64,000 nucleotides of DNA from Neomicrococcus aestuarii. GTDB taxonomy: Bacteria > Actinomycetota > Actinomycetes > Actinomycetales > Micrococcaceae. This document shows, piece after piece, positions 1 through 64,000 of this stretch. The stretch's first letter is position 1. Every line of letters starts with the position of its first letter. Where the stretch lies: positions 1,178,001 to 1,242,000 of the forward strand of contig NZ_JACHDR010000001.1 in the NCBI RefSeq assembly GCF_014201135.1, read 5' to 3'. The notes beneath the pieces are model-generated. The model saw nothing but the letters and a program-made list of their open reading frames with translations. It did no database searches and had not been told where the DNA came from. Both the position numbers and the translations under genes were made by a program.

Positions 1-1
1 G

Positions 2-373
2 CTCCCGCTTCTTCCGGCGGGCTCCAGCATCATCAACACCACGTCGGTGCAGGCCTACAGCCCTTCGCCGAACCTGATTGATTACGCCAGCACCAAGGCC
101 GCCATCAACAATTTCACCAAGGGCCTCGCGCAACAGTTGGCGCCGCGCGGCATCCGCGTGAACGCCGTAGCGCCCGGACCTTTTTGGACTCCGCTCCAAG
201 TCAGCGACGGTCAGCCGAAGGACAAGCTGCCGACGTTCGGCCAAGACACCCCGCTTGGCAGAGCGGGTCAGCCCACCGAGCTGGCGCCTGCCTACGTGTA
301 CTTGGCCTCGGCCGAATCGAGTTACACCACTGGCGCCACCATCAACATCAACGGTGGAAGGCCCACCCCGTAA
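2..373 (+). CDS. SDR family oxidoreductase, C-terminal part (5' end outside window)
   Basis: The open frame runs in from the left edge and ends at TAA 371-373. The visible residues cover the C-terminal half of a classical short-chain dehydrogenase: the strand with the catalytic serine ([10 protein letters not shown]), the active-site YASTK motif with catalytic Tyr and Lys, the [14 protein letters not shown] segment that closes over the nicotinamide, and the terminal GATININGG that is typical of the family. The substrate cannot be told. PGPFWTPLQ and the [14 protein letters not shown] stretch resemble the YhdN/YhxC-like general-stress SDRs, but this is a family impression only. Confidence 0.9.
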
Positions 374-406
374 CTCACGTGGCGCCCGCCTTGTAAGTGC
401 CGCGGG

Positions 407-967
407 CTAGCGATCCTCAAGCGCGCGTTCGGAATTCTCCGCGCGCTTGAGGCGCCACCACGGGTACAACAGCAGCGCAACCAGAAGACCACCCAATGTG
501 ACCGCGGCAATGACCAGCGCCGCCTGCGGACCCGACACCACGTAGAACACCAAACAAATCGCGCTGGCCATCAACAGGCCCACGAGCCACAGCACCAGGC
601 GCAAAATGAGGTGCCCGGAGTCCACCAGCTGATACTTCAAGTGCCGACCGAAGAACTCGCGGTGCAGCGCGACGGGAATCAACATGAACACAATGGTCAG
701 CCCGGCGAGCATCATGGTGCCCAAATAGAGGTTCACGCCCAGTGGGTCCAACTCCCCGAAACGGGCTTGGAAGGGCAACGTCAACAAGAAGCCTGCGATC
801 AGTTGCACTCCGGTCTGCATGACTCGCAGCTCTTGGAGAATATCCGTCCACTGGCGGTCACTCTTCTCCGACGGCGTCTCATGCCGACCCGACGTGGCAT
901 CAAGCGAAGAGTCATGCAATGGGGAGCGGCCTTGGTCCTCGCTTCGCTCGTGATCCGAAGTATCCAT
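407..967 (-). CDS. DUF6328 family membrane protein
   Basis: This 186-residue protein has a charged, Ser/Thr-rich cytoplasmic N-terminus (residues 1-40) and four likely membrane segments near residues 53-70, 80-101, 119-144 and 146-170, followed by a short basic tail. The segment WTDILQELRVMQTGVQLIAGFLL is typical of the DUF6328 family, which is common in Micrococcales and is sometimes labelled a sodium:proton antiporter without experimental support. It is transcribed away from glgP and toward the SDR gene. The function is unknown. Confidence 0.7.
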   Translation of the reverse strand: MDTSDHERSEDQGRSPLHDSSLDATSGRHETPSEKSDRQWTDILQELRVMQTGVQLIAGFLLTLPFQARFGELDPLGVNLYLGTMMLAGLTIVFMLIPVALHREFFGRHLKYQLVDSGHLILRLVLWLVGLLMASAICLVFYVVSGPQAALVIAAVTLGGLLVALLLYPWWRLKRAENSERALEDR

Positions 968-1049
968 AACGCTCCCGCATTTCTAGCCCTGACCTGACAA
1001 TCACTTCAGTGTAGGTGCGTGCGCGAGGTAGATGGAGACACTTTCAATG

Positions 1050-1065
1050 TGTGTTCGGAGTCACA
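1050..1065 (+). promoter_or_regulatory. CRP/GlxR-like site upstream of glgP
   Basis: TGTGT, six bases, then TCACA: one mismatch from the TGTGA-N6-TCACA consensus of CRP-family regulators such as GlxR. It sits about 40 bases upstream of the glgP start. A -10-like TACTAG at 1087-1092 lies only 11 bases before the GTG and no ribosome binding site is visible, so the transcript may be nearly leaderless. The regulator is inferred, not present in the window. Confidence 0.35.
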
Positions 1066-1103
1066 CTGCGAGTCTTGGGGTTTGTGTACTAGCGTTGTGA
1101 CTC

Positions 1104-3713
1104 GTGAAGGCTATTCGACGTTTTACCGTACGCACCGTCCTCCCGGCAGCGATCAGTGGCCTTGGCCATCTGGCCTCGAACTTGCGCTGGTCCTGGCATG
1201 AGCCAACCGCGCAGTTGTTCCACGATCTAGACCCGGACGCCTACCAGGCCGTCGGTGGAGATCCCGTGGCACTGCTGGGCCAGTTCGACCGCGCGAAGCT
1301 TGACGCGCTCGCCGCTGATGCATCCATCGTGGAGCGCGTCACGCAGCTAACCGCCGATCTGGACCGCTACCTGACCGAGCCCCGCTGGTGCCAGTCCTTG
1401 GGCGACACCGCCCCGAAGTCCATCGCTTATTTCTCCCCTGAGTACGGCATTACCGCGGCGCTCCCCCAGTACTCCGGCGGCCTCGGCATCCTTGCCGGTG
1501 ACCACCTGAAGTCCGCGAGCGACCTTGGCGTCCCGATTGTGGCCGTCGGCTTGCTGTACCAGGCTGGATACTTCAAGCAGGCACTGTCTCGCGATGCTTG
1601 GCAGCAAGAGTCCTACCCCGTGCTGGATCCGGACGGCTTGCCGCTTTCTCTTTTGCGCGAAGCTGATGGCTCGCCTTCTGTAGTTTCCTTGCCGTTGCCA
1701 GACGGGCGTCACTTGAACGCTTACATTTGGCGCGCCGACGTGGGCCGTGTGCCGTTGTTGCTGTTGGATTCGAATATCCCGAATAACGACGACGCAGCTC
1801 GCCAAATCACTGACCGCCTGTATGGCGGCGGTGGAGATCACCGTCTCCAGCAAGAATTGCTTTTGGGCATGGGCGGCGTGAAGGCACTGCGAACCTTCTC
1901 CCGTTTGACCGGTGCACCAGCACCCGAGGTCTTCCACACGAACGAGGGCCACGCTGGCTTCTTGGGCATCGAGCGCATCCGCGAGCTCATGGATTATGGA
2001 CTCTCCTGGGGCGAGGCGTTGACCGCGGTTCGCGCGTCCACCGTGTTCACGACTCACACGCCAGTTCCTGCCGGTATTGACCGTTTCCAGGCGCTCCAAG
2101 TGGGTCACTTCTTCCGCGCTGGACTGGCTCCCAACGTGCCGCTGGAAAGCATCCTTGCGCTCGGCGCTGAGAACTACGAAGGCGGCGATCCCGCGACCTT
2201 CAACATGGCCGTCATGGGCTTGCGCCTTGGACAGCGTGCCAACGGTGTTGCGAAGCTGCACGGCAAGGTGTCTCGTTCTATGTTCTCCGGACTGTGGAGC
2301 GGATTCGACGTTGATGAGGTACCGATCGCTTCGGTCACCAACGGCGTTCATGTTCCTACCTGGGTAGATCCCAAGATTGCCGAATTCGCGGCAACTCACT
2401 TTGGCCGTTCAGCTGTCTCCGATGGCGACTGGTCCCGTGCTGCCGACGTGGATGACGCTGAGCTTTGGGGCTTGCGCCGTGAACTGCGCGTCCAGCTCAT
2501 CGAGGATGTGCGGGCACGTTTGCGCGCATCGTGGATCAAGCGCGGCGCGTCCGACGCTGAACTCGAGTGGACCAAGAACGTCTTTGATCCGGACGTCCTG
2601 ACCATCGGTTTTGCTCGTCGCGTGCCAACCTACAAGCGTTTGACGCTCATGTTGCGCGATCCTGACCGTTTGAAGCGCATCCTGCTGCACCCGGAGCACC
2701 CAGTCCAGATTGTGGTGGCTGGAAAGTCCCACCCGGCTGATGAAGCCGGAAAGAAGATGATCCAGGACCTGGTTCGCTTCACGGACGATCCCGAAGTGCG
2801 TCACCGCATTGTGTTCTTGCCGAACTATGACATGAAGATGGCGCGCACGCTCTTCCCCGGTTGCGACGTGTGGTTGAACAACCCGCTGCGTCCGTTGGAA
2901 GCCTGTGGAACGTCCGGCATGAAGGCCGCCATCAACGGCGCCCTCAACCTATCCGTCCTCGATGGCTGGTGGGATGAGATGTACGACGGCGAAAACGGCT
3001 GGGCCATCCCTACCGCACCGAACGGCACCTCCTCCGAAGCCCGCGATGACTTCGAGGCCTCCGCGCTTTACACCCTCATTGAGAACACGGTGGCGCCACG
3101 CTTCTACGGAACCGAGACCACGGAGAACGCCGGGGCAGCCGGACCGTCCGAGCACGGCACGGCTGGTACGGAGTTGCCGCACACGTGGATTCACATGATC
3201 AAGCACACGCTGAGCGATCTGGGACCAAAGGTTTCCGCAACCCGCATGGTGCAGGATTACGTGAACCAGCTCTACATTCCAGCAACTGAGGCTGGCCGCA
3301 AGGCATCTGCTGACGAATTCGCTGCCGCTCGCGAGCTCTCGCACTACATTGATCGCGTGCGCGGAAGCTTCCGCAACGTCCATGTGGAGCACGTTGAGTC
3401 CGTGGGCATCGATGAAGAACCGAGCCTGGGCGATACGTTCCGCATCAACGCGTACGTGCGCCTGGCGGACCTCGCCCCGGAAGAGGTGGAGGTTCAGGTG
3501 CTTTCCGGAACGGTCTCCGTCAACGATGACCTCGAGGACACCACCACCCACACCCTTGAGCTTTCGCAGCCGTTGGGTGAGGGACGATTCCTGTACTCGA
3601 TGGACATGACGCTCAACCACTCCGGTTCCTTCGGCTACGGCGTGCGCATTGTTCCTGCACACCGACTCTTGGCCTCATCCGCCGAGCTCGGACTCGTAGA
3701 GAACGCTCGCTAA
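1104..3713 (+). CDS. glgP: Alpha-glucan (glycogen/maltodextrin) phosphorylase
   Basis: Releases glucose-1-phosphate from alpha-1,4-glucans using PLP in the cytoplasm. At 869 residues it belongs to the short alpha-glucan phosphorylase type of actinobacteria rather than the E. coli GlgP/MalP type. The PLP-binding stretch EACGTSGMKAA is present, with the Schiff-base lysine near residue 607; AYFSPEYGI and GGLGILAGDH near the N-terminus and EVFHTNEGHAGF are family signatures. The GTG start gives the expected MKAIRRFTVRTVLP N-terminus but has no clear Shine-Dalgarno. With glgX (4960-7197, opposite strand) it makes a glycogen-breakdown pair. A CRP-like site precedes it. Confidence 0.95.
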   Translation: MKAIRRFTVRTVLPAAISGLGHLASNLRWSWHEPTAQLFHDLDPDAYQAVGGDPVALLGQFDRAKLDALAADASIVERVTQLTADLDRYLTEPRWCQSLGDTAPKSIAYFSPEYGITAALPQYSGGLGILAGDHLKSASDLGVPIVAVGLLYQAGYFKQALSRDAWQQESYPVLDPDGLPLSLLREADGSPSVVSLPLPDGRHLNAYIWRADVGRVPLLLLDSNIPNNDDAARQITDRLYGGGGDHRLQQELLLGMGGVKALRTFSRLTGAPAPEVFHTNEGHAGFLGIERIRELMDYGLSWGEALTAVRASTVFTTHTPVPAGIDRFQALQVGHFFRAGLAPNVPLESILALGAENYEGGDPATFNMAVMGLRLGQRANGVAKLHGKVSRSMFSGLWSGFDVDEVPIASVTNGVHVPTWVDPKIAEFAATHFGRSAVSDGDWSRAADVDDAELWGLRRELRVQLIEDVRARLRASWIKRGASDAELEWTKNVFDPDVLTIGFARRVPTYKRLTLMLRDPDRLKRILLHPEHPVQIVVAGKSHPADEAGKKMIQDLVRFTDDPEVRHRIVFLPNYDMKMARTLFPGCDVWLNNPLRPLEACGTSGMKAAINGALNLSVLDGWWDEMYDGENGWAIPTAPNGTSSEARDDFEASALYTLIENTVAPRFYGTETTENAGAAGPSEHGTAGTELPHTWIHMIKHTLSDLGPKVSATRMVQDYVNQLYIPATEAGRKASADEFAAARELSHYIDRVRGSFRNVHVEHVESVGIDEEPSLGDTFRINAYVRLADLAPEEVEVQVLSGTVSVNDDLEDTTTHTLELSQPLGEGRFLYSMDMTLNHSGSFGYGVRIVPAHRLLASSAELGLVENAR

Positions 3714-3734
3714 GCTCCATAACTGCCCTAAAAC

Positions 3735-3772
3735 ACGAAGGTGCCGCTTCCCGTGGGAAGCGGCACCTTCGT
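3735..3772. terminator. Strong hairpin between glgP and bdhA-like gene
   Basis: ACGAAGGTGCCGCTTCCC pairs with GGGAAGCGGCACCTTCGT around a two-base loop. It lies between convergent genes and can serve both; runs of A before it and T-rich sequence after it are short. Confidence 0.75.
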
Positions 3773-3809
3773 ATGGACCGCATGAGATGCTCGATCGCGA
3801 AAAAAGCAG

Positions 3810-4871
3810 TTATGCCTTTGGGTTCACGATGATCTTCACGTGATGCTCGTTGTTGTTAATGAGCTGCTCGAAGCCACCGGAAACGAGTTCGTCCAAACCG
3901 ATGCGGCCCGTGATGAACGGAGCAAGGTCAAGCTTTCCGCTCTGAACCAGGGCAATGGTGTCTGGATGATCCCCTGCATAACCAATAGTGCCGCGAAGGT
4001 CGATTTCCTTCAGGACAATCTTCGGCATGTCAACGGCTGGCTTGTGACCCCAGATAGACACGTTGACCACCACACCGCCCGGCTTCACAGCGTCCAGCAA
4101 CATATCCAAGACAACGGGAACGGATGAGCATTCGAAGCCCACATCAGCGCCCTTGCCGCCGGTGAGTTCGCGAACCTTTTCCGCCACGTTGACTTCGCGT
4201 GGATCGAAGACGTCGTCCGCGACGCCGGTTTCACGGGCCTTGGCCTTTCGTGCCTCAGACAATTCGGAGATGTACACCGTGAGTCCCTCGGCCTTGAGCA
4301 CAGCAGCCGTGAGCAAGCCGATGGGGCCGGCACCGCCCACAATGGCGACCTGTCCAGCTTTAGCCTCGGAACGAACGAAGGCGTGGTGGCCCACGGACAA
4401 CGGCTCAATCAGAGCCGCCTGATCAAGTGGGATGTCGCCAATAGGGTGGACCCAGCGGCGCTTCACCACAATCTTCTCGGAGAGTCCGCCACCACGGCCG
4501 CCAAGGCCAATAAAGTTCATGTCCTTGGACAAGTGGTACGACTGTCCCTTGGAAGTGTCTACGTCGTCGTTAATGATGTAGGGCTCCACCACAACGTTCT
4601 CGCCGACCTTCAGGTCCGTGACGCCTTCACCCAGAGCGGTCACCGTGCCGGAGAATTCGTGCCCCAACGTCACGGGAGCGGATTCGCCGGAAATAGGATG
4701 CGGATGTCCTGCTGGCGGAACGAAGATTGGTCCTTCAAGGTATTCGTGCAAGTCAGTGCCGCAAATGCCGCACCAAGCAACTTCGATTTCAACCGTTCCC
4801 GGCAACAATTCCATTTCTGGAATGTCCTCGATGCGGATGTCTTTCTGATCGTAATAACGTGCTGCCCTCAT
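3810..4871 (-). CDS. 2,3-butanediol dehydrogenase-like zinc alcohol dehydrogenase
   Basis: A 353-residue medium-chain dehydrogenase, closest in pattern to (R,R)-butanediol/acetoin dehydrogenases (GICGTDLHEYLEGP motif). Catalytic zinc ligands are visible: Cys37 in CGICGTD, His71-Glu72 in GHEFSG and Glu156 in LIEPLSVGHH. The Rossmann glycine motif is VGGAGPIGLL near residue 178. Oddly, the lobe that normally holds four cysteines for the structural zinc (about residues 97-118) has no cysteine: it reads EPYIINDDVDTSKG and onward. It is transcribed in the same direction as glgX, 88 bases downstream of the hairpin-containing gap. A role in acetoin/butanediol interconversion is a family inference. 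Confidence 0.85.
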   Translation of the reverse strand: MRAARYYDQKDIRIEDIPEMELLPGTVEIEVAWCGICGTDLHEYLEGPIFVPPAGHPHPISGESAPVTLGHEFSGTVTALGEGVTDLKVGENVVVEPYIINDDVDTSKGQSYHLSKDMNFIGLGGRGGGLSEKIVVKRRWVHPIGDIPLDQAALIEPLSVGHHAFVRSEAKAGQVAIVGGAGPIGLLTAAVLKAEGLTVYISELSEARKAKARETGVADDVFDPREVNVAEKVRELTGGKGADVGFECSSVPVVLDMLLDAVKPGGVVVNVSIWGHKPAVDMPKIVLKEIDLRGTIGYAGDHPDTIALVQSGKLDLAPFITGRIGLDELVSGGFEQLINNNEHHVKIIVNPKA

Positions 4872-4902
4872 GAATTCTCCTTAGAACTGCGTCTATATGA
4901 AT

Positions 4903-4925
4903 CGTCCGCGGCACGGCCGCGGACG
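4903..4925 (-). terminator. Perfect 10-bp hairpin downstream of glgX
   Basis: CGTCCGCGGC and GCCGCGGACG form a perfect ten-base stem with a three-base loop in the glgX-bdhA gap. There is no clear T-run on the minus strand, so termination is plausible but not certain. Confidence 0.45.
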
Positions 4926-4959
4926 GCCAACAAACCAATCGTTGTTTGACTCTTTAACC

Positions 4960-7197
4960 CTATCCTCGGAAGATCAGGATGCTATTTCCTTCAACACGAA
5001 TCTTGTCGCCCGTCATGTACTTCTCGCCCTTGCGAGGCACAAACACCGCGTCGTCGCCCTGCGTCGCACGCAGTATCTCGCGTTCCACTTCGCGGTGCAT
5101 GCGCGAACCGTGAACGCCGTCTGGATCTTCGGGATAGTTGATCTTGGACGTGGCAAAGCGCAACTCATACGTGGTGATTTCGCGGCGCGAAGGACGGAAG
5201 TCAGCAAACTCTTCCAATCGCGGCAACGTAACCGTGGTGGCATCCAAGCGGCCATTCATGATGACCAGGCCGTCGAGTTTGCCGTCGGTGGAACCCATGA
5301 GCAACTGCACCACACGAGTTTGGTTATCAGACCACTCGTGTTCCGGCATCGGCTCGCCGCGCTCGTTGAACCAGAGCAAGTAGCTCTGTTCTTCTTGAGT
5401 GGGGTAGTTGTACGGCTGGTTGCCAAGGAAGTCGTTGCGCAGCCGAATCATGCGTCGCGTGACATCGAACATCGCCTGCTGGTCATCATCCCAGGACCAG
5501 TCCAGCCAGTTCAGCTCGTTGTCCTGACAGTAAGCGTTGTTGTTGCCGAACTGCGTCTTGCCCATTTCGTCACCCGCGGTGATCATCGGGACGCCGAGGC
5601 TCATCAAGAGCGTGGCCATGACGTTGGACTGCGTCTTCAAGCGCTCCGCACGGATCACGGTGTCGCCGGTATGGCCTTCCACTCCGTGGTTGTAGCTGCG
5701 GTTGTGGTTGTGACCGTCGCGGTTCTGCTCGCCGTTGGCTTCATTGTGCTTGCGGTCAAAGGAGACCAAGTCGCGCAGCGTGAAGCCGTCGTGTGCCGTG
5801 ACAAAGTTGATGCTCGCGAGCGTTCCGCGCCCGGAGCCTGCAAACAAGTCACGTGAGCCAGCCAAGCATCCAGCCAAGCGAGCCACGGATTCACCGTGTC
5901 CACCAGCGTTCAGATGTCCACGGTCAGCCACCCAGAAGTCACGCACGGTGTCCCGGTAGCGGTCATTCCAGTCCGCGAATCCGCGTGGGAAGTGACCGGT
6001 CTGCCATCCGCCCATGGAGACGTCCCACGGTTCGGCAATAAGTTTGGTGTTTGCGAGCACGCTGTCCGCAAGCGCGGCCACCAAGAATGGGTGTCGCGGC
6101 GAGAAGTGGTGGTTCTCATCGCGAGCCAAGGACACGGCCAGGTCAAAGCGGAAACCATCGACGTGGTATTCCTCCACCCAGTACCGCAGCGAGTCCAGCG
6201 CCATGCGAATCACAGCAGGATCGGCGAAGTTCAAGGTGTTACCGCAGCCGGTGGTGTCTAGATAGCGGCCGTCGTGATCGTGACGGTAGTAGTGCGAATC
6301 GCCCAGCCCACGCCAGCACAGTGGCGGCTGGTCCTTGCCACCCTCGGCGGTGTGGTTGAACACAACGTCCATGACTACTTCAATACCGGCCGCGTGAAGG
6401 AGCTTGATCATGCCCTTGAGCTCGGCCTGCACCGCGTGCTGTCCCGCAGCTTGCGCGCTGGCGGAGGCGTACTCGGTGTGCGGCGCGAAGAAGCCCAGAG
6501 TGTTGTAGCCCCAATAGTTGGGCAGGCCCAGCTCCTGGAGGTGCTGCTCATCCGTGTGGAAGTGGATCGGCAGCAGCTGCACTGTGGTGACGCCCAAGGA
6601 CTTCAAGTGCGAAATCATGGCATCGGACGCGAGCCCGGCGTAGGTGCCGCGCAAGTGTTCGGGCACGTCAGGGTGCAACTGTGTCATGCCCTTGACGTGA
6701 GCCTCGTAAATGACGGTTGTACGCCACGGCACGCGAGGTGCGATGTCCCCAGACCAATCAAAATCGGTAGAAACGTACTCGTTGACGTAAGCTGCGTCGT
6801 CGTAATCCTCATCCAAGGATTCAACACGCACAATGGCGCGGCCGTAAGGATCCAACAGGAGCTGGCCGCTCGACGGAAGCTCCGCGCCACCCTCCCAGAA
6901 GGCGTAACGGGCGCCAAAGCGCAGTTCAGGAACGATTCCGTGGAACACACCATCCGTGTTTTCCAGCAGCGGGAAGCGACGCCACTGGCCCGCCGGATCC
7001 GTGTACACAATGTCCAGAGCCTGCAAGCCGGGCGCGAACACGCTGACATTCACGGCGTCCATCACGCCGTGATCATGGAATTTTTGTACGACGCCGCGGC
7101 TCGGGTTAACGGGGCTAATCCCCAGTGGGTAGGGGCGTGAGTACTGCCCCTGCGCCTCCGCAATACTGAGCGCCGCTTCCTGACGAAACCTGATCAT
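4960..7197 (-). CDS. glgX: Glycogen debranching enzyme GlgX
   Basis: A GH13 isoamylase-type enzyme that cleaves alpha-1,6 branches of phosphorylase-limit glycogen. The 745-residue protein has the N-terminal carbohydrate-binding domain (about residues 15-125) and the barrel motifs DVVFNH (277-282), VDGFRFD with nucleophile Asp352, the acid Glu389 in LIAEPWD, and VTAHDGF. Length is normal for bacterial GlgX. The start at 7197 is two bases from the rlmB stop (7200), so glgX may be co-transcribed with rlmB or use a promoter inside it. It complements glgP on the other strand. Confidence 0.95.
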   Translation of the reverse strand: MIRFRQEAALSIAEAQGQYSRPYPLGISPVNPSRGVVQKFHDHGVMDAVNVSVFAPGLQALDIVYTDPAGQWRRFPLLENTDGVFHGIVPELRFGARYAFWEGGAELPSSGQLLLDPYGRAIVRVESLDEDYDDAAYVNEYVSTDFDWSGDIAPRVPWRTTVIYEAHVKGMTQLHPDVPEHLRGTYAGLASDAMISHLKSLGVTTVQLLPIHFHTDEQHLQELGLPNYWGYNTLGFFAPHTEYASASAQAAGQHAVQAELKGMIKLLHAAGIEVVMDVVFNHTAEGGKDQPPLCWRGLGDSHYYRHDHDGRYLDTTGCGNTLNFADPAVIRMALDSLRYWVEEYHVDGFRFDLAVSLARDENHHFSPRHPFLVAALADSVLANTKLIAEPWDVSMGGWQTGHFPRGFADWNDRYRDTVRDFWVADRGHLNAGGHGESVARLAGCLAGSRDLFAGSGRGTLASINFVTAHDGFTLRDLVSFDRKHNEANGEQNRDGHNHNRSYNHGVEGHTGDTVIRAERLKTQSNVMATLLMSLGVPMITAGDEMGKTQFGNNNAYCQDNELNWLDWSWDDDQQAMFDVTRRMIRLRNDFLGNQPYNYPTQEEQSYLLWFNERGEPMPEHEWSDNQTRVVQLLMGSTDGKLDGLVIMNGRLDATTVTLPRLEEFADFRPSRREITTYELRFATSKINYPEDPDGVHGSRMHREVEREILRATQGDDAVFVPRKGEKYMTGDKIRVEGNSILIFRG

Positions 7198-7199
7198 GC

Positions 7200-8174
7200 T
7201 TAGCCCTGGAAGCCACGCTTCCGCGCGACCTCATACAGTGAGATGCCCACGGCCATCGACGCGTTGAGCGATTCCGTGGAGGCGTGAATAGGGATGGAGA
7301 CAATCTGATCGCAGTTCTCGGCGACAAGTCGGGACAAGCCCTTGCCTTCTGCACCCACCACGACGCACAACGGTTCGTTGGCGAGCGTGAGGTCCGGAAG
7401 GGAAACGGAACCGCCACCATCGAGGCCAATCACGAAGATGCCCTCTTCTTTGGCGTCCTTGAGCAGGTTGTTCAAGTTTGTTGCGCGAGCCACAGGAACT
7501 CGGGCTGCAGCACCGGCCGCGGTCTTCCACGCCGACGCGGTCATGCCAGCGGATCGACGCTCTGGGGTCAACACTGCGGTGCCACCGAAAGCGGCAACCG
7601 AACGAATGATGGCACCCAAGTTACGTGGATCGGTGATGCCGTCCAGCGCCACAAACAGCGGTGCCTTGCGCATGTAGCCCTTCTGCCACTTGACCATGGT
7701 CTCTGCCACGAGATCGTGTGCGTCAGGGTAGTTGTAGGGCGGGACCTGAAGCGCGAGGCCCTGGTGCACGGCGTCATCCGTCATGCGATCAAGCTCTGGC
7801 TTGCCGGTCTCCAGCACGGGGATACCGCGTTCTGCGGCGATCTTCAGCGCTTCGCGCACGCGATCATCCATCTGGACGCGCGTGGCCATGTAAAGAGCCT
7901 TCGCGGGGATGTCCGCGCGAAGTGCTTCAACTACCGAGTTGCGGCCGGTGACGAGCTCTTCAGAGCTGCGCAGGCGGCTAGAACGGTTGGTGGTGTGCTT
8001 CTGAGCGGCGCGGTCACGCAACATCTTCTCGCGGTGAGCCTTGTGATACTCGCGGTCTTCTGCCTTAGGCGTGGGACCTTTACCTTCGAGAGCCTTACGA
8101 CCGTGCCCACCCGTACCGATGGTTGGGCCCTTTTTGTTCTTGCGAACGGCTCCGGGACGCCGGGTTGCGGACAT
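7200..8174 (-). CDS. rlmB: 23S rRNA (guanosine-2'-O-)-methyltransferase RlmB
   Basis: A SpoU/TrmH-class knotted methyltransferase expected to modify G2251 of 23S rRNA. The 324-residue protein has a basic, low-complexity N-terminal extension (about 60 residues) typical of actinobacterial members, a substrate-binding domain beginning at VTGRNSVVEAL, and the SAM knot motifs NLGAIIRSVAAFG, VVGAEGKGLS and SIPIHASTESLNAS. It follows cysS on the same strand across a terminator, the usual actinobacterial neighbourhood (ispD-ispF-cysS-rlmB). Confidence 0.95.
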   Translation of the reverse strand: MSATRRPGAVRKNKKGPTIGTGGHGRKALEGKGPTPKAEDREYHKAHREKMLRDRAAQKHTTNRSSRLRSSEELVTGRNSVVEALRADIPAKALYMATRVQMDDRVREALKIAAERGIPVLETGKPELDRMTDDAVHQGLALQVPPYNYPDAHDLVAETMVKWQKGYMRKAPLFVALDGITDPRNLGAIIRSVAAFGGTAVLTPERRSAGMTASAWKTAAGAAARVPVARATNLNNLLKDAKEEGIFVIGLDGGGSVSLPDLTLANEPLCVVVGAEGKGLSRLVAENCDQIVSIPIHASTESLNASMAVGISLYEVARKRGFQG

Positions 8175-8218
8175 GAGGTATTCCTTGCTTTCGAGGACTT
8201 CTTGAGTGTCACGTTACA

Positions 8219-8253
8219 GAAAAAGGCCGCCGACATGACAGACAGCGGCCTCA
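8219..8253 (-). terminator. Rho-independent terminator after cysS
   Basis: On the minus strand GGCCGC, a 14-base loop and GCGGCC are followed directly by TTTTT. This separates cysS from rlmB. Confidence 0.75.
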
Positions 8254-8266
8254 ATTCTACAGTGGC

Positions 8267-9724
<1,458 letters not shown>

Positions 9725-9768
9725 CGCTCCAGTTTATGGCTTACCGCTGGTTCTTCCCGGCTAAACGG

Positions 9769-10281
9769 TCAGCTTGCGGGTGTTCGGTAGACCAGCGCCG
9801 TAGCGTACGCGGTGATTCCTTGAGCGTTTCCCTCATAGCCCAGTCCGTCCGATGTTGTGGCTGTGACCGTGACGGTGGCGCCGGCCGCATCGCTGAGTGC
9901 GCGGTTTGCTTCTTCGCGGCGGGGTCCAAACTTGGGCCGGTTTCCCACGAATTGGACGGCAACATTGCCGATCTCGAATCCGGCGTCCCGCACAATGCGC
10001 GCAGCTTCCTGCAGTAGCCGAACGCCGGAGGCACCCTTGAATTCCGGGCGCGAGGTCCCGAAGTGAGTCCCCAAATCCCCCACGCCTGCGGCTGAAAACA
10101 GTGCGTCACACGCTGCGTGCGCTACGGCGTCTCCATCCGAGTGCCCACTCAAGGCGCGCTCGCCCGGCCACTCCAGTCCGGCAAGCCACAAGTTCCGTGG
10201 CGTTCCTTGCCCTTCGGGGAGCTCCAGCGCGTCCTCGAAGGCATGCACGTCCACACCGATTCCTACCAACGGAATAATCAC
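9769..10281 (-). CDS. ispF: 2-C-methyl-D-erythritol 2,4-cyclodiphosphate synthase
   Basis: Catalyses ring closure in the MEP isoprenoid pathway. The metal ligands DVHAF and the [11 protein letters not shown] motif are present, as is the [11 protein letters not shown] segment near the C-terminus. The GTG start at 10279-10281 overlaps the TGA of ispD (10278-10280), giving a four-base GTGA coupling; consecutive MEP pathway enzymes are thus translated together. The 170-residue length is normal for actinobacteria. Confidence 0.95.
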
Positions 10282-11024
10282 TTGTTTCCTCTTTCCAAGA
10301 ATCGAACCATCGTGAGGTCGTGAGCGGTGGTGACTTTGAGAGCTTGTTGTTCGCCGTCAATGACGCGCACGGGTTTGCCGAGGAGCTCAAAGAGCATCGC
10401 CTCATCCGTCGCGGCTTCGCGCTGCTGCGTACTCCACCCCTCCAACACGGCATAAGCCGCGACCAGAGCCTCTCGCGCGAATCCTTGGGGCGTTTGAATA
10501 GCTCGCAACACGGAGCGGTCCACGGTTTCCTCCACGATCCCCGCGATGCTGACCCGCTTCGTGGTGTCCACGACCGGCAGCCCAGGGATCACGGCGTCCT
10601 CCCCGTCATCGAGGGACGCAAGCACCCGCTCGAAGAGGGACGACGACGCAAGCGGACGTGCGGCGTCGTGCACCAGGACATTCTGCGCACCTTCCGCAAG
10701 CCGCACGCCGTTGAGGACCGATTCGGTGCGGGTGGCCCCGCCCTCGGTCACAGATAAGCGGTAGTGATGCTCGCGCGCGAAATTCTCGATGAGGCGGCGG
10801 AAGTCCGGCCGTTGCGGCGGGAGCACAGCGATCAGCCGCACGTCCTCGCGGCGCAAGAAGGCATCGGCAGAACGCAGCGCAGTTTCGAGCATGGTGTGCT
10901 CGCCGATAGGTACCTCGGCTTTGGGGATGCCGTAGCCCAAGCGGGTGCCCTGGCCGGCTGCCACCATAATGACGGCGATGCGCGCAGGTGTTTCCGGGGC
11001 CGGAGGAATTGGCTGATCAGTCAC
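10278..11024 (-). CDS. ispD: 2-C-methyl-D-erythritol 4-phosphate cytidylyltransferase
   Basis: Attaches CMP to methylerythritol phosphate in the MEP pathway. The nucleotide-binding loop appears as [17 protein letters not shown], and [11 protein letters not shown] and the [16 protein letters not shown] stretch are family signatures. It is 248 residues, slightly long at the N-terminus; the true start may be the internal methionine at IAVIMVAAG. It is coupled to ispF through a GTGA overlap and lies downstream of carD, as in many Micrococcales. Confidence 0.95.
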
Positions 11025-11111
11025 GGATCCATCCTATGAGTGCCGCGCGTGAGCGCTGGGCACCATCGGAGCCGTTCTCAGCGAGGGAAGCTTAAAGACG
11101 TGGATGTAGCA

Positions 11112-11153
11112 AAGCGGCGGCCCTTCGACGTGGAGTCGAATGGGCCGCCGCTT
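11112..11153 (-). terminator. Hairpin after carD
   Basis: AAGCGGCGGCCC and GGGCCGCCGCTT form a long GC-rich stem; an inner TTCGAC/GTCGAA pairing extends it. On the minus strand it follows the carD stop and separates carD from ispD. Confidence 0.7.
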
Positions 11154-11169
11154 GCAGCTAGAAATCTAT

Positions 11170-11670
11170 TTAGACGTTCGCTACGCGATCAGAGGCAAGT
11201 ACCTCGTCAAGCATGGCTTCTGCCTGATCTTCTTCAACCTTCTTGGCAAGCGCCAATTCGGAGATCAAGATCTGGCGTGCCTTGGAGAGCATGCGCTTTT
11301 CGCCTGCGGAAAGTCCGCGGTCAATGTCGCGGCGCCATAGGTCGCGAACAACTTCGGCGACCTTGATGACATCGCCGGAAGCAAGCTTCTCAACATTTGC
11401 CTTGTAGCGGCGCGACCAGTTGGCCGGCTCTTCAGTGTGCTCGGCGCGGAGTACGTCAAAAACGTGCTCAAGGCCCTTCTGACTCACAACATCGCGAACG
11501 CCGACCAAGTCAACGTTCTCGGCGGGGACCTCAATGGTCAAATCACCCTGAGCCACCTTCAGTTTGAGGTACATCTTCTCCTCGCCCCGGATGGTGCGCA
11601 TCTTGATCTCCTCGATCATTGCTGCACCGTGGTGCGGGTAAACTACGGTCTCGCCAACCTCAAATACCAT
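11170..11670 (-). CDS. carD: CarD family transcriptional regulator
   Basis: RNA polymerase-binding factor that stabilises open complexes, important for rRNA and housekeeping promoters in actinobacteria. The ATG at 11670 is chosen because the protein then begins [15 protein letters not shown], the canonical CarD N-terminus, and is preceded by GGAAAGGGG. The N-terminal Tudor-like RNAP-interacting domain spans about residues 1-60 and the helical DNA-binding domain follows ([35 protein letters not shown]). Its 166 residues match the mycobacterial protein in length. Confidence 0.95.
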
Positions 11671-11904
11671 GTGGTTTTTCCCCTTTCCCAGAGTCAATCT
11701 TACCACAAATGTGACGCGACCACCGGCGCGTTGACTCGCCAAAAGAGCTTGACAGCACCATAATTCCGCTCTACGCGCGATTTTCTACCCGTGTGACGTG
11801 GCTCGCTCGAAGCGTCAAAATCCCACTTCAATATCTGTTTTGGGGCGTCTAAGTATTAGGCTAAGGCGAGGACCGCACCCTGAAATCAATGAGGAGACTT
11901 CGAC
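11671..11904. promoter_or_regulatory. Divergent promoter region carD / lipoprotein
   Basis: Between divergent genes. On the minus strand a good -10 (TAAGAT, 11697-11702) precedes carD. On the plus strand a TTGACA (11749-11754) has a weak TACGCG 17 bases on, and TATTAGGCTAAG near 11850-11865 is another possible -10. Exact start sites cannot be fixed by eye. Confidence 0.35.
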
Positions 11905-12453
11905 GTGAAGATCGGATCGAGTAAGTTTGGCCGCCGCGCCGTTGCACTGAGCGCCACCGCGCTGATCGCCGTTGGAACTGCAGGTTGCGGTGCCATCAAC
12001 CAGCAGGCCACTGAGCTGACCTACGCTGCTTCCGATGGAATCGTGGTGAACGTTGGCGATTTGAAGCTTCGCAACTTCTTGCTCGTGACCAACGATGCTG
12101 ATTCTGAGGCTCGTTTCTTGGGTTCCATCATCAACGACACCGATCAGGCTCAGACCTTGACCGTGTCCTTGGACTCCGGCAACACCACGTTCGAGGTGGA
12201 GCCGAAGACCTCACTCAAGCTTGAGGATGAGGAAAACGCTACGACCGTTGCTAGCACGGGCACCATTCCGGGCGAGCAGGTTGACGCCACCCTCGAGGCT
12301 GAGGGCGAGTCCTCCAACGTTGCCATTCCTGTGGTGAACGGCGTGCTTGATGAATACCGCGAGTACATCCCCGGCGGCTTCGATGAGGCAACCGTTGAGC
12401 ACCTCGAAGAGCACTCTGAGGAATCCGCTACTGAGTCGGAAGAGACTCATTAA
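11905..12453 (+). CDS. Putative secreted lipoprotein, Micrococcaceae-conserved type
   Basis: The 182-residue product starts with a type II signal peptide: basic MKIGSSKFGRR, hydrophobic core, and lipobox VGTAGC with the lipidated cysteine at residue 28. The mature part is beta-rich and acidic, ending in a Glu/Ser-rich tail (EEHSEESATESEETH). The GTG start is preceded by GAGGAG at ideal distance. Similar lipoproteins sit beside carD or phosphate-signalling genes in related genomes (from memory). A role at the cell surface is likely; nothing more specific can be said. Confidence 0.75.
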   Translation: MKIGSSKFGRRAVALSATALIAVGTAGCGAINQQATELTYAASDGIVVNVGDLKLRNFLLVTNDADSEARFLGSIINDTDQAQTLTVSLDSGNTTFEVEPKTSLKLEDEENATTVASTGTIPGEQVDATLEAEGESSNVAIPVVNGVLDEYREYIPGGFDEATVEHLEEHSEESATESEETH

Positions 12454-12476
12454 GCGCTCCCCCGCACTTTTTTAGT

Positions 12477-12526
12477 ACGACGCCGCAGCCCGGCAAAGAT
12501 TCTGAGCTGCGGCGTCGTTTTTATTT
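12477..12526 (+). terminator. Terminator built from an inverted pair of the ACGACGCCGCAGC motif
   Basis: ACGACGCCGCAGC and GCTGCGGCGTCGT form a perfect 13-base stem followed by TTTTATTT. The stem is a near-copy of the recurring AGTACGACGACGCNGCT oligomer found across this window. Confidence 0.85.
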
Positions 12527-12541
12527 GGGTAAGCAAAAAAA

Positions 12542-13102
12542 TTATTCTTGCGCTCCTGCAATGAGTTTCTCTGTGGTTACGACATCAGCGGTGCGACCAG
12601 GAGCGGTTTGAAAGCTCCAGTACAAGTTGGTGTGGCTTATGACCTTGTCAGGTTCGGGGGCACCCCATTCGGAGAGGTCCTCTGTGGTGTGGGCGTCGCT
12701 CACCAGGCTCACGTCATAGCCGCGGGTGAAGGCGCCGTGGATAGTGGAACGAATGCACGCGTCGCTTTGAGCGCCAGCAACAACTAGGTGGGAGATTCCT
12801 GCTTTCGTTAGGACGTCTTCCAGATTTGTCGCTTCGAAAGAATCGCCGTGGGTCTTGTGAACAATGGCCTCTCCCGCTTGCGGGGATAGCTCATCCACAA
12901 TCTCCCAAACGGTCGACTCCAAAGGCAATTCTTCGCTGGAATGCTGCACCCAGATCACTGGGTTACTCTGCTCGCGGGACCACTCCACAAGCTGCTGGAT
13001 GCGTCCCACCACCTCATCCGAATGGACGGAAGAAGCCATGACGCCCTTCTGGACGTCGATCACCAACAGTGCGGTGTTCTCGCGGTTTTCAAGGGTGGAC
13101 AT
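12542..13102 (-). CDS. Isochorismatase-fold cysteine hydrolase
   Basis: A 186-residue member of the isochorismatase/nicotinamidase superfamily. The catalytic triad candidates are Asp in LLVIDVQKGV, Lys in IVHKTHGDSFE and Cys in GAQSDACIRSTIHGAF. The ATG at 13102 is chosen because the family core starts right after it and AAAGGGG lies upstream. Members hydrolyse amides or vinyl ethers; the substrate is not deducible here. It follows regX3 on the same strand and might be transcribed with it. Confidence 0.85.
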   Translation of the reverse strand: MSTLENRENTALLVIDVQKGVMASSVHSDEVVGRIQQLVEWSREQSNPVIWVQHSSEELPLESTVWEIVDELSPQAGEAIVHKTHGDSFEATNLEDVLTKAGISHLVVAGAQSDACIRSTIHGAFTRGYDVSLVSDAHTTEDLSEWGAPEPDKVISHTNLYWSFQTAPGRTADVVTTEKLIAGAQE

Positions 13103-13156
13103 GCGTCCCCTTTCGACGGTGGGTAGGAGCCAAGCCTGAACGACTAGCTCCCACAC

Positions 13157-13837
13157 TTACACGTCAAACTTATAGCCCAGTCCGCGCACTGTCACGAGGT
13201 GCTTAGGGTTGGAGGGATCCGCTTCGATCTTGGAGCGCAGACGCTTAATGTGCACGTCCAAGGTCTTGGTGTCCCCCACGTAATCGGAGCCCCAGACGCG
13301 GTCAATGAGTTGTCCACGCGTGAGGACGCGGCCGGTGTTGCGCAAGAGCATTTCGAGCAGTTCGAATTCTTTGAGCGGAAGGGAAATGGTCTCCCCGTAC
13401 GCGCTCACGGTGTGGCGCTCCACGTCCATGCGGACCGGGCCGCCCTGGACCGTATTGGAGATGAGTTCTTCCGGTTCGCCCTGGCGTCGCAGCACGGCGC
13501 GAACGCGAGCAACGAGCTCGCGGGCGCTGTACGGTTTGGTCACGTAGTCATCGGCACCCAGCTCGAGGCCCACGACCTTATCAATCTCAGAGTCTTTAGC
13601 CGTCAGCATGATGACGGGAACGTTGGAGCGCTGACGCAACTGGCGGCACACTTCCGTGCCCGGCTGACCTGGCAACATCAGGTCAAGAAGAACTAGGTCT
13701 GCACCGACGCGGTCGTACTCGACGATGGCGTCGTTTCCGTTGTCCACGACCTGGACTTCGAAGCCTTCTTTTTCCAACAAGTAAGAGAGCGGGTCGCTCA
13801 ACGACTCTTCATCTTCAACTACCAAGATGCGGGTCAT
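13157..13837 (-). CDS. regX3: Two-component response regulator, RegX3 type
   Basis: OmpR/PhoB-family regulator of phosphate starvation. The receiver domain (1-120) has the acidic pocket VVEDEE, phospho-acceptor Asp52 in LVLLDLMLPG, and Lys in YVTKPYS; the winged-helix output domain (about 130-226) carries LPLKEFELLEMLLRN, VGDTKTLDVHIKRLRSKIE and VRGLGYKF. The ATG overlaps the senX3 stop (ATGA), and GGAGG precedes it. Pairing with a SenX3-like kinase and divergent phoU identifies the phosphate system. Confidence 0.95.
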   Translation of the reverse strand: MTRILVVEDEESLSDPLSYLLEKEGFEVQVVDNGNDAIVEYDRVGADLVLLDLMLPGQPGTEVCRQLRQRSNVPVIMLTAKDSEIDKVVGLELGADDYVTKPYSARELVARVRAVLRRQGEPEELISNTVQGGPVRMDVERHTVSAYGETISLPLKEFELLEMLLRNTGRVLTRGQLIDRVWGSDYVGDTKTLDVHIKRLRSKIEADPSNPKHLVTVRGLGYKFDV

Positions 13838-15033
13838 GGCCTGCCTCCTTCGTCTGGGGCACTGAGCGTGCCTTTGATTTCGGCCCCTTTACCTTGAGGC
13901 ACTCCTGCATCCTCCAACTCAGGAAGACGCACCGTAAACGTTGATCCGCTATTGATTTGGGACCATACCGTAACTTCCCCACCGTGGTTGGACACCACGT
14001 GCTTGACGATGGACAAGCCCAAGCCGGTTCCGCCTGTTTGGCGATCGCGCGCTTCATCCACCCTATAGAAGCGTTCAAAGATGCGTTCTTGTTCCTCCAC
14101 AGGGATTCCGGGCCCGCGGTCCGTGACCGAGACCTGCACCAGAGAATCTTTCACGCGCACACCTACGCCTACCGCGGTGTCCTCTGGGGAGTAACGGATG
14201 GCGTTGTCGATCAGATTCTTGAAGGCCGTGGTGAGAAGTTCTTGGTCGCCGAACACCATGGCCGGCTCCTTGGCCAAGCCCATGCTCAACGTAATGTTTT
14301 TGTTGTCCGCGGTGAGCTTGGTGCGGTCCACGGCCTCGGCGACTACATCGTTGATGTCCACTGGCTTGCCCTGAACCACCACGTTGGTTCCTTGGAGGCG
14401 GGAGAGTTCAATAATGTCTTGAACCAGCGCCTTGAGCCGGGCGGACTCTTTCTGAAGGCGTCCTGCGAAGCGGCGAATGGCGACTTCATCTCCGGCTGCG
14501 TCGTCCATCGCTTCACCTAGCAGCATGATGGCGCCGACGGGCGTCTTGAGCTCATGGGAAACGTTCGCCACAAAGTCCGTGCGGATTGCTTCAGTACGCG
14601 TGATTTCGGTGCGGTCATCAGCAAGCAACAAGATGAATTCATCACCGAGTGCGGCCACGCGCACGTGCACCACAATGGTGCCCTGCCCCAGGGGTCCCCG
14701 GGACAGTTCAAATTGCTTTTCTTCAATGACACCGTGGGCGCGAACTCGGTGGGCAAGTTCTACGAGCTCTGGGTGAACCAGAGTGTGTCCACGCACCAGT
14801 CCATACGCGTAGGCTGAGGGGTTTGCGCGGACGACGCCGTCAATCTCATCTACCACCACAAAGGCGCGACCCACAATGGAGAGAACTTCGATGGATCCGG
14901 GAGGCAATTCCGCCTCAACCTTCTCCGCCAATAGCGAGCGCCGATTCTGAGATTCTCGATACGCGCTCATTCCGGCAACACCAATGGCAAGCCCAATAAT
15001 GCCCGCGATAAGCATTAATATGATGTCGTCCAC
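13834..15033 (-). CDS. senX3: Sensor histidine kinase, SenX3 type
   Basis: Membrane sensor kinase of the phosphate two-component system. It has one N-terminal membrane segment (IILMLIAGIIGLAIGVAG), a PAS-like region (EVLSIVGRAFVVVDEIDGVVRAN), the H-box VANVSHELKTPVGA with phospho-accepting His, and the N, G1, F and G2 boxes of HATPase_c (KNLIDNAIRYS, VTDRGPGIP, IFERFYRVD, GGTGLGLSIVKHV). The GTG at 15031-15033 is preferred because SenX3 proteins begin just before the membrane segment; the frame is open to an ATG at 15132, which would run into the PHO box. Start is uncertain. Confidence 0.9.
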   Translation of the reverse strand: MDDIILMLIAGIIGLAIGVAGMSAYRESQNRRSLLAEKVEAELPPGSIEVLSIVGRAFVVVDEIDGVVRANPSAYAYGLVRGHTLVHPELVELAHRVRAHGVIEEKQFELSRGPLGQGTIVVHVRVAALGDEFILLLADDRTEITRTEAIRTDFVANVSHELKTPVGAIMLLGEAMDDAAGDEVAIRRFAGRLQKESARLKALVQDIIELSRLQGTNVVVQGKPVDINDVVAEAVDRTKLTADNKNITLSMGLAKEPAMVFGDQELLTTAFKNLIDNAIRYSPEDTAVGVGVRVKDSLVQVSVTDRGPGIPVEEQERIFERFYRVDEARDRQTGGTGLGLSIVKHVVSNHGGEVTVWSQINSGSTFTVRLPELEDAGVPQGKGAEIKGTLSAPDEGGRP

Positions 15034-15093
15034 CCCAGTAGCGTACCGGCTTTTCACTTCCTGAACCGCAAGAATTAACCTCTGCGACCACTC

Positions 15094-15137
15094 GTTAACG
15101 GGGCGTTCACCAAGTCTTCCCTTGGGGTTCATCTAGT
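15094..15137. promoter_or_regulatory. PHO box (four 11-nt direct repeats) between senX3 and phoU
   Basis: Four consecutive 11-base units are visible: GTTAACGGGGC, GTTCACCAAGT, CTTCCCTTGGG and GTTCATCTAGT. This matches the 11-nt-phased GTTCACC repeats known as PHO boxes of actinobacterial PhoP/RegX3. It lies in the divergent gap, so it can control both senX3-regX3 and phoU. The same unit order, including a third unit starting CTT, recurs upstream of the secreted nuclease at 30795-30838. Confidence 0.7.
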
Positions 15138-15211
15138 AATGTCAGTGTTGCGAAGTAGCGAGGCAGCGGACTGTGAGTCTTTTGCTGCCTCTTCCAATGA
15201 AAGGAAGAATC

Positions 15212-15883
15212 GTGCGCGAAGTATTTCAGGCTGAGCTGAAGTCCATTGGTGACGAACTGATCCAAATGTCCAAGCTGGTTGCTGAAGCAATGGAGCGCGC
15301 CTACGCCTCCTTTGAAACTGCAGATACGGATATTGCCCAAGAGGTTATCGCCGCTGACCAGCGTATTGACTACCTCCAGAACTCCCTCGATGAGCGAGCT
15401 ATCGACGTCCTCGCGCTCCAGGGCCCCGTCGCCTCGGACTTGCGTATGATCGTCGGTTCCCTGCGTATGTCCGCTTCTTTGGAGCGCATGGGTGACCTTG
15501 CTCGTCACATCGCGCAGCTCACCCGTTTGCGTTACCCCAACCAGGTTGCTCCAGCCCGTCTTGTAGACACGTTCAAGGAAATGGCTCGCTTGGACATCGA
15601 GATTGCTCACAAGGTGACGCAGTTGCTCGAGACCCGCGACCTCACCATTGCTAGCGAAATCATCGCGTTGAACACCAGCGTTGACAAGCTCCACGCTTCT
15701 GTTTTCCGCGCCGTCGCCGAAGCCGAATGGGCCGAGTCCGCACCGGTGACCGCCGATGCAACCCTGACCAGCCGTTACTTCGAGCGTTACGCTGACCACG
15801 GCGTCTCCGTAGCTCGCAAGGTGAACTACTTGGTGACCGGCGAATGGGATCCAGAGCTCAGCGCGGCTCTCGACCAGGACTAA
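15212..15883 (+). CDS. phoU: Phosphate signalling complex protein PhoU
   Basis: All-helical metal-binding regulator linking phosphate transport with the sensor kinase. The GTG at 15212 gives the canonical VREVFQAELKSIGDELIQM start and has AAAGGAAG upstream. Two PhoU repeats are recognisable, each with the metal-site type motif (SLERMGDLARHIAQL in the first and SRYFERYADHGVSVARKV in the second). The length of 223 residues is normal. It is divergent from senX3 across a PHO box. Confidence 0.95.
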   Translation: MREVFQAELKSIGDELIQMSKLVAEAMERAYASFETADTDIAQEVIAADQRIDYLQNSLDERAIDVLALQGPVASDLRMIVGSLRMSASLERMGDLARHIAQLTRLRYPNQVAPARLVDTFKEMARLDIEIAHKVTQLLETRDLTIASEIIALNTSVDKLHASVFRAVAEAEWAESAPVTADATLTSRYFERYADHGVSVARKVNYLVTGEWDPELSAALDQD

Positions 15884-15929
15884 TTAGTCCCGAACCGTCC
15901 ACATGGTTGCGTAGCACTCTAGATATTTG

Positions 15930-15968
15930 TTGGCCCTGGGCTCCTTGAGGAGTCTGGGGCCAACCTTT
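15930..15968 (+). terminator. Terminator after phoU
   Basis: TTGGCCC pairs with GGGGCCAA with an inner CTCC/GGAG pairing, followed by CCTTTTAA. Confidence 0.65.
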
Positions 15969-16107
15969 TAAGTTCGTTCTCGACGCAAAGCTCCGTCTCA
16001 ACACCTGAGGGCAAAAGAGAGCAGACGCCCGCGAAGTCCCCCAACAACCGACCGGCTTACGCCGGTGCTTCGTGGATTTACCTCGCGAGCGTCCGCAGTT
16101 TTTAGGT

Positions 16108-16134
16108 ACTCTTCGCATCCTCAGATGCAAGAGT
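16108..16134 (-). terminator. Hairpin at the gpmA 3' end
   Basis: ACTCTT-c-GCATC, loop CTCA, GATGC-AAGAGT form a near-perfect stem immediately after the gpmA stop on the minus strand. The T-run is missing, so its role is uncertain. Confidence 0.4.
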
Positions 16135-16141
16135 CCAAGTG

Positions 16142-16885
16142 TTAGTGCTTGCCCTGGTTGGCGACAGCGGTAATTGCTTCCGCTGCTGCATCCGGGTCCA
16201 AGTACTTGCCTGGGCCAGTGGGACGGAAGTCCTCATCCAATTCGTAGACCAGCGGGATGCCGGTAGGAATGTTCAGGCCGGCGATATCGTCATCAGAGAT
16301 GCCGTCGAGGTGCTTCACGAGCGCGCGCAGCGAGTTGCCGTGCGCGGTCACCAATACCGTCTTGCCTGCGGCGAGGTCAGCCTTGATGTTCTCTTCCCAG
16401 TATGGAAGCATGCGCTCGAGCACGTCCTTAAGGCACTCGGTGCGTGGGGCGTCGCCGCCCAGGTCTGCGTAGCGAGGATCGCCGATCTGGGAGAACTCGG
16501 AGTCGTCGGCGAGCGCTGGTGGTGGGGTGTCGTACGAACGGCGCCAGACCATGAACTGCTCTTCACCGAACTCGTCGCGGATCTGAGTCTTGTCCTTGCC
16601 CTGCAGCGCGCCGTAGTGGCGTTCGTTGAGGCGCCATGAACGGTTCACCGGGATCCACGAACGGTCCGCTTCTTCGAGGGCCAGGTTCGCGGTGATGATG
16701 GCTCGCTTCAAGAGCGAGGTGTGAAGAACGTCAGGAAGCAGGTCGGCTTCGCGCAAGAGCGCACCGCCGCGCGTTGCTTCGTTTCGGCCTTTTTCGGTCA
16801 GCGTCACGTCATACCAACCGGTGAAAAGGTTCTTTTCATTCCACTCGGACTGGCCGTGACGGAGCAAGATCAACGTATGAGTCAT
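16142..16885 (-). CDS. gpmA: 2,3-bisphosphoglycerate-dependent phosphoglycerate mutase
   Basis: Glycolytic/gluconeogenic enzyme interconverting 3- and 2-phosphoglycerate. The 247-residue protein has the phosphohistidine motif [18 protein letters not shown] near the N-terminus, [12 protein letters not shown], and the second catalytic His in [15 protein letters not shown]. It sits next to the phosphate-signalling genes, an arrangement also seen in mycobacteria. Confidence 0.96.
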
Positions 16886-16899
16886 GTCCTCATCCTAAA

Positions 16900-17727
16900 A
16901 TGGTCGCCGTGGTGCGCAAAGCAGAAAGACTCAGTAAGGACACACATGTCGGCGCGCCCGTAGGAAATGTCACGCGCGGCACCACGCACCCGCACCGCAT
17001 GCGGAGGGTGGATCGTTGGCTCACTGGCACCCACAGCGCACTCTTGCGCGGCACCCCTTCACCCCTCGCAGTGGATCTGGGTTTTGGCGCTTCCCCTGTC
17101 ACAACGCTCGAGATGTTTGAAGCTATTCGCGCTATCAATCCCACCGCCCACGTGACCGGCTTGGAGATCGAAAAGGATCGTGTGCTGTTGGCGCAGCAGT
17201 CAGCGCGCGAGGGCCTCGATTTCGCGGTGGGCGGCTTTGAGCTAGCCACTGCGCAGCGCCCGCTGGTGGTGCGCGCGTTCAACGTGCTGCGGCAGTATCA
17301 AGAGGACGACGTCGCCGCGATCTGGACGCGGATGACAGCCCGGTTGGCTCCGGGCGGGTTAGTCATTGAGGGCACGTGTAACGAGATTGGTCGGGTGGCG
17401 ACCTGGGTTGCGTTGCGTGAGGGTGGCCCGGAGTCGTTGACGATTGCGATGCGCTTTGGTTCCTTTGAGCTACCGTCCGACGCCGCCGAACGACTCCCGA
17501 AAGCTCTTATCCACCGCAATGTTCCCGGGGAGCGCATTCATGAGTTCCTCAAGGCCTGCGACGACGCGTGGCTGGTTGCCGCTCCAGTCGGCGCTTTTGG
17601 GGCGCGGCAACGGTGGATTCGCATGTGCGAATCCTTGAAAAATCAGGGATGGCCGATCATCGGTGGGGTGACGCGGTGGCGCCTTGGAGAACTGACGGTC
17701 GCTTGGGACGCCGTACGAGCGGATTAG
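16900..17727 (+). CDS. Class I SAM-dependent methyltransferase-like protein
   Basis: The 275-residue protein contains a motif I-like SAM loop AVDLGFGASPVTTLEMF, followed by an acidic strand end (GLEIEKDRV) and a motif IV/V region (ARLAPGGLVIEGTCNEIGR). It is divergent from gpmA across 14 bases, leaving little room for separate promoters. Homologues occupy this position in Arthrobacter-like genomes (from memory). The methyl acceptor is unknown. Start choice is uncertain; the internal ATG at the MRRVDRWL segment is an alternative. Confidence 0.7.
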   Translation: MVAVVRKAERLSKDTHVGAPVGNVTRGTTHPHRMRRVDRWLTGTHSALLRGTPSPLAVDLGFGASPVTTLEMFEAIRAINPTAHVTGLEIEKDRVLLAQQSAREGLDFAVGGFELATAQRPLVVRAFNVLRQYQEDDVAAIWTRMTARLAPGGLVIEGTCNEIGRVATWVALREGGPESLTIAMRFGSFELPSDAAERLPKALIHRNVPGERIHEFLKACDDAWLVAAPVGAFGARQRWIRMCESLKNQGWPIIGGVTRWRLGELTVAWDAVRAD

Positions 17728-17740
17728 TAGTGCTGGCGGA

Positions 17741-18040
17741 CTAGTAGTTGTAGTACCCGCCGCGGCCGCTCACTGCGGGACGGACGTCAGCGAGGTAGAC
17801 ACAAGCGATGCAGGCGCCCACAAGCTGGAAGATCCCGCCAGGCGAGAACAGCCCCAGAAGAGTGGCGAACGTGGCGGCAACCGTGAGACCGGTCCAGAAA
17901 CCCTTGGTGCGCTTGCCTTCTTGAGCGAAGCGAGCTGCTGGGCGCATGAGGCAGTCCACGAGCGACCACAAGGCTAGGCCGAGGGCTACGATCGCGAGAG
18001 CGAGCAACAAGTAGTATTCGAAAAGGAGAGCTAGAGCCAC
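17741..18040 (-). CDS. DUF2516 family small membrane protein
   Basis: A 99-residue protein with a first membrane segment at residues 6-28, a conserved charged loop (MRPAARFAQEGKRTKGFW) and a second hydrophobic stretch at about 48-85. The loop and second segment match DUF2516, a family confined to actinobacteria. It overlaps nothing and is convergent with the methyltransferase gene, 13 bases away. The function is unknown. Confidence 0.75.
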   Translation of the reverse strand: MALALLFEYYLLLALAIVALGLALWSLVDCLMRPAARFAQEGKRTKGFWTGLTVAATFATLLGLFSPGGIFQLVGACIACVYLADVRPAVSGRGGYYNY

Positions 18041-18081
18041 AGCACCAGTCTAGGCAGTTCCCGCCGAATGTGTGCGAAGAC

Positions 18082-19218
18082 CTAGCTAGACGCGCGAAGC
18101 GCCTGATCCAGGTCCAGCCACAAATCGTCGACGTTCTCAATTCCGACGCTCAACCGCACCATATTGTCCGCAACGGAATCGGGCTCGGAAGCGTGGCGGC
18201 GTCGTCGTTCTGCAAGGGACTCCACCCCACCCAAACTGGTAGCCGGGGTCCATAACTGCAAGGCCTGCAGGAACCGTTCCGCAGCCTCAGCCCCGCCCTT
18301 GACATAGATTCCGAGGACCGCACCGAAACCGCTCATCGTGGCTCTGGCGCGCTCGAATCCGGGGTCGGAGGGCAGGCCCGGGTAGCGGACCGAGTCGAGG
18401 TTGGGGTGTCCCTCGAGACGTCGTGCGAGCTCGCCCGCAGTGGCCATCGCCTTCTCCACGCGAACGGACAGCGTGCGCAAACCACGTAGGGCAAGCCACG
18501 CCTCAAACGGACCGGGAATGGCGCCCTGAAGCGTGCGTTCGCCGTGCAGGCGCTTGCGGATCTCGGGGTCGGCGCAAACGATGGCGCCAAGGATGACGTC
18601 CGAGTGACCGGACAGGAACTTCGTCACCGAGTGAACCACCACGTCAGCGCCCTGGGTGAGGGGCTGTTGAACGAGCGGGGTGGCGAACGTGTTATCCACG
18701 ATGGTCAGGATGCCGCGCTCTTTTGCGGCGCTCGCAAGGGCGGCAATGTCAGCGACTTCGAGCATGGGGTTCGTGGGGCTCTCGATCCACAGCACGTCGG
18801 CGCCATCGAGCATGGCAACGGTAGCGTCGGTATCCGCGATGGGCCCGATCCGCACCGAGAAGTGGCCAGCCTTCTCCTTCTGCTGCGCCAACGAGAGCGT
18901 GCCGTTGTACGCCGTCTGCGGGAGCACAATGGTGCCGCCGAGCGGAACTAAGTTGAACGCCGCCGCGATCGCCGCCATGCCCGACGCATACAAAAGCGCC
19001 GCAGAGCTGGCTTTTTCGAGCGTCCCCAGCGCCTCCTCGAACGGATCCCACGTGGGGTTGGAGAAACGCGCATACACGCGCTCGTCCGCGCCGGGAGTCA
19101 GCGCGCCCACATAGGTGGACGTCATGGTGATGGACGGGTTTACCGGCGCATCGAGTTCGTGAGGCGGGCGTCCCAACGAGACAACGAGGGACTCCGGCGA
19201 CAACTCAGGGTTCTGCAT
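18082..19218 (-). CDS. Cystathionine gamma-synthase/lyase-type PLP enzyme
   Basis: A Cys/Met-metabolism PLP enzyme of 378 residues. The PLP lysine lies in VVHSVTKFLSGHSDV; YARFSNPTWDPFEEAL, LYASGMAAIAA and VDNTFATPLVQQPL are family signatures. The ATG at 19218 is chosen because homology begins there; upstream codons to 19305 look non-coding. Whether it acts as cystathionine gamma-synthase, lyase or methionine gamma-lyase cannot be decided from motifs. It is divergent from tmk. Confidence 0.88.
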   Translation of the reverse strand: MQNPELSPESLVVSLGRPPHELDAPVNPSITMTSTYVGALTPGADERVYARFSNPTWDPFEEALGTLEKASSAALLYASGMAAIAAAFNLVPLGGTIVLPQTAYNGTLSLAQQKEKAGHFSVRIGPIADTDATVAMLDGADVLWIESPTNPMLEVADIAALASAAKERGILTIVDNTFATPLVQQPLTQGADVVVHSVTKFLSGHSDVILGAIVCADPEIRKRLHGERTLQGAIPGPFEAWLALRGLRTLSVRVEKAMATAGELARRLEGHPNLDSVRYPGLPSDPGFERARATMSGFGAVLGIYVKGGAEAAERFLQALQLWTPATSLGGVESLAERRRRHASEPDSVADNMVRLSVGIENVDDLWLDLDQALRASS

Positions 19219-19299
19219 GCCGCCAGAATACTTCAAGTTTTTTGTGGTCCGGTTGTGGACAAGCCGGGCGGCCCGGGTATTGACCGATAGTCTGTAAGG

Positions 19300-20037
19300 G
19301 TGCACACTGGCGATCCTGCTTCTTCCAGCGCGGATGCATCTCTGACGGATGCCCGCGACAACTCCTCCACCACTGCGGCCTCTGCGCGCCGCGGCATGTT
19401 CATTGTCTTTGAAGGTGGAGACGGCGCCGGCAAGTCCACGCAGGCCGCCCTACTGGCTGCCAGCTTGGAGGCCATGGACCGCCACGTACTGCGAACCCGC
19501 GAGCCCGGCGGCACTGTGGTGGGCGAAAAGCTTCGTGGTCTGATCTTGGATCACGGTAATGGCACGGTGGATGCGCGCACCGAGGCGCTCATGTTCGCGG
19601 CTTCACGCGCCGCTCACGTCGAACAGGTTCTGCGCCCCACCTTGGCTGAAGGCACGGACATTATTTGTGACCGCTACATCGACTCGTCCGTGGCCTATCA
19701 AGGCGTGGGTCGCGGGTTGGGCACGGACAAGGTCTTGGCGTTGAACACATGGGCCACTTCCGGTCTGGTTCCAGACCTGACCGTGGTGCTGGACATTGAT
19801 CCGGTGGCCGGTCGCGCGCGTCGCCTTCGCGATAACGCCACCGAGGACCGGCTGGAGTCCGAACCGGATGACTTCCACGCGAGTATCCGCAACGCTTTCC
19901 TGGATCTGGCCGCGGCCGCCCCAGAGCGGTATCTGGTCCTCAACGCCCTCGATGACTCCGTGACACTTGAGAAGAAGGTTTTCGCGCGAGTGAAAGAGTT
20001 CCTCTCCACGCATGCGTCCAAGGTCAGCACGCCGTGA
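19300..20037 (+). CDS. tmk: dTMP kinase
   Basis: Phosphorylates dTMP to dTDP for DNA synthesis. The P-loop FEGGDGAGKST, the DR(Y) motif ICDRYIDSSVAYQG, and the lid region are present. The GTG start at 19300 adds a 32-residue Ser/Thr/Ala-rich leader before the core; the internal ATG at 19396 (MFIVFEGG) gives the usual length of about 213 and may be the real start. The stop overlaps the holB GTG (GTGA), an expected pairing of replication genes. Confidence 0.95.
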   Translation: MHTGDPASSSADASLTDARDNSSTTAASARRGMFIVFEGGDGAGKSTQAALLAASLEAMDRHVLRTREPGGTVVGEKLRGLILDHGNGTVDARTEALMFAASRAAHVEQVLRPTLAEGTDIICDRYIDSSVAYQGVGRGLGTDKVLALNTWATSGLVPDLTVVLDIDPVAGRARRLRDNATEDRLESEPDDFHASIRNAFLDLAAAAPERYLVLNALDDSVTLEKKVFARVKEFLSTHASKVSTP

Positions 20038-21203
20038 GCGTCTGGGATGACCTACCCGGCCAAGAGCACGCGGTAGAACAACTTCGGCGGGCCGCAGAGA
20101 GCGGCTCCCCCACTCACGCGTGGCTCATGACCGGTCCGCCCGGATCGGGACGTTCCAACGCCGCCCGAGCGTTCGCCGCGGCGCTTCTCTGCGAGCGCGG
20201 CACCGGATGTGGAGAATGCCACGCCTGCCGGACCGTGTTGGCCGATTCCAACCCGGACGTCACCACCGTGGTCACCGAGAACGTCACCTACATGATCGAA
20301 GACGTCCGCGAGCTCATCACCAAAGCTCAAGACCGCCCGGCCTCGGGCGCTTGGCGCGTCATCATCATGGAAGACGCCGATCGCATGACCGAGCGCACCA
20401 CCAACGTGCTGCTCAAGGCCATCGAGGAGCCACCACCGCATTCGGTATGGATCCTGTGCGCTCCCAGTCCCGCCGACGTGCTCGTGACCATTCGTTCGCG
20501 TTGCCGCAACGTGAACCTACGCGTGCCCAGCCGTGAATCCGTCACCGAACTGTTGATCCGCCGCGACGGGCTCTCCCCCGAACAAGCCGACTTCGCAGCC
20601 CGCGTCAGCCAAGGCCACATCGGTATTGCCCGCCGCCTCGCACGCTCCGAAGAAACACGGAAGCGTCGTGAAACCACCGTCAGAATTCCGTTTGCTTTGA
20701 AGTCGGCGTCCGACGCCGTCCGTGCAGCCGGCACCCTCGTAGACCTTGCCACCGCTGAGGCGACGTCCTCCGCAGATGATCGCGCAGCCGAGGAAGAACG
20801 CGGACTCCGCACCGCGTTCGGCATCGAAGCGGACGCCACCATTCCGCCGCAGCTGCGCTCGCAGTTCAAGAACATCGAAGAGACTCGCAAGCGTCGCGCT
20901 CGCCGTGGCATCCACGACTCTTTGGACCGCTCGCTGTTAGATGTTGCCACCGTGTACCGGGACATTCTCACGTTGCAGCTCGACACCAACGAAGAGCTCA
21001 TCAACGAGCACTTGCGGGATCAGTTGCAGGATGTTGCGAACCGTTCGAGCGCCACGGACACCCTCGCGCACATTGACGCGATCTCCTTGGCTCGCCACCA
21101 CATCACGTCCAACGTGAACCCGCTCATGGCGGTCGAGGCCATGATGGTCTCCCTGATTTCTCAGCACTCCACCTATTCGACCTCGCAAGGAGTCCGCTCG
21201 TGA
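20034..21203 (+). CDS. holB: DNA polymerase III subunit delta'
   Basis: Clamp-loader subunit. The 389-residue protein has an AAA+ fold with a P-loop variant GPPGSGRSN (Arg in place of the usual Lys), a four-cysteine zinc module CERGTGCGECHACRT, the Walker B-like IIMEDADRMTE, and the SRC arginine-finger motif IRSRCRNV. It starts with GTG overlapping tmk and ends overlapping the GTG of the next gene, giving a tightly coupled three-gene unit. Confidence 0.93.
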   Translation: MSVWDDLPGQEHAVEQLRRAAESGSPTHAWLMTGPPGSGRSNAARAFAAALLCERGTGCGECHACRTVLADSNPDVTTVVTENVTYMIEDVRELITKAQDRPASGAWRVIIMEDADRMTERTTNVLLKAIEEPPPHSVWILCAPSPADVLVTIRSRCRNVNLRVPSRESVTELLIRRDGLSPEQADFAARVSQGHIGIARRLARSEETRKRRETTVRIPFALKSASDAVRAAGTLVDLATAEATSSADDRAAEEERGLRTAFGIEADATIPPQLRSQFKNIEETRKRRARRGIHDSLDRSLLDVATVYRDILTLQLDTNEELINEHLRDQLQDVANRSSATDTLAHIDAISLARHHITSNVNPLMAVEAMMVSLISQHSTYSTSQGVRS

Positions 21204-22765
21204 CCAAGACCCGCGTGAAACTGGCCGCCCTGATCGGAAGCGTGACGCTCGCGCTGACCGCGTGCGTGCCCGGTTCTTCGAACGGCTCCTCGTCCGCTAG
21301 CGGAAGCGGCGCGTCCGCCACGGCTACTACGACGACGCAAGCTGCGGCGTCGTCATTGCCTGCGGCCCCCGCTGGGCTTGAGGATTACTACGGCCAGCAG
21401 CCCGAATGGGAGAAGTGCGGGAATCTGGAGTGCGCGAACGTTGAAGTGCCGCTCGATTACAAGAACCCTGCTGGCGAGCGCATTTCCATCGCCGTCAACC
21501 GCTTGAAGGCCACTGATACGGCGCAAGGCTCGATCATCATCAACCCGGGTGGTCCAGGCGCTTCCGGCGTGGATCTGGTGGCCTCCGGTAGTGCCATGTT
21601 TAGCGAGACGTTGAAGAAGAATTTCAACGTGGTGGGTTTTGACCCGCGCGGAATTTCGCGTTCCGAAGCCGTGGAATGTCTGACGGATGCGGAACGGGAT
21701 GAAGCTGCCACGGATAACACCGAGCCGGAGAACACCACCGCCTACATGGACTTCGTGGAGGACTCCGTCAAGGAATACACGGCCAAGTGTGCGGAGAAGT
21801 CCAGCAAGATTTTGGGTTTCGTGGATACGGCAAGCTCCGCGCGTGATCTGGATATTTTGCGCGATGCCCTCGGTGATTCCAAGCTGAACTATTTAGGCTA
21901 TTCCTACGGCACCAAGCTGGGCGCCACCTACGCCGGCTTGTTCCAAGAGAACACCGGCAAGCTGGTGCTGGACGGCGCCATGGATCCTTCGCTGAACGAA
22001 AGCGAAATTACTATCGGCCAGGCCAAGGGCTTCGAGAACGCCATCACCGCGTACCTTGAGGACTGCTTGTCTGATGCGGCTAGTTGCCCGTTCGAAGGTT
22101 CCGTGGACGATGCCCGCGAACAGCTGATCTCGGTGATCGATTCCGTGATTGAGCAGCCAATTCCGACGAACATGGACCGTGAAGTGTCCGTGACGCAGTT
22201 CGTCAACGGCTTCATCACGCCGTTCTATGAGGATTCCTTGTGGCCGCTACTTTCGCTGGCGCTCACGGACATCATCAACGATGACAACGGTGACAACATC
22301 TTGGCGCTCGCCGATGCTTCGGCCGGCCGCGAGGACAACGGTACGTACAACGGCAACCAAGAGGACGCGTTCAACGCCGTGAACTGCTTGGATTACCCGC
22401 GCGGGGCAACCCGTGCGCAAATGAGCGCCGAGTACGACGAGCTCGTGGAAGCCTCCCCCGTGCTGGGTCGATTCTTGGCCTTCGGCGGGTTCATGTGTAA
22501 CAACTGGCCTGTAGAAGCAACGAACACCCCGGCCCCTGCCTCAGCGGATAACGCCGCCCCGATTGTCATCATCGGCACCACCGGCGACCCAGCCACCCCG
22601 TACGAATGGTCGAAGTCGCTCAACGAGCAGCTAAAGACCTCCGTCCTGGTCACCTACGAGGGCGAAGGCCACACCGCCTACGGCCGCTCCAACCCGTGCA
22701 TCACGGACGCCGTCGACACGTACTTCGTAGAGGGCACCGTGCCGCAGGACGGGCTGACCTGCTAA
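21200..22765 (+). CDS. Secreted alpha/beta-hydrolase lipoprotein (tripeptidyl aminopeptidase type)
   Basis: The 521-residue protein has a lipoprotein signal peptide ending LALTACVPGSSNGSSS with lipidated Cys, then a Ser/Ala/Thr linker. The catalytic domain shows the oxyanion segment IINPGGPGASGVD, nucleophile serine in LGYSYGTKLG, the acid in IIGTTGDPATPYEWS and His in GEGHTAYGRS; the C-terminal half matches the TAP-like domain of Streptomyces tripeptidyl aminopeptidases. It likely cleaves peptides at the cell surface. Coupling to holB by GTGA is probably a matter of expression rather than shared function. Confidence 0.88.
   Translation: MTKTRVKLAALIGSVTLALTACVPGSSNGSSSASGSGASATATTTTQAAASSLPAAPAGLEDYYGQQPEWEKCGNLECANVEVPLDYKNPAGERISIAVNRLKATDTAQGSIIINPGGPGASGVDLVASGSAMFSETLKKNFNVVGFDPRGISRSEAVECLTDAERDEAATDNTEPENTTAYMDFVEDSVKEYTAKCAEKSSKILGFVDTASSARDLDILRDALGDSKLNYLGYSYGTKLGATYAGLFQENTGKLVLDGAMDPSLNESEITIGQAKGFENAITAYLEDCLSDAASCPFEGSVDDAREQLISVIDSVIEQPIPTNMDREVSVTQFVNGFITPFYEDSLWPLLSLALTDIINDDNGDNILALADASAGREDNGTYNGNQEDAFNAVNCLDYPRGATRAQMSAEYDELVEASPVLGRFLAFGGFMCNNWPVEATNTPAPASADNAAPIVIIGTTGDPATPYEWSKSLNEQLKTSVLVTYEGEGHTAYGRSNPCITDAVDTYFVEGTVPQDGLTC
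21328..21354 (+). repeat. Inverted pair of the TACGACGACGC oligomer
   Basis: TACGACGACGCAAGC is followed directly by GCTGCGGCGTCGTC inside the linker codons of the lipoprotein gene. It is one copy of the dispersed oligomer described in the findings. Confidence 0.6.
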
Positions 22766-22796
22766 AGCGCTAACGCGTTCTAACGTCGATGTCGAT

Positions 22797-23735
22797 TTAC
22801 GCTGCGCCTGCGGAAGTAAACCGTTCGTAGGCCAGCTCCAACAGATCTTTACGCGGTTGCTCTTTCTTATTTTCCGGTAGCTTCATGAGCTTATTGTTGT
22901 GCAGCTCTTTTAGTCCGTGCTGCAGCATCGGCCCGTCGATCTCTTCCAAGAGATCCGGCCGGATCTTCACTACGAAGTCCGGTGTGACGCCGAGAATGTT
23001 TGAATCGAAAGCGGCGTGGTGAATCTTGCACAGCGCCATCCCGTTGACCACAGAGGCGATTCCAACATCATGCCGATCCGGCATGATGTGTGCCGCATCA
23101 AGAAGCTGGTAGTGCCCCAGGTTGCAGACCGCGCACCGGGTCTCGTAGGCACGCAGCACGGACGCCCGGAAGACGGGCTGGTGCAATCGTATGGTTGTCT
23201 CGGTACGTAAGTAGCGCCGCATGGTTTCTTGGATGGGGCTTTCCTGGCCCACGACGTCCGGGATGATGGCCGAGGCGTCCATCGGTGCCACCACGAATCT
23301 CTGTAAGTGTGCCTCTTCGTCCACTAAAAACACTGGGGCAACTACTTGGTACCTTGCTGGCGCGCGACCAATTCCCACAAACCAGATCATCGGCATCTGA
23401 CGTTGCATGGATGTCCGCAGAGCCACATTTGTGAAGAGGAACGGATCGTCCCCTTCCCACATGTACCGAGGCAGACCGTCTTGACCAATCTCGTCCTCAT
23501 AGGGACGCTCTTTTCCCGGTTCGCGGAAGGTGGTCACGATGGTCAGTGCACCTTCAAAACCTTTGGGTCGCCAGATCCCGCGTGACTGATCGATGAGCCG
23601 AAACTTCTCGCCCTCGAATCTGAACTCGGCGATTTCCTCGCGTGTCAGGGGAAGCCGGCCGTTGTCCGTGACCATGGATAACCATTCGATGGCTTCGAGA
23701 CGAAGCTTGCTTTCTCTGTCCCCGGAGTTCGCCAC
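22797..23735 (-). CDS. HNH endonuclease (predicted restriction-type)
   Basis: A 312-residue protein. The C-terminal HNH nuclease has a CxxC zinc pair (RCAVCNLGHYQLLDAAHIMPD), the metal His pair within AHI and the NGMALCKIHHAAFDSNIL stretch typical of COG3440-like predicted restriction endonucleases. The N-terminal 180 residues (RGIWRPKGFEGALTIVTTF and the following beta-rich part) resemble the DNA- or modified-base-recognition region of such enzymes. No methyltransferase is next to it, so a modification-dependent or solitary defence role is possible. It sits beside tRNA-Thr and looks somewhat lower in GC than its neighbours. Confidence 0.8.
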   Translation of the reverse strand: MANSGDRESKLRLEAIEWLSMVTDNGRLPLTREEIAEFRFEGEKFRLIDQSRGIWRPKGFEGALTIVTTFREPGKERPYEDEIGQDGLPRYMWEGDDPFLFTNVALRTSMQRQMPMIWFVGIGRAPARYQVVAPVFLVDEEAHLQRFVVAPMDASAIIPDVVGQESPIQETMRRYLRTETTIRLHQPVFRASVLRAYETRCAVCNLGHYQLLDAAHIMPDRHDVGIASVVNGMALCKIHHAAFDSNILGVTPDFVVKIRPDLLEEIDGPMLQHGLKELHNNKLMKLPENKKEQPRKDLLELAYERFTSAGAA

Positions 23736-23866
23736 CGTTCACCTTTTCAAAAACTCACATGCTGCCACTTCAAACACGCAAAACGTCCAACTGCCGGCAG
23801 CTTATCCCGTTTTGACCGAACTGCCCAGGGTCAAGTAAAGTTATTTCTCGCGGCCACGGCCGCTCA

Positions 23867-23942
23867 GCCCCAATAGCTCAGTCGGTAGAGCGTTTCACTC
23901 GTAATGAAAAGGTCGCCAGTTCGATTCTGGCTTGGGGCTCCA
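23867..23942 (+). tRNA. tRNA-Thr (anticodon CGT)
   Basis: Cloverleaf: acceptor GCCCCAA/TTGGGGC, D-arm GCTC/GAGC, anticodon stem TTTCA/TGAAA with loop CTCGTAA (anticodon CGT), T-loop TTCGATT. CCA is encoded in the DNA. Confidence 0.95.
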
Positions 23943-24032
23943 TAGAAACCCCGGGATAGCGAACGGATCCCGGGGTTTCGACCTTTAATCAGCCAACTAC
24001 TTTGTTACGTCTTCGACGAAGTGCGGAAGACT

Positions 24033-24315
24033 TTAAGACAACGGCTTGAGCTGGGCAAACACCGCGTTGATGAGCTCCTGAGAATCCACGCAGTAGAGCG
24101 TGGCACCCAGAATCTGGTGCGACTCCGCATCCACCAAGAACTTGATGAGTCCGCGAGGGTCCCCCACAATCTTCGGACGCGGCATGACCGCGATAGAAGC
24201 CACCGGCACCGACGTCACCAGAACGGAACGGCCGGATTGTCGCGCCTCAGTTTCGCTCAAACCCACGGAAGCCAGCGGCCTGGTCAAGAAAGGTTCCGGC
24301 GTACTCAGTCATAGA
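24033..24315 (-). pseudogene. C-terminal remnant of a pyridine nucleotide-disulfide oxidoreductase
   Basis: The frame encodes RPLASVGLSETEARQSG, KIVGDPRGLIKFLVDAESHQILGAT and SQELINAVF, which is the dimerisation domain of FAD-dependent disulfide oxidoreductases of the dihydrolipoamide dehydrogenase/mercuric reductase group. The FAD and NAD domains (about 350 residues) are absent upstream, where a terminator and an aldo/keto reductase follow. A TTG start would give an 84-residue orphan domain that cannot be catalytic, so it is a decayed fragment, possibly left by a deletion next to tRNA-Thr. Confidence 0.65.
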
Positions 24316-24319
24316 AAAA

Positions 24320-24366
24320 CGATACCCCTCCCAGTCAGCGCTAGTTAGCGCCCGGGAGGGGTATCG
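24320..24366. terminator. Hairpin downstream of the aldo/keto reductase
   Basis: CGATACCCCTCCC pairs with GGGAGGGGTATCG. It follows the aldo/keto reductase stop on the minus strand and precedes the oxidoreductase remnant; A/T runs flank both sides. Confidence 0.75.
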
Positions 24367-24380
24367 ATCAGCTACGAGGT

Positions 24381-25226
24381 TTACTCGAAGTTAGCCGTCA
24401 GCGGGTCAGCGCCCACGCGTCCGGCGGTGTCCTTATCCAGGGCATCGATCAGCGCGATGTCCTCAGCGGACAGCGTCACGTTCACGGCTTCGAAGTTCTC
24501 GCGGATGCGGGCTGAAGTGACGGACTTTGGAATGACCACGAAGCCCTTCGCAAGGTGCCACGCGATGACAACCTGCGCCGGGGTAGCGCCCACGCGGGCA
24601 CCGATTTCGGCGAAGACTGGCTCGTCCAAAAGGCCCTTTCCGGAGCCGAGCGGCGAGTAGGACTCGTGCAGGATATTGTGCTTGGCTTCGTACGCTGCGA
24701 TCTCGCGCTGCTGGAAGTGCGGGTGCGTCTCAAGCTGGTGGATGACCGGAGAAACTCCGGTCTCGGCGACGATTTCATCGAGCGCTGGGATCGAGAAGTT
24801 GGAGACGCCGATGGACTTCACGCGGCCCTGCTTCTGCAGTTCCACGAGCGCCTTCCACGTTTCCACGTGCTTGCCCTTGGCCGGAACCAGCCAGTGAATC
24901 AAGAGCAGGTCAAGGGTATCGAGACCCAGACGCTCCATGGAGGCGTCGAACGCACGGAGGGCGTTGTCATAGCCGTGGTCTGCGTTCCAGATCTTGGTGG
25001 TGATGAAAAGTTCTTCAGGGGAAAGACCGGATGCCTTGATGGCACGGCCTACGCCTGCTTCGTTTCCGTAGATGCGTGCGGTGTCGATGTGGCGGTAGCC
25101 AGCTTCGAAAGCCTCGGTAACGACGCGCTCGGCGACGTCATCTTGGACCTGCCACACGCCAAAGCCCAACTGGGGAATGGTGTTGCCGTCGGAGAAGGTG
25201 AGTTTGGGGGATGTAATTTCACTCAT
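24381..25226 (-). CDS. Aldo/keto reductase
   Basis: A 281-residue NADPH-dependent aldo/keto reductase of the 2,5-diketo-D-gluconate reductase type. The tetrad is visible: Asp in YRHIDTARIYGNEAGVG, Tyr in RIYGNE, Lys in LFITTKIWN and the position normally His in LLLIHWLVP. The cofactor segment VVIPKSVTSARIRENFE is present. The ATG at 25226 is chosen because the family start (KLTFSDGNTIPQLGFG) follows shortly. It is seven bases downstream of the next gene on the same strand. Confidence 0.92.
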   Translation of the reverse strand: MSEITSPKLTFSDGNTIPQLGFGVWQVQDDVAERVVTEAFEAGYRHIDTARIYGNEAGVGRAIKASGLSPEELFITTKIWNADHGYDNALRAFDASMERLGLDTLDLLLIHWLVPAKGKHVETWKALVELQKQGRVKSIGVSNFSIPALDEIVAETGVSPVIHQLETHPHFQQREIAAYEAKHNILHESYSPLGSGKGLLDEPVFAEIGARVGATPAQVVIAWHLAKGFVVIPKSVTSARIRENFEAVNVTLSAEDIALIDALDKDTAGRVGADPLTANFE

Positions 25227-25233
25227 TCGTTCA

Positions 25234-25743
25234 TCATGCCACCGCGGCGAGCTTCGCTTCCGCGCGCTCCACACCGTCCGTGACGGCAGCGACGCGCCTG
25301 CGCACGCTCGCGGCTGGCCCACTTTCCGCGGATTCCTGCGGATCTAGTACGACGACGCCGCTCGATTTTTGCAGGAAAGCCATCGCAAGTGCCTGGGCGG
25401 CTTGGGCGAGGTCGTTCGCAGTATGCGAAAGTTCGCGGTGAATTTCCACGCCGGGACCGGGGATATTGTTCTCCTCGCTGGGCCACAGCTCTTGAGCGCG
25501 GACGCAAATGGCGCGCACGCTCGGCAAAACATCAACGCATTCGTTGGCTAGGGACACCATGGCGTTGTGGAATTCGGCGTTCTCTTCGGTAAATGCTTCC
25601 TGCTCCAGGATCTGGTGGAAGCGGTCTAACGCTCGCACGTACCGATCGTGGGCGCGGCGCCATACTCCGTTGCCGAGCTCTTTCGCTTCCCGCCGATTCG
25701 CTCGCCATGTGCCGAAAATTCCACGTGCCATGCCCTCAAGCAT
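25234..25743 (-). CDS. Hypothetical protein, helical
   Basis: A 169-residue, mostly helical soluble protein (WRANRREAKELGNGVWRRAHDRYVRALDRFHQILEQ), with no signal peptide or catalytic motif I recognise. It directly precedes the aldo/keto reductase gene. The MARGIFGTW methionine four codons in may be the true start. The codons at 25346-25362 carry a copy of the AGTACGACGACGCCGCT oligomer, there reading as Val-Val-Val on the coding strand. Confidence 0.6.
   Translation of the reverse strand: MLEGMARGIFGTWRANRREAKELGNGVWRRAHDRYVRALDRFHQILEQEAFTEENAEFHNAMVSLANECVDVLPSVRAICVRAQELWPSEENNIPGPGVEIHRELSHTANDLAQAAQALAMAFLQKSSGVVVLDPQESAESGPAASVRRRVAAVTDGVERAEAKLAAVA
25346..25362 (+). repeat. Copy of the dispersed oligomer AGTACGACGACGCCGCT
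   Basis: Identical over 17 bases to the copy at 39684-39700 in an unrelated gene and reading frame. Confidence 0.65.
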
Positions 25744-25783
25744 TCCACGAGCAACGGTGCGGTCTGAAACTGAGAAAACACAT

Positions 25784-25818
25784 CGGGCCTCACTTCGTAG
25801 TATCCGAAGTGAGGCCCG
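25784..25818 (-). terminator. Terminator after the cstA-ybdD unit
   Basis: CGGGCCTCACTTCG and CGAAGTGAGGCCCG form a perfect 14-base stem; on the minus strand TGTGTTTTC follows. Confidence 0.8.
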
Positions 25819-25872
25819 AGTTAATGCGAGTGATATTTGATTATGGCTGACGCACAGGCAATTCTGCGGGAT

Positions 25873-26094
25873 TTAGCAGCATCGGCCTTGCGGGTTATCG
25901 TCCTGCCACTTGTTGTAATCCCGCCACCACTGGCGTTCGCTCACGGGAGGCTCGTCCGGGTGGTGCTTGGAATGGTGCTCCAAATACCTCTTGTACTTGT
26001 CCCCGCCCAAGACGCCCTCGAAGTAATCGGAGAGCGCTTTGGCACCCGAAACAAGCTGCGTGGCGCTTCCGCGGAAGAGCTCGCTAACCGTCAT
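25873..26094 (-). CDS. YbdD/YjiX family protein
   Basis: A 73-residue protein starting at the ATG preceded by AGGAGG. The core GDKYKRYLEHHSKHHPDEPPVSERQWWRDYNKWQDDNPQGRCC is diagnostic of the YbdD/YjiX family, always found immediately downstream of cstA/btsT-type pyruvate or peptide transporters, to which it is thought to be an accessory factor. The cstA gene lies 65 bases upstream on the same strand. Confidence 0.9.
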   Translation of the reverse strand: MTVSELFRGSATQLVSGAKALSDYFEGVLGGDKYKRYLEHHSKHHPDEPPVSERQWWRDYNKWQDDNPQGRCC

Positions 26095-26159
26095 GATGAA
26101 CCTCCTAGAATCTGATCTCCCGTGGTGTGCGGGATTCACAGCAATTACGTGATCGCTCG

Positions 26160-28403
26160 TTAGTGCTTTGCCCGAGTTGGCTGCAGTTCGGCGGGAAGAT
26201 TGGCCCACTGCTTCTCGAGTTCCTTCTCCGCAGGGCTGGAAATCACACCAGCTGGTGCGTAGATGCGGGACTCCACTACGGGATCTTCGGTTTCATCGCC
26301 GCGACCGTTCGGGAAGCTGCGGATGGTAGCGATGATGGCCGTGACAATCACGGTGAGCGTCAGCACCAAGAAGATGATCGAGAGCGTGCCCTGGACCGTG
26401 GTGTTGCGGACCACGGCTTCCATGGCTTCTACGGTCTTGGCGGTGCCGAAGCTTTCCTTGCCCTCATCGAGCGCCTTGCGGAAGGCAGCATTTTGCGCCC
26501 AGTAACCAATAGCCGGAACCGGCGAGAAGATCTTGTAGAGCGAGGCCACGGTGGTGACAACGGTCGCGAAGACCAGCGGAACAATAACCACCCAGAGGTG
26601 CTTGAAGTTGCCGCGGCGAGCCACGATGGTCATGACAACTGCGAGCGCGAGCGCCGCCAACAACTGGTTAGCGATACCGAAGAGCGGGAAGAACGTGTTG
26701 ATGCCGCCGAGCGGATCGGTGACGCCGAGGATCAGGATGTAACCCCAACCAGCTACCATCAATGCGGTACAAATCCATGCACCCAGTCGCCATGAGGTGT
26801 CCTTGAACTTCGGGATGAAGTTGCCGAGGGCATCCTGGAGCATGAAGCGGGCAACACGAGTTCCAGCGTCCACAGCGGTGAGGATGAACAGCGCCTCGAA
26901 CATGATGGCGAAGTGGTACCAGAAGCCCATCATGGCGGTGCCGCCGAACCACTGGTTCATGATGTGCGCAATACCCACGGCAAGCGTTGGAGCGCCACCA
27001 GTACGGGACACCACGGACTCTTCGCCCACGTTGCGGGCGAGCTCGGTCAGGACGTCCGGCGTGAGGTTCACGCCGACCAATCCCAGCGAGTTCACGAACG
27101 CTACGGCGCCTTCCACGGTTCCGCCGGTGGCGGCCGCCGAGGAGTTCATAGCGAAGTAGATGCCGCGGTCAATCGAGATAGCAGCAACAAGGGCCATGAT
27201 GGCAACGAAGGATTCCATGAGCATGCCGCCGTAGCCCAAGAAACGCGTCTGGCGTTCCTTTTCAACGAGCTTCGGGGTGGTGCCGGAGGAGATGAGCGCG
27301 TGGAACCCGGAGAGGGCACCACAGGCAATCGTCACGAACAAGAACGGGAAGAGCGGGCCGGCAACAACCGGTCCGTCTGTGCGGGAAGCGTACTCAGAGA
27401 ACGCTGGGACGGAGATCTCGGGACGCACCACAATGATGGCGATCGCCAGCAGAGCGATCACGCCGATCTTCATGAACGTGGAGAGGTAGTCGCGAGGTGC
27501 CAACAAGAGCCACACGGGCAACACTGCGGCCACGAAGCCGTAGATGATGATGGCCCAAGCAATGACCGGGCGGTCCAGGTGGAAGAGTGCGGAACCCCAT
27601 TCGGATTCGGCAACCCAGCGGCCGGAGATGATCGCGAACATCAACAGCACGAAGCCGATCACGGAGATTTCCATGACCTTGCCCGGGCGGATGTATCGCA
27701 AGTAGATGCCCATGAAGAGGGCGATAGGAATGGTGAGAGCCACGGAGTACACGCCCCACGCAGATTCACCCAGTGCGTTAACCACCACGAGGGCCAAGAT
27801 GGCCACGATGATGATCATGATGGTCAAGGTCGCCAGTAGGGCTGCGGTGCCACCGATGAGACCCAGCTCTTCGCGAGCCATCTGGCCCAGCGAACGACCG
27901 CCGCGGCGCATCGAGAAGAACATGACCAAGTAGTCCTGCACGGCACCGGCGAGGATCACGCCGATGATGATCCAGAGCGTACCTGGCAAGTAGCCAAGCT
28001 GTGCGGCAAGCACAGGTCCAACAAGTGGGCCGGCGCCGGCGATAGCTGCGAAGTGGTGTCCGAAAAGCACGCGACGGTCCGTGGGCATGAAGTCTTTGCC
28101 GTTGGACTTGTACTCTGCCGGCGTTGCACGGAAGTCATCCGGCTGGGTGATCTTCTTCTCGATGTACTTCGAGTAGAAGCGGTAGGCAATCAAGTAGGTT
28201 GCAACAGCAGCGAAAACGAACCAAATGGCATTGATCGTTTCGCCGCGAGAAATGGCTAGAACGCCCCACGCGATGCCACCGATGAGTGCAATAGCAACCC
28301 AGATAGCAATTTTCATGGGAGTCCACTTTTTGTCCTCAGCCTCGAGGACTTCAGGATCAACGCCAGCTGGTGGCAATTGAGCCTGCGATGTTGGTGTACT
28401 CAC
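26160..28403 (-). CDS. cstA: Carbon starvation protein CstA family transporter
   Basis: An integral membrane transporter of 747 residues with many hydrophobic segments. In E. coli the relatives CstA and BtsT take up peptides and pyruvate. The signature region VLFGHHFAAIAGAGPLVGPVLAAQLG and the MFFSMRRGGRSLGQMAREELG loop are present. The GTG at 28401-28403 with GAGGAGA upstream is chosen over a further upstream ATG, giving MSTPTSQAQ. It forms a unit with ybdD. No clear CRP site was found in its 130-base upstream gap. Confidence 0.95.
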   Translation of the reverse strand: MSTPTSQAQLPPAGVDPEVLEAEDKKWTPMKIAIWVAIALIGGIAWGVLAISRGETINAIWFVFAAVATYLIAYRFYSKYIEKKITQPDDFRATPAEYKSNGKDFMPTDRRVLFGHHFAAIAGAGPLVGPVLAAQLGYLPGTLWIIIGVILAGAVQDYLVMFFSMRRGGRSLGQMAREELGLIGGTAALLATLTIMIIIVAILALVVVNALGESAWGVYSVALTIPIALFMGIYLRYIRPGKVMEISVIGFVLLMFAIISGRWVAESEWGSALFHLDRPVIAWAIIIYGFVAAVLPVWLLLAPRDYLSTFMKIGVIALLAIAIIVVRPEISVPAFSEYASRTDGPVVAGPLFPFLFVTIACGALSGFHALISSGTTPKLVEKERQTRFLGYGGMLMESFVAIMALVAAISIDRGIYFAMNSSAAATGGTVEGAVAFVNSLGLVGVNLTPDVLTELARNVGEESVVSRTGGAPTLAVGIAHIMNQWFGGTAMMGFWYHFAIMFEALFILTAVDAGTRVARFMLQDALGNFIPKFKDTSWRLGAWICTALMVAGWGYILILGVTDPLGGINTFFPLFGIANQLLAALALAVVMTIVARRGNFKHLWVVIVPLVFATVVTTVASLYKIFSPVPAIGYWAQNAAFRKALDEGKESFGTAKTVEAMEAVVRNTTVQGTLSIIFLVLTLTVIVTAIIATIRSFPNGRGDETEDPVVESRIYAPAGVISSPAEKELEKQWANLPAELQPTRAKH

Positions 28404-28535
28404 GACTCTCCTCAAACAACGGTGTGTGATGAAATTTGGTACTTGTTGCGGCGTCTTATCCCCTTGACAATTCCGCAACTACACCAAAGAGAGTACGCCA
28501 GCAGAAGCAAGACGTCGATCACGAACGCACCCTAG

Positions 28536-29516
28536 TTACTCGACAGTTAGCAACACTTTCCCGAGGAAGTCGCCGGCGTCGAAGTACTCGTGTGCTGCCC
28601 GAGCATCCGCCAAGGCAAAGGTATTATCCACCGGAATCGTCACCTGACCTGACTCGATGAGTGGCCACACGTGCTCCAAAGTCGCAGCTACGATCCGCGC
28701 TTTCGCCTCGAGCGGCCGTGCCCGCAACGTGGTTCCCAGAATGGAAAGACGCCGACTCAACACTTGGCCCAAATCCAGCTCGGCAACCCTTCCGCCCAGC
28801 AGCCCAATGACCACCATGCGGCCGTCCACCGCGAGGGACGCTACGTTGTCCTGCAAATATTTGGCACCCACCACGTCGAGGATCACGTCCGCGCCGTGCC
28901 CCTCTGTAATCTCCTGAACGCGTTCTGCGAAGTTCTCCGTGCGGTAGTTGATCGCCGCTACCGCACCCAGCCCGAGGGCGTAATTCAGCTTCTCCGCGGA
29001 GCTTCCGGTGACGATCGGCTTGGCACCCAGCAGCGCGCAGACTTGGACGGCCATGGTTCCGATGCCGCCGGAGGCACCATGAATGAGTACCCACTCCCCC
29101 GCCTGAACGCCAGCGGTCATCCCCAGATTCGACCACACCGTGGCGGCAACCTCAGGCAATGCCGCAGCCTCCACCAGGCTCACGCCGCGCGGCACCGGGA
29201 ACAGTTGCCCCTCCGGCACCACCGCGAATTCTGCATACCCACCTCCAGTAAGGAGGGCACAGACTTCAGCTGCGTCGTCGTACTGGGTAGCACCCTCGCC
29301 GCGCGCCACGATAGTGCCGGAAATTTCTAGACCCGGAATGTCGGAGGCTCCCGGCGGTGGCGGGTAAAAGCCCTTGCGCTGTTGTGAATCCGCGCGGTTC
29401 AGACCCGCCGCGGCCACCTTCACGAGGACCTCACCAGGACCGGGCTGCGGGACGGGCCGCTCAACGACGCTGATCACTTCAGGTCCGCCGCCTGCGGTAA
29501 ATTCGATGGCTTTCAT
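28536..29516 (-). CDS. NAD(P)H:quinone oxidoreductase, zinc-independent MDR type
   Basis: A 326-residue member of the quinone oxidoreductase (PIG3/Qor) branch. The start MKAIEFTAGGGPEV is chosen over a methionine five codons upstream because it matches the family. No zinc-binding cysteines are present, as expected for Qor. The cofactor motif is WVLIHGASGGIGTMAVQ. GLNRADSQQRKGFYPPPPGASDIPGLE is typical of the PIG3-like subgroup, which reduces quinones with NADPH. Confidence 0.9.
   Translation of the reverse strand: MKAIEFTAGGGPEVISVVERPVPQPGPGEVLVKVAAAGLNRADSQQRKGFYPPPPGASDIPGLEISGTIVARGEGATQYDDAAEVCALLTGGGYAEFAVVPEGQLFPVPRGVSLVEAAALPEVAATVWSNLGMTAGVQAGEWVLIHGASGGIGTMAVQVCALLGAKPIVTGSSAEKLNYALGLGAVAAINYRTENFAERVQEITEGHGADVILDVVGAKYLQDNVASLAVDGRMVVIGLLGGRVAELDLGQVLSRRLSILGTTLRARPLEAKARIVAATLEHVWPLIESGQVTIPVDNTFALADARAAHEYFDAGDFLGKVLLTVE
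29268..29284 (-). repeat. Copy of the dispersed oligomer AGTACGACGACGCAGCT
   Basis: Full 17-base consensus match, inside the quinone reductase gene, encoding Tyr-Asp-Asp-Ala. Confidence 0.65.
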
Positions 29517-29629
29517 GGTGCCGGGGATCATGCGGGTGCCTTCCGTTGCTGTGATGGATGACGACGACGCCTGCTTGCGTAGGGTTTCAAATCGACATCC
29601 CGTCTGTGATTCACTACAGTAATTGGGCT

Positions 29630-29717
29630 GGATGGTTGTCCGAGCGGCCGAAGGAGCTAGTCTTGAAAACTAGTGTGCGGTAACCCCGTACCAAGGGTTC
29701 AAATCCCTTACCATCCG
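29630..29717 (+). tRNA. tRNA-Ser (anticodon TGA)
   Basis: Acceptor GGATGGT/ACCATCC, anticodon stem ACTAG-type arm with loop CTTGAAA (anticodon TGA), long variable arm typical of tRNA-Ser, T-loop TTCAAAT. CCA is not encoded. Confidence 0.95.
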
Positions 29718-29839
29718 CGAAATATCGAGGGAAGTAGCGTCACTGACGTTGCTTCCCTCTTTTCGTTGCTTCTGACTAGGCGGTTCGTGCAGAATGAGCA
29801 TGACCGCTGCATCTCCCTCCAAGCGAGAGAATCTTCATC

Positions 29840-30649
29840 ATGGAAGTTAGCAACATCAAACCAGGCAACCCTATCTGGGCAGACCTGTCTACGTCAGACA
29901 TTGAGACAAGCAAGAAGTTCTACGGCGAACTCTTCGGCTGGACCTTTGAAGGCGACGCCGACGAGTACGGCAACTACACCACCGCGTTCCTCAACGGTAA
30001 GCGCGTCGCCGCGCTCTACCCCTACGTTGCCGAGATGGGCGGATTCGCCAACACGTGGAGCGTGTACCTCCACACCGAAGATTCCCAAGCGACAGCAGCA
30101 AGCGTGACCGAGGCAGGCGGCACCGTGGCGCTCGAGCCCATGCACGTGGCCCCGTACGGCTGGATGGGCGGCTTCTTGTCCCCCGGCGGCGAGTTCGTGG
30201 GTTCGTGGCAGCCAGAATCTCACCCCGGCTTCGAGGTGCTTGCCGAGCCCGGAGCGATCGCTTGGCTTGAAGCCCTGACGAAGGACTTTGCAGCTTCGAA
30301 GGCATTCTACGAAAAGGCCTTCGGTTGGGATGTTCATATGATGGCGGACTCTGATGAGTTCCGCTACGCCACTCTGGGCGATGGCCCCGAAGCTGCAGCG
30401 GGCCTCATGGACGGTAGCGGTTTCCTTCCCGAGGAGGTGCCTGGTTTCTGGCAGATCTACATCAACGTGGAAAGCGTGGATGAAACCATCGCGAAGCTTC
30501 TCGAGTTGGGTGGCGAAGTGCTTGAGCCGGCGGCAGACACGAACTTCGGTCGCGTAGCTGCGGTTGCTGATTCCACGGGCGCTCGCTTCCGTTTGCAGCA
30601 GCACATCGAGGGCGCCACATACGACGCCGATCCCTCGGTCGCTGAGTAG
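29840..30649 (+). CDS. VOC family protein with two glyoxalase-like domains
   Basis: The 269-residue protein is a tandem of two vicinal-oxygen-chelate modules (about residues 10-125 and 138-255). Each begins with the SKKFYGELFGW / SKAFYEKAFGW helix. The pattern is that of actinobacterial double-VOC proteins sometimes called hydroxylases or glyoxalases, related to the Streptomyces CarF/HppA-like VOC group. Metal ligands are not obvious, so enzymatic activity is uncertain. It follows tRNA-Ser and has its own terminator. Confidence 0.85.
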   Translation: MEVSNIKPGNPIWADLSTSDIETSKKFYGELFGWTFEGDADEYGNYTTAFLNGKRVAALYPYVAEMGGFANTWSVYLHTEDSQATAASVTEAGGTVALEPMHVAPYGWMGGFLSPGGEFVGSWQPESHPGFEVLAEPGAIAWLEALTKDFAASKAFYEKAFGWDVHMMADSDEFRYATLGDGPEAAAGLMDGSGFLPEEVPGFWQIYINVESVDETIAKLLELGGEVLEPAADTNFGRVAAVADSTGARFRLQQHIEGATYDADPSVAE

Positions 30650-30681
30650 CGGGCGTTTGCGCCACTGAAAGAATTTTTACG

Positions 30682-30718
30682 AAAGGTCCCGCGGCGTAAG
30701 CGTCGTGGGACCTTTATC
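30682..30718 (+). terminator. Terminator after the VOC gene
   Basis: AAAGGTCCCGCGGCG, loop TAAG, CGTCGTGGGACCTTT, followed by ATCTTT. Confidence 0.8.
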
Positions 30719-30794
30719 TTTGCGCTTGTCAGTGCAGGTTTCAGCGGAATGTGCTGAAAGTTTTGCCGACGTACGGACGAACGGTGGCGCCTGA

Positions 30795-30838
30795 GTTACC
30801 GGCGAGTTCGCGTGTCCTTAACCTGATGTTCACCCTCC
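30795..30838 (+). promoter_or_regulatory. PHO box (four 11-nt repeats) upstream of the secreted nuclease
   Basis: Consecutive units GTTACCGGCGA, GTTCGCGTGTC, CTTAACCTGAT and GTTCACCCTCC are in perfect 11-base register, ending 51 bases before the GTG of the nuclease gene. The unit order GTTA, GTTC, CTT, GTTC is the same as in the senX3/phoU gap. A possible -10 is TATCAA at 30847-30852. The inference is RegX3/PhoP control of the nuclease during phosphate starvation. Confidence 0.6.
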
Positions 30839-30889
30839 GGTGGTGGTATCAAAGCACTCTCTCCACACCGCAATTGAAGGACACGAATC

Positions 30890-33430
30890 GTGCGTTCATC
30901 TCTTCTGAAGGCCGGCACCGCGCTGGCCGCAGCGGCAACGTTAGCTCTTGGTTTCACGGCTCCAGCGGGCGCTCTCGCCCCGGCCGTCACCGTCTCCGCT
31001 AACGTTTCCGGAACCGATCTGATCATCAACGAGGCTTACCTTTCCGGCGGATCCGCCGGTGCAGCCTTCAAGAACAAGTTCATCGAGCTTTACAACCCCA
31101 CCTCCCAGGCCATCACCTTGGATGGGAACTACAGCATCGCGTACCGCTCCGCTACCGGAACTTCGAACCCCGGCAACTTCCAGCTGACCGGAACGGTTCC
31201 TGCCAAGGGCTACTTCGTCATCAAGGGCGGAACCAACGGCACCAACGGCGCGGACCTTCCAAACGTCGGCGCGACGACGGGCATCAACCCGTCCGGAACC
31301 AACGGAACCCTCGTCCTCACGCGTTCCGCGTCGGCCATCAGCCTTCCTACCGGTTCCATCACCAACAACGCACAGGTTGTTGACCTACTGGGGTACGGCA
31401 CCTCAAATACCTTTGAGACGGTGGCCGCCCAGTCGCCGTCGTCCACCACGGATGTAAAGTCCGTCAACCGCACCAATTTCGTTGACACTGACCACAACGC
31501 CAACGACTTCGTCCTCTCCCCCACCATCACCCCTGGAACTGCCAACGCTGGCACCACCGGCGGCGAAACTCCAGGCGGGGACACCGAAGCACCGTTGAAG
31601 ACCATCGCCGAGATCCAAGGCACGGGAACCACTACGCCATTGCCGGCTAGCGACGTTCGCACCCGGGGCATCGTCACGGCCGTGTACCCGACCGGCGGCT
31701 TCAATGGCTACTACTTGCAGACCCCTGGCACTGGCGGCGACTCGTTGCCAGCTGCTTCCGAGGGCATCTTCGTCTACTCCTCCGCCACGGTGGATGAGGT
31801 TCAGATCGGCGACTACGTTGAAGTCACCGGCGAGCCAGCCGAGTACTTCAACCTCACGCAGCTCAAGGTATCCGCCGGTGGCGTCAAGCAGTTGACCGAA
31901 CCAGCTGAGGCCATCAAGCCACTGACCATCGCGTGGCCCACCACGGACGCCGAGCGCGAACGCGTTGAAGGCATGGTGTTTGACCCACAGGGCGAGTACA
32001 CCGTTGCCGATAACTACTCGTTGAACCAGTACGCGGAAATCGGTTTGGCGTTTGGAACCTCGGATCTGGTGGACGGCGCTACCACCTTGGTGCAGCCCAC
32101 CGACGTGGAGGCTCCAGGCTCCGCAGCGGCCGCCGACTTGGCCGTGGAGAACTACCAGCGCTCGGTCACTTTGGATGATGGTGCCACCACCAACTTCCTC
32201 TCCAACGCCAACAAGTCCATCGCGTTGCCATACCTCACCGAGGAAGCACCGATCCGCGTAGGCGCTCCTGTGCAGTTCGCGACGGACGTCATTTTGGACT
32301 ACCGCAACAGCACCTGGAAGTTCCAGCCGCTCACGCAGCTGACTGCTTCCAACGCCGCAAGCGTCCAGCCTGCAACATTCACGAACACCCGCACCGCGGC
32401 TCCGGATGAAGTGGGCGGCAACGTCAAGATCGCTTCGTTCAACGTGCTGAATTACTTCACCACCACGGGCGACCAGCTCACCGGTTGCACCTACTACCGC
32501 GATCGTGCCGGTAACCCCATCACGGTCAGCGGAGGCTGCTTGGCCCGCGGAGCTGCAAACGCTGAGAACCTTCAGCGCCAGCAGGACAAGATTGTTGCCG
32601 CAATCAACGGCCTTGACGCTGACGTAGTGTCCCTCGAAGAAATCGAGAACTCTGCAGCCTTCGGTAAGGACCGCGACGAAGCACTCGCTACCTTGGTGGC
32701 CGCGTTGAACGCTGACCGCCCTGGCACGTGGGATTACGTCCGCAGCCCAGAAGCACTTCCAGCTTCCGAGGATGTCATCCGTACGGCCTTCATCTTCAAG
32801 CCTTCCGTGGTGAAGACCGTGGACGAATCCGTCATCTTGGATGATCCTGCGTTCAGCAACGCACGTCAGCCATTGGCTCAGGCTTTCCAGAAGGTGGGCG
32901 GCAACTCGAAGACCCGCTTCCTCGCAGTGGTGAACCACTTCAAGTCCAAGGGTTCCGCTCCTTCCACGGGCGAGAACGCTGACAACGGTCAGGGCGGCTG
33001 GAGCGCAGCTCGCGTAGCTCAGGCCGAGGCTCTCGTGAAGTTTGCCGATTCCTTGAAGCTGGAGCGCAACACGGACAAGGTGTTCTTGACCGGTGACTTC
33101 AACTCCTACACGCAAGAGGATGCAATGCAGGTCCTCTACGAGGCCGGCTACATCAACCAGAACGCCAAGACTGGTGACTACACCTACCTCTTTGACGGTC
33201 TCGTTGGATCCTTGGATCACATCCTGGCTTCTCCAGCAGCAAACCAGCTCGTGACTGGCGTTGATATCTGGAACATCAACGCTGACGAGCCAATTGCTCT
33301 CGAGTACAGCCGTTACAACTACAACGCCACGAACTTCTACGCTCCAACCCCATACCGGGCGTCGGATCACGATCCAGTGATCGTGGGCTTTGAAGTAACG
33401 AAGAATTCGCCGAAGCCAGTACGTCCGTAG
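30890..33430 (+). CDS. ExeM/NucH-type extracellular endonuclease
   Basis: A large secreted nuclease of 846 residues. It starts at GTG after GAAGGA with a Sec signal peptide (MRSSLLKAGTALAAAATLALG...PAGA). Domains in order: a lamin-tail-like domain (about 42-160, LIINEAYLSGG and KFIELYNPTSQAITLDG), an OB-fold region (about 237-330, ASDVRTRGIVTAVYPTGGF), and an endonuclease/exonuclease/phosphatase domain (about 512-838) with VKIASFNVLNYF, VSLEEIEN, LTGDFNSYTQED and YRASDHDPVIVGF. Family members degrade extracellular DNA. No cell-wall sorting signal follows, so it should be released. A PHO box upstream suggests phosphate scavenging from DNA. Confidence 0.92.
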   Translation: MRSSLLKAGTALAAAATLALGFTAPAGALAPAVTVSANVSGTDLIINEAYLSGGSAGAAFKNKFIELYNPTSQAITLDGNYSIAYRSATGTSNPGNFQLTGTVPAKGYFVIKGGTNGTNGADLPNVGATTGINPSGTNGTLVLTRSASAISLPTGSITNNAQVVDLLGYGTSNTFETVAAQSPSSTTDVKSVNRTNFVDTDHNANDFVLSPTITPGTANAGTTGGETPGGDTEAPLKTIAEIQGTGTTTPLPASDVRTRGIVTAVYPTGGFNGYYLQTPGTGGDSLPAASEGIFVYSSATVDEVQIGDYVEVTGEPAEYFNLTQLKVSAGGVKQLTEPAEAIKPLTIAWPTTDAERERVEGMVFDPQGEYTVADNYSLNQYAEIGLAFGTSDLVDGATTLVQPTDVEAPGSAAAADLAVENYQRSVTLDDGATTNFLSNANKSIALPYLTEEAPIRVGAPVQFATDVILDYRNSTWKFQPLTQLTASNAASVQPATFTNTRTAAPDEVGGNVKIASFNVLNYFTTTGDQLTGCTYYRDRAGNPITVSGGCLARGAANAENLQRQQDKIVAAINGLDADVVSLEEIENSAAFGKDRDEALATLVAALNADRPGTWDYVRSPEALPASEDVIRTAFIFKPSVVKTVDESVILDDPAFSNARQPLAQAFQKVGGNSKTRFLAVVNHFKSKGSAPSTGENADNGQGGWSAARVAQAEALVKFADSLKLERNTDKVFLTGDFNSYTQEDAMQVLYEAGYINQNAKTGDYTYLFDGLVGSLDHILASPAANQLVTGVDIWNINADEPIALEYSRYNYNATNFYAPTPYRASDHDPVIVGFEVTKNSPKPVRP

Positions 33431-33458
33431 GCTCCGTAGATTTCCTTGAAATTACGAC

Positions 33459-33503
33459 GGCGGCCGCCGGTTCCACTCAGGTGGAGCTGGCGGCCGCCTT
33501 TTG
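33459..33503 (+). terminator. Terminator after the nuclease gene
   Basis: GGCGGCCGCCGGTTCCAC pairs with GTGGAGCTGGCGGCCGCC (two small mismatches), followed by TTTTGCG. The remaining 160 bases to the next stop at 33663 hold nothing I recognise. Confidence 0.75.
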
Positions 33504-33662
33504 CGTGATCAGCGCGAGATCCGCTCCTATGCGAGAACACTTCTCGACAGAAAAACGCCGCGGAGCTGTAGAGAACTGGCCGCACATAGGGTGGGCGAGG
33601 GCGCGGAAGCGACGCTGACGCAACTCCAGCTACGAGTCGATCATGCGCATGGGACTCTCGAG

Positions 33663-35648
33663 CTATTGGGCCTGTTCCAGGATGGCCTCAGCCGCCGCGC
33701 TCGCGTCCCCGAGCGTTCGAGCGTTGCCGTCAGGATCGCCTCCGGCCTCGGCCGCAATAGCGGTACCCCACTGCACAGATGCCAGCTGAAGTCCCAGAAC
33801 AAAGACGCCCTCGTGAACGTCTCCGTAGCGTCCGATCAATCGGTGCGGACGCTCGGTCACGTGGAAGCCAGCACCGGGCGCGAACTCGCCGTCTTCGGTG
33901 AGCATGGGCCGCGGTTGAGCCAGATCGTCATCCTGTAACTGGCGAAGCAGCGTGGAGTCCGTCTTGGCTACACGGTTGGCAGGCATCATGGCCTCCAACA
34001 TGACCTTGGATTCCACAGGTGCAACATCCACCCACGGCGACTCGGCACTGAAAATGCCCCGTTCTTCGTCCAAGGTAAACGTGGGTTCTGGCCCGATGAA
34101 ATGGACCACTCCAGCTCGAGCAAGCGCGGCCAGTTCGCGGATGCGCTGCACGGGCGGCCCGGAAGCCAAACCTTCCACGAGCGGCTCGAACGAACGCAGA
34201 ATGTCATCTTGGTACGTGACGTCATCAAAAACGCCCTCGGCCACAAGCTTCTTCACGAGCATGCGAGCGGCGTGCATGGCACCGATCGCCATTTTCAGCG
34301 GATCGGCTTCGCCACGCTCTGCGGACTCCGCGTCCTCGTCCAAGTAGGCGATCACCGCTGCTTGGTACTCGTCGTCGGATTCAAATCCCCACTCACCAAA
34401 CGGGTGACCCAATCGGGGAACATCCAACCAACCAGCACCGGGAGCGCACTGCTCCACGTGACGACGCACGGACGTCAGCCATACCTTTTGCCCGTGCACG
34501 CGCTGAGCTCCCAAGAGCTCCTCGAGTCGAACCACAAATGATGCGGCACCCTCGGAACCGCCAAAGAGCTCCGGCCGTTGCTCAGCCAACACGCGGTAGT
34601 ACGTTCGCAACACATCGCGGTGGACCAGCGGCCACACGTGCGCACCGAAGGACAACTTGCCCGCGGGCTCACCTGGAACGCCGGCGTCTGCGATTGCCCG
34701 AATGGACTCCTCGGTGACGAACCGCAGCGAAATACTTGGCGGCACAAAAGCGTCCACGGCTGCCTTCGCACGATACGGCGCACCACGGCGGGACGCCGCC
34801 CACACGCGCGGCTCCAACCCGCTCGGCACATACCGCAAAGGTCCGCGCTCGGGGCGAGCTGCGTCGTCGTCCTCCACGGCAGCATCCGGCGCAACGAAAC
34901 GGCCCCCGCGACCGGTGGTCAGCTCCGTGACGGCGTCAAAGAAATTCAGGCCGAGGCCGCGCACCAGCACCGTCTCGCCCGCAGGAATTGCGTTCCAGTC
35001 CACGTCAGGCGGCACATTCGGCGGGATGTACATGAGGCCCAACTGCGCGGCTTGCTCGCCCGCGACTTGCTGGCGCGGGTTCAGTTTCGCGGGCACGTGC
35101 CCCACAGAAAGTACGACGGCGTCAGCTAGCGTCGCGTTGTTCGGCTGCGGTTCCGCACTGCTGGCGTCGCGATATTCGAGCACGTACAACTCGCCGGAGG
35201 CGCGCATGGAAGTGACTTCCGCCCGACGATGCGTGAGGGACTGTACCCGCGGGTGGGCACGCAGCTTCTCGCACGCACGCTGCGCCACTTCGCTCAAGTA
35301 CTCGCCGTAGAGCGCTCGCGGCGGGTAGGAACCGCGGCCCAGAGCGGCAATGTCCGGACGCTCGGCGGCGTGCTCTTGGCGCCACTGATCGAAGCTGTAA
35401 TCCGGAGACGCCGTGGGATACACGGCCGGAGTGTTCATGAGGAAGTTGCGGGACTGGTCCGTCCGCCACACGTGTCCTGGGCCTGGCTCAAAGGGCTCGA
35501 AAATCACGATCTCGAGCGGGGCGATCTCGGTGGTGTCCGTTCCGGCGTCGGAAACGGTGTCCGCTTCGAGGGCATTCGCGAGGCGGTCCAAGAAACTCGT
35601 TCCGCGCGGTCCCGCCCCGACCACCGCAATTCGGAATGGTTTGCGCAT
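33663..35648 (-). CDS. FAD/NAD(P)-binding protein, COG4529 type
   Basis: The 661-residue protein starts with a dinucleotide-binding fold IAVVGAGPRGTSFLDRL and has the VVLSVGHVPAKLNP strand, matching FAD-NAD(P)-binding (NAD_binding_9) proteins of COG4529. These occur widely in actinobacteria; the substrate is not known. An acidic insert (DAAVEDDDAARPERGPLRYV) carries a copy of the ACGACGACGC oligomer. Only 25 bases separate its ATG from the divergent peptidase ATG at 35674, so the two promoters must overlap the coding starts. Confidence 0.8.
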   Translation of the reverse strand: MRKPFRIAVVGAGPRGTSFLDRLANALEADTVSDAGTDTTEIAPLEIVIFEPFEPGPGHVWRTDQSRNFLMNTPAVYPTASPDYSFDQWRQEHAAERPDIAALGRGSYPPRALYGEYLSEVAQRACEKLRAHPRVQSLTHRRAEVTSMRASGELYVLEYRDASSAEPQPNNATLADAVVLSVGHVPAKLNPRQQVAGEQAAQLGLMYIPPNVPPDVDWNAIPAGETVLVRGLGLNFFDAVTELTTGRGGRFVAPDAAVEDDDAARPERGPLRYVPSGLEPRVWAASRRGAPYRAKAAVDAFVPPSISLRFVTEESIRAIADAGVPGEPAGKLSFGAHVWPLVHRDVLRTYYRVLAEQRPELFGGSEGAASFVVRLEELLGAQRVHGQKVWLTSVRRHVEQCAPGAGWLDVPRLGHPFGEWGFESDDEYQAAVIAYLDEDAESAERGEADPLKMAIGAMHAARMLVKKLVAEGVFDDVTYQDDILRSFEPLVEGLASGPPVQRIRELAALARAGVVHFIGPEPTFTLDEERGIFSAESPWVDVAPVESKVMLEAMMPANRVAKTDSTLLRQLQDDDLAQPRPMLTEDGEFAPGAGFHVTERPHRLIGRYGDVHEGVFVLGLQLASVQWGTAIAAEAGGDPDGNARTLGDASAAAEAILEQAQ

Positions 35649-35673
35649 TCTGTCTCATCCTTAGACTGTCACT

Positions 35674-37848
35674 ATGACTGATTCTGCACTCCAGCCTACT
35701 CAACCCACCCTCGCCAACGAGCCTCACGACTCCTACTTGTGGCTCGAAGAGATTCACTCCGAGCGCGCCATGACGTGGGTGAAAGAGCAGAACGCTCAGA
35801 CGGAAGCCGCGTTCCAGGACGCAGAGTTTGAGGCCACCGCGGCCACCATCTTGTCTGTCTTGGACTCCGATGACAAGATTCCGGGCGTCACGAAGCGCGG
35901 CTCCTACTACTACAACTTCTGGCGCGATGCCCAGCATCCGCGTGGCCTGTGGCGGCGCACCACGTGGGATTCGTACGTTGCGGAGACCACCGAGTGGGAA
36001 ATCTTGCTGGACGTTGACGCGTTGGCCGCGGCGGAGAATCAAGCGTGGGTGTTTTCCGGCGCCACGCTCTTGAAGCCGGAGTTAGCTGACGCTCCTTACG
36101 AGCGTGCGCTCGTCAAGCTCTCCCCCGATGGTGGCGATGCCGTGACCGTTCGGGAGTTTTCCTTGACCACGTTGTCTTTCGTTCCGGCTCCCGAAGGCTT
36201 CGAGCTGCCGGTGGCAAAAACCAGTGTGACGTGGGACGGTCCGGATGCACTGTTCGTCGCAAGCGACTTCGGCCCTGACTCATTGACGAAGTCCGGCTAC
36301 GCGCGCTCCGTGCGACGGCTCGTACGCGGCGGCTCTTTGGCGGACGCACCCGAGGTCTTTTCCGTTCCCGTTGATCACGTCCTCGCGGCCGTCGGCAAGG
36401 ACACCACGCGCGGATTTGAGCGCGTGTTCGCGACGGACGCCGTGGACTTCTTCACGTCGCGCACCCACATTCTGCAGCCCGACGGATCGTGGGAGCTCAT
36501 CGACGTTCCCGAGGACGCGAGCGTGGATGTGCACCGTTCATGGTTGCTGGTGTCGCCGCGACTGGATTGGGAGCTCGAGGGCCGCACGATTCTTGCGGGT
36601 TCTTTGGTGGTTGCGGATTGGGAGGCGTGGCGCTCGGGTTCGCGAGAGCTCACGGTGATTTTTGAGCCCGACGACGCGGCCTCGCTTGAGGGGTGGAGCT
36701 TTACGAAAGATTTCCTCCTCCTGAATATCCTGCGGGACGTCTCCTCACGCATCTTGTTGGTAGATCCTGCTGCTGGTTGGGAAACACGGGAGCTCGATCT
36801 GGGTGCGCCGCTCAGCAGCACTTCGGTGGGTGCCGTTGACGATGAAGATCCTGAGCACGGCAACGACTTCTGGCTGACCACCACCGGGCATTTGACGCCC
36901 ACCACTTTGTTGCGTGGAAGCCTTGACGGAATGGGGTCCGCTGAAAGCGAGCCACCAGCGCTCATCAAGCAGGCGCCGTCGTTCTTTGATGCATCCGAAT
37001 TCGAAGCCACGCAACACTTTGCAGTCTCCGCCGACGGCATCCGCGTTCCGTACTTCCAGATCTCGCCGAAGAACATGCCGCTGGACGGGGACAACCCCGT
37101 CTTGATGAACGGCTACGGCGGATTCATGATCTCGCTATCCCCTAGCTATCTGGGGTCGATCGGCGCTACGTGGTTGCAACGAGAAACTCCGGCCGGCCGG
37201 AAAGCCAGCTACGTGGTGGCGAACATCCGCGGAGGCGGCGAATACGGACCGCGCTGGCACTCGGCCGCGCTCAAGGAAAAGCGTCACCGCGCGTACGAGG
37301 ACTTCGCGGCCGTCGCCCAAGATCTGATCTCGCGCGGAGTGACGCGTCGTGAACGCCTTGCCGCGTCCGGTGGCAGCAACGGCGGTCTGCTCATGGGCAA
37401 CATGATCACCACCTACCCCGAACTCTTCGGCGCGATCTCGTGCGGCGTTCCACTTCTGGACATGCGCCGCTACACCAAGCTTTCGGCTGGCCACTCGTGG
37501 GTGGCCGAGTACGGTGACCCCGATCTTCCCGAAGAATGGGAGTTCATCAAGACCTTCTCCGCCTACCACCTCCTCGATACCAACCTCGGCTCCAACGAGT
37601 ACAGCGCAACGGAAGGTTCAGCTGGGAGGCGAGCTCCGGCGTCGTACTTCTGGACCGCAACCAGCGACGACCGCGTGGGCCCCGTGCAGGCACGCAAGAT
37701 GGCAGCGAAAATGCGGGACATGGGCTTCGCGGACATCTGGTTCCACGAGGACCTCGACGGCGGGCACTCCGGCGCCAGCGACAACCGTCAAGCATCGCAG
37801 AACTCGGCACGGAGCCAGTCGATCTTGTGGCGGTACGTGGGGCGTTAG
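35674..37848 (+). CDS. Prolyl oligopeptidase family serine peptidase (S9)
   Basis: A 724-residue cytoplasmic-looking peptidase without signal sequence. An N-terminal beta-propeller (about 80-420) precedes the alpha/beta-hydrolase domain with nucleophile serine in AASGGSNGGLLMGNM, the acid in WTATSDDRVGPVQARKMAAKM and His in HEDLDGGHSGASD. This is the S9A prolyl oligopeptidase pattern, with typical length. It cleaves short proline-containing peptides. It is divergent from the FAD protein gene. Confidence 0.93.
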   Translation: MTDSALQPTQPTLANEPHDSYLWLEEIHSERAMTWVKEQNAQTEAAFQDAEFEATAATILSVLDSDDKIPGVTKRGSYYYNFWRDAQHPRGLWRRTTWDSYVAETTEWEILLDVDALAAAENQAWVFSGATLLKPELADAPYERALVKLSPDGGDAVTVREFSLTTLSFVPAPEGFELPVAKTSVTWDGPDALFVASDFGPDSLTKSGYARSVRRLVRGGSLADAPEVFSVPVDHVLAAVGKDTTRGFERVFATDAVDFFTSRTHILQPDGSWELIDVPEDASVDVHRSWLLVSPRLDWELEGRTILAGSLVVADWEAWRSGSRELTVIFEPDDAASLEGWSFTKDFLLLNILRDVSSRILLVDPAAGWETRELDLGAPLSSTSVGAVDDEDPEHGNDFWLTTTGHLTPTTLLRGSLDGMGSAESEPPALIKQAPSFFDASEFEATQHFAVSADGIRVPYFQISPKNMPLDGDNPVLMNGYGGFMISLSPSYLGSIGATWLQRETPAGRKASYVVANIRGGGEYGPRWHSAALKEKRHRAYEDFAAVAQDLISRGVTRRERLAASGGSNGGLLMGNMITTYPELFGAISCGVPLLDMRRYTKLSAGHSWVAEYGDPDLPEEWEFIKTFSAYHLLDTNLGSNEYSATEGSAGRRAPASYFWTATSDDRVGPVQARKMAAKMRDMGFADIWFHEDLDGGHSGASDNRQASQNSARSQSILWRYVGR

Positions 37849-37962
37849 AGCTCACCGACGCCTGAAATTGGGCCGACTTTCCGGATACTTTCCGTCTTGA
37901 GAGATCTCACTTTGAGTCTTGGGGTAGCTATCCGGTAGGCTTGACTGGCGCGTAAGCGTGCT

Positions 37963-38051
37963 GGAGACGTGCCAGAGCGGCCGAATGGACTTCACTGCTA
38001 ATGAAGGGTCCGGGGAAACTTGGACCGGGGGTTCAAATCCCCCCGTCTCCG
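37963..38051 (+). tRNA. tRNA-Ser (anticodon GCT)
   Basis: Acceptor GGAGACG/CGTCTCC, anticodon stem TTCA/TGAA with loop CTGCTAA (anticodon GCT), long variable arm, T-loop TTCAAAT. CCA is not encoded. Confidence 0.95.
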
Positions 38052-38055
38052 CGAA

Positions 38056-38117
38056 ATTTTTGACGATTTCGTCAAAAAGCCCTAGTGGGTCCGGGATTTC
38101 GATCTCGGGCCCACAGC
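38056..38117 (+). terminator. Two consecutive hairpins after tRNA-Ser
   Basis: TTTTTGACG/CGTCAAAAA (38056-38078) is followed by GTGGGTCC/GGGCCCAC (38085-38114) and then TGTTTT. Either or both can end the tRNA transcript. Confidence 0.6.
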
Positions 38118-38159
38118 TGTTTTCCAGGCTATTTCTGACGCCTTGACGCCCTCGTCGCT

Positions 38160-38690
38160 CTAGCTCTCACGGAACTTCTTGACGAGCCGCTCCACTGTTC
38201 CACTGGTCCGTGAGGTAACAGGCACTTGGAGCTGTCGTTCTAAAAATCCAGTGACGTCTCCGACGCTACTCTTGTGTTTCCAACACAGACTCCACGCATG
38301 ATTCGTTGAGATACTGCGGACTTCCACTAAGTTGTCACGACTGCGCACAGGTGTTGTAAGCACTGGGGTTTTGGTGGCGTCAAAGAACGACACCATGACG
38401 CGGTAGACGTTTTCGACCGGATCAACTTCCGGCGATTGTGCAGAGATTTCAGCTAGGTCCGCGAGGGTGAGGACAACATAACTGTGGTGGTAGCCGAGCT
38501 CGGCGAGTTGAGATTTGGCGAGCTCTTTTGTGGACTCCAGGTCAGCCGATTCGAAGACCACAGTTCCGTTGGTTTGGAAATTGCTGGCTGAGCCCGGACC
38601 GCCGAAGGCTGCAAGAAGTTCGGCGCTTGACGGGCTACCTTTGTGTCCGAGGTTGAGGTTTCGAAATAGGGCCACGAATTTCATGGGCAA
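38160..38690 (-). CDS. DUF1697 domain protein
   Basis: A 176-residue protein whose start MKFVALFRNLNLG (second methionine, 38684) matches DUF1697, a family of unknown function with a ferredoxin-like fold. The SFFDATKTPVL and SISTNHAWSLCWKHKSSVGDVTGFLERQL segments fit the conserved parts. Base composition looks lower in GC than the neighbours and it follows a tRNA gene, which suggests acquisition by transfer; that is inference. Confidence 0.7.
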   Translation of the reverse strand: MPMKFVALFRNLNLGHKGSPSSAELLAAFGGPGSASNFQTNGTVVFESADLESTKELAKSQLAELGYHHSYVVLTLADLAEISAQSPEVDPVENVYRVMVSFFDATKTPVLTTPVRSRDNLVEVRSISTNHAWSLCWKHKSSVGDVTGFLERQLQVPVTSRTSGTVERLVKKFRES

Positions 38691-38853
38691 TCACTTTCCA
38701 TTGAGCATCGGCACTCGAGTTGCACCCATGCGTTGTCAGTGTTGTTGGAGACATTACCTGCGAAAACGCTCCCTGCATCGGCCCTGAGAATGCAAAGGCG
38801 GCATAGTCCTACACCTCGCGCGAATCAGCGGCAGGATGTGCTGGACTAGCCTC

Positions 38854-39267
38854 ATGCTTTATCCAGCTCACCACATTTGCATCGGCATCGACGCTGAGCC
38901 CGCGAAAGTTACCCAGTTCGCGGGCAATCCTGCCAATCTTCCGCAATGGGCGGCGGGGCTTAGCGCCGGCATCCGTCAAGAAGGCGTCAAGTGGATCACG
39001 GATTCGCCCATGGGCGTCGTGGAGGTCCGCTTCACCGGCCCCAAGAAGAACGATGTCCCAGAACACGGCATCCTGGATCACGACGTGATCCTCCCGGACG
39101 GCACCACAGTCCACAATCCCCTGCGCGTTCTGGCAAACGGCACCGGCAGCGAAGTGATTTTCACGCTGCACCGTCTGCCGGGCACCTCGGATGCTGATCT
39201 CGAGCGTGACGCTGACATGGTCCGCGAAGACCTCGCCCGCCTCAAACAGCTACTGGAACAGGGCTAG
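38854..39267 (+). CDS. SRPBCC/polyketide-cyclase-like protein
   Basis: A 137-residue single-domain protein. The start MLYPAHHICIGIDAEPAKVTQFAGNPANLPQWAAGL and the pattern of strands around GVVEVRFTGPKKNDVPEHGILDHDVILPDG fit a START/Bet v1 (SRPBCC) fold. Such proteins bind hydrophobic ligands; none can be named. Its last four bases overlap the 3' end of the convergent ABC transporter gene. Confidence 0.65.
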   Translation: MLYPAHHICIGIDAEPAKVTQFAGNPANLPQWAAGLSAGIRQEGVKWITDSPMGVVEVRFTGPKKNDVPEHGILDHDVILPDGTTVHNPLRVLANGTGSEVIFTLHRLPGTSDADLERDADMVREDLARLKQLLEQG

Positions 39268-40955
39268 ACGGTCACCGCCACCTGAGCCGGAGCGTCCACG
39301 TTCCACGAACGCCACGACTCCAAAACATCCCCAGGCCGCGTACTCGCGAAAATCACCACGCCCGGGTAGTCCCGCAGAATCTCGCGCAACACGTCGCGGC
39401 CAGCTTCAGTCAGGTCCGAGTCGATGTTCTTGAGCAACAGCATGGCCGGGTTGCCGAGGGACGCGCGGGCGACGTGCAGGAGCGCGACTTCGCTGCGATC
39501 CAGCGGCAATCCGCCGCGGCGCAGCTGCGTGTTCTCCCCGTCGGGCAGAGCGCGCACGCGTTCTAAGAGTCCTACGCTTGCGAGCGCCTCGGTGGTGCGC
39601 CGCGCGGACATGTCCGGCCGGCGGTATCGGACGGCGCGGGCGATGGTGCCGCGTTCGAGCGGGACGCCGCTTGCGGCATATCCAGTACGACGACGCCGCT
39701 CCTTTCCGCTGGCACCGTTCAGTTCCTTGCCATCAACAGCGAGCGACCAAACTGGCTGATCGGAACCGCTTAGCTGGGGTGAAAGAGGGGCGGAGAGCGT
39801 GCTGAACAGTTCGTCGATGCGACCCTGCGTGCTGGCGTTGACCAAGATGCGTTCGCCTTCTTCGGCGTAGAGCGGAGGAACTCGGGTTCCCTCCACGCGC
39901 AGTCCACGAATGACCACGCGGCCGCCTTCGGAGTCGTCAACATCCCAGGCTGCGAGGGCCGTGGCCGCCTCAAGATTGTCCAGAAGCTCCACCTTGGGTT
40001 CGGAAGCTTCAGCAAGAACCGGAGCGATCGCCGGGCCGATGATGCGGCGGGCGGCGTTGAAGTTTTGCCGGTATTCCACCACGCGACCGAGCTCGCTCAC
40101 CGGTGCGCTGACGAAGCCCAAGAGCATGAGCGCCGTGGAGATGGTAGCTACGTCGATTGCCCCCGTGGCACCCAAGCCGGCGATGACTGCGGAGCCGAGC
40201 AGCGGCGTCGTCATGGAGAAACCACGCAAAGAACCGGCCACACGCGCCCTATCGATCGCGGCACCCATCACGCGCGCACCGCTACGGTCAAGGTTGCGGA
40301 TTTCGCGGTCCGTGCCGCCAGCGGCGCGAATGCCTTCCGACGCGCGGATGGTGTCGCTAATGCGTGCGGCGAGATTGCCGCGCAGGCGTCGCAACTCGCG
40401 AGCCCGTTCAAGGGCGGGCTTCGCCAAATACGCCAGAATCGCGCACAGGATCAGCATCAACACCAGCACCGTCACACCGAGCGGCCACGAGAGCGCCCAC
40501 AACAACGCTATCGTCGCGAGCACCAGCGGCACCGCGGCGATGAGCGGAACTAAGCCCTGGGACACCCAGTTGCGGATGCTGCTCAGATCGTTGGTGGACC
40601 GCGCAATCGTGATGCCAAGGGACGGAGTGCGTCCTCCACCGAGCGCGGCCCGGAGCAACAGCACACGGATCTCGTGGACGTAGGACTGACCCAAGCGCTC
40701 GGCGAGCACGCGCTCGAGATACTTGGTGATGCCCACGCCCAACACGCTGCCCGCGAGAACCGAAATGAATCCCGCGAGCGCGCCCACGTTGCCCGCCAGC
40801 CGGCCTGAACCGGTGTGCCCGGAGACCAGCTGACCTACCGTGAGCGCCGCGATGATGGCGCACGCAGCACCCGCGAAGGCTACGGCTAGCAGGGCTGCGA
40901 AGGTTCGCCGCCGCTCCCCTGCTAAGAGTCGGGGCAACTGTGGATTTTCACTCAT
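39264..40955 (-). CDS. ABC exporter-like protein with a degenerate ATPase domain
   Basis: A 563-residue fused membrane and nucleotide-binding protein. Hydrophobic segments (about residues 18-42, 52-75, 130-175, 250-290) and the RRLRGNLAARISDTIRASEGIRAAG coupling region fit an ABC type IV exporter half. The ATPase part (about 330-563) lacks its catalytic motifs: the Walker A position reads ERILVNASTQGRIDELF with no GxxGxGKS, the signature reads QLRRGGLPLDRSE, Walker B ends LLLKNID rather than LLDE, and the H-loop reads IFASTRP. The frame is intact with a good GAGGTAGAC before the ATG, so it looks maintained but ATP-dead; it may need a partner subunit. It follows the P-loop gene by ten bases. 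Confidence 0.75.
   Translation of the reverse strand: MSENPQLPRLLAGERRRTFAALLAVAFAGAACAIIAALTVGQLVSGHTGSGRLAGNVGALAGFISVLAGSVLGVGITKYLERVLAERLGQSYVHEIRVLLLRAALGGGRTPSLGITIARSTNDLSSIRNWVSQGLVPLIAAVPLVLATIALLWALSWPLGVTVLVLMLILCAILAYLAKPALERARELRRLRGNLAARISDTIRASEGIRAAGGTDREIRNLDRSGARVMGAAIDRARVAGSLRGFSMTTPLLGSAVIAGLGATGAIDVATISTALMLLGFVSAPVSELGRVVEYRQNFNAARRIIGPAIAPVLAEASEPKVELLDNLEAATALAAWDVDDSEGGRVVIRGLRVEGTRVPPLYAEEGERILVNASTQGRIDELFSTLSAPLSPQLSGSDQPVWSLAVDGKELNGASGKERRRRTGYAASGVPLERGTIARAVRYRRPDMSARRTTEALASVGLLERVRALPDGENTQLRRGGLPLDRSEVALLHVARASLGNPAMLLLKNIDSDLTEAGRDVLREILRDYPGVVIFASTRPGDVLESWRSWNVDAPAQVAVTV
39684..39700 (+). repeat. Copy of the dispersed oligomer AGTACGACGACGCCGCT
   Basis: Same 17-mer as at 25346-25362; here on the coding strand it reads Arg-Arg-Arg-Arg. 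Confidence 0.65.
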
Positions 40956-40965
40956 GTCTACCTCG

Positions 40966-42114
40966 TTAGGCGCGAACCGCGAGATCGTCGATGATGCCCT
41001 GCGCTACTTCTGCGTTGCAGAGGTCGTAGGTGTTGATGAGCTGGACCGGCAGGACGGACTGCGCTTCCGCGCTGGCAAGTGGGGATGCTGTGACGAGACC
41101 GGATACTGCGGCAACGTTGACCTTGGCGCGCTGCAGCACGTCGAGGCCGGCGACAGCTCCGAGCGCATCAGCGGCGGCGAAGATCGTGGCGTCCACGAGC
41201 GAGGCGTAAATGGGATCGGCGAGCAAGCGCGAGGTTTCACCCTGATAGACACCGTCGGCGATTTCAATGACGACGACGTCTGGTGCTGTTCCGTCCACAG
41301 CTGCGGAAAGCTCTTGGATCATGGAGGAGAGAAGTCCGCGGACGGTCTCGTAGTCCAGGAGGAACGTGGTGGGGTACCCGAAGTCGGTGAAGTCAACGAC
41401 GCGGGTGGCGCCGCCGTCGTGGAAGAGGTTTGGGTCATTTCCGGCGCCGGTGCCCGTGGCCTTGCCTGCGGCAACGTTCAAGCCGGCGTTCGTGAGTCCG
41501 TTGACGAGGCAGCCCAGCGTGGTGGACTTGCCGGAGTTCATGGACGTACCGAGGACCGCGATGACGCGAGGGCGGGCGGATCCGACGGCGTTGACTACCG
41601 CAACTGATGGCGCATCCACCGACAACGGTGCGAAGCGGGACAGGTTCACGACGCCCTGTTCGTCCGCCAAAAGACCGATCGGCTCGATGGCGGTGGCAGC
41701 GTCGATGCTCGCGTGCATCTCCTTGACCGCTCCTGCGATGCCGCCGCCGGCGATCAACGAGCAAGGTTCAAGGGATTCAGGCACGTACGCCAAGAACTGG
41801 TCCGGAGCGTAGCGGTTACCGTAGGCCACCATGATTTCCTGGCCGGGGAACAGCAACTGGCGGCGGGACACGGGGCTTTCAAGGCGGGCGTGCTTACCGA
41901 TTTCGGTCACGCGGGCAATGACGACGTCGCCTGCTTGCGGCTTGATGCTGTCACCGGAAAGAAGGTGGTAACCGGTGGCATCTTGGTTGATGCTTTCGGC
42001 CACGAAGCGCGTGGTGTACGCCTTGGGAATGCGAGCCAGACGGGCTGGAGCGATGGGCTCGCGGTATTCACCGTCAAAGGCGTTCGAGCTGAGGTCCATA
42101 AGCGTTGAAGTCAT
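40966..42114 (-). CDS. P-loop NTPase of SIMIBI/DUF1611-like type
   Basis: A 382-residue soluble protein. Start 42114 is chosen because GGGAG lies six bases upstream of that ATG. The N-terminal half has a beta-rich region (AGDVVIARVTEIGKHARLE, FPGQEIMVAYGNRYAPDQFLAY); the C-terminal half has a P-loop LGTSMNSGKSTTLGCL at 188-203, ATGTGAGND, and Asp-rich switch-like segments (VVDFTDFGYPTTFLLD, VVVIEIADGVYQGETSRLL) resembling dethiobiotin-synthetase/DUF1611 enzymes. It lies just upstream of the ATPase-dead ABC exporter on the same strand, so the two probably act together. I do not recognise the family with certainty. Confidence 0.6.
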   Translation of the reverse strand: MTSTLMDLSSNAFDGEYREPIAPARLARIPKAYTTRFVAESINQDATGYHLLSGDSIKPQAGDVVIARVTEIGKHARLESPVSRRQLLFPGQEIMVAYGNRYAPDQFLAYVPESLEPCSLIAGGGIAGAVKEMHASIDAATAIEPIGLLADEQGVVNLSRFAPLSVDAPSVAVVNAVGSARPRVIAVLGTSMNSGKSTTLGCLVNGLTNAGLNVAAGKATGTGAGNDPNLFHDGGATRVVDFTDFGYPTTFLLDYETVRGLLSSMIQELSAAVDGTAPDVVVIEIADGVYQGETSRLLADPIYASLVDATIFAAADALGAVAGLDVLQRAKVNVAAVSGLVTASPLASAEAQSVLPVQLINTYDLCNAEVAQGIIDDLAVRA

Positions 42115-42267
42115 CGTTTCTCCCAAGTGCTTGGCTACCCCTGTTCGGAGCGGCTCTCCTGATGTTTTGCTGACAAATCAACGGTAAAAACCCCAGATGA
42201 GCCGAAGATGAGAGTTTGATGATGCGAAAATGAGAAGACTCGAAAAGCCCCTCAACGTAAGGAAATC

Positions 42268-42570
42268 ATGGCCTCGCTTCCAGCTGCCGCACTCACCACT
42301 GCAGGACTCTTGGGCGGTTTCGCCACGGCTCGCGCCACGAAAAACCGTCCGCTCGGCGGCGCTGTTCTGGCAGCAGCTGGCGCCGGCGCGTTCGCGTTCT
42401 GGAAGAAGGACGCCGGAGTTCCCGCTGCCATTGGATTGACGGTGTTGTACCTCGGTGCGTTCGGCGGTTCACACCCGCTCGCGAAGAAGATCGGCGCCTG
42501 GCCGGCAGTCTGGACGGTCACGGGCGCCACCGCAGCCGCATCTTTGTTGTTGCCGAAGAAAAGGGCCTAA
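42268..42570 (+). CDS. Small hydrophobic membrane protein
   Basis: A 100-residue protein with about three hydrophobic segments (5-20, 29-46, 50-66, and 76-93 weaker), separated by short basic loops (TARATKNRPLGG, HPLAKKIG) and ending in KKRA. No known motif. It is divergent from the P-loop gene, with a strong terminator after it. Function unknown. Confidence 0.6.
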   Translation: MASLPAAALTTAGLLGGFATARATKNRPLGGAVLAAAGAGAFAFWKKDAGVPAAIGLTVLYLGAFGGSHPLAKKIGAWPAVWTVTGATAAASLLLPKKRA

Positions 42571-42615
42571 TCAGGACAACGGACGTGTAGCTGACCTAAG
42601 ACGTTCAGCTGCCGT

Positions 42616-42669
42616 AAACAGTAAAAGCGCGCACCAACGCCGTAGCGAAGGAGCGCGCTTTTACTGTTT
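42616..42669. terminator. Bidirectional terminator
   Basis: AAACAGTAAAAGCGCGC and GCGCGCTTTTACTGTTT form a perfect 17-base stem between two convergent genes. Confidence 0.85.
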
Positions 42670-42691
42670 GTACTTTGTTGTTGCGCGATCT

Positions 42692-43219
42692 CTAGCGCTT
42701 GGAGTCGTCGTCCGAGTTTGGGGTCTCAGAATCCGTGCCCGTTTCACCGTTGGAGCGGCGTTCTGGATCATTCGGATTGGACGGCAGGTTTTCAAGTCCG
42801 GACAAATCAGAGGGGATGATGATTCCCAAATCCTCGAGGTTATCTGGCGTTTCCGTAGTTTCTGCAGCGGAGGCTCGAGGTGCGGATTCGGCTGGGCTCG
42901 ACTCTGCAGCGACGCCAGTCTGTGGCCGGAACTCCTGCGGGAACTTGGCCATTGCCTGCACCGCGTAGAGAGCCTCTTTGTAGCCGGACTTCGTGGCGTT
43001 GTGGTAAGCCTGCGCGGCTTGGATGAGCTCGCCGCGAGCCAGCATTCGGTACACCTCTTGATGCTGCTGTGCGTTGAGCCCTGATGCGGCTTCTCGAGCG
43101 CGTTCGGGCGTCATTGCTGCCGCCATCTGCGTCGCATTCTTCTTGCGAACAGACTGCAACCAGAAGTACAGCAGGGTCAAAATGAGCAGGGGCACTAGGA
43201 CCCACAAGAGAGTTTCCAC
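42692..43219 (-). CDS. Membrane-anchored protein with ribosomal L7/L12 C-domain-like segment
   Basis: A 175-residue protein with one N-terminal membrane anchor (residues 3-21), a middle stretch (about 39-92: LNAQQHQEVYRMLARGELIQAAQAYHNATKSGYKEALYAVQAM) whose spacing of Gly, Ala-Tyr, Ala-Thr and Ala-Val matches the C-terminal domain of ribosomal L7/L12, and a long acidic disordered tail. Similar anchors with an L7/L12-like domain occur in Micrococcales. It is divergent from the phosphohexomutase gene. The function is unknown. Confidence 0.65.
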   Translation of the reverse strand: METLLWVLVPLLILTLLYFWLQSVRKKNATQMAAAMTPERAREAASGLNAQQHQEVYRMLARGELIQAAQAYHNATKSGYKEALYAVQAMAKFPQEFRPQTGVAAESSPAESAPRASAAETTETPDNLEDLGIIIPSDLSGLENLPSNPNDPERRSNGETGTDSETPNSDDDSKR

Positions 43220-43274
43220 TCTTTAAGTGTAGAAAGCCCGGAATAATCGGGGAAATCGGTGGCGCGCCACTAGG

Positions 43275-44702
43275 ATGAAACTTGTGACTTCCATTGATCT
43301 TTCCCTGTCCTTTAAGGCTTACGACGTCCGTGGAATCGTGGGCGAATCCATCACCGCTGAGACCGTTCGGGCCGTGGGTGCAGCGTTCGTTGATGTCCTT
43401 GGGCTCTCCGGCCAGACTGTCCTGGTAGGCGGCGACATGCGTCCTTCCTCCCCTGAGTTTGCGGAAGCCTTCGCTGACGGCGCCGTCACGCGTGGCGCTC
43501 ACGTCAAGATGTTGGGTCTGATCTCCACGGATGAGCTGTACTTCGCGTGCGGCACCTTGGAAGCAGCGGGCGTGGTCTTCACCGCGAGCCACAACCCTGC
43601 CGCGTACAACGGCATGAAGATGGCCAAGGCTGGCGCCATCCCCGTTTCTTCTGACACGGGACTGTATGAGATCCGCGACGCGGCGCAGAGCTACCTCGAT
43701 TCCAGCGAAGAAATCCCAAGCATCAGCGAGGGCCCGCACGGAACTATTGAGCACATCGACGTGCTCGCAGATTACTCGGCCTACTTGCGCGACCTCGTGG
43801 ACCTTTCCGGCATTCGCCCGCTCAAGGTGGTTGTGGACGCAGCAAACGGCATGGGCGGCATGACAACCCCCGCCGTCTTGGGTGACACGATCCTTCCTGC
43901 TCTTCCGCTCGAGATCGTCCCGATGTATTTCGAGCTCGATGGCACCTTCCCGAACCACCCAGCCAACCCGCTGGAGCCAGAAAACCTCCGCGATCTGCAG
44001 GCTGCGGTCAAGGAAAACGGCGCAGATATTGGTCTAGCCTTCGACGGCGACGCCGACCGCTGCTTCGTGATCGACGAAAACGGCGACCCCGTCTCGCCTT
44101 CTGCTATCACCGCCCTCGTGGCACGCCGCGAGATCGCCCGCGCGAAGGCGCTCGGCGAAGAGACCCCTGTCATCATTCACAACCTCATCACCTCCCGCGC
44201 GGTGCCTGAACTCGTGGAAAAGGACGGCGGCCGCGCAGTAGTGACCCGCGTGGGCCACTCCTTCATCAAGGCAGTCATGGCTGCCGAGGGAGCCGTCTTC
44301 GGCGGCGAACACTCCGCGCACTACTACTTCCGCGACTTCTTCAACGCGGACACCGGCATGCTTGCTGCGATGCACGTTCTGGCCGCGCTCGGCGCTCAGG
44401 ATCAGCCGCTCTCCCAGCTCGCTGACGAATACGAGCCGTACGTAGCCTCCGGTGAAATCAACTCCGAAGTCCAGGACAAGGAATCCGCCGTCTCCCGCGT
44501 GCTAGATGCGTGCTTGGGTCAGGACGTCACGGTGGAATCCATGGACGGAACCACCGTTTCCGCAGTAGACGGTTCCTTCTGGTTCAACCTGCGCCCGTCG
44601 AACACTGAGCCGTTCCTGCGGTTCAATGGTGAGGCGAAGGACCGCGAGACCATGGAACGCGTACGCGATCAGGTCCTCGCCGTCGTCCGCAACGAAGGCT
44701 AA
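43275..44702 (+). CDS. manB: Phosphomannomutase/phosphoglucomutase
   Basis: An alpha-D-phosphohexomutase of 475 residues interconverting hexose 6- and 1-phosphates. The phosphoserine loop is TASHNPAAYNGMKM, the metal loop is FDGDADRCFVID, the sugar-binding loop GGEHSAHYYFRDF and the phosphate-binding loop RPSNTEPFLRFN. GEHSAH rather than GEMSGH is common in the PMM/PGM group. The preceding gap with the divergent L7/L12-like gene is short. An in-frame GTG three codons on is an alternative start. Confidence 0.93.
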   Translation: MKLVTSIDLSLSFKAYDVRGIVGESITAETVRAVGAAFVDVLGLSGQTVLVGGDMRPSSPEFAEAFADGAVTRGAHVKMLGLISTDELYFACGTLEAAGVVFTASHNPAAYNGMKMAKAGAIPVSSDTGLYEIRDAAQSYLDSSEEIPSISEGPHGTIEHIDVLADYSAYLRDLVDLSGIRPLKVVVDAANGMGGMTTPAVLGDTILPALPLEIVPMYFELDGTFPNHPANPLEPENLRDLQAAVKENGADIGLAFDGDADRCFVIDENGDPVSPSAITALVARREIARAKALGEETPVIIHNLITSRAVPELVEKDGGRAVVTRVGHSFIKAVMAAEGAVFGGEHSAHYYFRDFFNADTGMLAAMHVLAALGAQDQPLSQLADEYEPYVASGEINSEVQDKESAVSRVLDACLGQDVTVESMDGTTVSAVDGSFWFNLRPSNTEPFLRFNGEAKDRETMERVRDQVLAVVRNEG

Positions 44703-44756
44703 CGCCTAACGCAACCCTGCGTCGTCGTACTGAAAAAATCTCATAAAGGAACACCC

Positions 44757-45293
44757 GTGAATCATTCCGAGCAGCCATCCTCCCCAGAGAACCGCTTGGC
44801 GGAACTGAACGACGAAGCCATCGCTGACCTGGACAAAGTCATGGGAACCGCCCTCGGCGTGGCCCGCGAGCAACTCGAGTCCGCGGGCGCATTCTTGCCC
44901 TTCGGAATTGCGCTGGAGAAGCCGGGCATTTCCGCCGCGGAAAATTCAGGACAGGACGACGACGCAGCTACCGTTGGCGAGCTTCGCTTGCTGGCCGTCC
45001 AGCCCACCGAGGATCCGGAAAACCCGGATGCGGATCTGGATGCCGACGCGATGATGGATGATCTGGTGGCGCTCATGCGCGAACAGGAAGACCTCTACCT
45101 CGCGGTGGCGCTGATCTCTGATGTCACGTTGCTAGAGGAAGACCGCGACGCCATCCACGTCAACGCAGAACACCGCGACGGCGGCGCCGTGGGTGCCGTG
45201 TCCGCCTACACCGCGCCCGCAGAAGAGGACGCCGAGTGGGTCTTTGACGAGCCTCAAGTGGACAGCGCCGAACGCCTCGTCTGGACCGACTAA
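44757..45293 (+). CDS. Acidic hypothetical protein
   Basis: A 178-residue, strongly acidic protein beginning at GTG after AAAGGAAC. It has a helical N-terminal region (AELNDEAIADLDKVMGTALGVAREQLESAG) followed by FLPFGIALE and a beta-strand pattern (ELRLLAVQP ... LYLAVALISDVTLLEEDRDAIHV) that suggests a small alpha/beta domain of the kind found in actinobacterial uncharacterised proteins. It follows manB by 54 bases and probably shares its transcript. No function can be assigned. Confidence 0.6.
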   Translation: MNHSEQPSSPENRLAELNDEAIADLDKVMGTALGVAREQLESAGAFLPFGIALEKPGISAAENSGQDDDAATVGELRLLAVQPTEDPENPDADLDADAMMDDLVALMREQEDLYLAVALISDVTLLEEDRDAIHVNAEHRDGGAVGAVSAYTAPAEEDAEWVFDEPQVDSAERLVWTD

Positions 45294-45373
45294 ACGCCTA
45301 GTCTGACCGGCGCCTTTGCTTGCGACTTTTCTTGCGCGATGCCGCATTTGCCTGCCCGCGAGAGAATAGAAGC

Positions 45374-45829
45374 GTGAAACTCAACGCTTTTGGAGACGTG
45401 TGCCTGCGCACCCTCATGCTGTTGGGCGCCCAGCCGGAGTCGCAACTGACCAGCCGGGAGATCGCAGAAGCCATCGGGATTCCCTACAACCACGTGAGCA
45501 AGGCCGTCCTTGAGCTACGCCAACGCGGGGCTTTGGAGGTCGCCCGAGGACGTGTGGGCGGCGCTCGCATCACCGCTGCAGGGCTTCAGCTCACGGTAGG
45601 CGAACTGCTTCGCAGCCTTGATCATCAGCCGGACATTGTGGACTGCGTCTCCGGCGATCACGTGTGCCCGCTCATCGCCGGATGCCGCTTGCGCGGCGCG
45701 CTCAACCGTGCGCGCGAGGCCTTTTATAGCGAGCTGGACGGTTTGAGTGTCGCCGAATTATCCGCCACACAAACCCTTGGTGCACTCCCCTTCCCAGCCA
45801 TCCGACGTCGTGAAGATGAAGGACTCTAG
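45374..45829 (+). CDS. nsrR: Rrf2 family regulator, NsrR type
   Basis: An iron-sulfur nitric-oxide sensor repressor. The GTG at 45374 gives MKLNAFGDVCLRTLMLL, the standard NsrR start; the winged helix reads TSREIAEAIGIPYNHVSKAVLELRQRGALEVARGRVGGARI. Three cysteines for the cluster are visible in DCVSGDHVCPLIAGCRL, spaced C-X6-C-X5-C (Streptomyces NsrR has X5 and X5). It lies directly upstream of hmp, whose promoter holds a matching palindrome. Confidence 0.92.
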   Translation: MKLNAFGDVCLRTLMLLGAQPESQLTSREIAEAIGIPYNHVSKAVLELRQRGALEVARGRVGGARITAAGLQLTVGELLRSLDHQPDIVDCVSGDHVCPLIAGCRLRGALNRAREAFYSELDGLSVAELSATQTLGALPFPAIRRREDEGL

Positions 45830-45912
45830 AGAATTTCAGGCGTTTCGTTAGTCACCAACTCGCGTTATCGCCTCCTCTTTTTGAAGCATTGCGTCAGTCG
45901 TTGACGCTCAAT

Positions 45913-45941
45913 TTGCACTCAACTTCTACGGGGAGTAGAAA
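45913..45941 (+). promoter_or_regulatory. hmp promoter
   Basis: TTGCAC (45913-45918), 17 bases, TAGAAA (45936-45941). A TTCTAC-N5-GTAGAA inverted repeat (45924-45940) overlaps the -10. Confidence 0.5.
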
Positions 45942-45950
45942 TGATTCTAA

Positions 45951-45973
45951 ATCTTGCATAACAAATGCAAGAT
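45951..45973. promoter_or_regulatory. NsrR-type operator at hmp
   Basis: ATCTTGCAT, five bases AACAA, ATGCAAGAT: a perfect 9-5-9 palindrome just downstream of the predicted start of transcription and 17 bases before the hmp ATG. Size and symmetry fit NsrR operators of actinobacterial hmp genes; binding by the adjacent nsrR product is inferred. Confidence 0.7.
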
Positions 45974-45990
45974 ACTTTGAAGGAGTCATC

Positions 45991-47175
45991 ATGCTTTCCG
46001 ATCAGTCCCGTCCCATCATCGAAGCCACCTTGCCTGTGGTTGGCGAGAACCTGCCCGAAATCACCAAGCGTTTCTACGCACGGATGTTCGCGAATCGACC
46101 AGAGTTGCTCGATGGCGTTTTCTCTCGCGCCAACCAGAAGAACGGCACCCAGCAGCAAGCGCTCGCCGGTTCGATTGCCGCCTTTGCGACCATGCTCGTG
46201 AACAACCCGGGCACCCTTCCGGAAAAGGTGCTTTCACGCATTGCCCACAAACACACCTCGCTCGGCATCGTTGAAGAGCAGTACCCCATCGTTTACGAAA
46301 ACCTCTTTGCTGCCATCGTTGAGGTCCTTGGCGATGCCGTAACTCCAGAGGTCGCCGAAGCGTGGACCGAGGTTTACTGGCTCATGGCAGACGCTCTCAT
46401 CAAGATCGAAAAGGGACTGTACGCCGAGCAAGCCAATGACAAGATGTGGGCCGACTGGAAGATCACTTCCAAGTCCGCAGTCAGTGACGGCGCTATCGAA
46501 TTTCGCCTTACCCCTGCCGATGACACCCCAGTCACCGTCGCCAAGCCGGGCCAATACGTGTCCGTACGCGTTCGCCTTGAAGACGGACTTCGCCAGGCGC
46601 GCCAGTACACGCTCTCAGATAGCATCTACTCCTCCACAGAGCGCGTGTTCACCACCAAACTGGATGAGGGAGGCGAAGTCAGCCCGTTCTTGCACCGCAA
46701 TCTCAACGTCGGCGACGTCGTGGAGCTCTCCAACCCGTACGGCGAGATCGTCTTAGACGAGAACGAGACCGCACCATTGGTCATCGCGACCGCAGGCATC
46801 GGCTGCACGCCAAGCGCATCGATCTTGGCCGCCCTCGCCGCACGCGGCTCTGACCGCGAAATCCTGGTGCTCCACGCAGACCGCAATGAAGACAGCTGGG
46901 CCCTCAAGCAGCAAATGCTCGAGTCCATCGAGAAGCTCCCGAATGCACGCTTCCAGTTGTGGCTCGAGGACGCCGAAGGTGCTGCTGAGACGCTGGATGT
47001 TGCCGAAGGGTTCATGAATCTTGGCGACGTGAAGCTCCCCGAAAACGCCAACATTCTCCTATGCGGACCGCTTCCATTCATGCGCGCAATACGCTCAGCG
47101 GCTATTGAGGCGGGCGTTCCGGCAACCAACATTCAGTACGAAGTCTTCGGCCCAGACCTCTGGCTCGCCGCCTAA
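45991..47175 (+). CDS. hmp: Flavohemoglobin, nitric oxide dioxygenase
   Basis: Oxidises NO to nitrate using O2 and NAD(P)H. The ATG at 45991 follows GAAGGAG. The 394-residue protein has a globin domain (about 1-135) with Tyr29, distal Gln near 54-56 and proximal His88 in AHKHTSLG, an FAD domain (RQYTLSDS) and a NAD(P) domain (TAGIGCTPSASIL, CGPLPFMRAI). Length and residues are normal. A decayed partial copy of its 3' half lies 170 bases downstream. Confidence 0.95.
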   Translation: MLSDQSRPIIEATLPVVGENLPEITKRFYARMFANRPELLDGVFSRANQKNGTQQQALAGSIAAFATMLVNNPGTLPEKVLSRIAHKHTSLGIVEEQYPIVYENLFAAIVEVLGDAVTPEVAEAWTEVYWLMADALIKIEKGLYAEQANDKMWADWKITSKSAVSDGAIEFRLTPADDTPVTVAKPGQYVSVRVRLEDGLRQARQYTLSDSIYSSTERVFTTKLDEGGEVSPFLHRNLNVGDVVELSNPYGEIVLDENETAPLVIATAGIGCTPSASILAALAARGSDREILVLHADRNEDSWALKQQMLESIEKLPNARFQLWLEDAEGAAETLDVAEGFMNLGDVKLPENANILLCGPLPFMRAIRSAAIEAGVPATNIQYEVFGPDLWLAA

Positions 47176-47186
47176 AGACTTATGGG

Positions 47187-47228
47187 AACTGTTGGCAACT
47201 TCGCTATAGGGCATGGTTGCCAACAGTT
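47187..47228 (+). terminator. hmp terminator
   Basis: AACTGTTGGCAAC and GTTGCCAACAGTT form a perfect 13-base stem followed by TTCGTTT. Confidence 0.75.
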
Positions 47229-47250
47229 TTCGTTTGCCCTCCTCCGTGAG

Positions 47251-47299
47251 TTGCCAAGTTAACGCCGTGCTTGGCTCCTCAACGGCGTTAACTTGGCAA
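47251..47299. repeat. Perfect 18-bp inverted repeat
   Basis: TTGCCAAGTTAACGCCGT and ACGGCGTTAACTTGGCAA are exact complements separated by 13 bases. There is no T-run, and it shares TTGCCAA/TTGGCAA with the hmp terminator just before it. Confidence 0.7.
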
Positions 47300-47313
47300 A
47301 TCGATTCCGGGTT

Positions 47314-47341
47314 GAGGCCCGAGGCCTGAGACCTGAGACCC
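47314..47341 (+). repeat. Four tandem 7-mers
   Basis: GAGGCCC, GAGGCCT, GAGACCT, GAGACCC in a row, directly before the hmp-like remnant. Confidence 0.6.
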
Positions 47342-47342
47342 T

Positions 47343-47715
47343 GTGGAACTCTCCAACCCGAACGGAGAGGTCAAGTTTGACGGCGAACGAGACGGCTCCA
47401 ATAGTCACGTCCACCGCCTGCCTCGGATGCACGCCAAGCGCCTCGATCCTGTCTGCCCTTGTCGATCTTGCCGGCTCTTGTCGATCTTGCCTGCTCTTGA
47501 CGACACTGCCTGCTCTTGTCGACACTGTCCGCTCTTGTCGATACTGTCCGCTCTTGTAGCTCCAGCCTGCTTTTGCCGAGCGCAACTCGAAACGCAAAGT
47601 CCTGGTACTCCACGCAGATCGCAGGGAAGACAGTTGGGCGGCTATTGAGGCGGGCGTTCCGGCAACCAACATCAGTACGAAGTCTTCGGACCCAGACCTC
47701 TGGTCGGCTGCCCAG
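47343..47715 (+). pseudogene. Decayed duplicate of the 3' half of hmp
   Basis: Three blocks match hmp: 47343-47457 resembles hmp near 46718-46836 (GGAACTCTCCAACCCG, GCACGCCAAGCGC); 47594-47641 resembles 46855-46902 (GTCCTGGTACTCCACGCAGA); 47639-47712 is almost identical to 47096-47172 (GCTATTGAGGCGGGCGTTCC) but has lost bases and the frame. The region between the second and third blocks is deleted and a 19-bp tandem array is inserted between the first and second. No intact product is possible. Confidence 0.85.
47458..47571 (+). repeat. Minisatellite: six 19-bp units inside the hmp remnant
   Basis: Units start with CTTGTCGATCTTGCCGGCT and drift to CTTGTCGACACTGTCCGCT and CTTGTAGCTCCAGCCTGCT. 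Six complete units of exactly 19 bases are in register. The unit resembles the hmp sequence ATCGATCTTGGCCGCCCT, so it probably arose by local expansion of the duplicated gene. Confidence 0.85.
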
Positions 47716-47733
47716 GAACCCCTCAAGAAAGAA

Positions 47734-47797
47734 GTGAGGCGAGGTGAATTGCCGCCTTTTCTCTGGACGCAATCCACCTCGCCTCACTGTTGTTTTA
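47734..47797. terminator. Terminator between the hmp remnant and proX
   Basis: GTGAGGCGAGGTG and CACCTCGCCTCAC form a perfect 13-base stem, extended inward by ATTGC/GCAAT, followed by TGTTGTTTTAC on the plus strand. Confidence 0.75.
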
Positions 47798-47853
47798 CTT
47801 CAGGTGGGTCTGAAGGGAGCTTCTCGATCCGCAGGGTTTTTAGCTTTCCCAGC

Positions 47854-47934
47854 GTTCTAGCTTAAGAAGGTGCCAGTCCCGCAAAGTTCTAGCTCAAGAA
47901 AGTGCCAGCTCAGCAAAGTTCTAGCTCAACCAGG
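47854..47934. repeat. 32-bp tandem repeat covering the proX 3' end
   Basis: Units 47854-47885 and 47886-47917 are 32 bases each, starting GTTCTAGCTTAAGAAGG and GTTCTAGCTCAAGAAAG; a third partial unit (47918-47934) contains the proX stop codon. The array is a tandem duplication of the gene's last codons and trailer. Confidence 0.8.
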
Positions 47935-48889
47935 CTTCGACCTTGTCTGGGTTTTCGCTAACCCACTTCTCAGCTGCCTCATCAGGGGTCATTTTGTCCT
48001 CGGTGATGTATTGAGCCACGGTGTTCTGATCCTCGTTGGTCCACTGGAAGTTCTTGATCAAGTCATAGGCAGGGCTGCCGGACTCTGCGAACTTCGTCGA
48101 GACAATCTTGTTGAGTTCATACTCGGGGTAATCGCACGCGACCGTAGCCGGGTCAGCATCGCAGCCCTCCGTATACTCTGGCAGGTCAACCTTTACGAGA
48201 GGCAACTCCGCCAAGAACCACTGAGGCTCATAGAAGTAGCCAAGGATCGGCGTCTTGTTCTTTTCGGACTGACGGAACGCCTGAATCAAAGCCGTCTCAG
48301 AACCCGCGTAAACCACCTTGTAGTTCAGATCCAGATTCTTGACCAAAGCTTCGTCGTTGGTGACGAACGATGGATCGCCGTCGAGCAACTGACCCTGGGA
48401 TCCAGATTCTGAGGTCTTGAAGAGGTCGGCGTACTTGTTGAGGTTCTTGTAGTCCACGATGTCCGGGTACTTCTCTGCCATCCACGGTGCAACGTACCAA
48501 CCAATGACACCCTTGTTGCCAGTCAAACCGGCGTCTTGGGCGGTTTTCTCAGTGGTGATGTACTTCTCGACGAGATCTGGGTGGCCCCAGTTCTCAACCA
48601 CGGCATCTACTTCTCCGCTGGCGAAGCCTTGCCAGGCAACTTCTTCCTTGAGCGTCTTGTACTCGACGTCGCAGCCAAGCTTTTCCTTAGCAACGGTTCC
48701 GATCACGTGAGCATTTGCCTCATAACCAACCCACTGGTTGATGGCAATGTTGACGGTTCCACAGTCTGCAGAGCCGTCGGCTGCCGTTGACGAAGTGGAC
48801 GAGATGTCCCCGCCACCGCAAGCGGTCAGAGCTAGTGCTGGGATGACAAGGGCCATCGCAGCGTATTTTGCGCTAGTCATTTTTTTCAT
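47921..48889 (-). CDS. Glycine betaine/proline-type ABC transporter substrate-binding lipoprotein
   Basis: A 322-residue OpuAC/ProX-like binding protein. The signal peptide MKKMTSAKYAAMALVIPALALTAC ends in a lipobox (LTAC). The mature part has NIAINQWVGYEANAHVIG, the aromatic-rich ligand region (VENWGHPDL, GWYVAPWMAEKYPD, FYEPQWFLAELPLVKVDLPEY) and the C-terminal DEAAEKWVSENPDKVEAWL typical of betaine-binding domains. It is the last gene of a transporter operon whose ATPase and permease lie upstream. Confidence 0.92.
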   Translation of the reverse strand: MKKMTSAKYAAMALVIPALALTACGGGDISSTSSTAADGSADCGTVNIAINQWVGYEANAHVIGTVAKEKLGCDVEYKTLKEEVAWQGFASGEVDAVVENWGHPDLVEKYITTEKTAQDAGLTGNKGVIGWYVAPWMAEKYPDIVDYKNLNKYADLFKTSESGSQGQLLDGDPSFVTNDEALVKNLDLNYKVVYAGSETALIQAFRQSEKNKTPILGYFYEPQWFLAELPLVKVDLPEYTEGCDADPATVACDYPEYELNKIVSTKFAESGSPAYDLIKNFQWTNEDQNTVAQYITEDKMTPDEAAEKWVSENPDKVEAWLS

Positions 48890-48912
48890 GATTCTCCTGA
48901 GACAAAAAGCGG

Positions 48913-50970
48913 TCAGCTAGCCGTACGGAAAGCTGCGTATTTGGTAATTCGATCGAGAAGGACACCAAGTGCTGTGATGGCGATGCCGGCCGCTAGGCCC
49001 TTACCGAAGAGCTGTCCTTGAGAGAAGCCGGAGACCACCAGGTAGCCCAGACCACCTCCGCCAACGAGTCCTCCGACAACAACCATTGCAAGCACGTACA
49101 GCAAGCCCTGATTGACTGCGAGTACGACCGCCTTTCTAGACATCGGCAACTGAACTTTCATGATCATTTGCCCGGCAGTGGTTCCCATAGATTGGGCTGC
49201 TTCGATCGTGGTGGTCGAAACACCCCGGATTCCGTCAGCGATGAGCTTCGTGGCGATCGGGACGCCGTACACCACCGCAGCAGCGATGGCGGTGAAGCGA
49301 GTCGGTCCAAAAAGCGCCAGGGCTGGAACCAAGTACACGAATGATGGGATGGTTTGGAAGGCGTCCAAGATGGGACGAACGATGGAGTCGGCTAGCTTGC
49401 TTCGCCCCATCCAGACGCCGAGTATGGTGGCGACGATAACCACCAGCAAGGTGGCAACGAGTGTGGTCGCGAGAGTCTTCATGGTTTCGTTCCATAGACC
49501 CGTTCCAAGGATCACCAGCTCGCACACCACGGTGATAGCAGCCGCACGCCATCCGCCAGCAATTGCTGCGATGGCAATGATCACGAGGGCCATCACCCAC
49601 CAAGGGGACTGTGCCAAGAGCGATTCCAGGGGGTTGACCAGCGTCGCGGTAGTGATGTTCTTGAATGCTTCCGTCACCCCGGAGAAGGTTTCAACGGTCC
49701 AGTCATTGAACGATTGAATGATTGCGGCAAGAGGTTTGCCGAAGTTCGGAGAGCTAGGGAACTTTGCGAGCGTCAGGTAATTATGTGAAAGGTACACGGC
49801 GACGAGCGCTACCACTGCGCCAATCAGGACGATCATACGACGACGCTGCGCGCCTCGCTTTTGCGATTCCTTACTGCCACGGCGAACTCGAGCCGCGATG
49901 CTGGATCGCTCCGATGCAGCCGTAGTGGTCCGGTCAAGCATGATGGCCATCAGAACAATCGCCAGGCCAGAGACGAAGGCCGAACCAACATCGAGGGCCT
50001 GCAGCGCTTGAAGCACAGGGGCACCAAGGCCCGGGCCGTTGATCAATGCGGCGATCGTCGCCATGGACAACGCGGCCATGGTGCACTGGTTGATTCCCAC
50101 CACGATGGTTCGTTTGGCCAGCGGCACTTGGACCTTGCTGAGCGTCTGCCAGGGGGTGGCACCCATCGAGGTGACGGCTTCGAGCGTGCTCGGCGAAACA
50201 CCACGGATTCCGTGTTCAGTGATTCGAACCAGCGGCGGCAACGCATAGATGAGGGTTGTTACGACGGCGGCCGCCGGGCCGATTCCGAAAACGAGCGCCA
50301 GTGGTGCCAAGTAGGCGAACGACGGCAGCGTTTGCATGACGTCCAAGATGGGCGACATGATGGCGGAAAACCGCTTGGTGCGCGCCATGAGAAGTCCCGT
50401 TGGAATACCGATAATCACGCAGAGAAGCACCGAGATGAAGGTGATGATGAGCGTATCGATGCTCTCTTCCCAGTAGCCGAAGAAGCCACAGAGCAGGGTG
50501 AAGACGGCAACGAGAAGCATGGAACGAACGCCGGCCAGCGCAAACGCTAGCCATGACAACAGGGCTACGACGCCGAGCCAGCCAACTTGAGGCACCGGCC
50601 TTCCGCCAGAAGCTTGGCTGAAGAGGTTTTGCAGAAATTCAACGACCGCATTCAGGCCCTGAGTGATGGGAGTAACCACGTATTGGAAGAAGAATGAGCT
50701 GTCGCGCGAGGCATCAAAGGCGTCACGAAGACCGTTGAGCCACACATGGAAATCTGTTCTTTCGGCACCGCCAAGCTCAAGGGTTTGGACGCCTCGGAAA
50801 GCAATCCATACCAGCACCCAGAGGACCACAACAGCGGCGAGAAGAAGGGACTTCCTGTGCCGCTTGGCAGCCGGAATCGTTGCTGCGCCGCCATTTTTGG
50901 TCTCAGAGGTGATCGGCTCTTTGCCTTGTACCGTCTTCGAACCTGCCGGCCCGGTGGCTATGACACTCAC
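48913..50970 (-). CDS. Glycine betaine ABC transporter permease, two fused permease modules
   Basis: The 685-residue protein contains two complete OpuAB/ProW-type permease modules in one chain. Each has its own EAA-type ATPase-contact loop: [22 protein letters not shown] in the first half and [22 protein letters not shown] in the second, about 300 residues apart, and each is followed by a VGINQCTM / AVNQGLL membrane helix. Most ProW proteins have only one module and form homodimers; here the dimer is covalent. The GTG start overlaps the ATPase stop (GTGA). Confidence 0.92.
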
Positions 50971-52043
50971 TTCGCGTCCTCTTCAGCTACGACGACGCGG
51001 AGAATATCGTCGTCATCCACTAGCCCTAAGAACTGGTCACCTCTGAACACCCGCACTGGATGCTCCGAGCTGAGAACTTGACGGGCTGCGTCCCTCACAA
51101 TGCGGTTCGATTGCATGATGGGTCCGTCGAGCGATTCATTCTCGCGAGGTGGTCGAACCACATAATCCAGGGTCAACACATGGGACTTGGGTATTTCGGA
51201 AACGAAGTCGCGGACGTACTCGTCCGCGGGATTGGCGACTACTTCGGCCGGAGTTCCGATCTGCACGATTTCGCCATCGCGCATAATAAGAATTCGGTCA
51301 CCCAGCTTGAGCGCTTCTTGCAAGTCGTGGGTAATGAAGATCATGGTCTTCCCCATTTCCTCGTGCAGACGCACTACCTCGTCCTGCATGTCCCGGCGAA
51401 TCAGCGGGTCCAACGCGGAGAAAGGTTCGTCGAACAAGAGCACTTGGGGGTCTACAGCGAGTGCTCGAGCGAGGCCTACACGCTGTTGCATACCGCCGGA
51501 CAGCTGGTCGGGGAAGGACGCCTCATAGCCGGAAAGGCCCACTAGGTCGATCATCTCTTGGGCTCGGGCCAGGCCCTTGGCCTTGTTTTCGCCGCGGATT
51601 TCCAGGCCGTACGCGACGTTATCCGTCACCGTTCGGTGTGGGAGGAGACCGAACTGCTGAAAGACCATCGACATGTGAGTTCGGCGGAGGCTTTGCAGCT
51701 TCTCTTTTCCGGCCTTCGTGATGTCTTCACCGTCGATCAGGACGGTGCCCGCGGTGGGTTCAATCAGTCGCGTCAAGAGACGGACAAGCGTCGACTTTCC
51801 GGATCCAGACAAGCCCATAATGACGAAGACCTCGCCACGGGCAACGTCAAAGGAGATATCGCGAACGGCAGCTAGGCATCCAGTTTTTCCTAGCAAGGCT
51901 TGCCGGCTCAGGCTCTGGTTCTCGGTGCCAAGAATTTTGTCAGCTTTCGGGCCAAAGATTTTCCACAAGCCCTCAACTCTCAGCGCCGGTTTGCCCGTAA
52001 CCGCTATGTCCACCGCGTGTGGTGGAGCCGCCGTTTCGCTCAT
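50967..52043 (-). CDS. Glycine betaine ABC transporter ATP-binding protein
   Basis: A 358-residue OpuAA/ProV-like ATPase. Walker A is GLSGSGKST, the signature is [16 protein letters not shown], Walker B is [13 protein letters not shown], and the H-loop is [15 protein letters not shown]. The C-terminal region after residue 270 contains CBS-like sequence ([28 protein letters not shown]). The insert [27 protein letters not shown] between the first strands is typical of betaine transporters. The ATG at 52043 has CTTTCGGAGGAATC upstream. First gene of a three-gene operon. Confidence 0.93.
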
Positions 52044-52200
52044 GATTCCTCCGAAAGTAAATGGCTTGTAAAAGTGACTTAGCCCGATGAGGTGATTTGG
52101 GTACAACAACTTCGTCTTCGACGGCTCTTTTGCCGCCAAAGACTAGAAGAAAAGTAATGAGAACTAGTTCAAATGACTATTTTTACTGCAGAAATCTTTA

Positions 52201-52229
52201 TATATAAGTTGGATACTGAGGAAGGGCAA
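52201..52229 (-). promoter_or_regulatory. Candidate promoter of the betaine transporter operon
   Basis: On the minus strand TTGCCC (52224-52229), 17 bases, TATATA (52201-52206). It lies about 155 bases upstream of the ATPase ATG in an AT-rich stretch. The rest of the 52044-52702 gap holds a weak small ORF and the padR terminator and otherwise nothing I recognise. Confidence 0.4.
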
Positions 52230-52278
52230 GGAATGCCAAGTCCATTCTCGCGAGACGAAAAGGAATTCGGCCCTGCCC

Positions 52279-52434
52279 CTACTTCAGGGAAACCGAGTCC
52301 ATGAACCGCGCATGCCAAGGAACGTCTCGGCGCAACTCAACCACTTCCGCGCGCAAGGCATACTGCACTAGGAATGGATGACTCGAAGCGAGCGAATCAG
52401 TAAGCCGACCCGCACTCTTTGTGACGCCATTCAT
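52279..52434 (-). CDS. Possible 51-residue small protein or remnant
   Basis: An open frame starting ATG at 52434 encodes MNGVTKSAGRLTDSL, LVQYALRAEVVELRRDVPW and ends HARFMDSVSLK. The residue pattern looks protein-like (mixed charged and aromatic residues) and the frame is open from a TGA shortly upstream, but no ribosome binding site is visible. It may be a real small gene or the tail of a decayed one. I do not recognise it. Confidence 0.25.
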   Translation of the reverse strand: MNGVTKSAGRLTDSLASSHPFLVQYALRAEVVELRRDVPWHARFMDSVSLK

Positions 52435-52654
52435 ATGGTGATAGTACAGAGACGCAGAATCCAGTCAAGAGGCTTCCGAAAAAAGTCGCGTCACAAACGA
52501 ACCGTTGAAACAATTCATTTCGCCTAGTCAAAGGCTGATTGATCCGCTCGGAGGGGCCCATCTGGAGTCCTGAGCGCGTAACATTTAACTTAAATATAAC
52601 AAATATCCAGCCGATATAGCTCAAGTGAAGCTGTTCCTCGGCCCAAGTGGATGG

Positions 52655-52692
52655 CAAAACCGCCCATTGTTCTCAGCAACAAAAATGGGTGG
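52655..52692 (-). terminator. padR terminator
   Basis: CCACCCATT and AATGGGCGG (with one G-T pair) flank a loop on the minus strand, followed by TTTT; an overlapping GTTCTCAG/CTGAGAAC inverted repeat (52667-52701) could form an alternative fold. Confidence 0.6.
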
Positions 52693-52702
52693 GTTCTGAG
52701 AA

Positions 52703-53254
52703 CTAGACGGGAAGGTTCTTGAGTTGCTTGATAGTGGATTTGATCCATTTGAGCTCGGCTTCAAGCTTGACGATGGAGGCCTCCAGCGTGGCCGCCATCA
52801 GGAATGAGCGGCGATCTCCTGCTCGTGCTGCGGCGTCGCCGAGTGCCTCGCGTTCGGCGTTAAACTCAGCAATTTCGCCCTCTAGCGAGCGAAGGCGCGC
52901 GGTGAACAGCACTTCAAGTTCTTCCGGCTCCAAGAGGCCCGCGTTAAAGACGCGGATGAGGAAAGGCTCACGGACAGCTTGTTTTTCATTCGGTCCCAAC
53001 AGCCACTCGCGCAACACCTCACGACCCTTGTCCGTAATGTGATGCTCTTGCCGATCTGGAAAGTTATGTCCTCGGACTACCTTCACGTTGGCCAAACCAT
53101 CATCAACCAGACTTGCGAGCGTGCGATACACCTGAGCTTTATCAGCGCTCCACAGGTGGGAGATAGACGTGTCGAGGTGCTTCTTCAAGTCATACCCCGT
53201 CATGGGAGAGAGCTGAAGAAGACCTAAGAGAACATGAGGAAGCGCCACCCCCAT
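52703..53254 (-). CDS. PadR family transcriptional regulator
   Basis: The ATG at 53254 gives MGVALPHVLLGLLQLSPMTGYDLKKHLD, the standard PadR winged-helix start; the wing reads TSISHLWSADKAQVYRTLASLVDDGLANVKVVRG and RQEHHITDKGREVLREWL. The C-terminal Vir_act_alpha_C-like helices (about 95-183) form the dimer. Target unknown; it is a single gene bounded by terminators. Confidence 0.88.
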   Translation of the reverse strand: MGVALPHVLLGLLQLSPMTGYDLKKHLDTSISHLWSADKAQVYRTLASLVDDGLANVKVVRGHNFPDRQEHHITDKGREVLREWLLGPNEKQAVREPFLIRVFNAGLLEPEELEVLFTARLRSLEGEIAEFNAEREALGDAAARAGDRRSFLMAATLEASIVKLEAELKWIKSTIKQLKNLPV

Positions 53255-53341
53255 ATTGTTGCCTACCCCTAGGTGTATTTGCACCCAAGACACGAAAACC
53301 GGGACCGAGAGCAGAAATCCCCTTACCCAACCCCAACGCAA

Positions 53342-53381
53342 CGATGCCCGGCCCCAGGGAGCCGAGCATCGTCGTCGTACT
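53342..53381. terminator. Terminator region between padR and pckG, with an oligomer copy
   Basis: CGATGC-c-CGGC and GCCG-a-GCATCG form the stem; AGTACGACGACGATGCT on the minus strand (53366-53381) is a copy of the dispersed oligomer that provides one arm. Confidence 0.65.
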
Positions 53382-53395
53382 AACTAAAAAGCGAA

Positions 53396-55237
53396 CTACT
53401 TAGCGCCCAAGCGCTCCTTCAAGCCCGCAAGCTCAGACTGAAGCGAGGCCGGCAAAGAATCGCCGAACTTCGCGAACCACTCCTCGATGCTCGCAAGCTC
53501 GTCAACCCACTCAGAAGCGTCGAAACGGGTTGCGTCCTGCAGTGCGTCCTCGGAGAGGTCAAGACCATTGAGGTCAAGCGCGCCTGGAGCCGGAACGAAA
53601 CCGATCGGCGTCTCAATAGCCTCAGCCTTGCCCTCAATGCGCTCGATAGCCCACTTCAATACGCGAGAGTTCTCGCCGAAGCCAGGCCATGCGAAGCCGC
53701 CATCGGCAGTGCGGCGGAACCAGTTCACCAAGAAGATCTTCGGAAGGCGCTCAGGGTTAGCCTTCTGCGAGATGCGATCCCAGTGGTTGAGGTAGTCGCC
53801 GGCGTCGTAACCGATGAACGGAAGCATTGCCATTGGGTCGCGGCGCACAACGCCGACCTGACCCGCAGCAGCAGCCGTGGTCTCAGAAGACAACGTGGCG
53901 CCCATGAAGACACCGTTGGACCAGTCGCGAGACTGGGTCACGAGCGGAATGGTGGTCTTGCGGCGGCCACCGAAGAGGATGGCGTTGAGCTCAACGCCGT
54001 TTGGCTCGTAGTACTCCTTAGCCAGCATGTCGATCTGATCGATCGGCGTGCAGAAACGGGAGTTCGGGTGAGCAGCAGGCTCCTTGGACTCCGGAGTCCA
54101 GTCATTGCCGCGCCAGTCCGTGAGGTGCTCAGGAACTTCGTCCGTCATACCTTCCCACCACACGCCGCCGTCATCCGTGAGAGCAACGTTCGTGAAGATC
54201 GAGTTGCCCTTAGAAATAGCCTTCATAGCGTTCGGGTTGGTGGACCAGCCCGTGCCCGGAGCCACACCGAAGAGACCAGCTTCAGGGTTCACGACGCGCA
54301 TTTCGCCCTCGTGGCCCAAACGGATCCAGGTGATGTCATCACCTAGGGTCTCTGCCTTCCAACCAGGAATGGTTGGCTGCAAGAGCGCGAGGTTGGTCTT
54401 GCCCGTCGCCGAGGGGAAGGCGCCAGCAACGTGGTAGGCCTTTCCTTCAGGAGAGGTGAGGCGAAGAATGAGCATGTGCTCAGCGAGCCAGCCCTCATCG
54501 CGAGCCATCACAGAAGCAATGCGAAGCGCGTAGCACTTCTTACCCAGCAGGGCATTTCCGCCGTAGCCGGAGCCGTAAGACCAGATGGAGCGCTCTTCAG
54601 GGAAGTGAACAATCCACTTCTCCGTGTTGCACGGCCACGCAACGTCTTCCTGGCCCTCTTCAAGAGGTGCACCAACGGAGTGGAGTGCCGGCACGAAGAA
54701 GGCATCCAGCTCTTCCATCTTGCGCAACACGTCCGTGCCGATACGCGCCATGATGCGCATCGAAGCAACAACGTAGGCGGAGTCAGTGATTTCGACGCCG
54801 AACTTAGGATCCTCAGCATCGACGTGGCCCATCACGAATGGGATCACGTACATGGTACGGCCGCGCATCGAGCCATCGAAGAGGCTCGTGAGCTTGGCCT
54901 TCATCTTGGAAGGCTCCATCCAGTTATTGGTGAAGCCAGCGTCGCGTTCCTTCTCAGAGCAAATGAACGTCTGCTCTTCAACGCGCGCAACGTCTGCAGG
55001 GTCAGAGAACGCTGCAAACGAGTTCGGGAACAACTCAGGGTTAAGTCGCGTCAACGTTCCAGCGTCAACGAGTTCTTGCGTGAGCCGATCCCATTCCCCT
55101 TGGCTGCCATCGACCCAATAGACCGAGTCTGGCTTTGTCAGCTGGGCAACCTCGTCAACCCATGCAGCCAGCTTGGCGTGGGTTGTGTGTGCCGCCCCTT
55201 GAGCGTCAAGGACTTGTTGATCGGAGCTCTCGCTCAT
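53396..55237 (-). CDS. pckG: Phosphoenolpyruvate carboxykinase (GTP)
   Basis: Gluconeogenic enzyme making phosphoenolpyruvate from oxaloacetate. The ATG at 55237 with AAGGGAA upstream is preferred over an ATG five codons earlier. At 613 residues it has the GTP-type length. [20 protein letters not shown] carries the substrate lysine; the P-loop reads [13 protein letters not shown]. The position that is a reactive cysteine in most GTP-type enzymes (ACGKT) is Thr278 here. A CRP-like site lies upstream. Confidence 0.96.
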
Positions 55238-55375
55238 ATCCGTTCCCTTCATTGGGTGAATACGTGTGCTATCGATGCTATTGCTGCAAATGCTTCGATT
55301 CCGCCAGGTTTAGCTGATCTACGGCGTAAAAGCGGACGGAATGGACCTGCAATCCGCACCAATTCGCAGAAAACC

Positions 55376-55414
55376 ATCTTATCTGATGTGAGTAAGGTCA
55401 CGTAGACCGGTCTA
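55376..55414 (-). promoter_or_regulatory. pckG upstream control region
   Basis: On the minus strand a -10 TAAGAT (55376-55381) is preceded by a CRP/GlxR-like site TGTGA-N6-TCACG (55387-55402, plus-strand reading) and the perfect 12-base palindrome TAGACCGGTCTA (55403-55414). The remaining sequence of this 312-base gap up to the tRNA shows nothing else I can name. Confidence 0.4.
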
Positions 55415-55549
55415 ACTATGTTTCGTCACCCTGTAACTTCCGCGGAATTTCAAGGAAGTTAATACTCGAACATAGGGAGACCGCCGATTTGTGGAGTGTC
55501 AGAAACCTGTGTATAGTTATTCGAGTTCGCCGGTCAAAACGGTGAATAT

Positions 55550-55623
<74 letters not shown>

Positions 55624-55642
55624 CCCAATGTTCGACGTTCGA

Positions 55643-55672
55643 AACTGCGACACGTTAGTGCGTGTCGCAGTT
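55643..55672. repeat. Perfect 12-bp inverted repeat near the element boundary
   Basis: AACTGCGACACG, six bases, CGTGTCGCAGTT, about 20 bases inside the element from the tRNA end. It lies in the recombinase 3' codons and could be a recombinase arm site or a terminator-like structure. Confidence 0.55.
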
Positions 55673-57530
55673 CGGCCGTCGGTCTCCGCTCCGTCGCCCT
55701 GCTCGCTCCACGCAGCCGCTCCGCGCTGCACTTCCGGGTCGAGGATTACGTTGAATGGCTTCGCCAGTTCACCTTTTATCTCTTTGTGCTCGCCAATGCG
55801 GATGCGAGTAAAGAACGCCTGGTTCGCTAGGCGTCGATTCTGGTCGTCACACCCGGCGTAAATCCGCCCAATGTCGGCCGCAAGGTCAAGACAGTCATCG
55901 ATGTGGTGCCGTGCTTCGGCGTAGTCGTTGTGGTGCTCTGCAAGACGGTCATCGATCGCGGCGACCTCAGCACGGAGTCGATCTTGGAACTTCGCGAACT
56001 GCTCCAAGCTCAAGGCATCTTTCAGGTGCGCTTCGAGGAGCCGGTCTTGCTCTGTGATGTTCTTTGCACGCCTGCGAGTGAGGTCGGCGACCTCGGTTGA
56101 CGAGGACTTAGTGAGGCGGTCAAGTTCGTGGTGGAGCATGCCGCGCAGCGCATCCCGAGTAGCCGGCGTGATCTGCACACGCTGGTAGTAATCAACGATG
56201 AGCGCTTCGACGTCGGTCGTCAGGATCGCTGCTTGCGTGCAGTCGGTGCGCTTTCGATGACGACCGAGGCAGACGAAGTACGGGTAGATATCACCGTTGC
56301 GAGCTTTGGTCTTGTTTACCATCAGTCGCGCCCCGCACTGCTGGCAGAACACGCTGCCTTTGAGGTAGTGGTCGTGCTTCTGCGTGCGATCACCGGACGC
56401 GTTGTGCGAGGCGAGCACGGACTGCACTTGGTACCAGACTTCAGGCTCGACGATCCGTTCGTGGGCACCGTCGTAACGGACCCCGCGGTAGACGACGTCC
56501 CCTTTGTAGTAGGGATTCTGCAGCATCCGATGCACTGAAGATAGCGGGATCGACCTCGAAGGTCGTCGCGGGCTTGGCACGGAGATGAGCCCTCTGCCCA
56601 AGAGCTCAGCGGTCAGTTTCGCCAGTGAGTAGTTTCCGGCTGCGTATGCTTCGAAGGCCCACTTCACGAGCGGAGCACGTTCCGGGTCGAGTGCGACGGA
56701 GCGGACCTCACGGCCGAGTTCGTCGCGTTCGAGCGTGTTTAGGTATCCGAGTGGAGCCTTCGACGGGGTGCCACCGGTCATGGCTTTCTGGGTCATCCCT
56801 TTGACGACTTCGGTGGCGAGGTTTCGCGAGTAGAACTCCGCGATCGTGGACATGATGCCGTGGAGCAGCATCCCCGAAGGGGTTTCGTCGATGTTCTCCG
56901 TCGCTGAGACCAGCATCACTCCGGCTTCTTGGAGGGCGAAGTGGATGGCGACGTCATCGGCACGGTTTCGTGCGAGGCGGTCGACTTTGTGCACTATGCA
57001 GTACGCGACCCGGTGGGTTTTCACGTACTGGATCATGCGCTGCAAGGCAGGCCGGTCAGCCTTCTTCGCGGACTCACCCGCATCAACGAACTCTTCAATG
57101 ACGACCGCCCCAAGCTGGGAGGCTTTGTGCAGATTCGCGTCCCGTTGCGCAGGGATTGAGAAACCTTCGTCCTGGCCTCCTTTCTCAGCCTGCTCTTTGG
57201 TAGAGACGCGCAGATAGGAGACGGCGAAGGCTTCGCCGGAGAGGGCAACTCCGAGCGGTCTTGTCGCTGTTCCGAGAGGAGATTGTTGACTCTGGGCTGG
57301 AGCCTGGAGGGTGCGAGCGCGCATGGCGGGCCACCTTTCACTCGACAGAAACAGAAATGGAAATGCCCTGCCAGCAGGTGCGTGCGTCGAGTGTGGTGGC
57401 TGCCGGCGATGAGCCTGGCGTCTGCGTTCCGGTTCGGTGAGGAGCGGTTCGCGTGTGGTTAGTGCGCGCCCCGACCGTTCAGGTTGGAAGGGCGTGTAGT
57501 TGTTCGATGGTACCTTGCGGTGCCAGTGAG

Positions 57531-57743
57531 TTACAGGTGCTGAGGAGATTTGAAAGATGACGGCGGCTTTGCGCCCTCACGCTGCTCGCGGGCTTCAGCG
57601 ACACGTTCGAGCGTAAGACGGATAAACAGTTCCGTGAGGACCCCAAGGTCGGGCTCAGGCCTGTGAACTGCGTCGACGAAAAAGCGTCGCTCCGCGTACG
57701 GCACGTATCCAGTTCGGCGCTCATACCGCTTCGTACGGCTCAT
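57531..57743 (-). CDS. Small hypothetical protein of the element
   Basis: A 70-residue basic protein (MSRTKRYERRTGYVPYAERRFFVDAVHRPEPDLGVLTELFIRLTLERVAEAR) whose ATG overlaps the preceding stop (ATGA), so it is probably translated with the gene upstream. No motif is recognised. The 57325-57530 gap to the recombinase shows no further gene. Confidence 0.5.
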   Translation of the reverse strand: MSRTKRYERRTGYVPYAERRFFVDAVHRPEPDLGVLTELFIRLTLERVAEAREQREGAKPPSSFKSPQHL

Positions 57744-58390
57744 TGCCCGCGCCTCTCATCCTCTACTACTTTCCGAATGACCGCGTCCAGCTCTGCCAGC
57801 CGACCCGCAACCTGCTCGGCGACGAAGGAAGCGAAATCGTCCGTACGATCGGCCACTGGTCGTTCAGCCGTGTCGGGTTCGACCCAATCTTCAGCTTCCC
57901 CGCCGGGCCATGGCGTGACCCTGGTGGGTCGGTCGCGGTCAAGCCGAGTACCGGATATCGTGACCCAGTCGCGGAGGCGTTCCCGGGCGACAGCGAAGTC
58001 GTGATGCCAGGCAAGGGCCTGGTTCCCTTTGGCTTGCGGGTCGAAACAGAACAACCAGTGTTGCCTGAGTGCCGAGAGTTCCCACAAGAGTTCGGGGTGA
58101 CGGTGCCACATCGGCGGCACGACCTGGGCGGGCAGGCCGTAGGTGTGACGGAGCCAGTCAACCCAGGCATTCAGGGCGAGGAGTTCGTGTTCGACATCAT
58201 CAGGTGGCAGGGTGAGCCAGTTAATCGGACGAGGCACAGCGGCAAGCGTCGCGGCGAGGTCGTTCACGTAGGCCTGTTTCGCGAGCTGCCGGGTCTTCGC
58301 TTCGATCTCCGGAGGCAAGTCAGACAGGTCCACCCCATCGAAGTCAGGCTTTGGCTGGGGTAAATGAGGCGAGGTGTTATCGGGGTTCAT
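57740..58390 (-). CDS. Hypothetical protein, DUF4913-like, of the element
   Basis: A 216-residue soluble protein starting at the ATG preceded by GGAG. The central part (LLALNAWVDWLRHTYGLPAQVVPPMWHRHPELLWELSALRQHW and AWHHDFAVARERLRDW) matches the tryptophan-rich DUF4913-type proteins commonly encoded near conjugation genes of actinobacterial elements. The C-terminal helix (AEQVAGRLAELDAVIRKVVEDERR) may be a coiled coil. It is coupled to the small gene downstream and follows the SSB gene. Role unknown. Confidence 0.6.
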   Translation of the reverse strand: MNPDNTSPHLPQPKPDFDGVDLSDLPPEIEAKTRQLAKQAYVNDLAATLAAVPRPINWLTLPPDDVEHELLALNAWVDWLRHTYGLPAQVVPPMWHRHPELLWELSALRQHWLFCFDPQAKGNQALAWHHDFAVARERLRDWVTISGTRLDRDRPTRVTPWPGGEAEDWVEPDTAERPVADRTDDFASFVAEQVAGRLAELDAVIRKVVEDERRGQ

Positions 58391-58500
58391 GAGAAACTCC
58401 ATCGGCGAAGAAGTCGTACGCACCGGGACAGTGCGCCAAGTAAGAAGTCGAGTGCGGCGACCAGATGGAGGTGTACGGGGTACTGGTCGCCGCACCCGGG

Positions 58501-58992
58501 TCATCGGGCCACGGCCTCGCGAGGAGGGGTGTTGTCGCGGGCAGCTGTGGCAGGTTCAGGGTCCAGCTGCGCTTCTCGCTCCGCGAGTGCCTGTTGCACT
58601 TGTTCCTGTACCGGGGCCTCCCGCTTTGCAGCGTCGCGTTCCGGGCCGGTGCGGTCAACCGTGTAGCGGGTGATGTTGTTGTCATGTCCGATTCGGGACG
58701 CGACAAACTGTTCTCGGTCGGCCCCTTCGTTGCCGGTGTATGTGCGGGTTTCACCCTCGGCGATGAAGTTGTCGCCTTTACGGAACTGCGCATGCGCGAG
58801 TTCAGCGGATTTACGGAACATCACGAGGTCAGTGAATGCCGGATCCAGGTTTGTGAAAGTACCGTCTTCTTCGAAGCGGGCCTGCGGTTGCCCGACACGC
58901 ATATACAAACGCGCATCCCCTTTGCTGGTGAACGTCAGTTCCGGGTCGGATGCGATGAAACCCGAGAGGGATTCCTTCGTGCGAATAGTCAT
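58501..58992 (-). CDS. Single-stranded DNA-binding protein-like
   Basis: A 163-residue protein with an SSB-like OB-fold (about 1-105: IRTKESLSGFIASDPELTFTSKGDARLYMRVGQ, LVMFRKSAELAHAQFRKGDNFIAEGE) and an acidic/Gln-rich tail. The ATG at 58992 is best served by AGGAG. It probably binds single-stranded DNA during conjugative transfer or replication of the element. The typical C-terminal acidic tip of cellular SSB is absent. Confidence 0.75.
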   Translation of the reverse strand: MTIRTKESLSGFIASDPELTFTSKGDARLYMRVGQPQARFEEDGTFTNLDPAFTDLVMFRKSAELAHAQFRKGDNFIAEGETRTYTGNEGADREQFVASRIGHDNNITRYTVDRTGPERDAAKREAPVQEQVQQALAEREAQLDPEPATAARDNTPPREAVAR

Positions 58993-59065
58993 CAGCTTCA
59001 CTCCTATCGATCATCGCCCCCGCGGAATCGCTGGGACTACCCGACAGGTACGATCCCGATCCGGA

Positions 59066-60832
59066 CTATCTGGCACGGCCCTGAAGTGTCTGCTCGATCT
59101 CGGCCCGGTCGGTGCGGAGTTGCTTCGAGTCGGCGCGGTTCGGCCAAGGCCGCAAGTTCGTGATGATGGGGCGTGCGGTGCGGAGCATCACCACCCCGGT
59201 TCCGAACGGGAGCGTGCGCAGCACATCGGGTGGCAGGATCGGCACGCGTCGGATCGATCGCTGGCTCGAGTGCGCTCCGTACGCGTCGGTGGTAATGGAG
59301 TCGGTGGTTTCGTCGCGGTCACCGATGAGGGTGGCGAGGTCTTGCAGGTCTCTGCTGTTGGATGCGCCTCCGAGGATGATCTTCACGATGGAGGCGTCCC
59401 AGATCGCGTTGGCCTGGTTCTCGCCCCACTTTTCCCGCGCTTGGGCCAGCGACTGCAGCACCGGCAGCGGGGTGATGCCGGTGCCGCCGCCTTCCGCCAT
59501 CAGCGTCGGCAGACTGGGTAACGGTGCGAGGTTCCCGATCTCGTCGAGCGCGAGCAGGAGAGGTGGGTCCATGCGGGCTCCCGGTGAGTGTGCGGCGATC
59601 TTCCTCGCGGTCTCGACGAGGTCTTCGATGAACGCCGCCACCAGCGCAGATGCCGCCCCAGCACCGGCCCCCGTCGCCAGTAGGTACAAAGTTCCGTTAC
59701 CCAACAGGAATGATTCCGGGTCGAACTCTTCGCCCGGGGCTGGGCTCACCGCGTCAAGGACGCGAGGATCGGCCAGGGCGGAGAACGCGAGGGAGACGCC
59801 TTGCCAGATGGAGTCCCTGGTGCGTGGGTCGGCTTGCACCATCGCATCCAATGAGTCTGCCCATCCTTCCGCTGCTCCCGGGTGTGAGGAGAGGATCCGG
59901 ACAGCATCGGCGGCGAGAGTCGGGTTTAGTGCCCACTTGTAGAGCGTTCTCGCGCCGCGCCCATCCAGTGCTGCCGCGTGCAGGAGTCCTTGGATTGCGG
60001 CAGTGGTCTTTCCTTCCCAGAATCCGGCATCTTGGACACCACCGAACCCGGTGGCCGTGGCAAGGCCTTTCGCGCGGATCATCGCCGTCAACGGGTCCTG
60101 GCAGCCCCTCACCGGTGACCAGCGCATCCCCGCGGGCAGTCCCGGGGCCAGCTGCTGCGGGTCGAAGACGGCAACCTTTCCCTTCCGTGCCCGCGCTTTC
60201 AACGTCGCGGTGAGATTGTCAGGGCGGGTGGAGGTTGTGATGACAGCACCGGGCGCGTCGAGAATTGCGTTGATGACCACATGCAAACCTTTCCCGGAAC
60301 GGGGCGGACCGATCAACAGGATGCTGTCTTCAACGGTCGCCCACACCTGCCCGCCTTTGCCGGTGCCGAGGAGATATCCAACATCGGCAGGGACCGGCTT
60401 TCCGGTCAGTGACGGCCGCAGCGTTGCAGCCTTCTTTACCAGGGCCTTTGCCGAGGCAACCCGGGCGACCTCGGCTGCTGTTGCGGTGCCGGCCAACCAG
60501 TGCGGGTCGGTTTTTGAGTGGGCCTGGTGGATTGCCCGCCAGACGAAGAAGCCCGCCGTTCCGAGGATCCCGAGGAACAGGGCGACGATGACCCAGTAGA
60601 GGATCGGGTTGAGGCCGTCAGCACCGAGTGCTTTCCCTGGATCGGTGGGGGTGGCGAGAACGCTGACGCCGGAGGTGAACCCTTCGGTGGGTTCCGGCAG
60701 GCCACTGAGGAACGCTGCCACGCTGCCTGCGATTCTTATGAGTCCGGTGAAGCCGGCAGCGGCAATGAGGGTGCCGAGGGCGAGGTTGATGAAGAGATCG
60801 TTGGCGGGTTTCGCCTGCACAGGGCCAGACAT
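59066..60832 (-). CDS. VirD4/TraG-type coupling ATPase
   Basis: A 588-residue type IV secretion coupling protein that brings DNA to the transfer channel. Two N-terminal membrane segments (about 14-40 and 80-98) precede the RecA-like motor with Walker A LLIGPPRSGKGLHVV, Walker B LLLALDEIGNLAPLPSL and TraM-recognition-type motifs. Its leader AAGGTGGCCCGTC before the ATG closely resembles that of the recombinase, which suggests a shared translation signal. Confidence 0.9.
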   Translation of the reverse strand: MSGPVQAKPANDLFINLALGTLIAAAGFTGLIRIAGSVAAFLSGLPEPTEGFTSGVSVLATPTDPGKALGADGLNPILYWVIVALFLGILGTAGFFVWRAIHQAHSKTDPHWLAGTATAAEVARVASAKALVKKAATLRPSLTGKPVPADVGYLLGTGKGGQVWATVEDSILLIGPPRSGKGLHVVINAILDAPGAVITTSTRPDNLTATLKARARKGKVAVFDPQQLAPGLPAGMRWSPVRGCQDPLTAMIRAKGLATATGFGGVQDAGFWEGKTTAAIQGLLHAAALDGRGARTLYKWALNPTLAADAVRILSSHPGAAEGWADSLDAMVQADPRTRDSIWQGVSLAFSALADPRVLDAVSPAPGEEFDPESFLLGNGTLYLLATGAGAGAASALVAAFIEDLVETARKIAAHSPGARMDPPLLLALDEIGNLAPLPSLPTLMAEGGGTGITPLPVLQSLAQAREKWGENQANAIWDASIVKIILGGASNSRDLQDLATLIGDRDETTDSITTDAYGAHSSQRSIRRVPILPPDVLRTLPFGTGVVMLRTARPIITNLRPWPNRADSKQLRTDRAEIEQTLQGRAR

Positions 60833-60904
60833 GACGGGCCACCTTCCTGACCCCGAGACAGGGCGTGCGGGGTCAGGAGAACAGGTGCGGGGCGCTGTGC
60901 CGGG

Positions 60905-61465
60905 TCAGTCGATGCGCTGCACCGATGTGGTGCCGGAGATCCGGCCGAACAGAATCACCTCACCTGTCACGACTGGTTTCTCTCCACGATCCAAAAGCGC
61001 CCGGGCGGTGCCCGTCGGTCCTGCGGAGGAATGGCGGAGAATCAGGGCGAGGGCAACATCCTCGCCGGGTACGAATCCATCGGCGGCGAACTCCAACAAG
61101 CTCGGTAGCACCACCGCTGCGGGTACGTCGGCGGGCGGGGCAAACGGTGACCGAGGCTGCGGTGCGGGCGCGGTGAGGATATCGGCGTGGACGCTGCCAT
61201 CCAGCTCCCGCACCTCCACCCGTGTCGGTGATCCGAGCCGGGCGATGAGCTCGGTGAGGGTCTGCGTGATATCGCTTCGCCGGATCGGGGTGGCCGAGAG
61301 CTTATCTCCGTTGACGGTGGCGATGAGTGTGTCGGCATTGATGGCCTCGAGGAGGATCTGCGGAAGCACCGGTGGCACCACGACCATCTCTGCGCGCTGG
61401 TCTGACGGTGGGACGGGTGGGACGGGTGGGTTCTGTGGGGTTCGGCGGGCACGGCGCAGACTCAT
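60905..61465 (-). CDS. Hypothetical protein of the conjugation region
   Basis: A 186-residue protein with a Pro-rich N-terminus (RRARRTPQNPPVPPVPPSDQ) and a mixed alpha/beta C-terminal part (RRSDITQTLTELIARLG, VEVRELDGSVHADIL, EVILFGRISGTTSVQRID). The ATG at 61465 is chosen because upstream codons look non-coding. It lies between the unknown gene at 61524 and the coupling protein. Function unknown; a conjugation accessory role is inferred from position. Confidence 0.5.
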   Translation of the reverse strand: MSLRRARRTPQNPPVPPVPPSDQRAEMVVVPPVLPQILLEAINADTLIATVNGDKLSATPIRRSDITQTLTELIARLGSPTRVEVRELDGSVHADILTAPAPQPRSPFAPPADVPAAVVLPSLLEFAADGFVPGEDVALALILRHSSAGPTGTARALLDRGEKPVVTGEVILFGRISGTTSVQRID

Positions 61466-61523
61466 ACGATCACGTCCGCACGAACGAAAACGAGCGAAGA
61501 CATTGGAGGGTGATTTCTTGGGT

Positions 61524-61988
61524 TCATGACAACAAGGTGCGCGGCCCGCCCGCCCGGTCGACGGCCGTCGTCGTGATGGGATCAGCGGTGAGGGCCTGTT
61601 CCCGTTCTGCATGATCGTGAGAAGTCTTCGCCCATTCCTTGGCGAGGTCCAGTAGCTGCTGATAGTCGCCGGCCTTGACTTCGCCATGCGCGAGAGACCT
61701 CCAGGGATAGCTGCCATCAGCTTGCCGAACTCGTGCCTGTGAATCCCATGTCCACGAGGTTGCCACCCGATCGTCGTCGGACCAATCGGTGCCCGTGTAT
61801 TGCTCCTCGACCGCGAACCGGGTCATCGAGCCTGCTTCTGGATACAGGAAGAAATGGCCGCTCCCGAAGGTGACGGGGTCCTCCCACGCGAGAATGACGT
61901 GCTCTGGGTATCTCTGCGCGATCTCTTCCAACCCGTCCACCAACGCGGTCGAGTGTTGGGCGAGTTCCTCCTCGGACAAGCCGCTCAT
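61524..61988 (-). CDS. Hypothetical protein of the conjugation region
   Basis: A 154-residue acidic protein (MSGLSEEELAQHSTALVDGLEEIAQRYPEHVILAWEDPVTFGSGHFFLY, RVATSWTWDSQARVRQADGSYPWRSLAHGEVKAGDY). No transmembrane segment or known motif. It follows the VirB4-like gene by 61 bases and precedes the Pro-rich protein gene. Function unknown. Confidence 0.5.
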   Translation of the reverse strand: MSGLSEEELAQHSTALVDGLEEIAQRYPEHVILAWEDPVTFGSGHFFLYPEAGSMTRFAVEEQYTGTDWSDDDRVATSWTWDSQARVRQADGSYPWRSLAHGEVKAGDYQQLLDLAKEWAKTSHDHAEREQALTADPITTTAVDRAGGPRTLLS

Positions 61989-62049
61989 CGCGCCGCCGCC
62001 CCTACAGGCGACACCGTTCGCGGTGACGAGATGGGTGCGCCCTGCATGC

Positions 62050-63576
62050 TCATGACAGGCCCGCAGTGCTACCGGGAGCTGTGGGGTTAGGCGGATTCTG
62101 GCTCATCCGTTGCGTCGTGTCGAAGACCCGGAGCTCTTCCGGATGGAGTTGATGCTGAACCACATAGCTGGACTCTTTAATCCGCCACAGCCCCTGCCCG
62201 GTGCCGAGGCTGGGGAGCAGTTTCTGTTCTGTACCGGTGAGACCGAGCGTCTTGCCGGTGGTTCCGATCTGATCAGATTCTTGTCGATAGATGATCCGGG
62301 ACTCTGCGTTGGCAAGGAGGCTGTTGGCGAGGGCGCGCATGGCGGATCCCTGGTCACCAACGTTGTCAAGGTCGGTGAGCTTATGGAAAATCAGGAGGTT
62401 CGCGATGCCGTAGTGGCGGGCAAGCCGCCAATGCGCATCCATTCGCTTCAGCAGCGCCGGGTGGGACATCAGCCTCCACGCTTCGTCGTAGACCACCCAC
62501 CGTTGACCCCCGTTAGGGTCCAGGAGCGCAGACTCCATCCATGCACTCGAGCACGTCATCAGCACGCTGATCAGAGTCGAGTTCTCCACGACACGAGACA
62601 AGTCGAGGGTGATCATCGGCAGCGTCGGGTCAAACGTGACAGTCGAAGGTCCATCGAACAGCCCCGCGAGGTCACCAGACACGAGGCGGCGCAGCGCATG
62701 GCCGACGAGACGTCCGTCCTCAGCCAGGCGCTCGTCATCGCCCGGATCAGGGGTGAGAATCCGGTCGACGATCATCGGGAGGATCGGCACCGACGCTGAC
62801 GCGACGACGGCTTGCAAGGCAACGTCAATGACGGTGTGCTCCAGCGGTGACAAGGCACGCTCCAGCACCGTCTCGGCGAGGGCCCCGATCAGGTCGCGGC
62901 GGCGTGAAGCAACGGTGGAAGCCCATTCGGGGTCGGAGAGCCCACCAGGCCGGTATCCCTCATCAAGCGGGTTCAGGCGGTTACGGAGTCCGTGGCCGAG
63001 AATGATCGCTTTCCCACCGACAGCTTCGGCGACCGCGGTGTGCTCACCCTTCGGATCACCAGGGACATAGACGCGGCGACCGAACGGGATCGACCGGGTG
63101 TAGAGCGATTTCGCGAGCGACGATTTCCCGGAGCCGACGATACCCGCCAGGACGAGATTTGGGGCGGTGATGATGCCGCGCTGGTAGAGCACCCAGGGGT
63201 CGTAGACGAAGCTGCCGCCGGAGTACATATCCTGCCCCACGAACACACCCTGCGAGCCAAGTCCGCCCTCAGCCAAGAACGGATAGGCTCCCTGCAGGGT
63301 TGCGGAGGTGTCCTGGTGCGGTGGCACCCGAAACTGTCGATACGAGCGCAACGCGGCAGGTCCCGGTTCCCCGCCTCTGGGGAGATAGTCGGTGCTGCGA
63401 GCAGCTGCTCGTTCGGCGGCAACTTTCGCTCTCTCCGCCTCCAGCTGGGCGAACCGGTCGCGGGCGATCACCTGCACGGCAGCACGCTCTCGGGCCTTGC
63501 GCGAGCGACGTTTACCTTTCCCGTCCTCGACGAGGACGGTGGAGTAGAGCTTCTTTGGATTCGGTCGCGGTCCCAT
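62050..63576 (-). CDS. VirB4-like ATPase of the conjugation apparatus
   Basis: A 508-residue motor ATPase of the SCO6880/VirB4 type seen in actinobacterial conjugative elements. The ATG at 63576 follows GAGGAAAGG. Walker A is LAGIVGSGKSSLAKSLY; Walker B-type sequence RWVVYDEAWRLMSHPAL and the RRR-containing loop are present, as is the KLTDLDNVGDQGSAMRALANSLL sensor region that marks VirB4. The N-terminus is basic (KGKRRSRKARERAAVQV). It energises T4SS assembly and DNA transfer. Confidence 0.88.
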   Translation of the reverse strand: MGPRPNPKKLYSTVLVEDGKGKRRSRKARERAAVQVIARDRFAQLEAERAKVAAERAAARSTDYLPRGGEPGPAALRSYRQFRVPPHQDTSATLQGAYPFLAEGGLGSQGVFVGQDMYSGGSFVYDPWVLYQRGIITAPNLVLAGIVGSGKSSLAKSLYTRSIPFGRRVYVPGDPKGEHTAVAEAVGGKAIILGHGLRNRLNPLDEGYRPGGLSDPEWASTVASRRRDLIGALAETVLERALSPLEHTVIDVALQAVVASASVPILPMIVDRILTPDPGDDERLAEDGRLVGHALRRLVSGDLAGLFDGPSTVTFDPTLPMITLDLSRVVENSTLISVLMTCSSAWMESALLDPNGGQRWVVYDEAWRLMSHPALLKRMDAHWRLARHYGIANLLIFHKLTDLDNVGDQGSAMRALANSLLANAESRIIYRQESDQIGTTGKTLGLTGTEQKLLPSLGTGQGLWRIKESSYVVQHQLHPEELRVFDTTQRMSQNPPNPTAPGSTAGLS

Positions 63577-63704
63577 GTGGATGCCTTTCCTCAAGACGAG
63601 CAGTGACATCCGTCAGGTGCGGACTGCCTCAAGCTCAGCCCCGCACTGTGGCTGAAATATCGTCGCCACGAACGTCCTAGTACGGCTGGTCGGGTTTTGA
63701 GAGA

Positions 63705-64000
63705 ATGAGTACCTACAGCAGCAAGAAGAGGCTGGTCATTTCACCGCGGAACTTCTGCTTTTGGAACGAGTGGGGCAGTTTTAGGCCAATGAGAGAGATA
63801 TCCCAAGAGAAATTTGACGCCTTTGCAGGATTCTGCCGCCAACCTACTTCCGTACTCTTCGGCCAAGAGGTTGCTTGGTTTGAGAGCAAGTCGAGGTCAG
63901 TTTTTGCTCTCCTGATGCTAGATACAGATGAAGAGTTCTCCGGCATCCTGTTCGCCAGGGACCTCGCTAGCCGCTTTCGCTGGGTGAAACAAACCGCCTA
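63705..64000 (+). CDS. Truncated hypothetical gene at the right edge (3' end outside window)
   Basis: An open frame from ATG 63705 runs to the edge without a stop. It reads MSTYSSKKRLVISPRNFCFW, then VLFGQEVAWFESKSRSVFA, DTDEEFSGILFARDLASRF and RWVKQTA. It is the only plus-strand gene in this part of the element and looks lower in GC than its neighbours, so it may be a cargo gene, possibly defence or addiction. I do not recognise the family. The 63577-63704 gap holds its promoter and that of the VirB4-like gene. Confidence 0.6.
   Translation, partial: MSTYSSKKRLVISPRNFCFWNEWGSFRPMREISQEKFDAFAGFCRQPTSVLFGQEVAWFESKSRSVFALLMLDTDEEFSGILFARDLASRFRWVKQTA

Follow-up and report, generated by a model that had tools for sequence, protein, structure and literature searches.

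What keeps an ABC-derived exporter in place once its ATPase motifs are gone, and what is the role of the P-loop protein encoded immediately next to it? Both questions are raised by a pair of genes in a stretch of 64,000 nucleotides from Neomicrococcus aestuarii, referred to here as the window.

The gene pair and the lost motifs of its exporter

The P-loop gene lies upstream of the exporter gene on the same minus strand, with ten bases between the two (Table 1), and an in-frame TTG offers an alternative start for it at 42126. An earlier note on this DNA had claimed that the exporter keeps its fused architecture and reading frame while lacking the Walker A lysine, the signature, the Walker B glutamate and the H-loop histidine, and that the protein encoded ten bases upstream carries an intact P-loop, LGTSMNSGKST. 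Both claims were confirmed, the loss of all four motifs by alignment and the retained architecture with the help of an AlphaFold model.

Table 1. Positions in the window of the two genes, their domains and the motif sites discussed in the text.
Feature	Position	Strand	Description
Exporter gene	39264..40955	-	ORF, ATG start, 563 aa; ABC-exporter-derived, with membrane domain and motif-less ATPase domain in one fused chain
Membrane domain of exporter	39981..40928	-	About residues 10-325; intracellular loops well conserved
Degenerate ATPase domain of exporter	39306..39923	-	About residues 345-550; fold retained, purifying selection
Walker A place, exporter	39813..39836	-	ASTQGRID; placed by alignment including intact-motif exporters
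ABC signature place, exporter	39486..39503	-	LDRSEV; placed by the same kind of alignment, intact-motif exporters included
Walker B and catalytic Glu place, exporter	39420..39443	-	MLLLKNID; placed by alignment including intact-motif exporters
H-loop place, exporter	39336..39356	-	VIFASTR; placed by alignment including intact-motif exporters
P-loop protein gene	40966..42114	-	ORF, ATG start, 382 aa; SIMIBI, BioD/DUF1611-like fold
Walker A of P-loop protein	41521..41550	-	GTSMNSGKST, residues 189-198; Lys invariant in 82/82 homologues of three subfamilies
KATGTGAGND of P-loop protein	41434..41463	-	Residues 218-227; Lys218 and Asp227 align with the K..TG..D of dethiobiotin synthetase
EIADG of P-loop protein	41251..41265	-	Residues 284-288; Glu284 invariant in 82/82 homologues

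The exporter scored 59.7 bits against the Pfam profile ABC_membrane (PF00664, cut-off 28) and gave no match to ABC_tran up to E = 1. Its AlphaFold model nevertheless showed a confident ATPase-like fold, in which most blocks from residue 351 onwards exceeded a pLDDT of 90, and fold comparison matched the whole model to type IV exporters (P-gp, TM287/288 and MsbA). With the type IV (CydC/MsbA-like) exporters it shares the membrane-domain family, the fused architecture and the fold of the ATPase domain; it differs from them in the absence of Walker A, signature, catalytic Glu and H-loop His, and in having the P-loop protein as a constant neighbour. The protein thus has the ABC_membrane domain of a type IV ABC exporter and lacks working ATPase motifs.

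Over the stretch of the exporter covered, protein identity to a sister genome was 82%. The ATPase domain had a dN/dS of 0.163, compared with 0.104 in the membrane domain and 0.076 in the P-loop protein. Across the compared pairs the dead ATPase domain gave values of 0.16-0.44, so that the constraint on the ATPase part, for which the earlier note had proposed this very check, was borne out; frames were open and dN/dS well below 1 in all eight compared pairs of degenerate exporters. Constraint was stronger on the membrane domain than on the ATPase domain in seven of the eight, the exception being the pair L028-L057, in which the membrane-domain value was the higher. For the intact Henriciella pair the ATPase-domain value was saturated. 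The intracellular loops of the membrane domain were the best conserved among the stretches measured, and within the dead domain the stretch after the old Q-loop, LERGT..RA.RYR.P, was among the best conserved parts, whereas the ATP loop drifts.

Distribution of the motif loss and linkage of the two genes

Walker A was lost in 47 of 57 complete exporters, including 39/39 within the actinobacterial clade of the window, and the ten homologues that keep it all belong to other lineages. These counts leave out thirteen exporter rows that were truncated, frameshifted or duplicate (L032, L046, L047, L051, L057, L059, L111, L112, L114, L115, L116, L160 and L162), among which Walker A is intact in the truncated L115 but absent from L046 and L057; L161, which the adjacency rule had missed, lacks it as well. 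Since the motif script used strict patterns, a second count was made by aligned column, and the Walker A Lys was found in none of the 47. Remnants of other motifs do occur among them, namely Asp-Glu at Walker B in L159, Glu at that column in L156, a signature-like LTAGQ in L135 and the H-loop His in L054-L056. Conversely, Walker A and signature are both present in L141 and L142, where Gln replaces the Walker B Glu and the H-loop His is missing; the signature of L124 is non-standard.

The earlier note had named orthologues with intact motifs as the finding that would point to sequencing error or recent decay. Such homologues exist, but none among the 39 complete exporters of the window's clade, and because Walker A is gone from all 39 and the intact homologues all lie in other lineages, the motif loss is neither a sequencing error nor a recent decay; together with the open frames and dN/dS, this conservation also rules out a frameshift. 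In the membrane-domain tree the starred branches require a minimum of two changes of state, and parsimony gave three (3-4 under bootstrap). The deep forks of the trees are open, and long branches occur at L060, L136 and L152, the first of which was not included when the membrane-domain tree was built. The two trees conflict over whether L135 or L064 was the first to branch in Rhodobacterales.

In 39 of 42 loci the exporter and P-loop genes were neighbours, and two of the three misses lay at contig ends. Of 59 genomes, comprising the window's own and its relatives, nine had an exporter orthologue, with E values no higher than 1.6e-86 where the next best match reached 5e-19, and all nine also carried the P-loop gene; the two-gene unit described in the earlier note is thus a conserved one. 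One relative, G077, has the P-loop gene and no exporter orthologue. Among P-loop genes of the exporter type (over 250 bits), nine of 78 loci, a set in which some entries repeat one genome, lacked an adjacent exporter. Of the nine, L021 and L042 lie at contig ends, L113 is a short locus whose exporter was found in L152, L161 is an ORF artefact, L060 has its exporter 2.6 kb downstream and L063 is broken; the other three are L125, L126 and L150. The same P-loop subfamily also adjoins intact-motif exporters in other lineages. Frameshifts or truncations were seen at a few loci (L032, L046, L047, L051 and L059), and a Microvirga P-loop gene continues into transposase-like sequence.

No third gene was conserved with the pair in the window's clade, a deacylase included, and none of the six neighbouring proteins scanned was an arg enzyme. 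Further neighbours in other lineages were an alpha/beta hydrolase (alphaproteobacteria), a porin (Henriciella), PGA_cap (L060) and a D-aminopeptidase (L152); L140 and L142 have a neighbouring protein without assignment and an HTTM protein, of which L141 has, by ORF calling, the smaller one only. No single cargo is indicated by these neighbours. In Paracoccus (L062) the pair has a peptidase-type ABC gene in its vicinity. Two-component genes adjoin the pair in some lineages, the best NCBIfam matches of the kinases being PhoQ-like (L054) and BaeS-like (L135), both far under cut-off.

The P-loop protein and its relatives

The P-loop protein consists of a mostly beta N-terminal part (about residues 1-165) and a P-loop domain (about residues 180-382). 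Its description as a SIMIBI-type protein was upheld by VIA-align, in which the DUF1611 structure 2g0t (Z 16.6, rmsd 2.9, 178 residues), dethiobiotin synthetase (BioD; Z 16) and CTP synthase (Z about 15-16) were tied within about 1; the matched chains mostly span residues 176-382, and the fold assignment is limited to that half. Against a viral fold library the one match at E < 0.001 was again CTP synthase. The likeness to BioD extends to the K..TG..D stretch, but the N-terminal half is different, the best PDB sequence match reached E 0.0012 over 51 residues, and no NCBIfam BioD match was obtained up to E = 1. The relative L062 is annotated as a dethiobiotin synthetase. DgcN (DUF1611) presumably has an N-acetyltransferase role in a D-glutamate pathway. 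Of 35 family members, 32 gave weak matches to Pfam DUF1611, the best at E 3.6e-5 and the others at E up to 0.1, but the window's protein, at 18.2 bits, falls under the cut-off of 25, and over both domains hhalign returned a probability of 0.6% against a profile of only six DUF1611 sequences. Membership of DUF1611 was rejected on the Pfam cut-off, and DUF1611 was kept as a fold relative.

Lys196, Lys218, Asp227 and Glu284 were invariant in 82/82 homologues of three subfamilies. D105, Q291, E293 and T294, which include residues of the VYQ.ET that follows EIADG, are specific to the exporter-linked subfamily, and suggest from the sequence a substrate or reaction changed with respect to the arginine-type relatives.

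These relatives, encoded in planctomycete arginine operons, are homologous to the P-loop protein over its full length (hhalign 100%, E 5e-48, 326 columns, both domains) at an identity of about 25%. Neighbours were examined for the 26 of about 69 non-exporter-type matches that had been given loci, and in 25 of these planctomycete loci an arg gene was adjacent. In 24 it was argG itself; L101 has argH and argC. NCBIfam cut-offs were exceeded by argB, argH, argG and argC at L127, where argD was a best match under cut-off, and by argB and an N-acetylornithine carbamoyltransferase at L131. The flanks of L085 hold no arg gene, and its genome, G504, is also without ArgJ.

ArgJ was found in none of 27 planctomycete genomes with an arginine-type gene and in nine of 19 without (Fisher 8e-5), although the genomes are drafts and related, so that Fisher values overstate their independence. 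The 27 are the genomes of the 26 loci and G502, whose second match is arginine-type by score and has an ArgB-like match 3.3 kb off on the same contig. The 19 comprise G100, G593 and G682, whose only match is of the exporter type, and 16 genomes without a match, which remained from a listing of 20 (among a total of 127 such genomes) after G507, G516, G525 and G527 were left out. An ArgB-like match is absent from eight of the 19, which may not make arginine by this route; ArgJ occurs in nine of the other eleven. A GNAT N-acetylglutamate-synthase domain at E < 1e-7 was likewise found in 0/27 against 8/19, a search that small GNAT enzymes unlike the profile could escape, and borderline matches occurred in two arginine-type genomes (G685, E 1.7e-5; G661, E 6e-4).

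The arginine-type relatives thus appear to take the same position in the pathway as the non-homologous N-acetylglutamate synthases ArgA, ArgJ, ArgO, S-NAGS, Cg3035, ArgA2 and ArgA3, none of which is described as a P-loop protein in excerpts of PMC3827942 and PMC9026213. Nor was a P-loop N-acetylglutamate synthase found among the best matches in the open-licence literature searched. The window's own P-loop gene does not lie in an arg operon, judging by the six neighbouring proteins scanned. A further subfamily adjoins an M20-family (M20 deacylase) gene in 8/8 loci, one of which, L138, was checked with Pfam; the eight are the non-exporter matches except L078, which adjoins argB and argC, and L138, which marks the same place as L079, supplied one of the queries. 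In Priestia, the gene of a relative is clustered with those of an ornithine carbamoyltransferase and an M20 peptidase.

Candidate roles of the pair

Our best explanation, which we hold tentatively, is that the pair consists of a cargo-making enzyme and its exporter, an ABC-derived permease that would not be driven by an ATPase of its own. The P-loop protein would be a glutamate-type enzyme of BioD/DUF1611 fold that acylates or ligates amino acids, using a nucleotide or CoA at its P-loop, and its product may be a small, probably anionic amino-acid derivative, which the exporter would carry out without itself hydrolysing ATP. Synthesis would keep this product concentrated inside the cell, and the inside-negative membrane potential would push anions out; because of both, a gated permease could be enough and the ATPase dispensable, which would explain its repeated loss with the fold kept. 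The dead ATPase domain would stay as a part for dimerisation and gating, possibly touching the enzyme. Against this reading stand the low identity to the arginine-type relatives, the residues specific to the exporter-linked subfamily and the lack of a third conserved gene in the window's clade. It is also not obvious why a purely passive permease should need an entire ATPase-like domain, and yet the domain is conserved.

The earlier note had suggested that the partner supplies nucleotide-dependent control. In such a scheme the SIMIBI protein would dimerise on nucleotide, dock on the dead ATPase domains and drive or gate the exporter in their stead; its fold with an invariant Walker A, the tight pairing of the genes and the conserved LERGT..RA.RYR.P beside a drifting ATP loop speak for it. 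We nevertheless regard this as doubtful, since full-length homologues stand, by context, in amino-acid biosynthesis (in arginine operons or by M20 deacylases) with no exporter beside them, the partner also accompanies exporters with intact motifs, G077 keeps the P-loop gene alone, and no exporter adjoins the P-loop gene at L125 or L126. An enzyme fits the arginine and M20 context, the intact-exporter neighbours and G077 better than a motor does, and the distant relatives in arginine operons hint that the partner makes the cargo and does not drive the pump. Rather doubtful, too, is a combination in which a SIMIBI-class P-loop protein took over the power stroke of an ABC exporter for synthesis-coupled export of its own product, docking on the dead ATPase domains and coupling a nucleotide or acyl-transfer reaction to export, an arrangement that would have arisen more than once. 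A change from transport to a role as scaffold or sensor, in which the exporter would anchor the enzyme at the membrane or regulate it there, would agree with a fold conserved without its ATP site and with the two-component genes at L054 and L135, but the stronger constraint on the membrane domain and the conservation of its intracellular loops are expected of a working transporter, and we consider it unlikely.

In heterodimeric exporters the ATP sites are composite and shared between the halves, and those with a degenerate site keep one working site. Degenerate sites are frequent in heterodimeric exporters (TM287/288 and TAP among those with one), according to the parts of PMC7756269 available, and motif loss in an otherwise conserved exporter is a likeness to the window. 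The exporter might therefore be the degenerate half of a heterodimer whose intact ABC half is encoded at another locus, and its own genome does hold three other, distant exporter matches (the two among the matches listed lie outside the window). As both Walker A and signature are lost, however, neither composite site would be complete, and no second exporter family is conserved beside the pair, so that an intact partner half appears improbable. SbmA has no ATPase domain and imports its substrates. According to an excerpt of PMC13316013, the SbmA/BacA peptide transporters (SLiPT) draw their energy from the proton gradient instead of ATP and have a membrane domain related to that of ABC transporters, as does the exporter, which in contrast keeps a dead ATPase-fold domain and belongs to an exporter family. 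A slow pseudogene or an annotation artefact is hardly credible; the frameshifts or truncations at five loci and the Microvirga gene would suit it, but as a general explanation it is refuted by open frames, dN/dS and a loss common to the whole clade.

The view of the earlier note that no system of such form had been described agrees with the open-licence literature searched, in which, with broad topics covered by best matches only, no enzyme-exporter pair of this kind or its like was found. If our reading is true, one gene family spans ATP-driven exporters to exporters without working ATPase motifs in a natural series, and intact and dead relatives within it would provide a test of roles of the ATPase domain besides burning ATP. 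The partner would open a family of P-loop enzymes, whose arginine-operon branch may be a putative, so far undescribed N-acylglutamate synthase of Planctomycetes.

A conserved gene pair with a motif-less exporter

The exporter and the P-loop protein constitute a conserved two-gene unit, in which an exporter fold without ATP-site motifs is accompanied by a partner with intact enzyme-type residues. The positions assigned to both genes in the earlier note were borne out, with 10 bases separating them in a genome of 2.89 Mb (two contigs). Pfam recognised the membrane domain of the exporter (PF00664, 59.7 bits) and no ABC ATPase domain in it, and gave only a sub-threshold match to DUF1611 for the P-loop protein. 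The listed losses of the Walker A lysine, signature, Walker B glutamate and H-loop histidine held on an alignment that included intact relatives. The named relatives closest to the P-loop protein were mostly Micrococcaceae (Arthrobacter, Micrococcus, Citricoccus). Three further tRNA genes were seen in the window at 23867, 29630 and 55549.

Features of the pair and its surroundings in the window
Feature	Position	Strand	Location
Exporter	39264-40955	minus	
P-loop protein	40966-42114	minus	
tRNA-Ser(gct)	37963-38052		about 1.2 kb past the 3' end of the pair

The proposed co-occurrence was confirmed by a scan for the P-loop protein using one genome per species, where an exporter match adjoined the P-loop gene in 39 of 42 loci. 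At two of the other three (L021 and L042) the contig stops, and at L060 the exporter lies 2.6 kb downstream with another gene between. The two genes frequently overlap by 4 bases, an arrangement resembling that of translationally coupled operons. The P-loop gene was present in 17 of 99 genomes (own and related); the exporter, searched in 59 of these, had an orthologue in nine (E 1.6e-86 or better, all other matches being far weaker, 5e-19), each of which also carried the P-loop gene. In addition, G077 had the P-loop gene but no exporter orthologue. In Corynebacterium pollutisoli (L044:4737-7029) the P-loop gene is duplicated in tandem ahead of a single exporter. An M55 D-aminopeptidase gene lies upstream of the pair on the same strand at L152:7179-8018, and in Paracoccus (L061) an HTTM gene is found about 2 kb away on the opposite strand. 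At L140:10642-12146 and L142:3989-5373, two genes come after an exporter that keeps Walker A, one for an unassigned protein and one for a protein with an HTTM domain.

Motif loss and constraint in the ATPase domain

Motifs were counted in 57 complete exporters encoded beside a P-loop gene (at L060 near, not beside). Walker A was lost in 47 ("dead" exporters), which also lacked the other motifs with a few exceptions: L159 retains Asp-Glu at the Walker B position, a signature-like LTAGQ remains in L135, and the three Vibrio sequences still have a His at the H-loop. The remaining ten kept Walker A. Seven of these, from Henriciella (two copies), Sulfitobacter, the planctomycete L060 and actinobacteria (L140, L151 and L152), had the full set of four motifs; L124, L141 and L142 missed one or two of the others. 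All 39 exporters of the actinobacterial clade of the window, 31 placed by the P-loop tree and eight being close relatives outside it, were dead. In that tree, rooted on homologues found beside arginine-pathway genes (arginine-type), the earliest-branching forms adjoin intact exporters, and dead forms occur in actinobacteria, Vibrio and Rhodobacterales. On the membrane-domain tree, three changes of state are required, of which starred branches force at least two, and we read these as separate ATPase losses because regain of a lost ATPase is unlikely.

Across eight pairs, dN/dS was 0.16-0.44 for the dead ATPase domain, 0.10-0.32 for the membrane domain and 0.08-0.22 for the P-loop protein, the ATPase domain exceeding the membrane domain in seven. 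Conservation within the dead domain has shifted place: the mean majority fraction is 0.43 in the former ATP loop, which drifts, but 0.68 in both the signature helix and the segment following the Q-loop (LERGT..RA.RYR.P). The latter value is close to the 0.69-0.70 of those intracellular loops in the membrane domain that would contact the ATPase domain. AlphaFold still predicts an ATPase-like fold for this domain, with pLDDT mostly above 90 there and 84 overall.

The P-loop partner and its relatives

The model of the P-loop protein (pLDDT 92.9) has a domain of the BioD/DUF1611/CTP-synthase type (2g0t, Z 16.6; BioD, Z 16; CTP synthase, Z 15-16). Its Walker A Lys, its Glu284 and the residues aligned to the active-site Lys and Asp of dethiobiotin synthetase were invariant in all 82 sequences compared, which represent three subfamilies. 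DUF1611 (DgcN) acylates D-glutamate.

Relatives are common in Planctomycetes (a match in 72 of 199 genomes), and the match of the non-exporter type to the window's family spans both domains (E 5e-48). Arginine-pathway genes adjoin this type in 25 of 26 loci examined (argG in 24, argH and argC in L101); at L127, L131 and L132 it lies amid argB, argH, argG, argC, argD and N-acetylornithine carbamoyltransferase, neighbours checked with NCBIfam for L127 and L131. ArgJ was found in none of 27 genomes with the arginine-type gene against 9 of 19 without, and a GNAT N-acetylglutamate-synthase domain (E < 1e-7) in none of the 27 against 8 of the 19. An ArgB-like kinase matched in all 27, whereas 8 of the 19 had no such match and 9 of the other 11 had ArgJ. 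The step missing is glutamate acylation, which makes the P-loop gene, judged from gene content, a good candidate for it, and the arginine-type genes at L084-L109, L127, L130, L131 and L132 candidates for a putative undescribed N-acylglutamate synthase.

In a second, distant subfamily (L079, L117-L123) an M20-family gene directly adjoins in 8 of 8 loci. Another common neighbour, flavin-reductase-type in appearance by eye, was noticed at L138 and L143. A Priestia megaterium plasmid relative (L065:7899-8960) lies near ornithine carbamoyltransferase, two ATP-grasp, M20 peptidase and PEP-mutase-family genes, probably a phosphonate biosynthetic cluster. The theme shared by these relatives would be a glutamate-like amine that is acylated and from which the acyl group is later removed.

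How the pair may work

Degeneration of one of the two sites is well documented among exporters (PMC7756269). SbmA shows that an ABC-type membrane domain is able to work without ATP (PMC13316013). In the open-licence literature, partly among the matches listed, no description was found of a whole family whose ATPase domain is retained but fully dead and whose neighbour is a P-loop enzyme.

Replacement of the ATPase by the P-loop partner as motor is the main rival explanation; however, P-loop relatives occur without an exporter, the P-loop gene can persist alone, and the protein also partners exporters with intact motifs, so that we regard this as rather unlikely. That the exporter serves as a scaffold seems unlikely. 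A heterodimer with a working half encoded elsewhere is improbable, since the window exporter has lost both Walker A and the signature, so that no composite site could be complete. We tentatively favour an enzyme and its permease: the cargo would be a small acidic amino-acid derivative, made by the partner and released from the cell by the exporter. Concentration and membrane potential could push such an anion through a gated permease, and we propose that this would have removed the need for ATP hydrolysis, so that the motifs were lost repeatedly.
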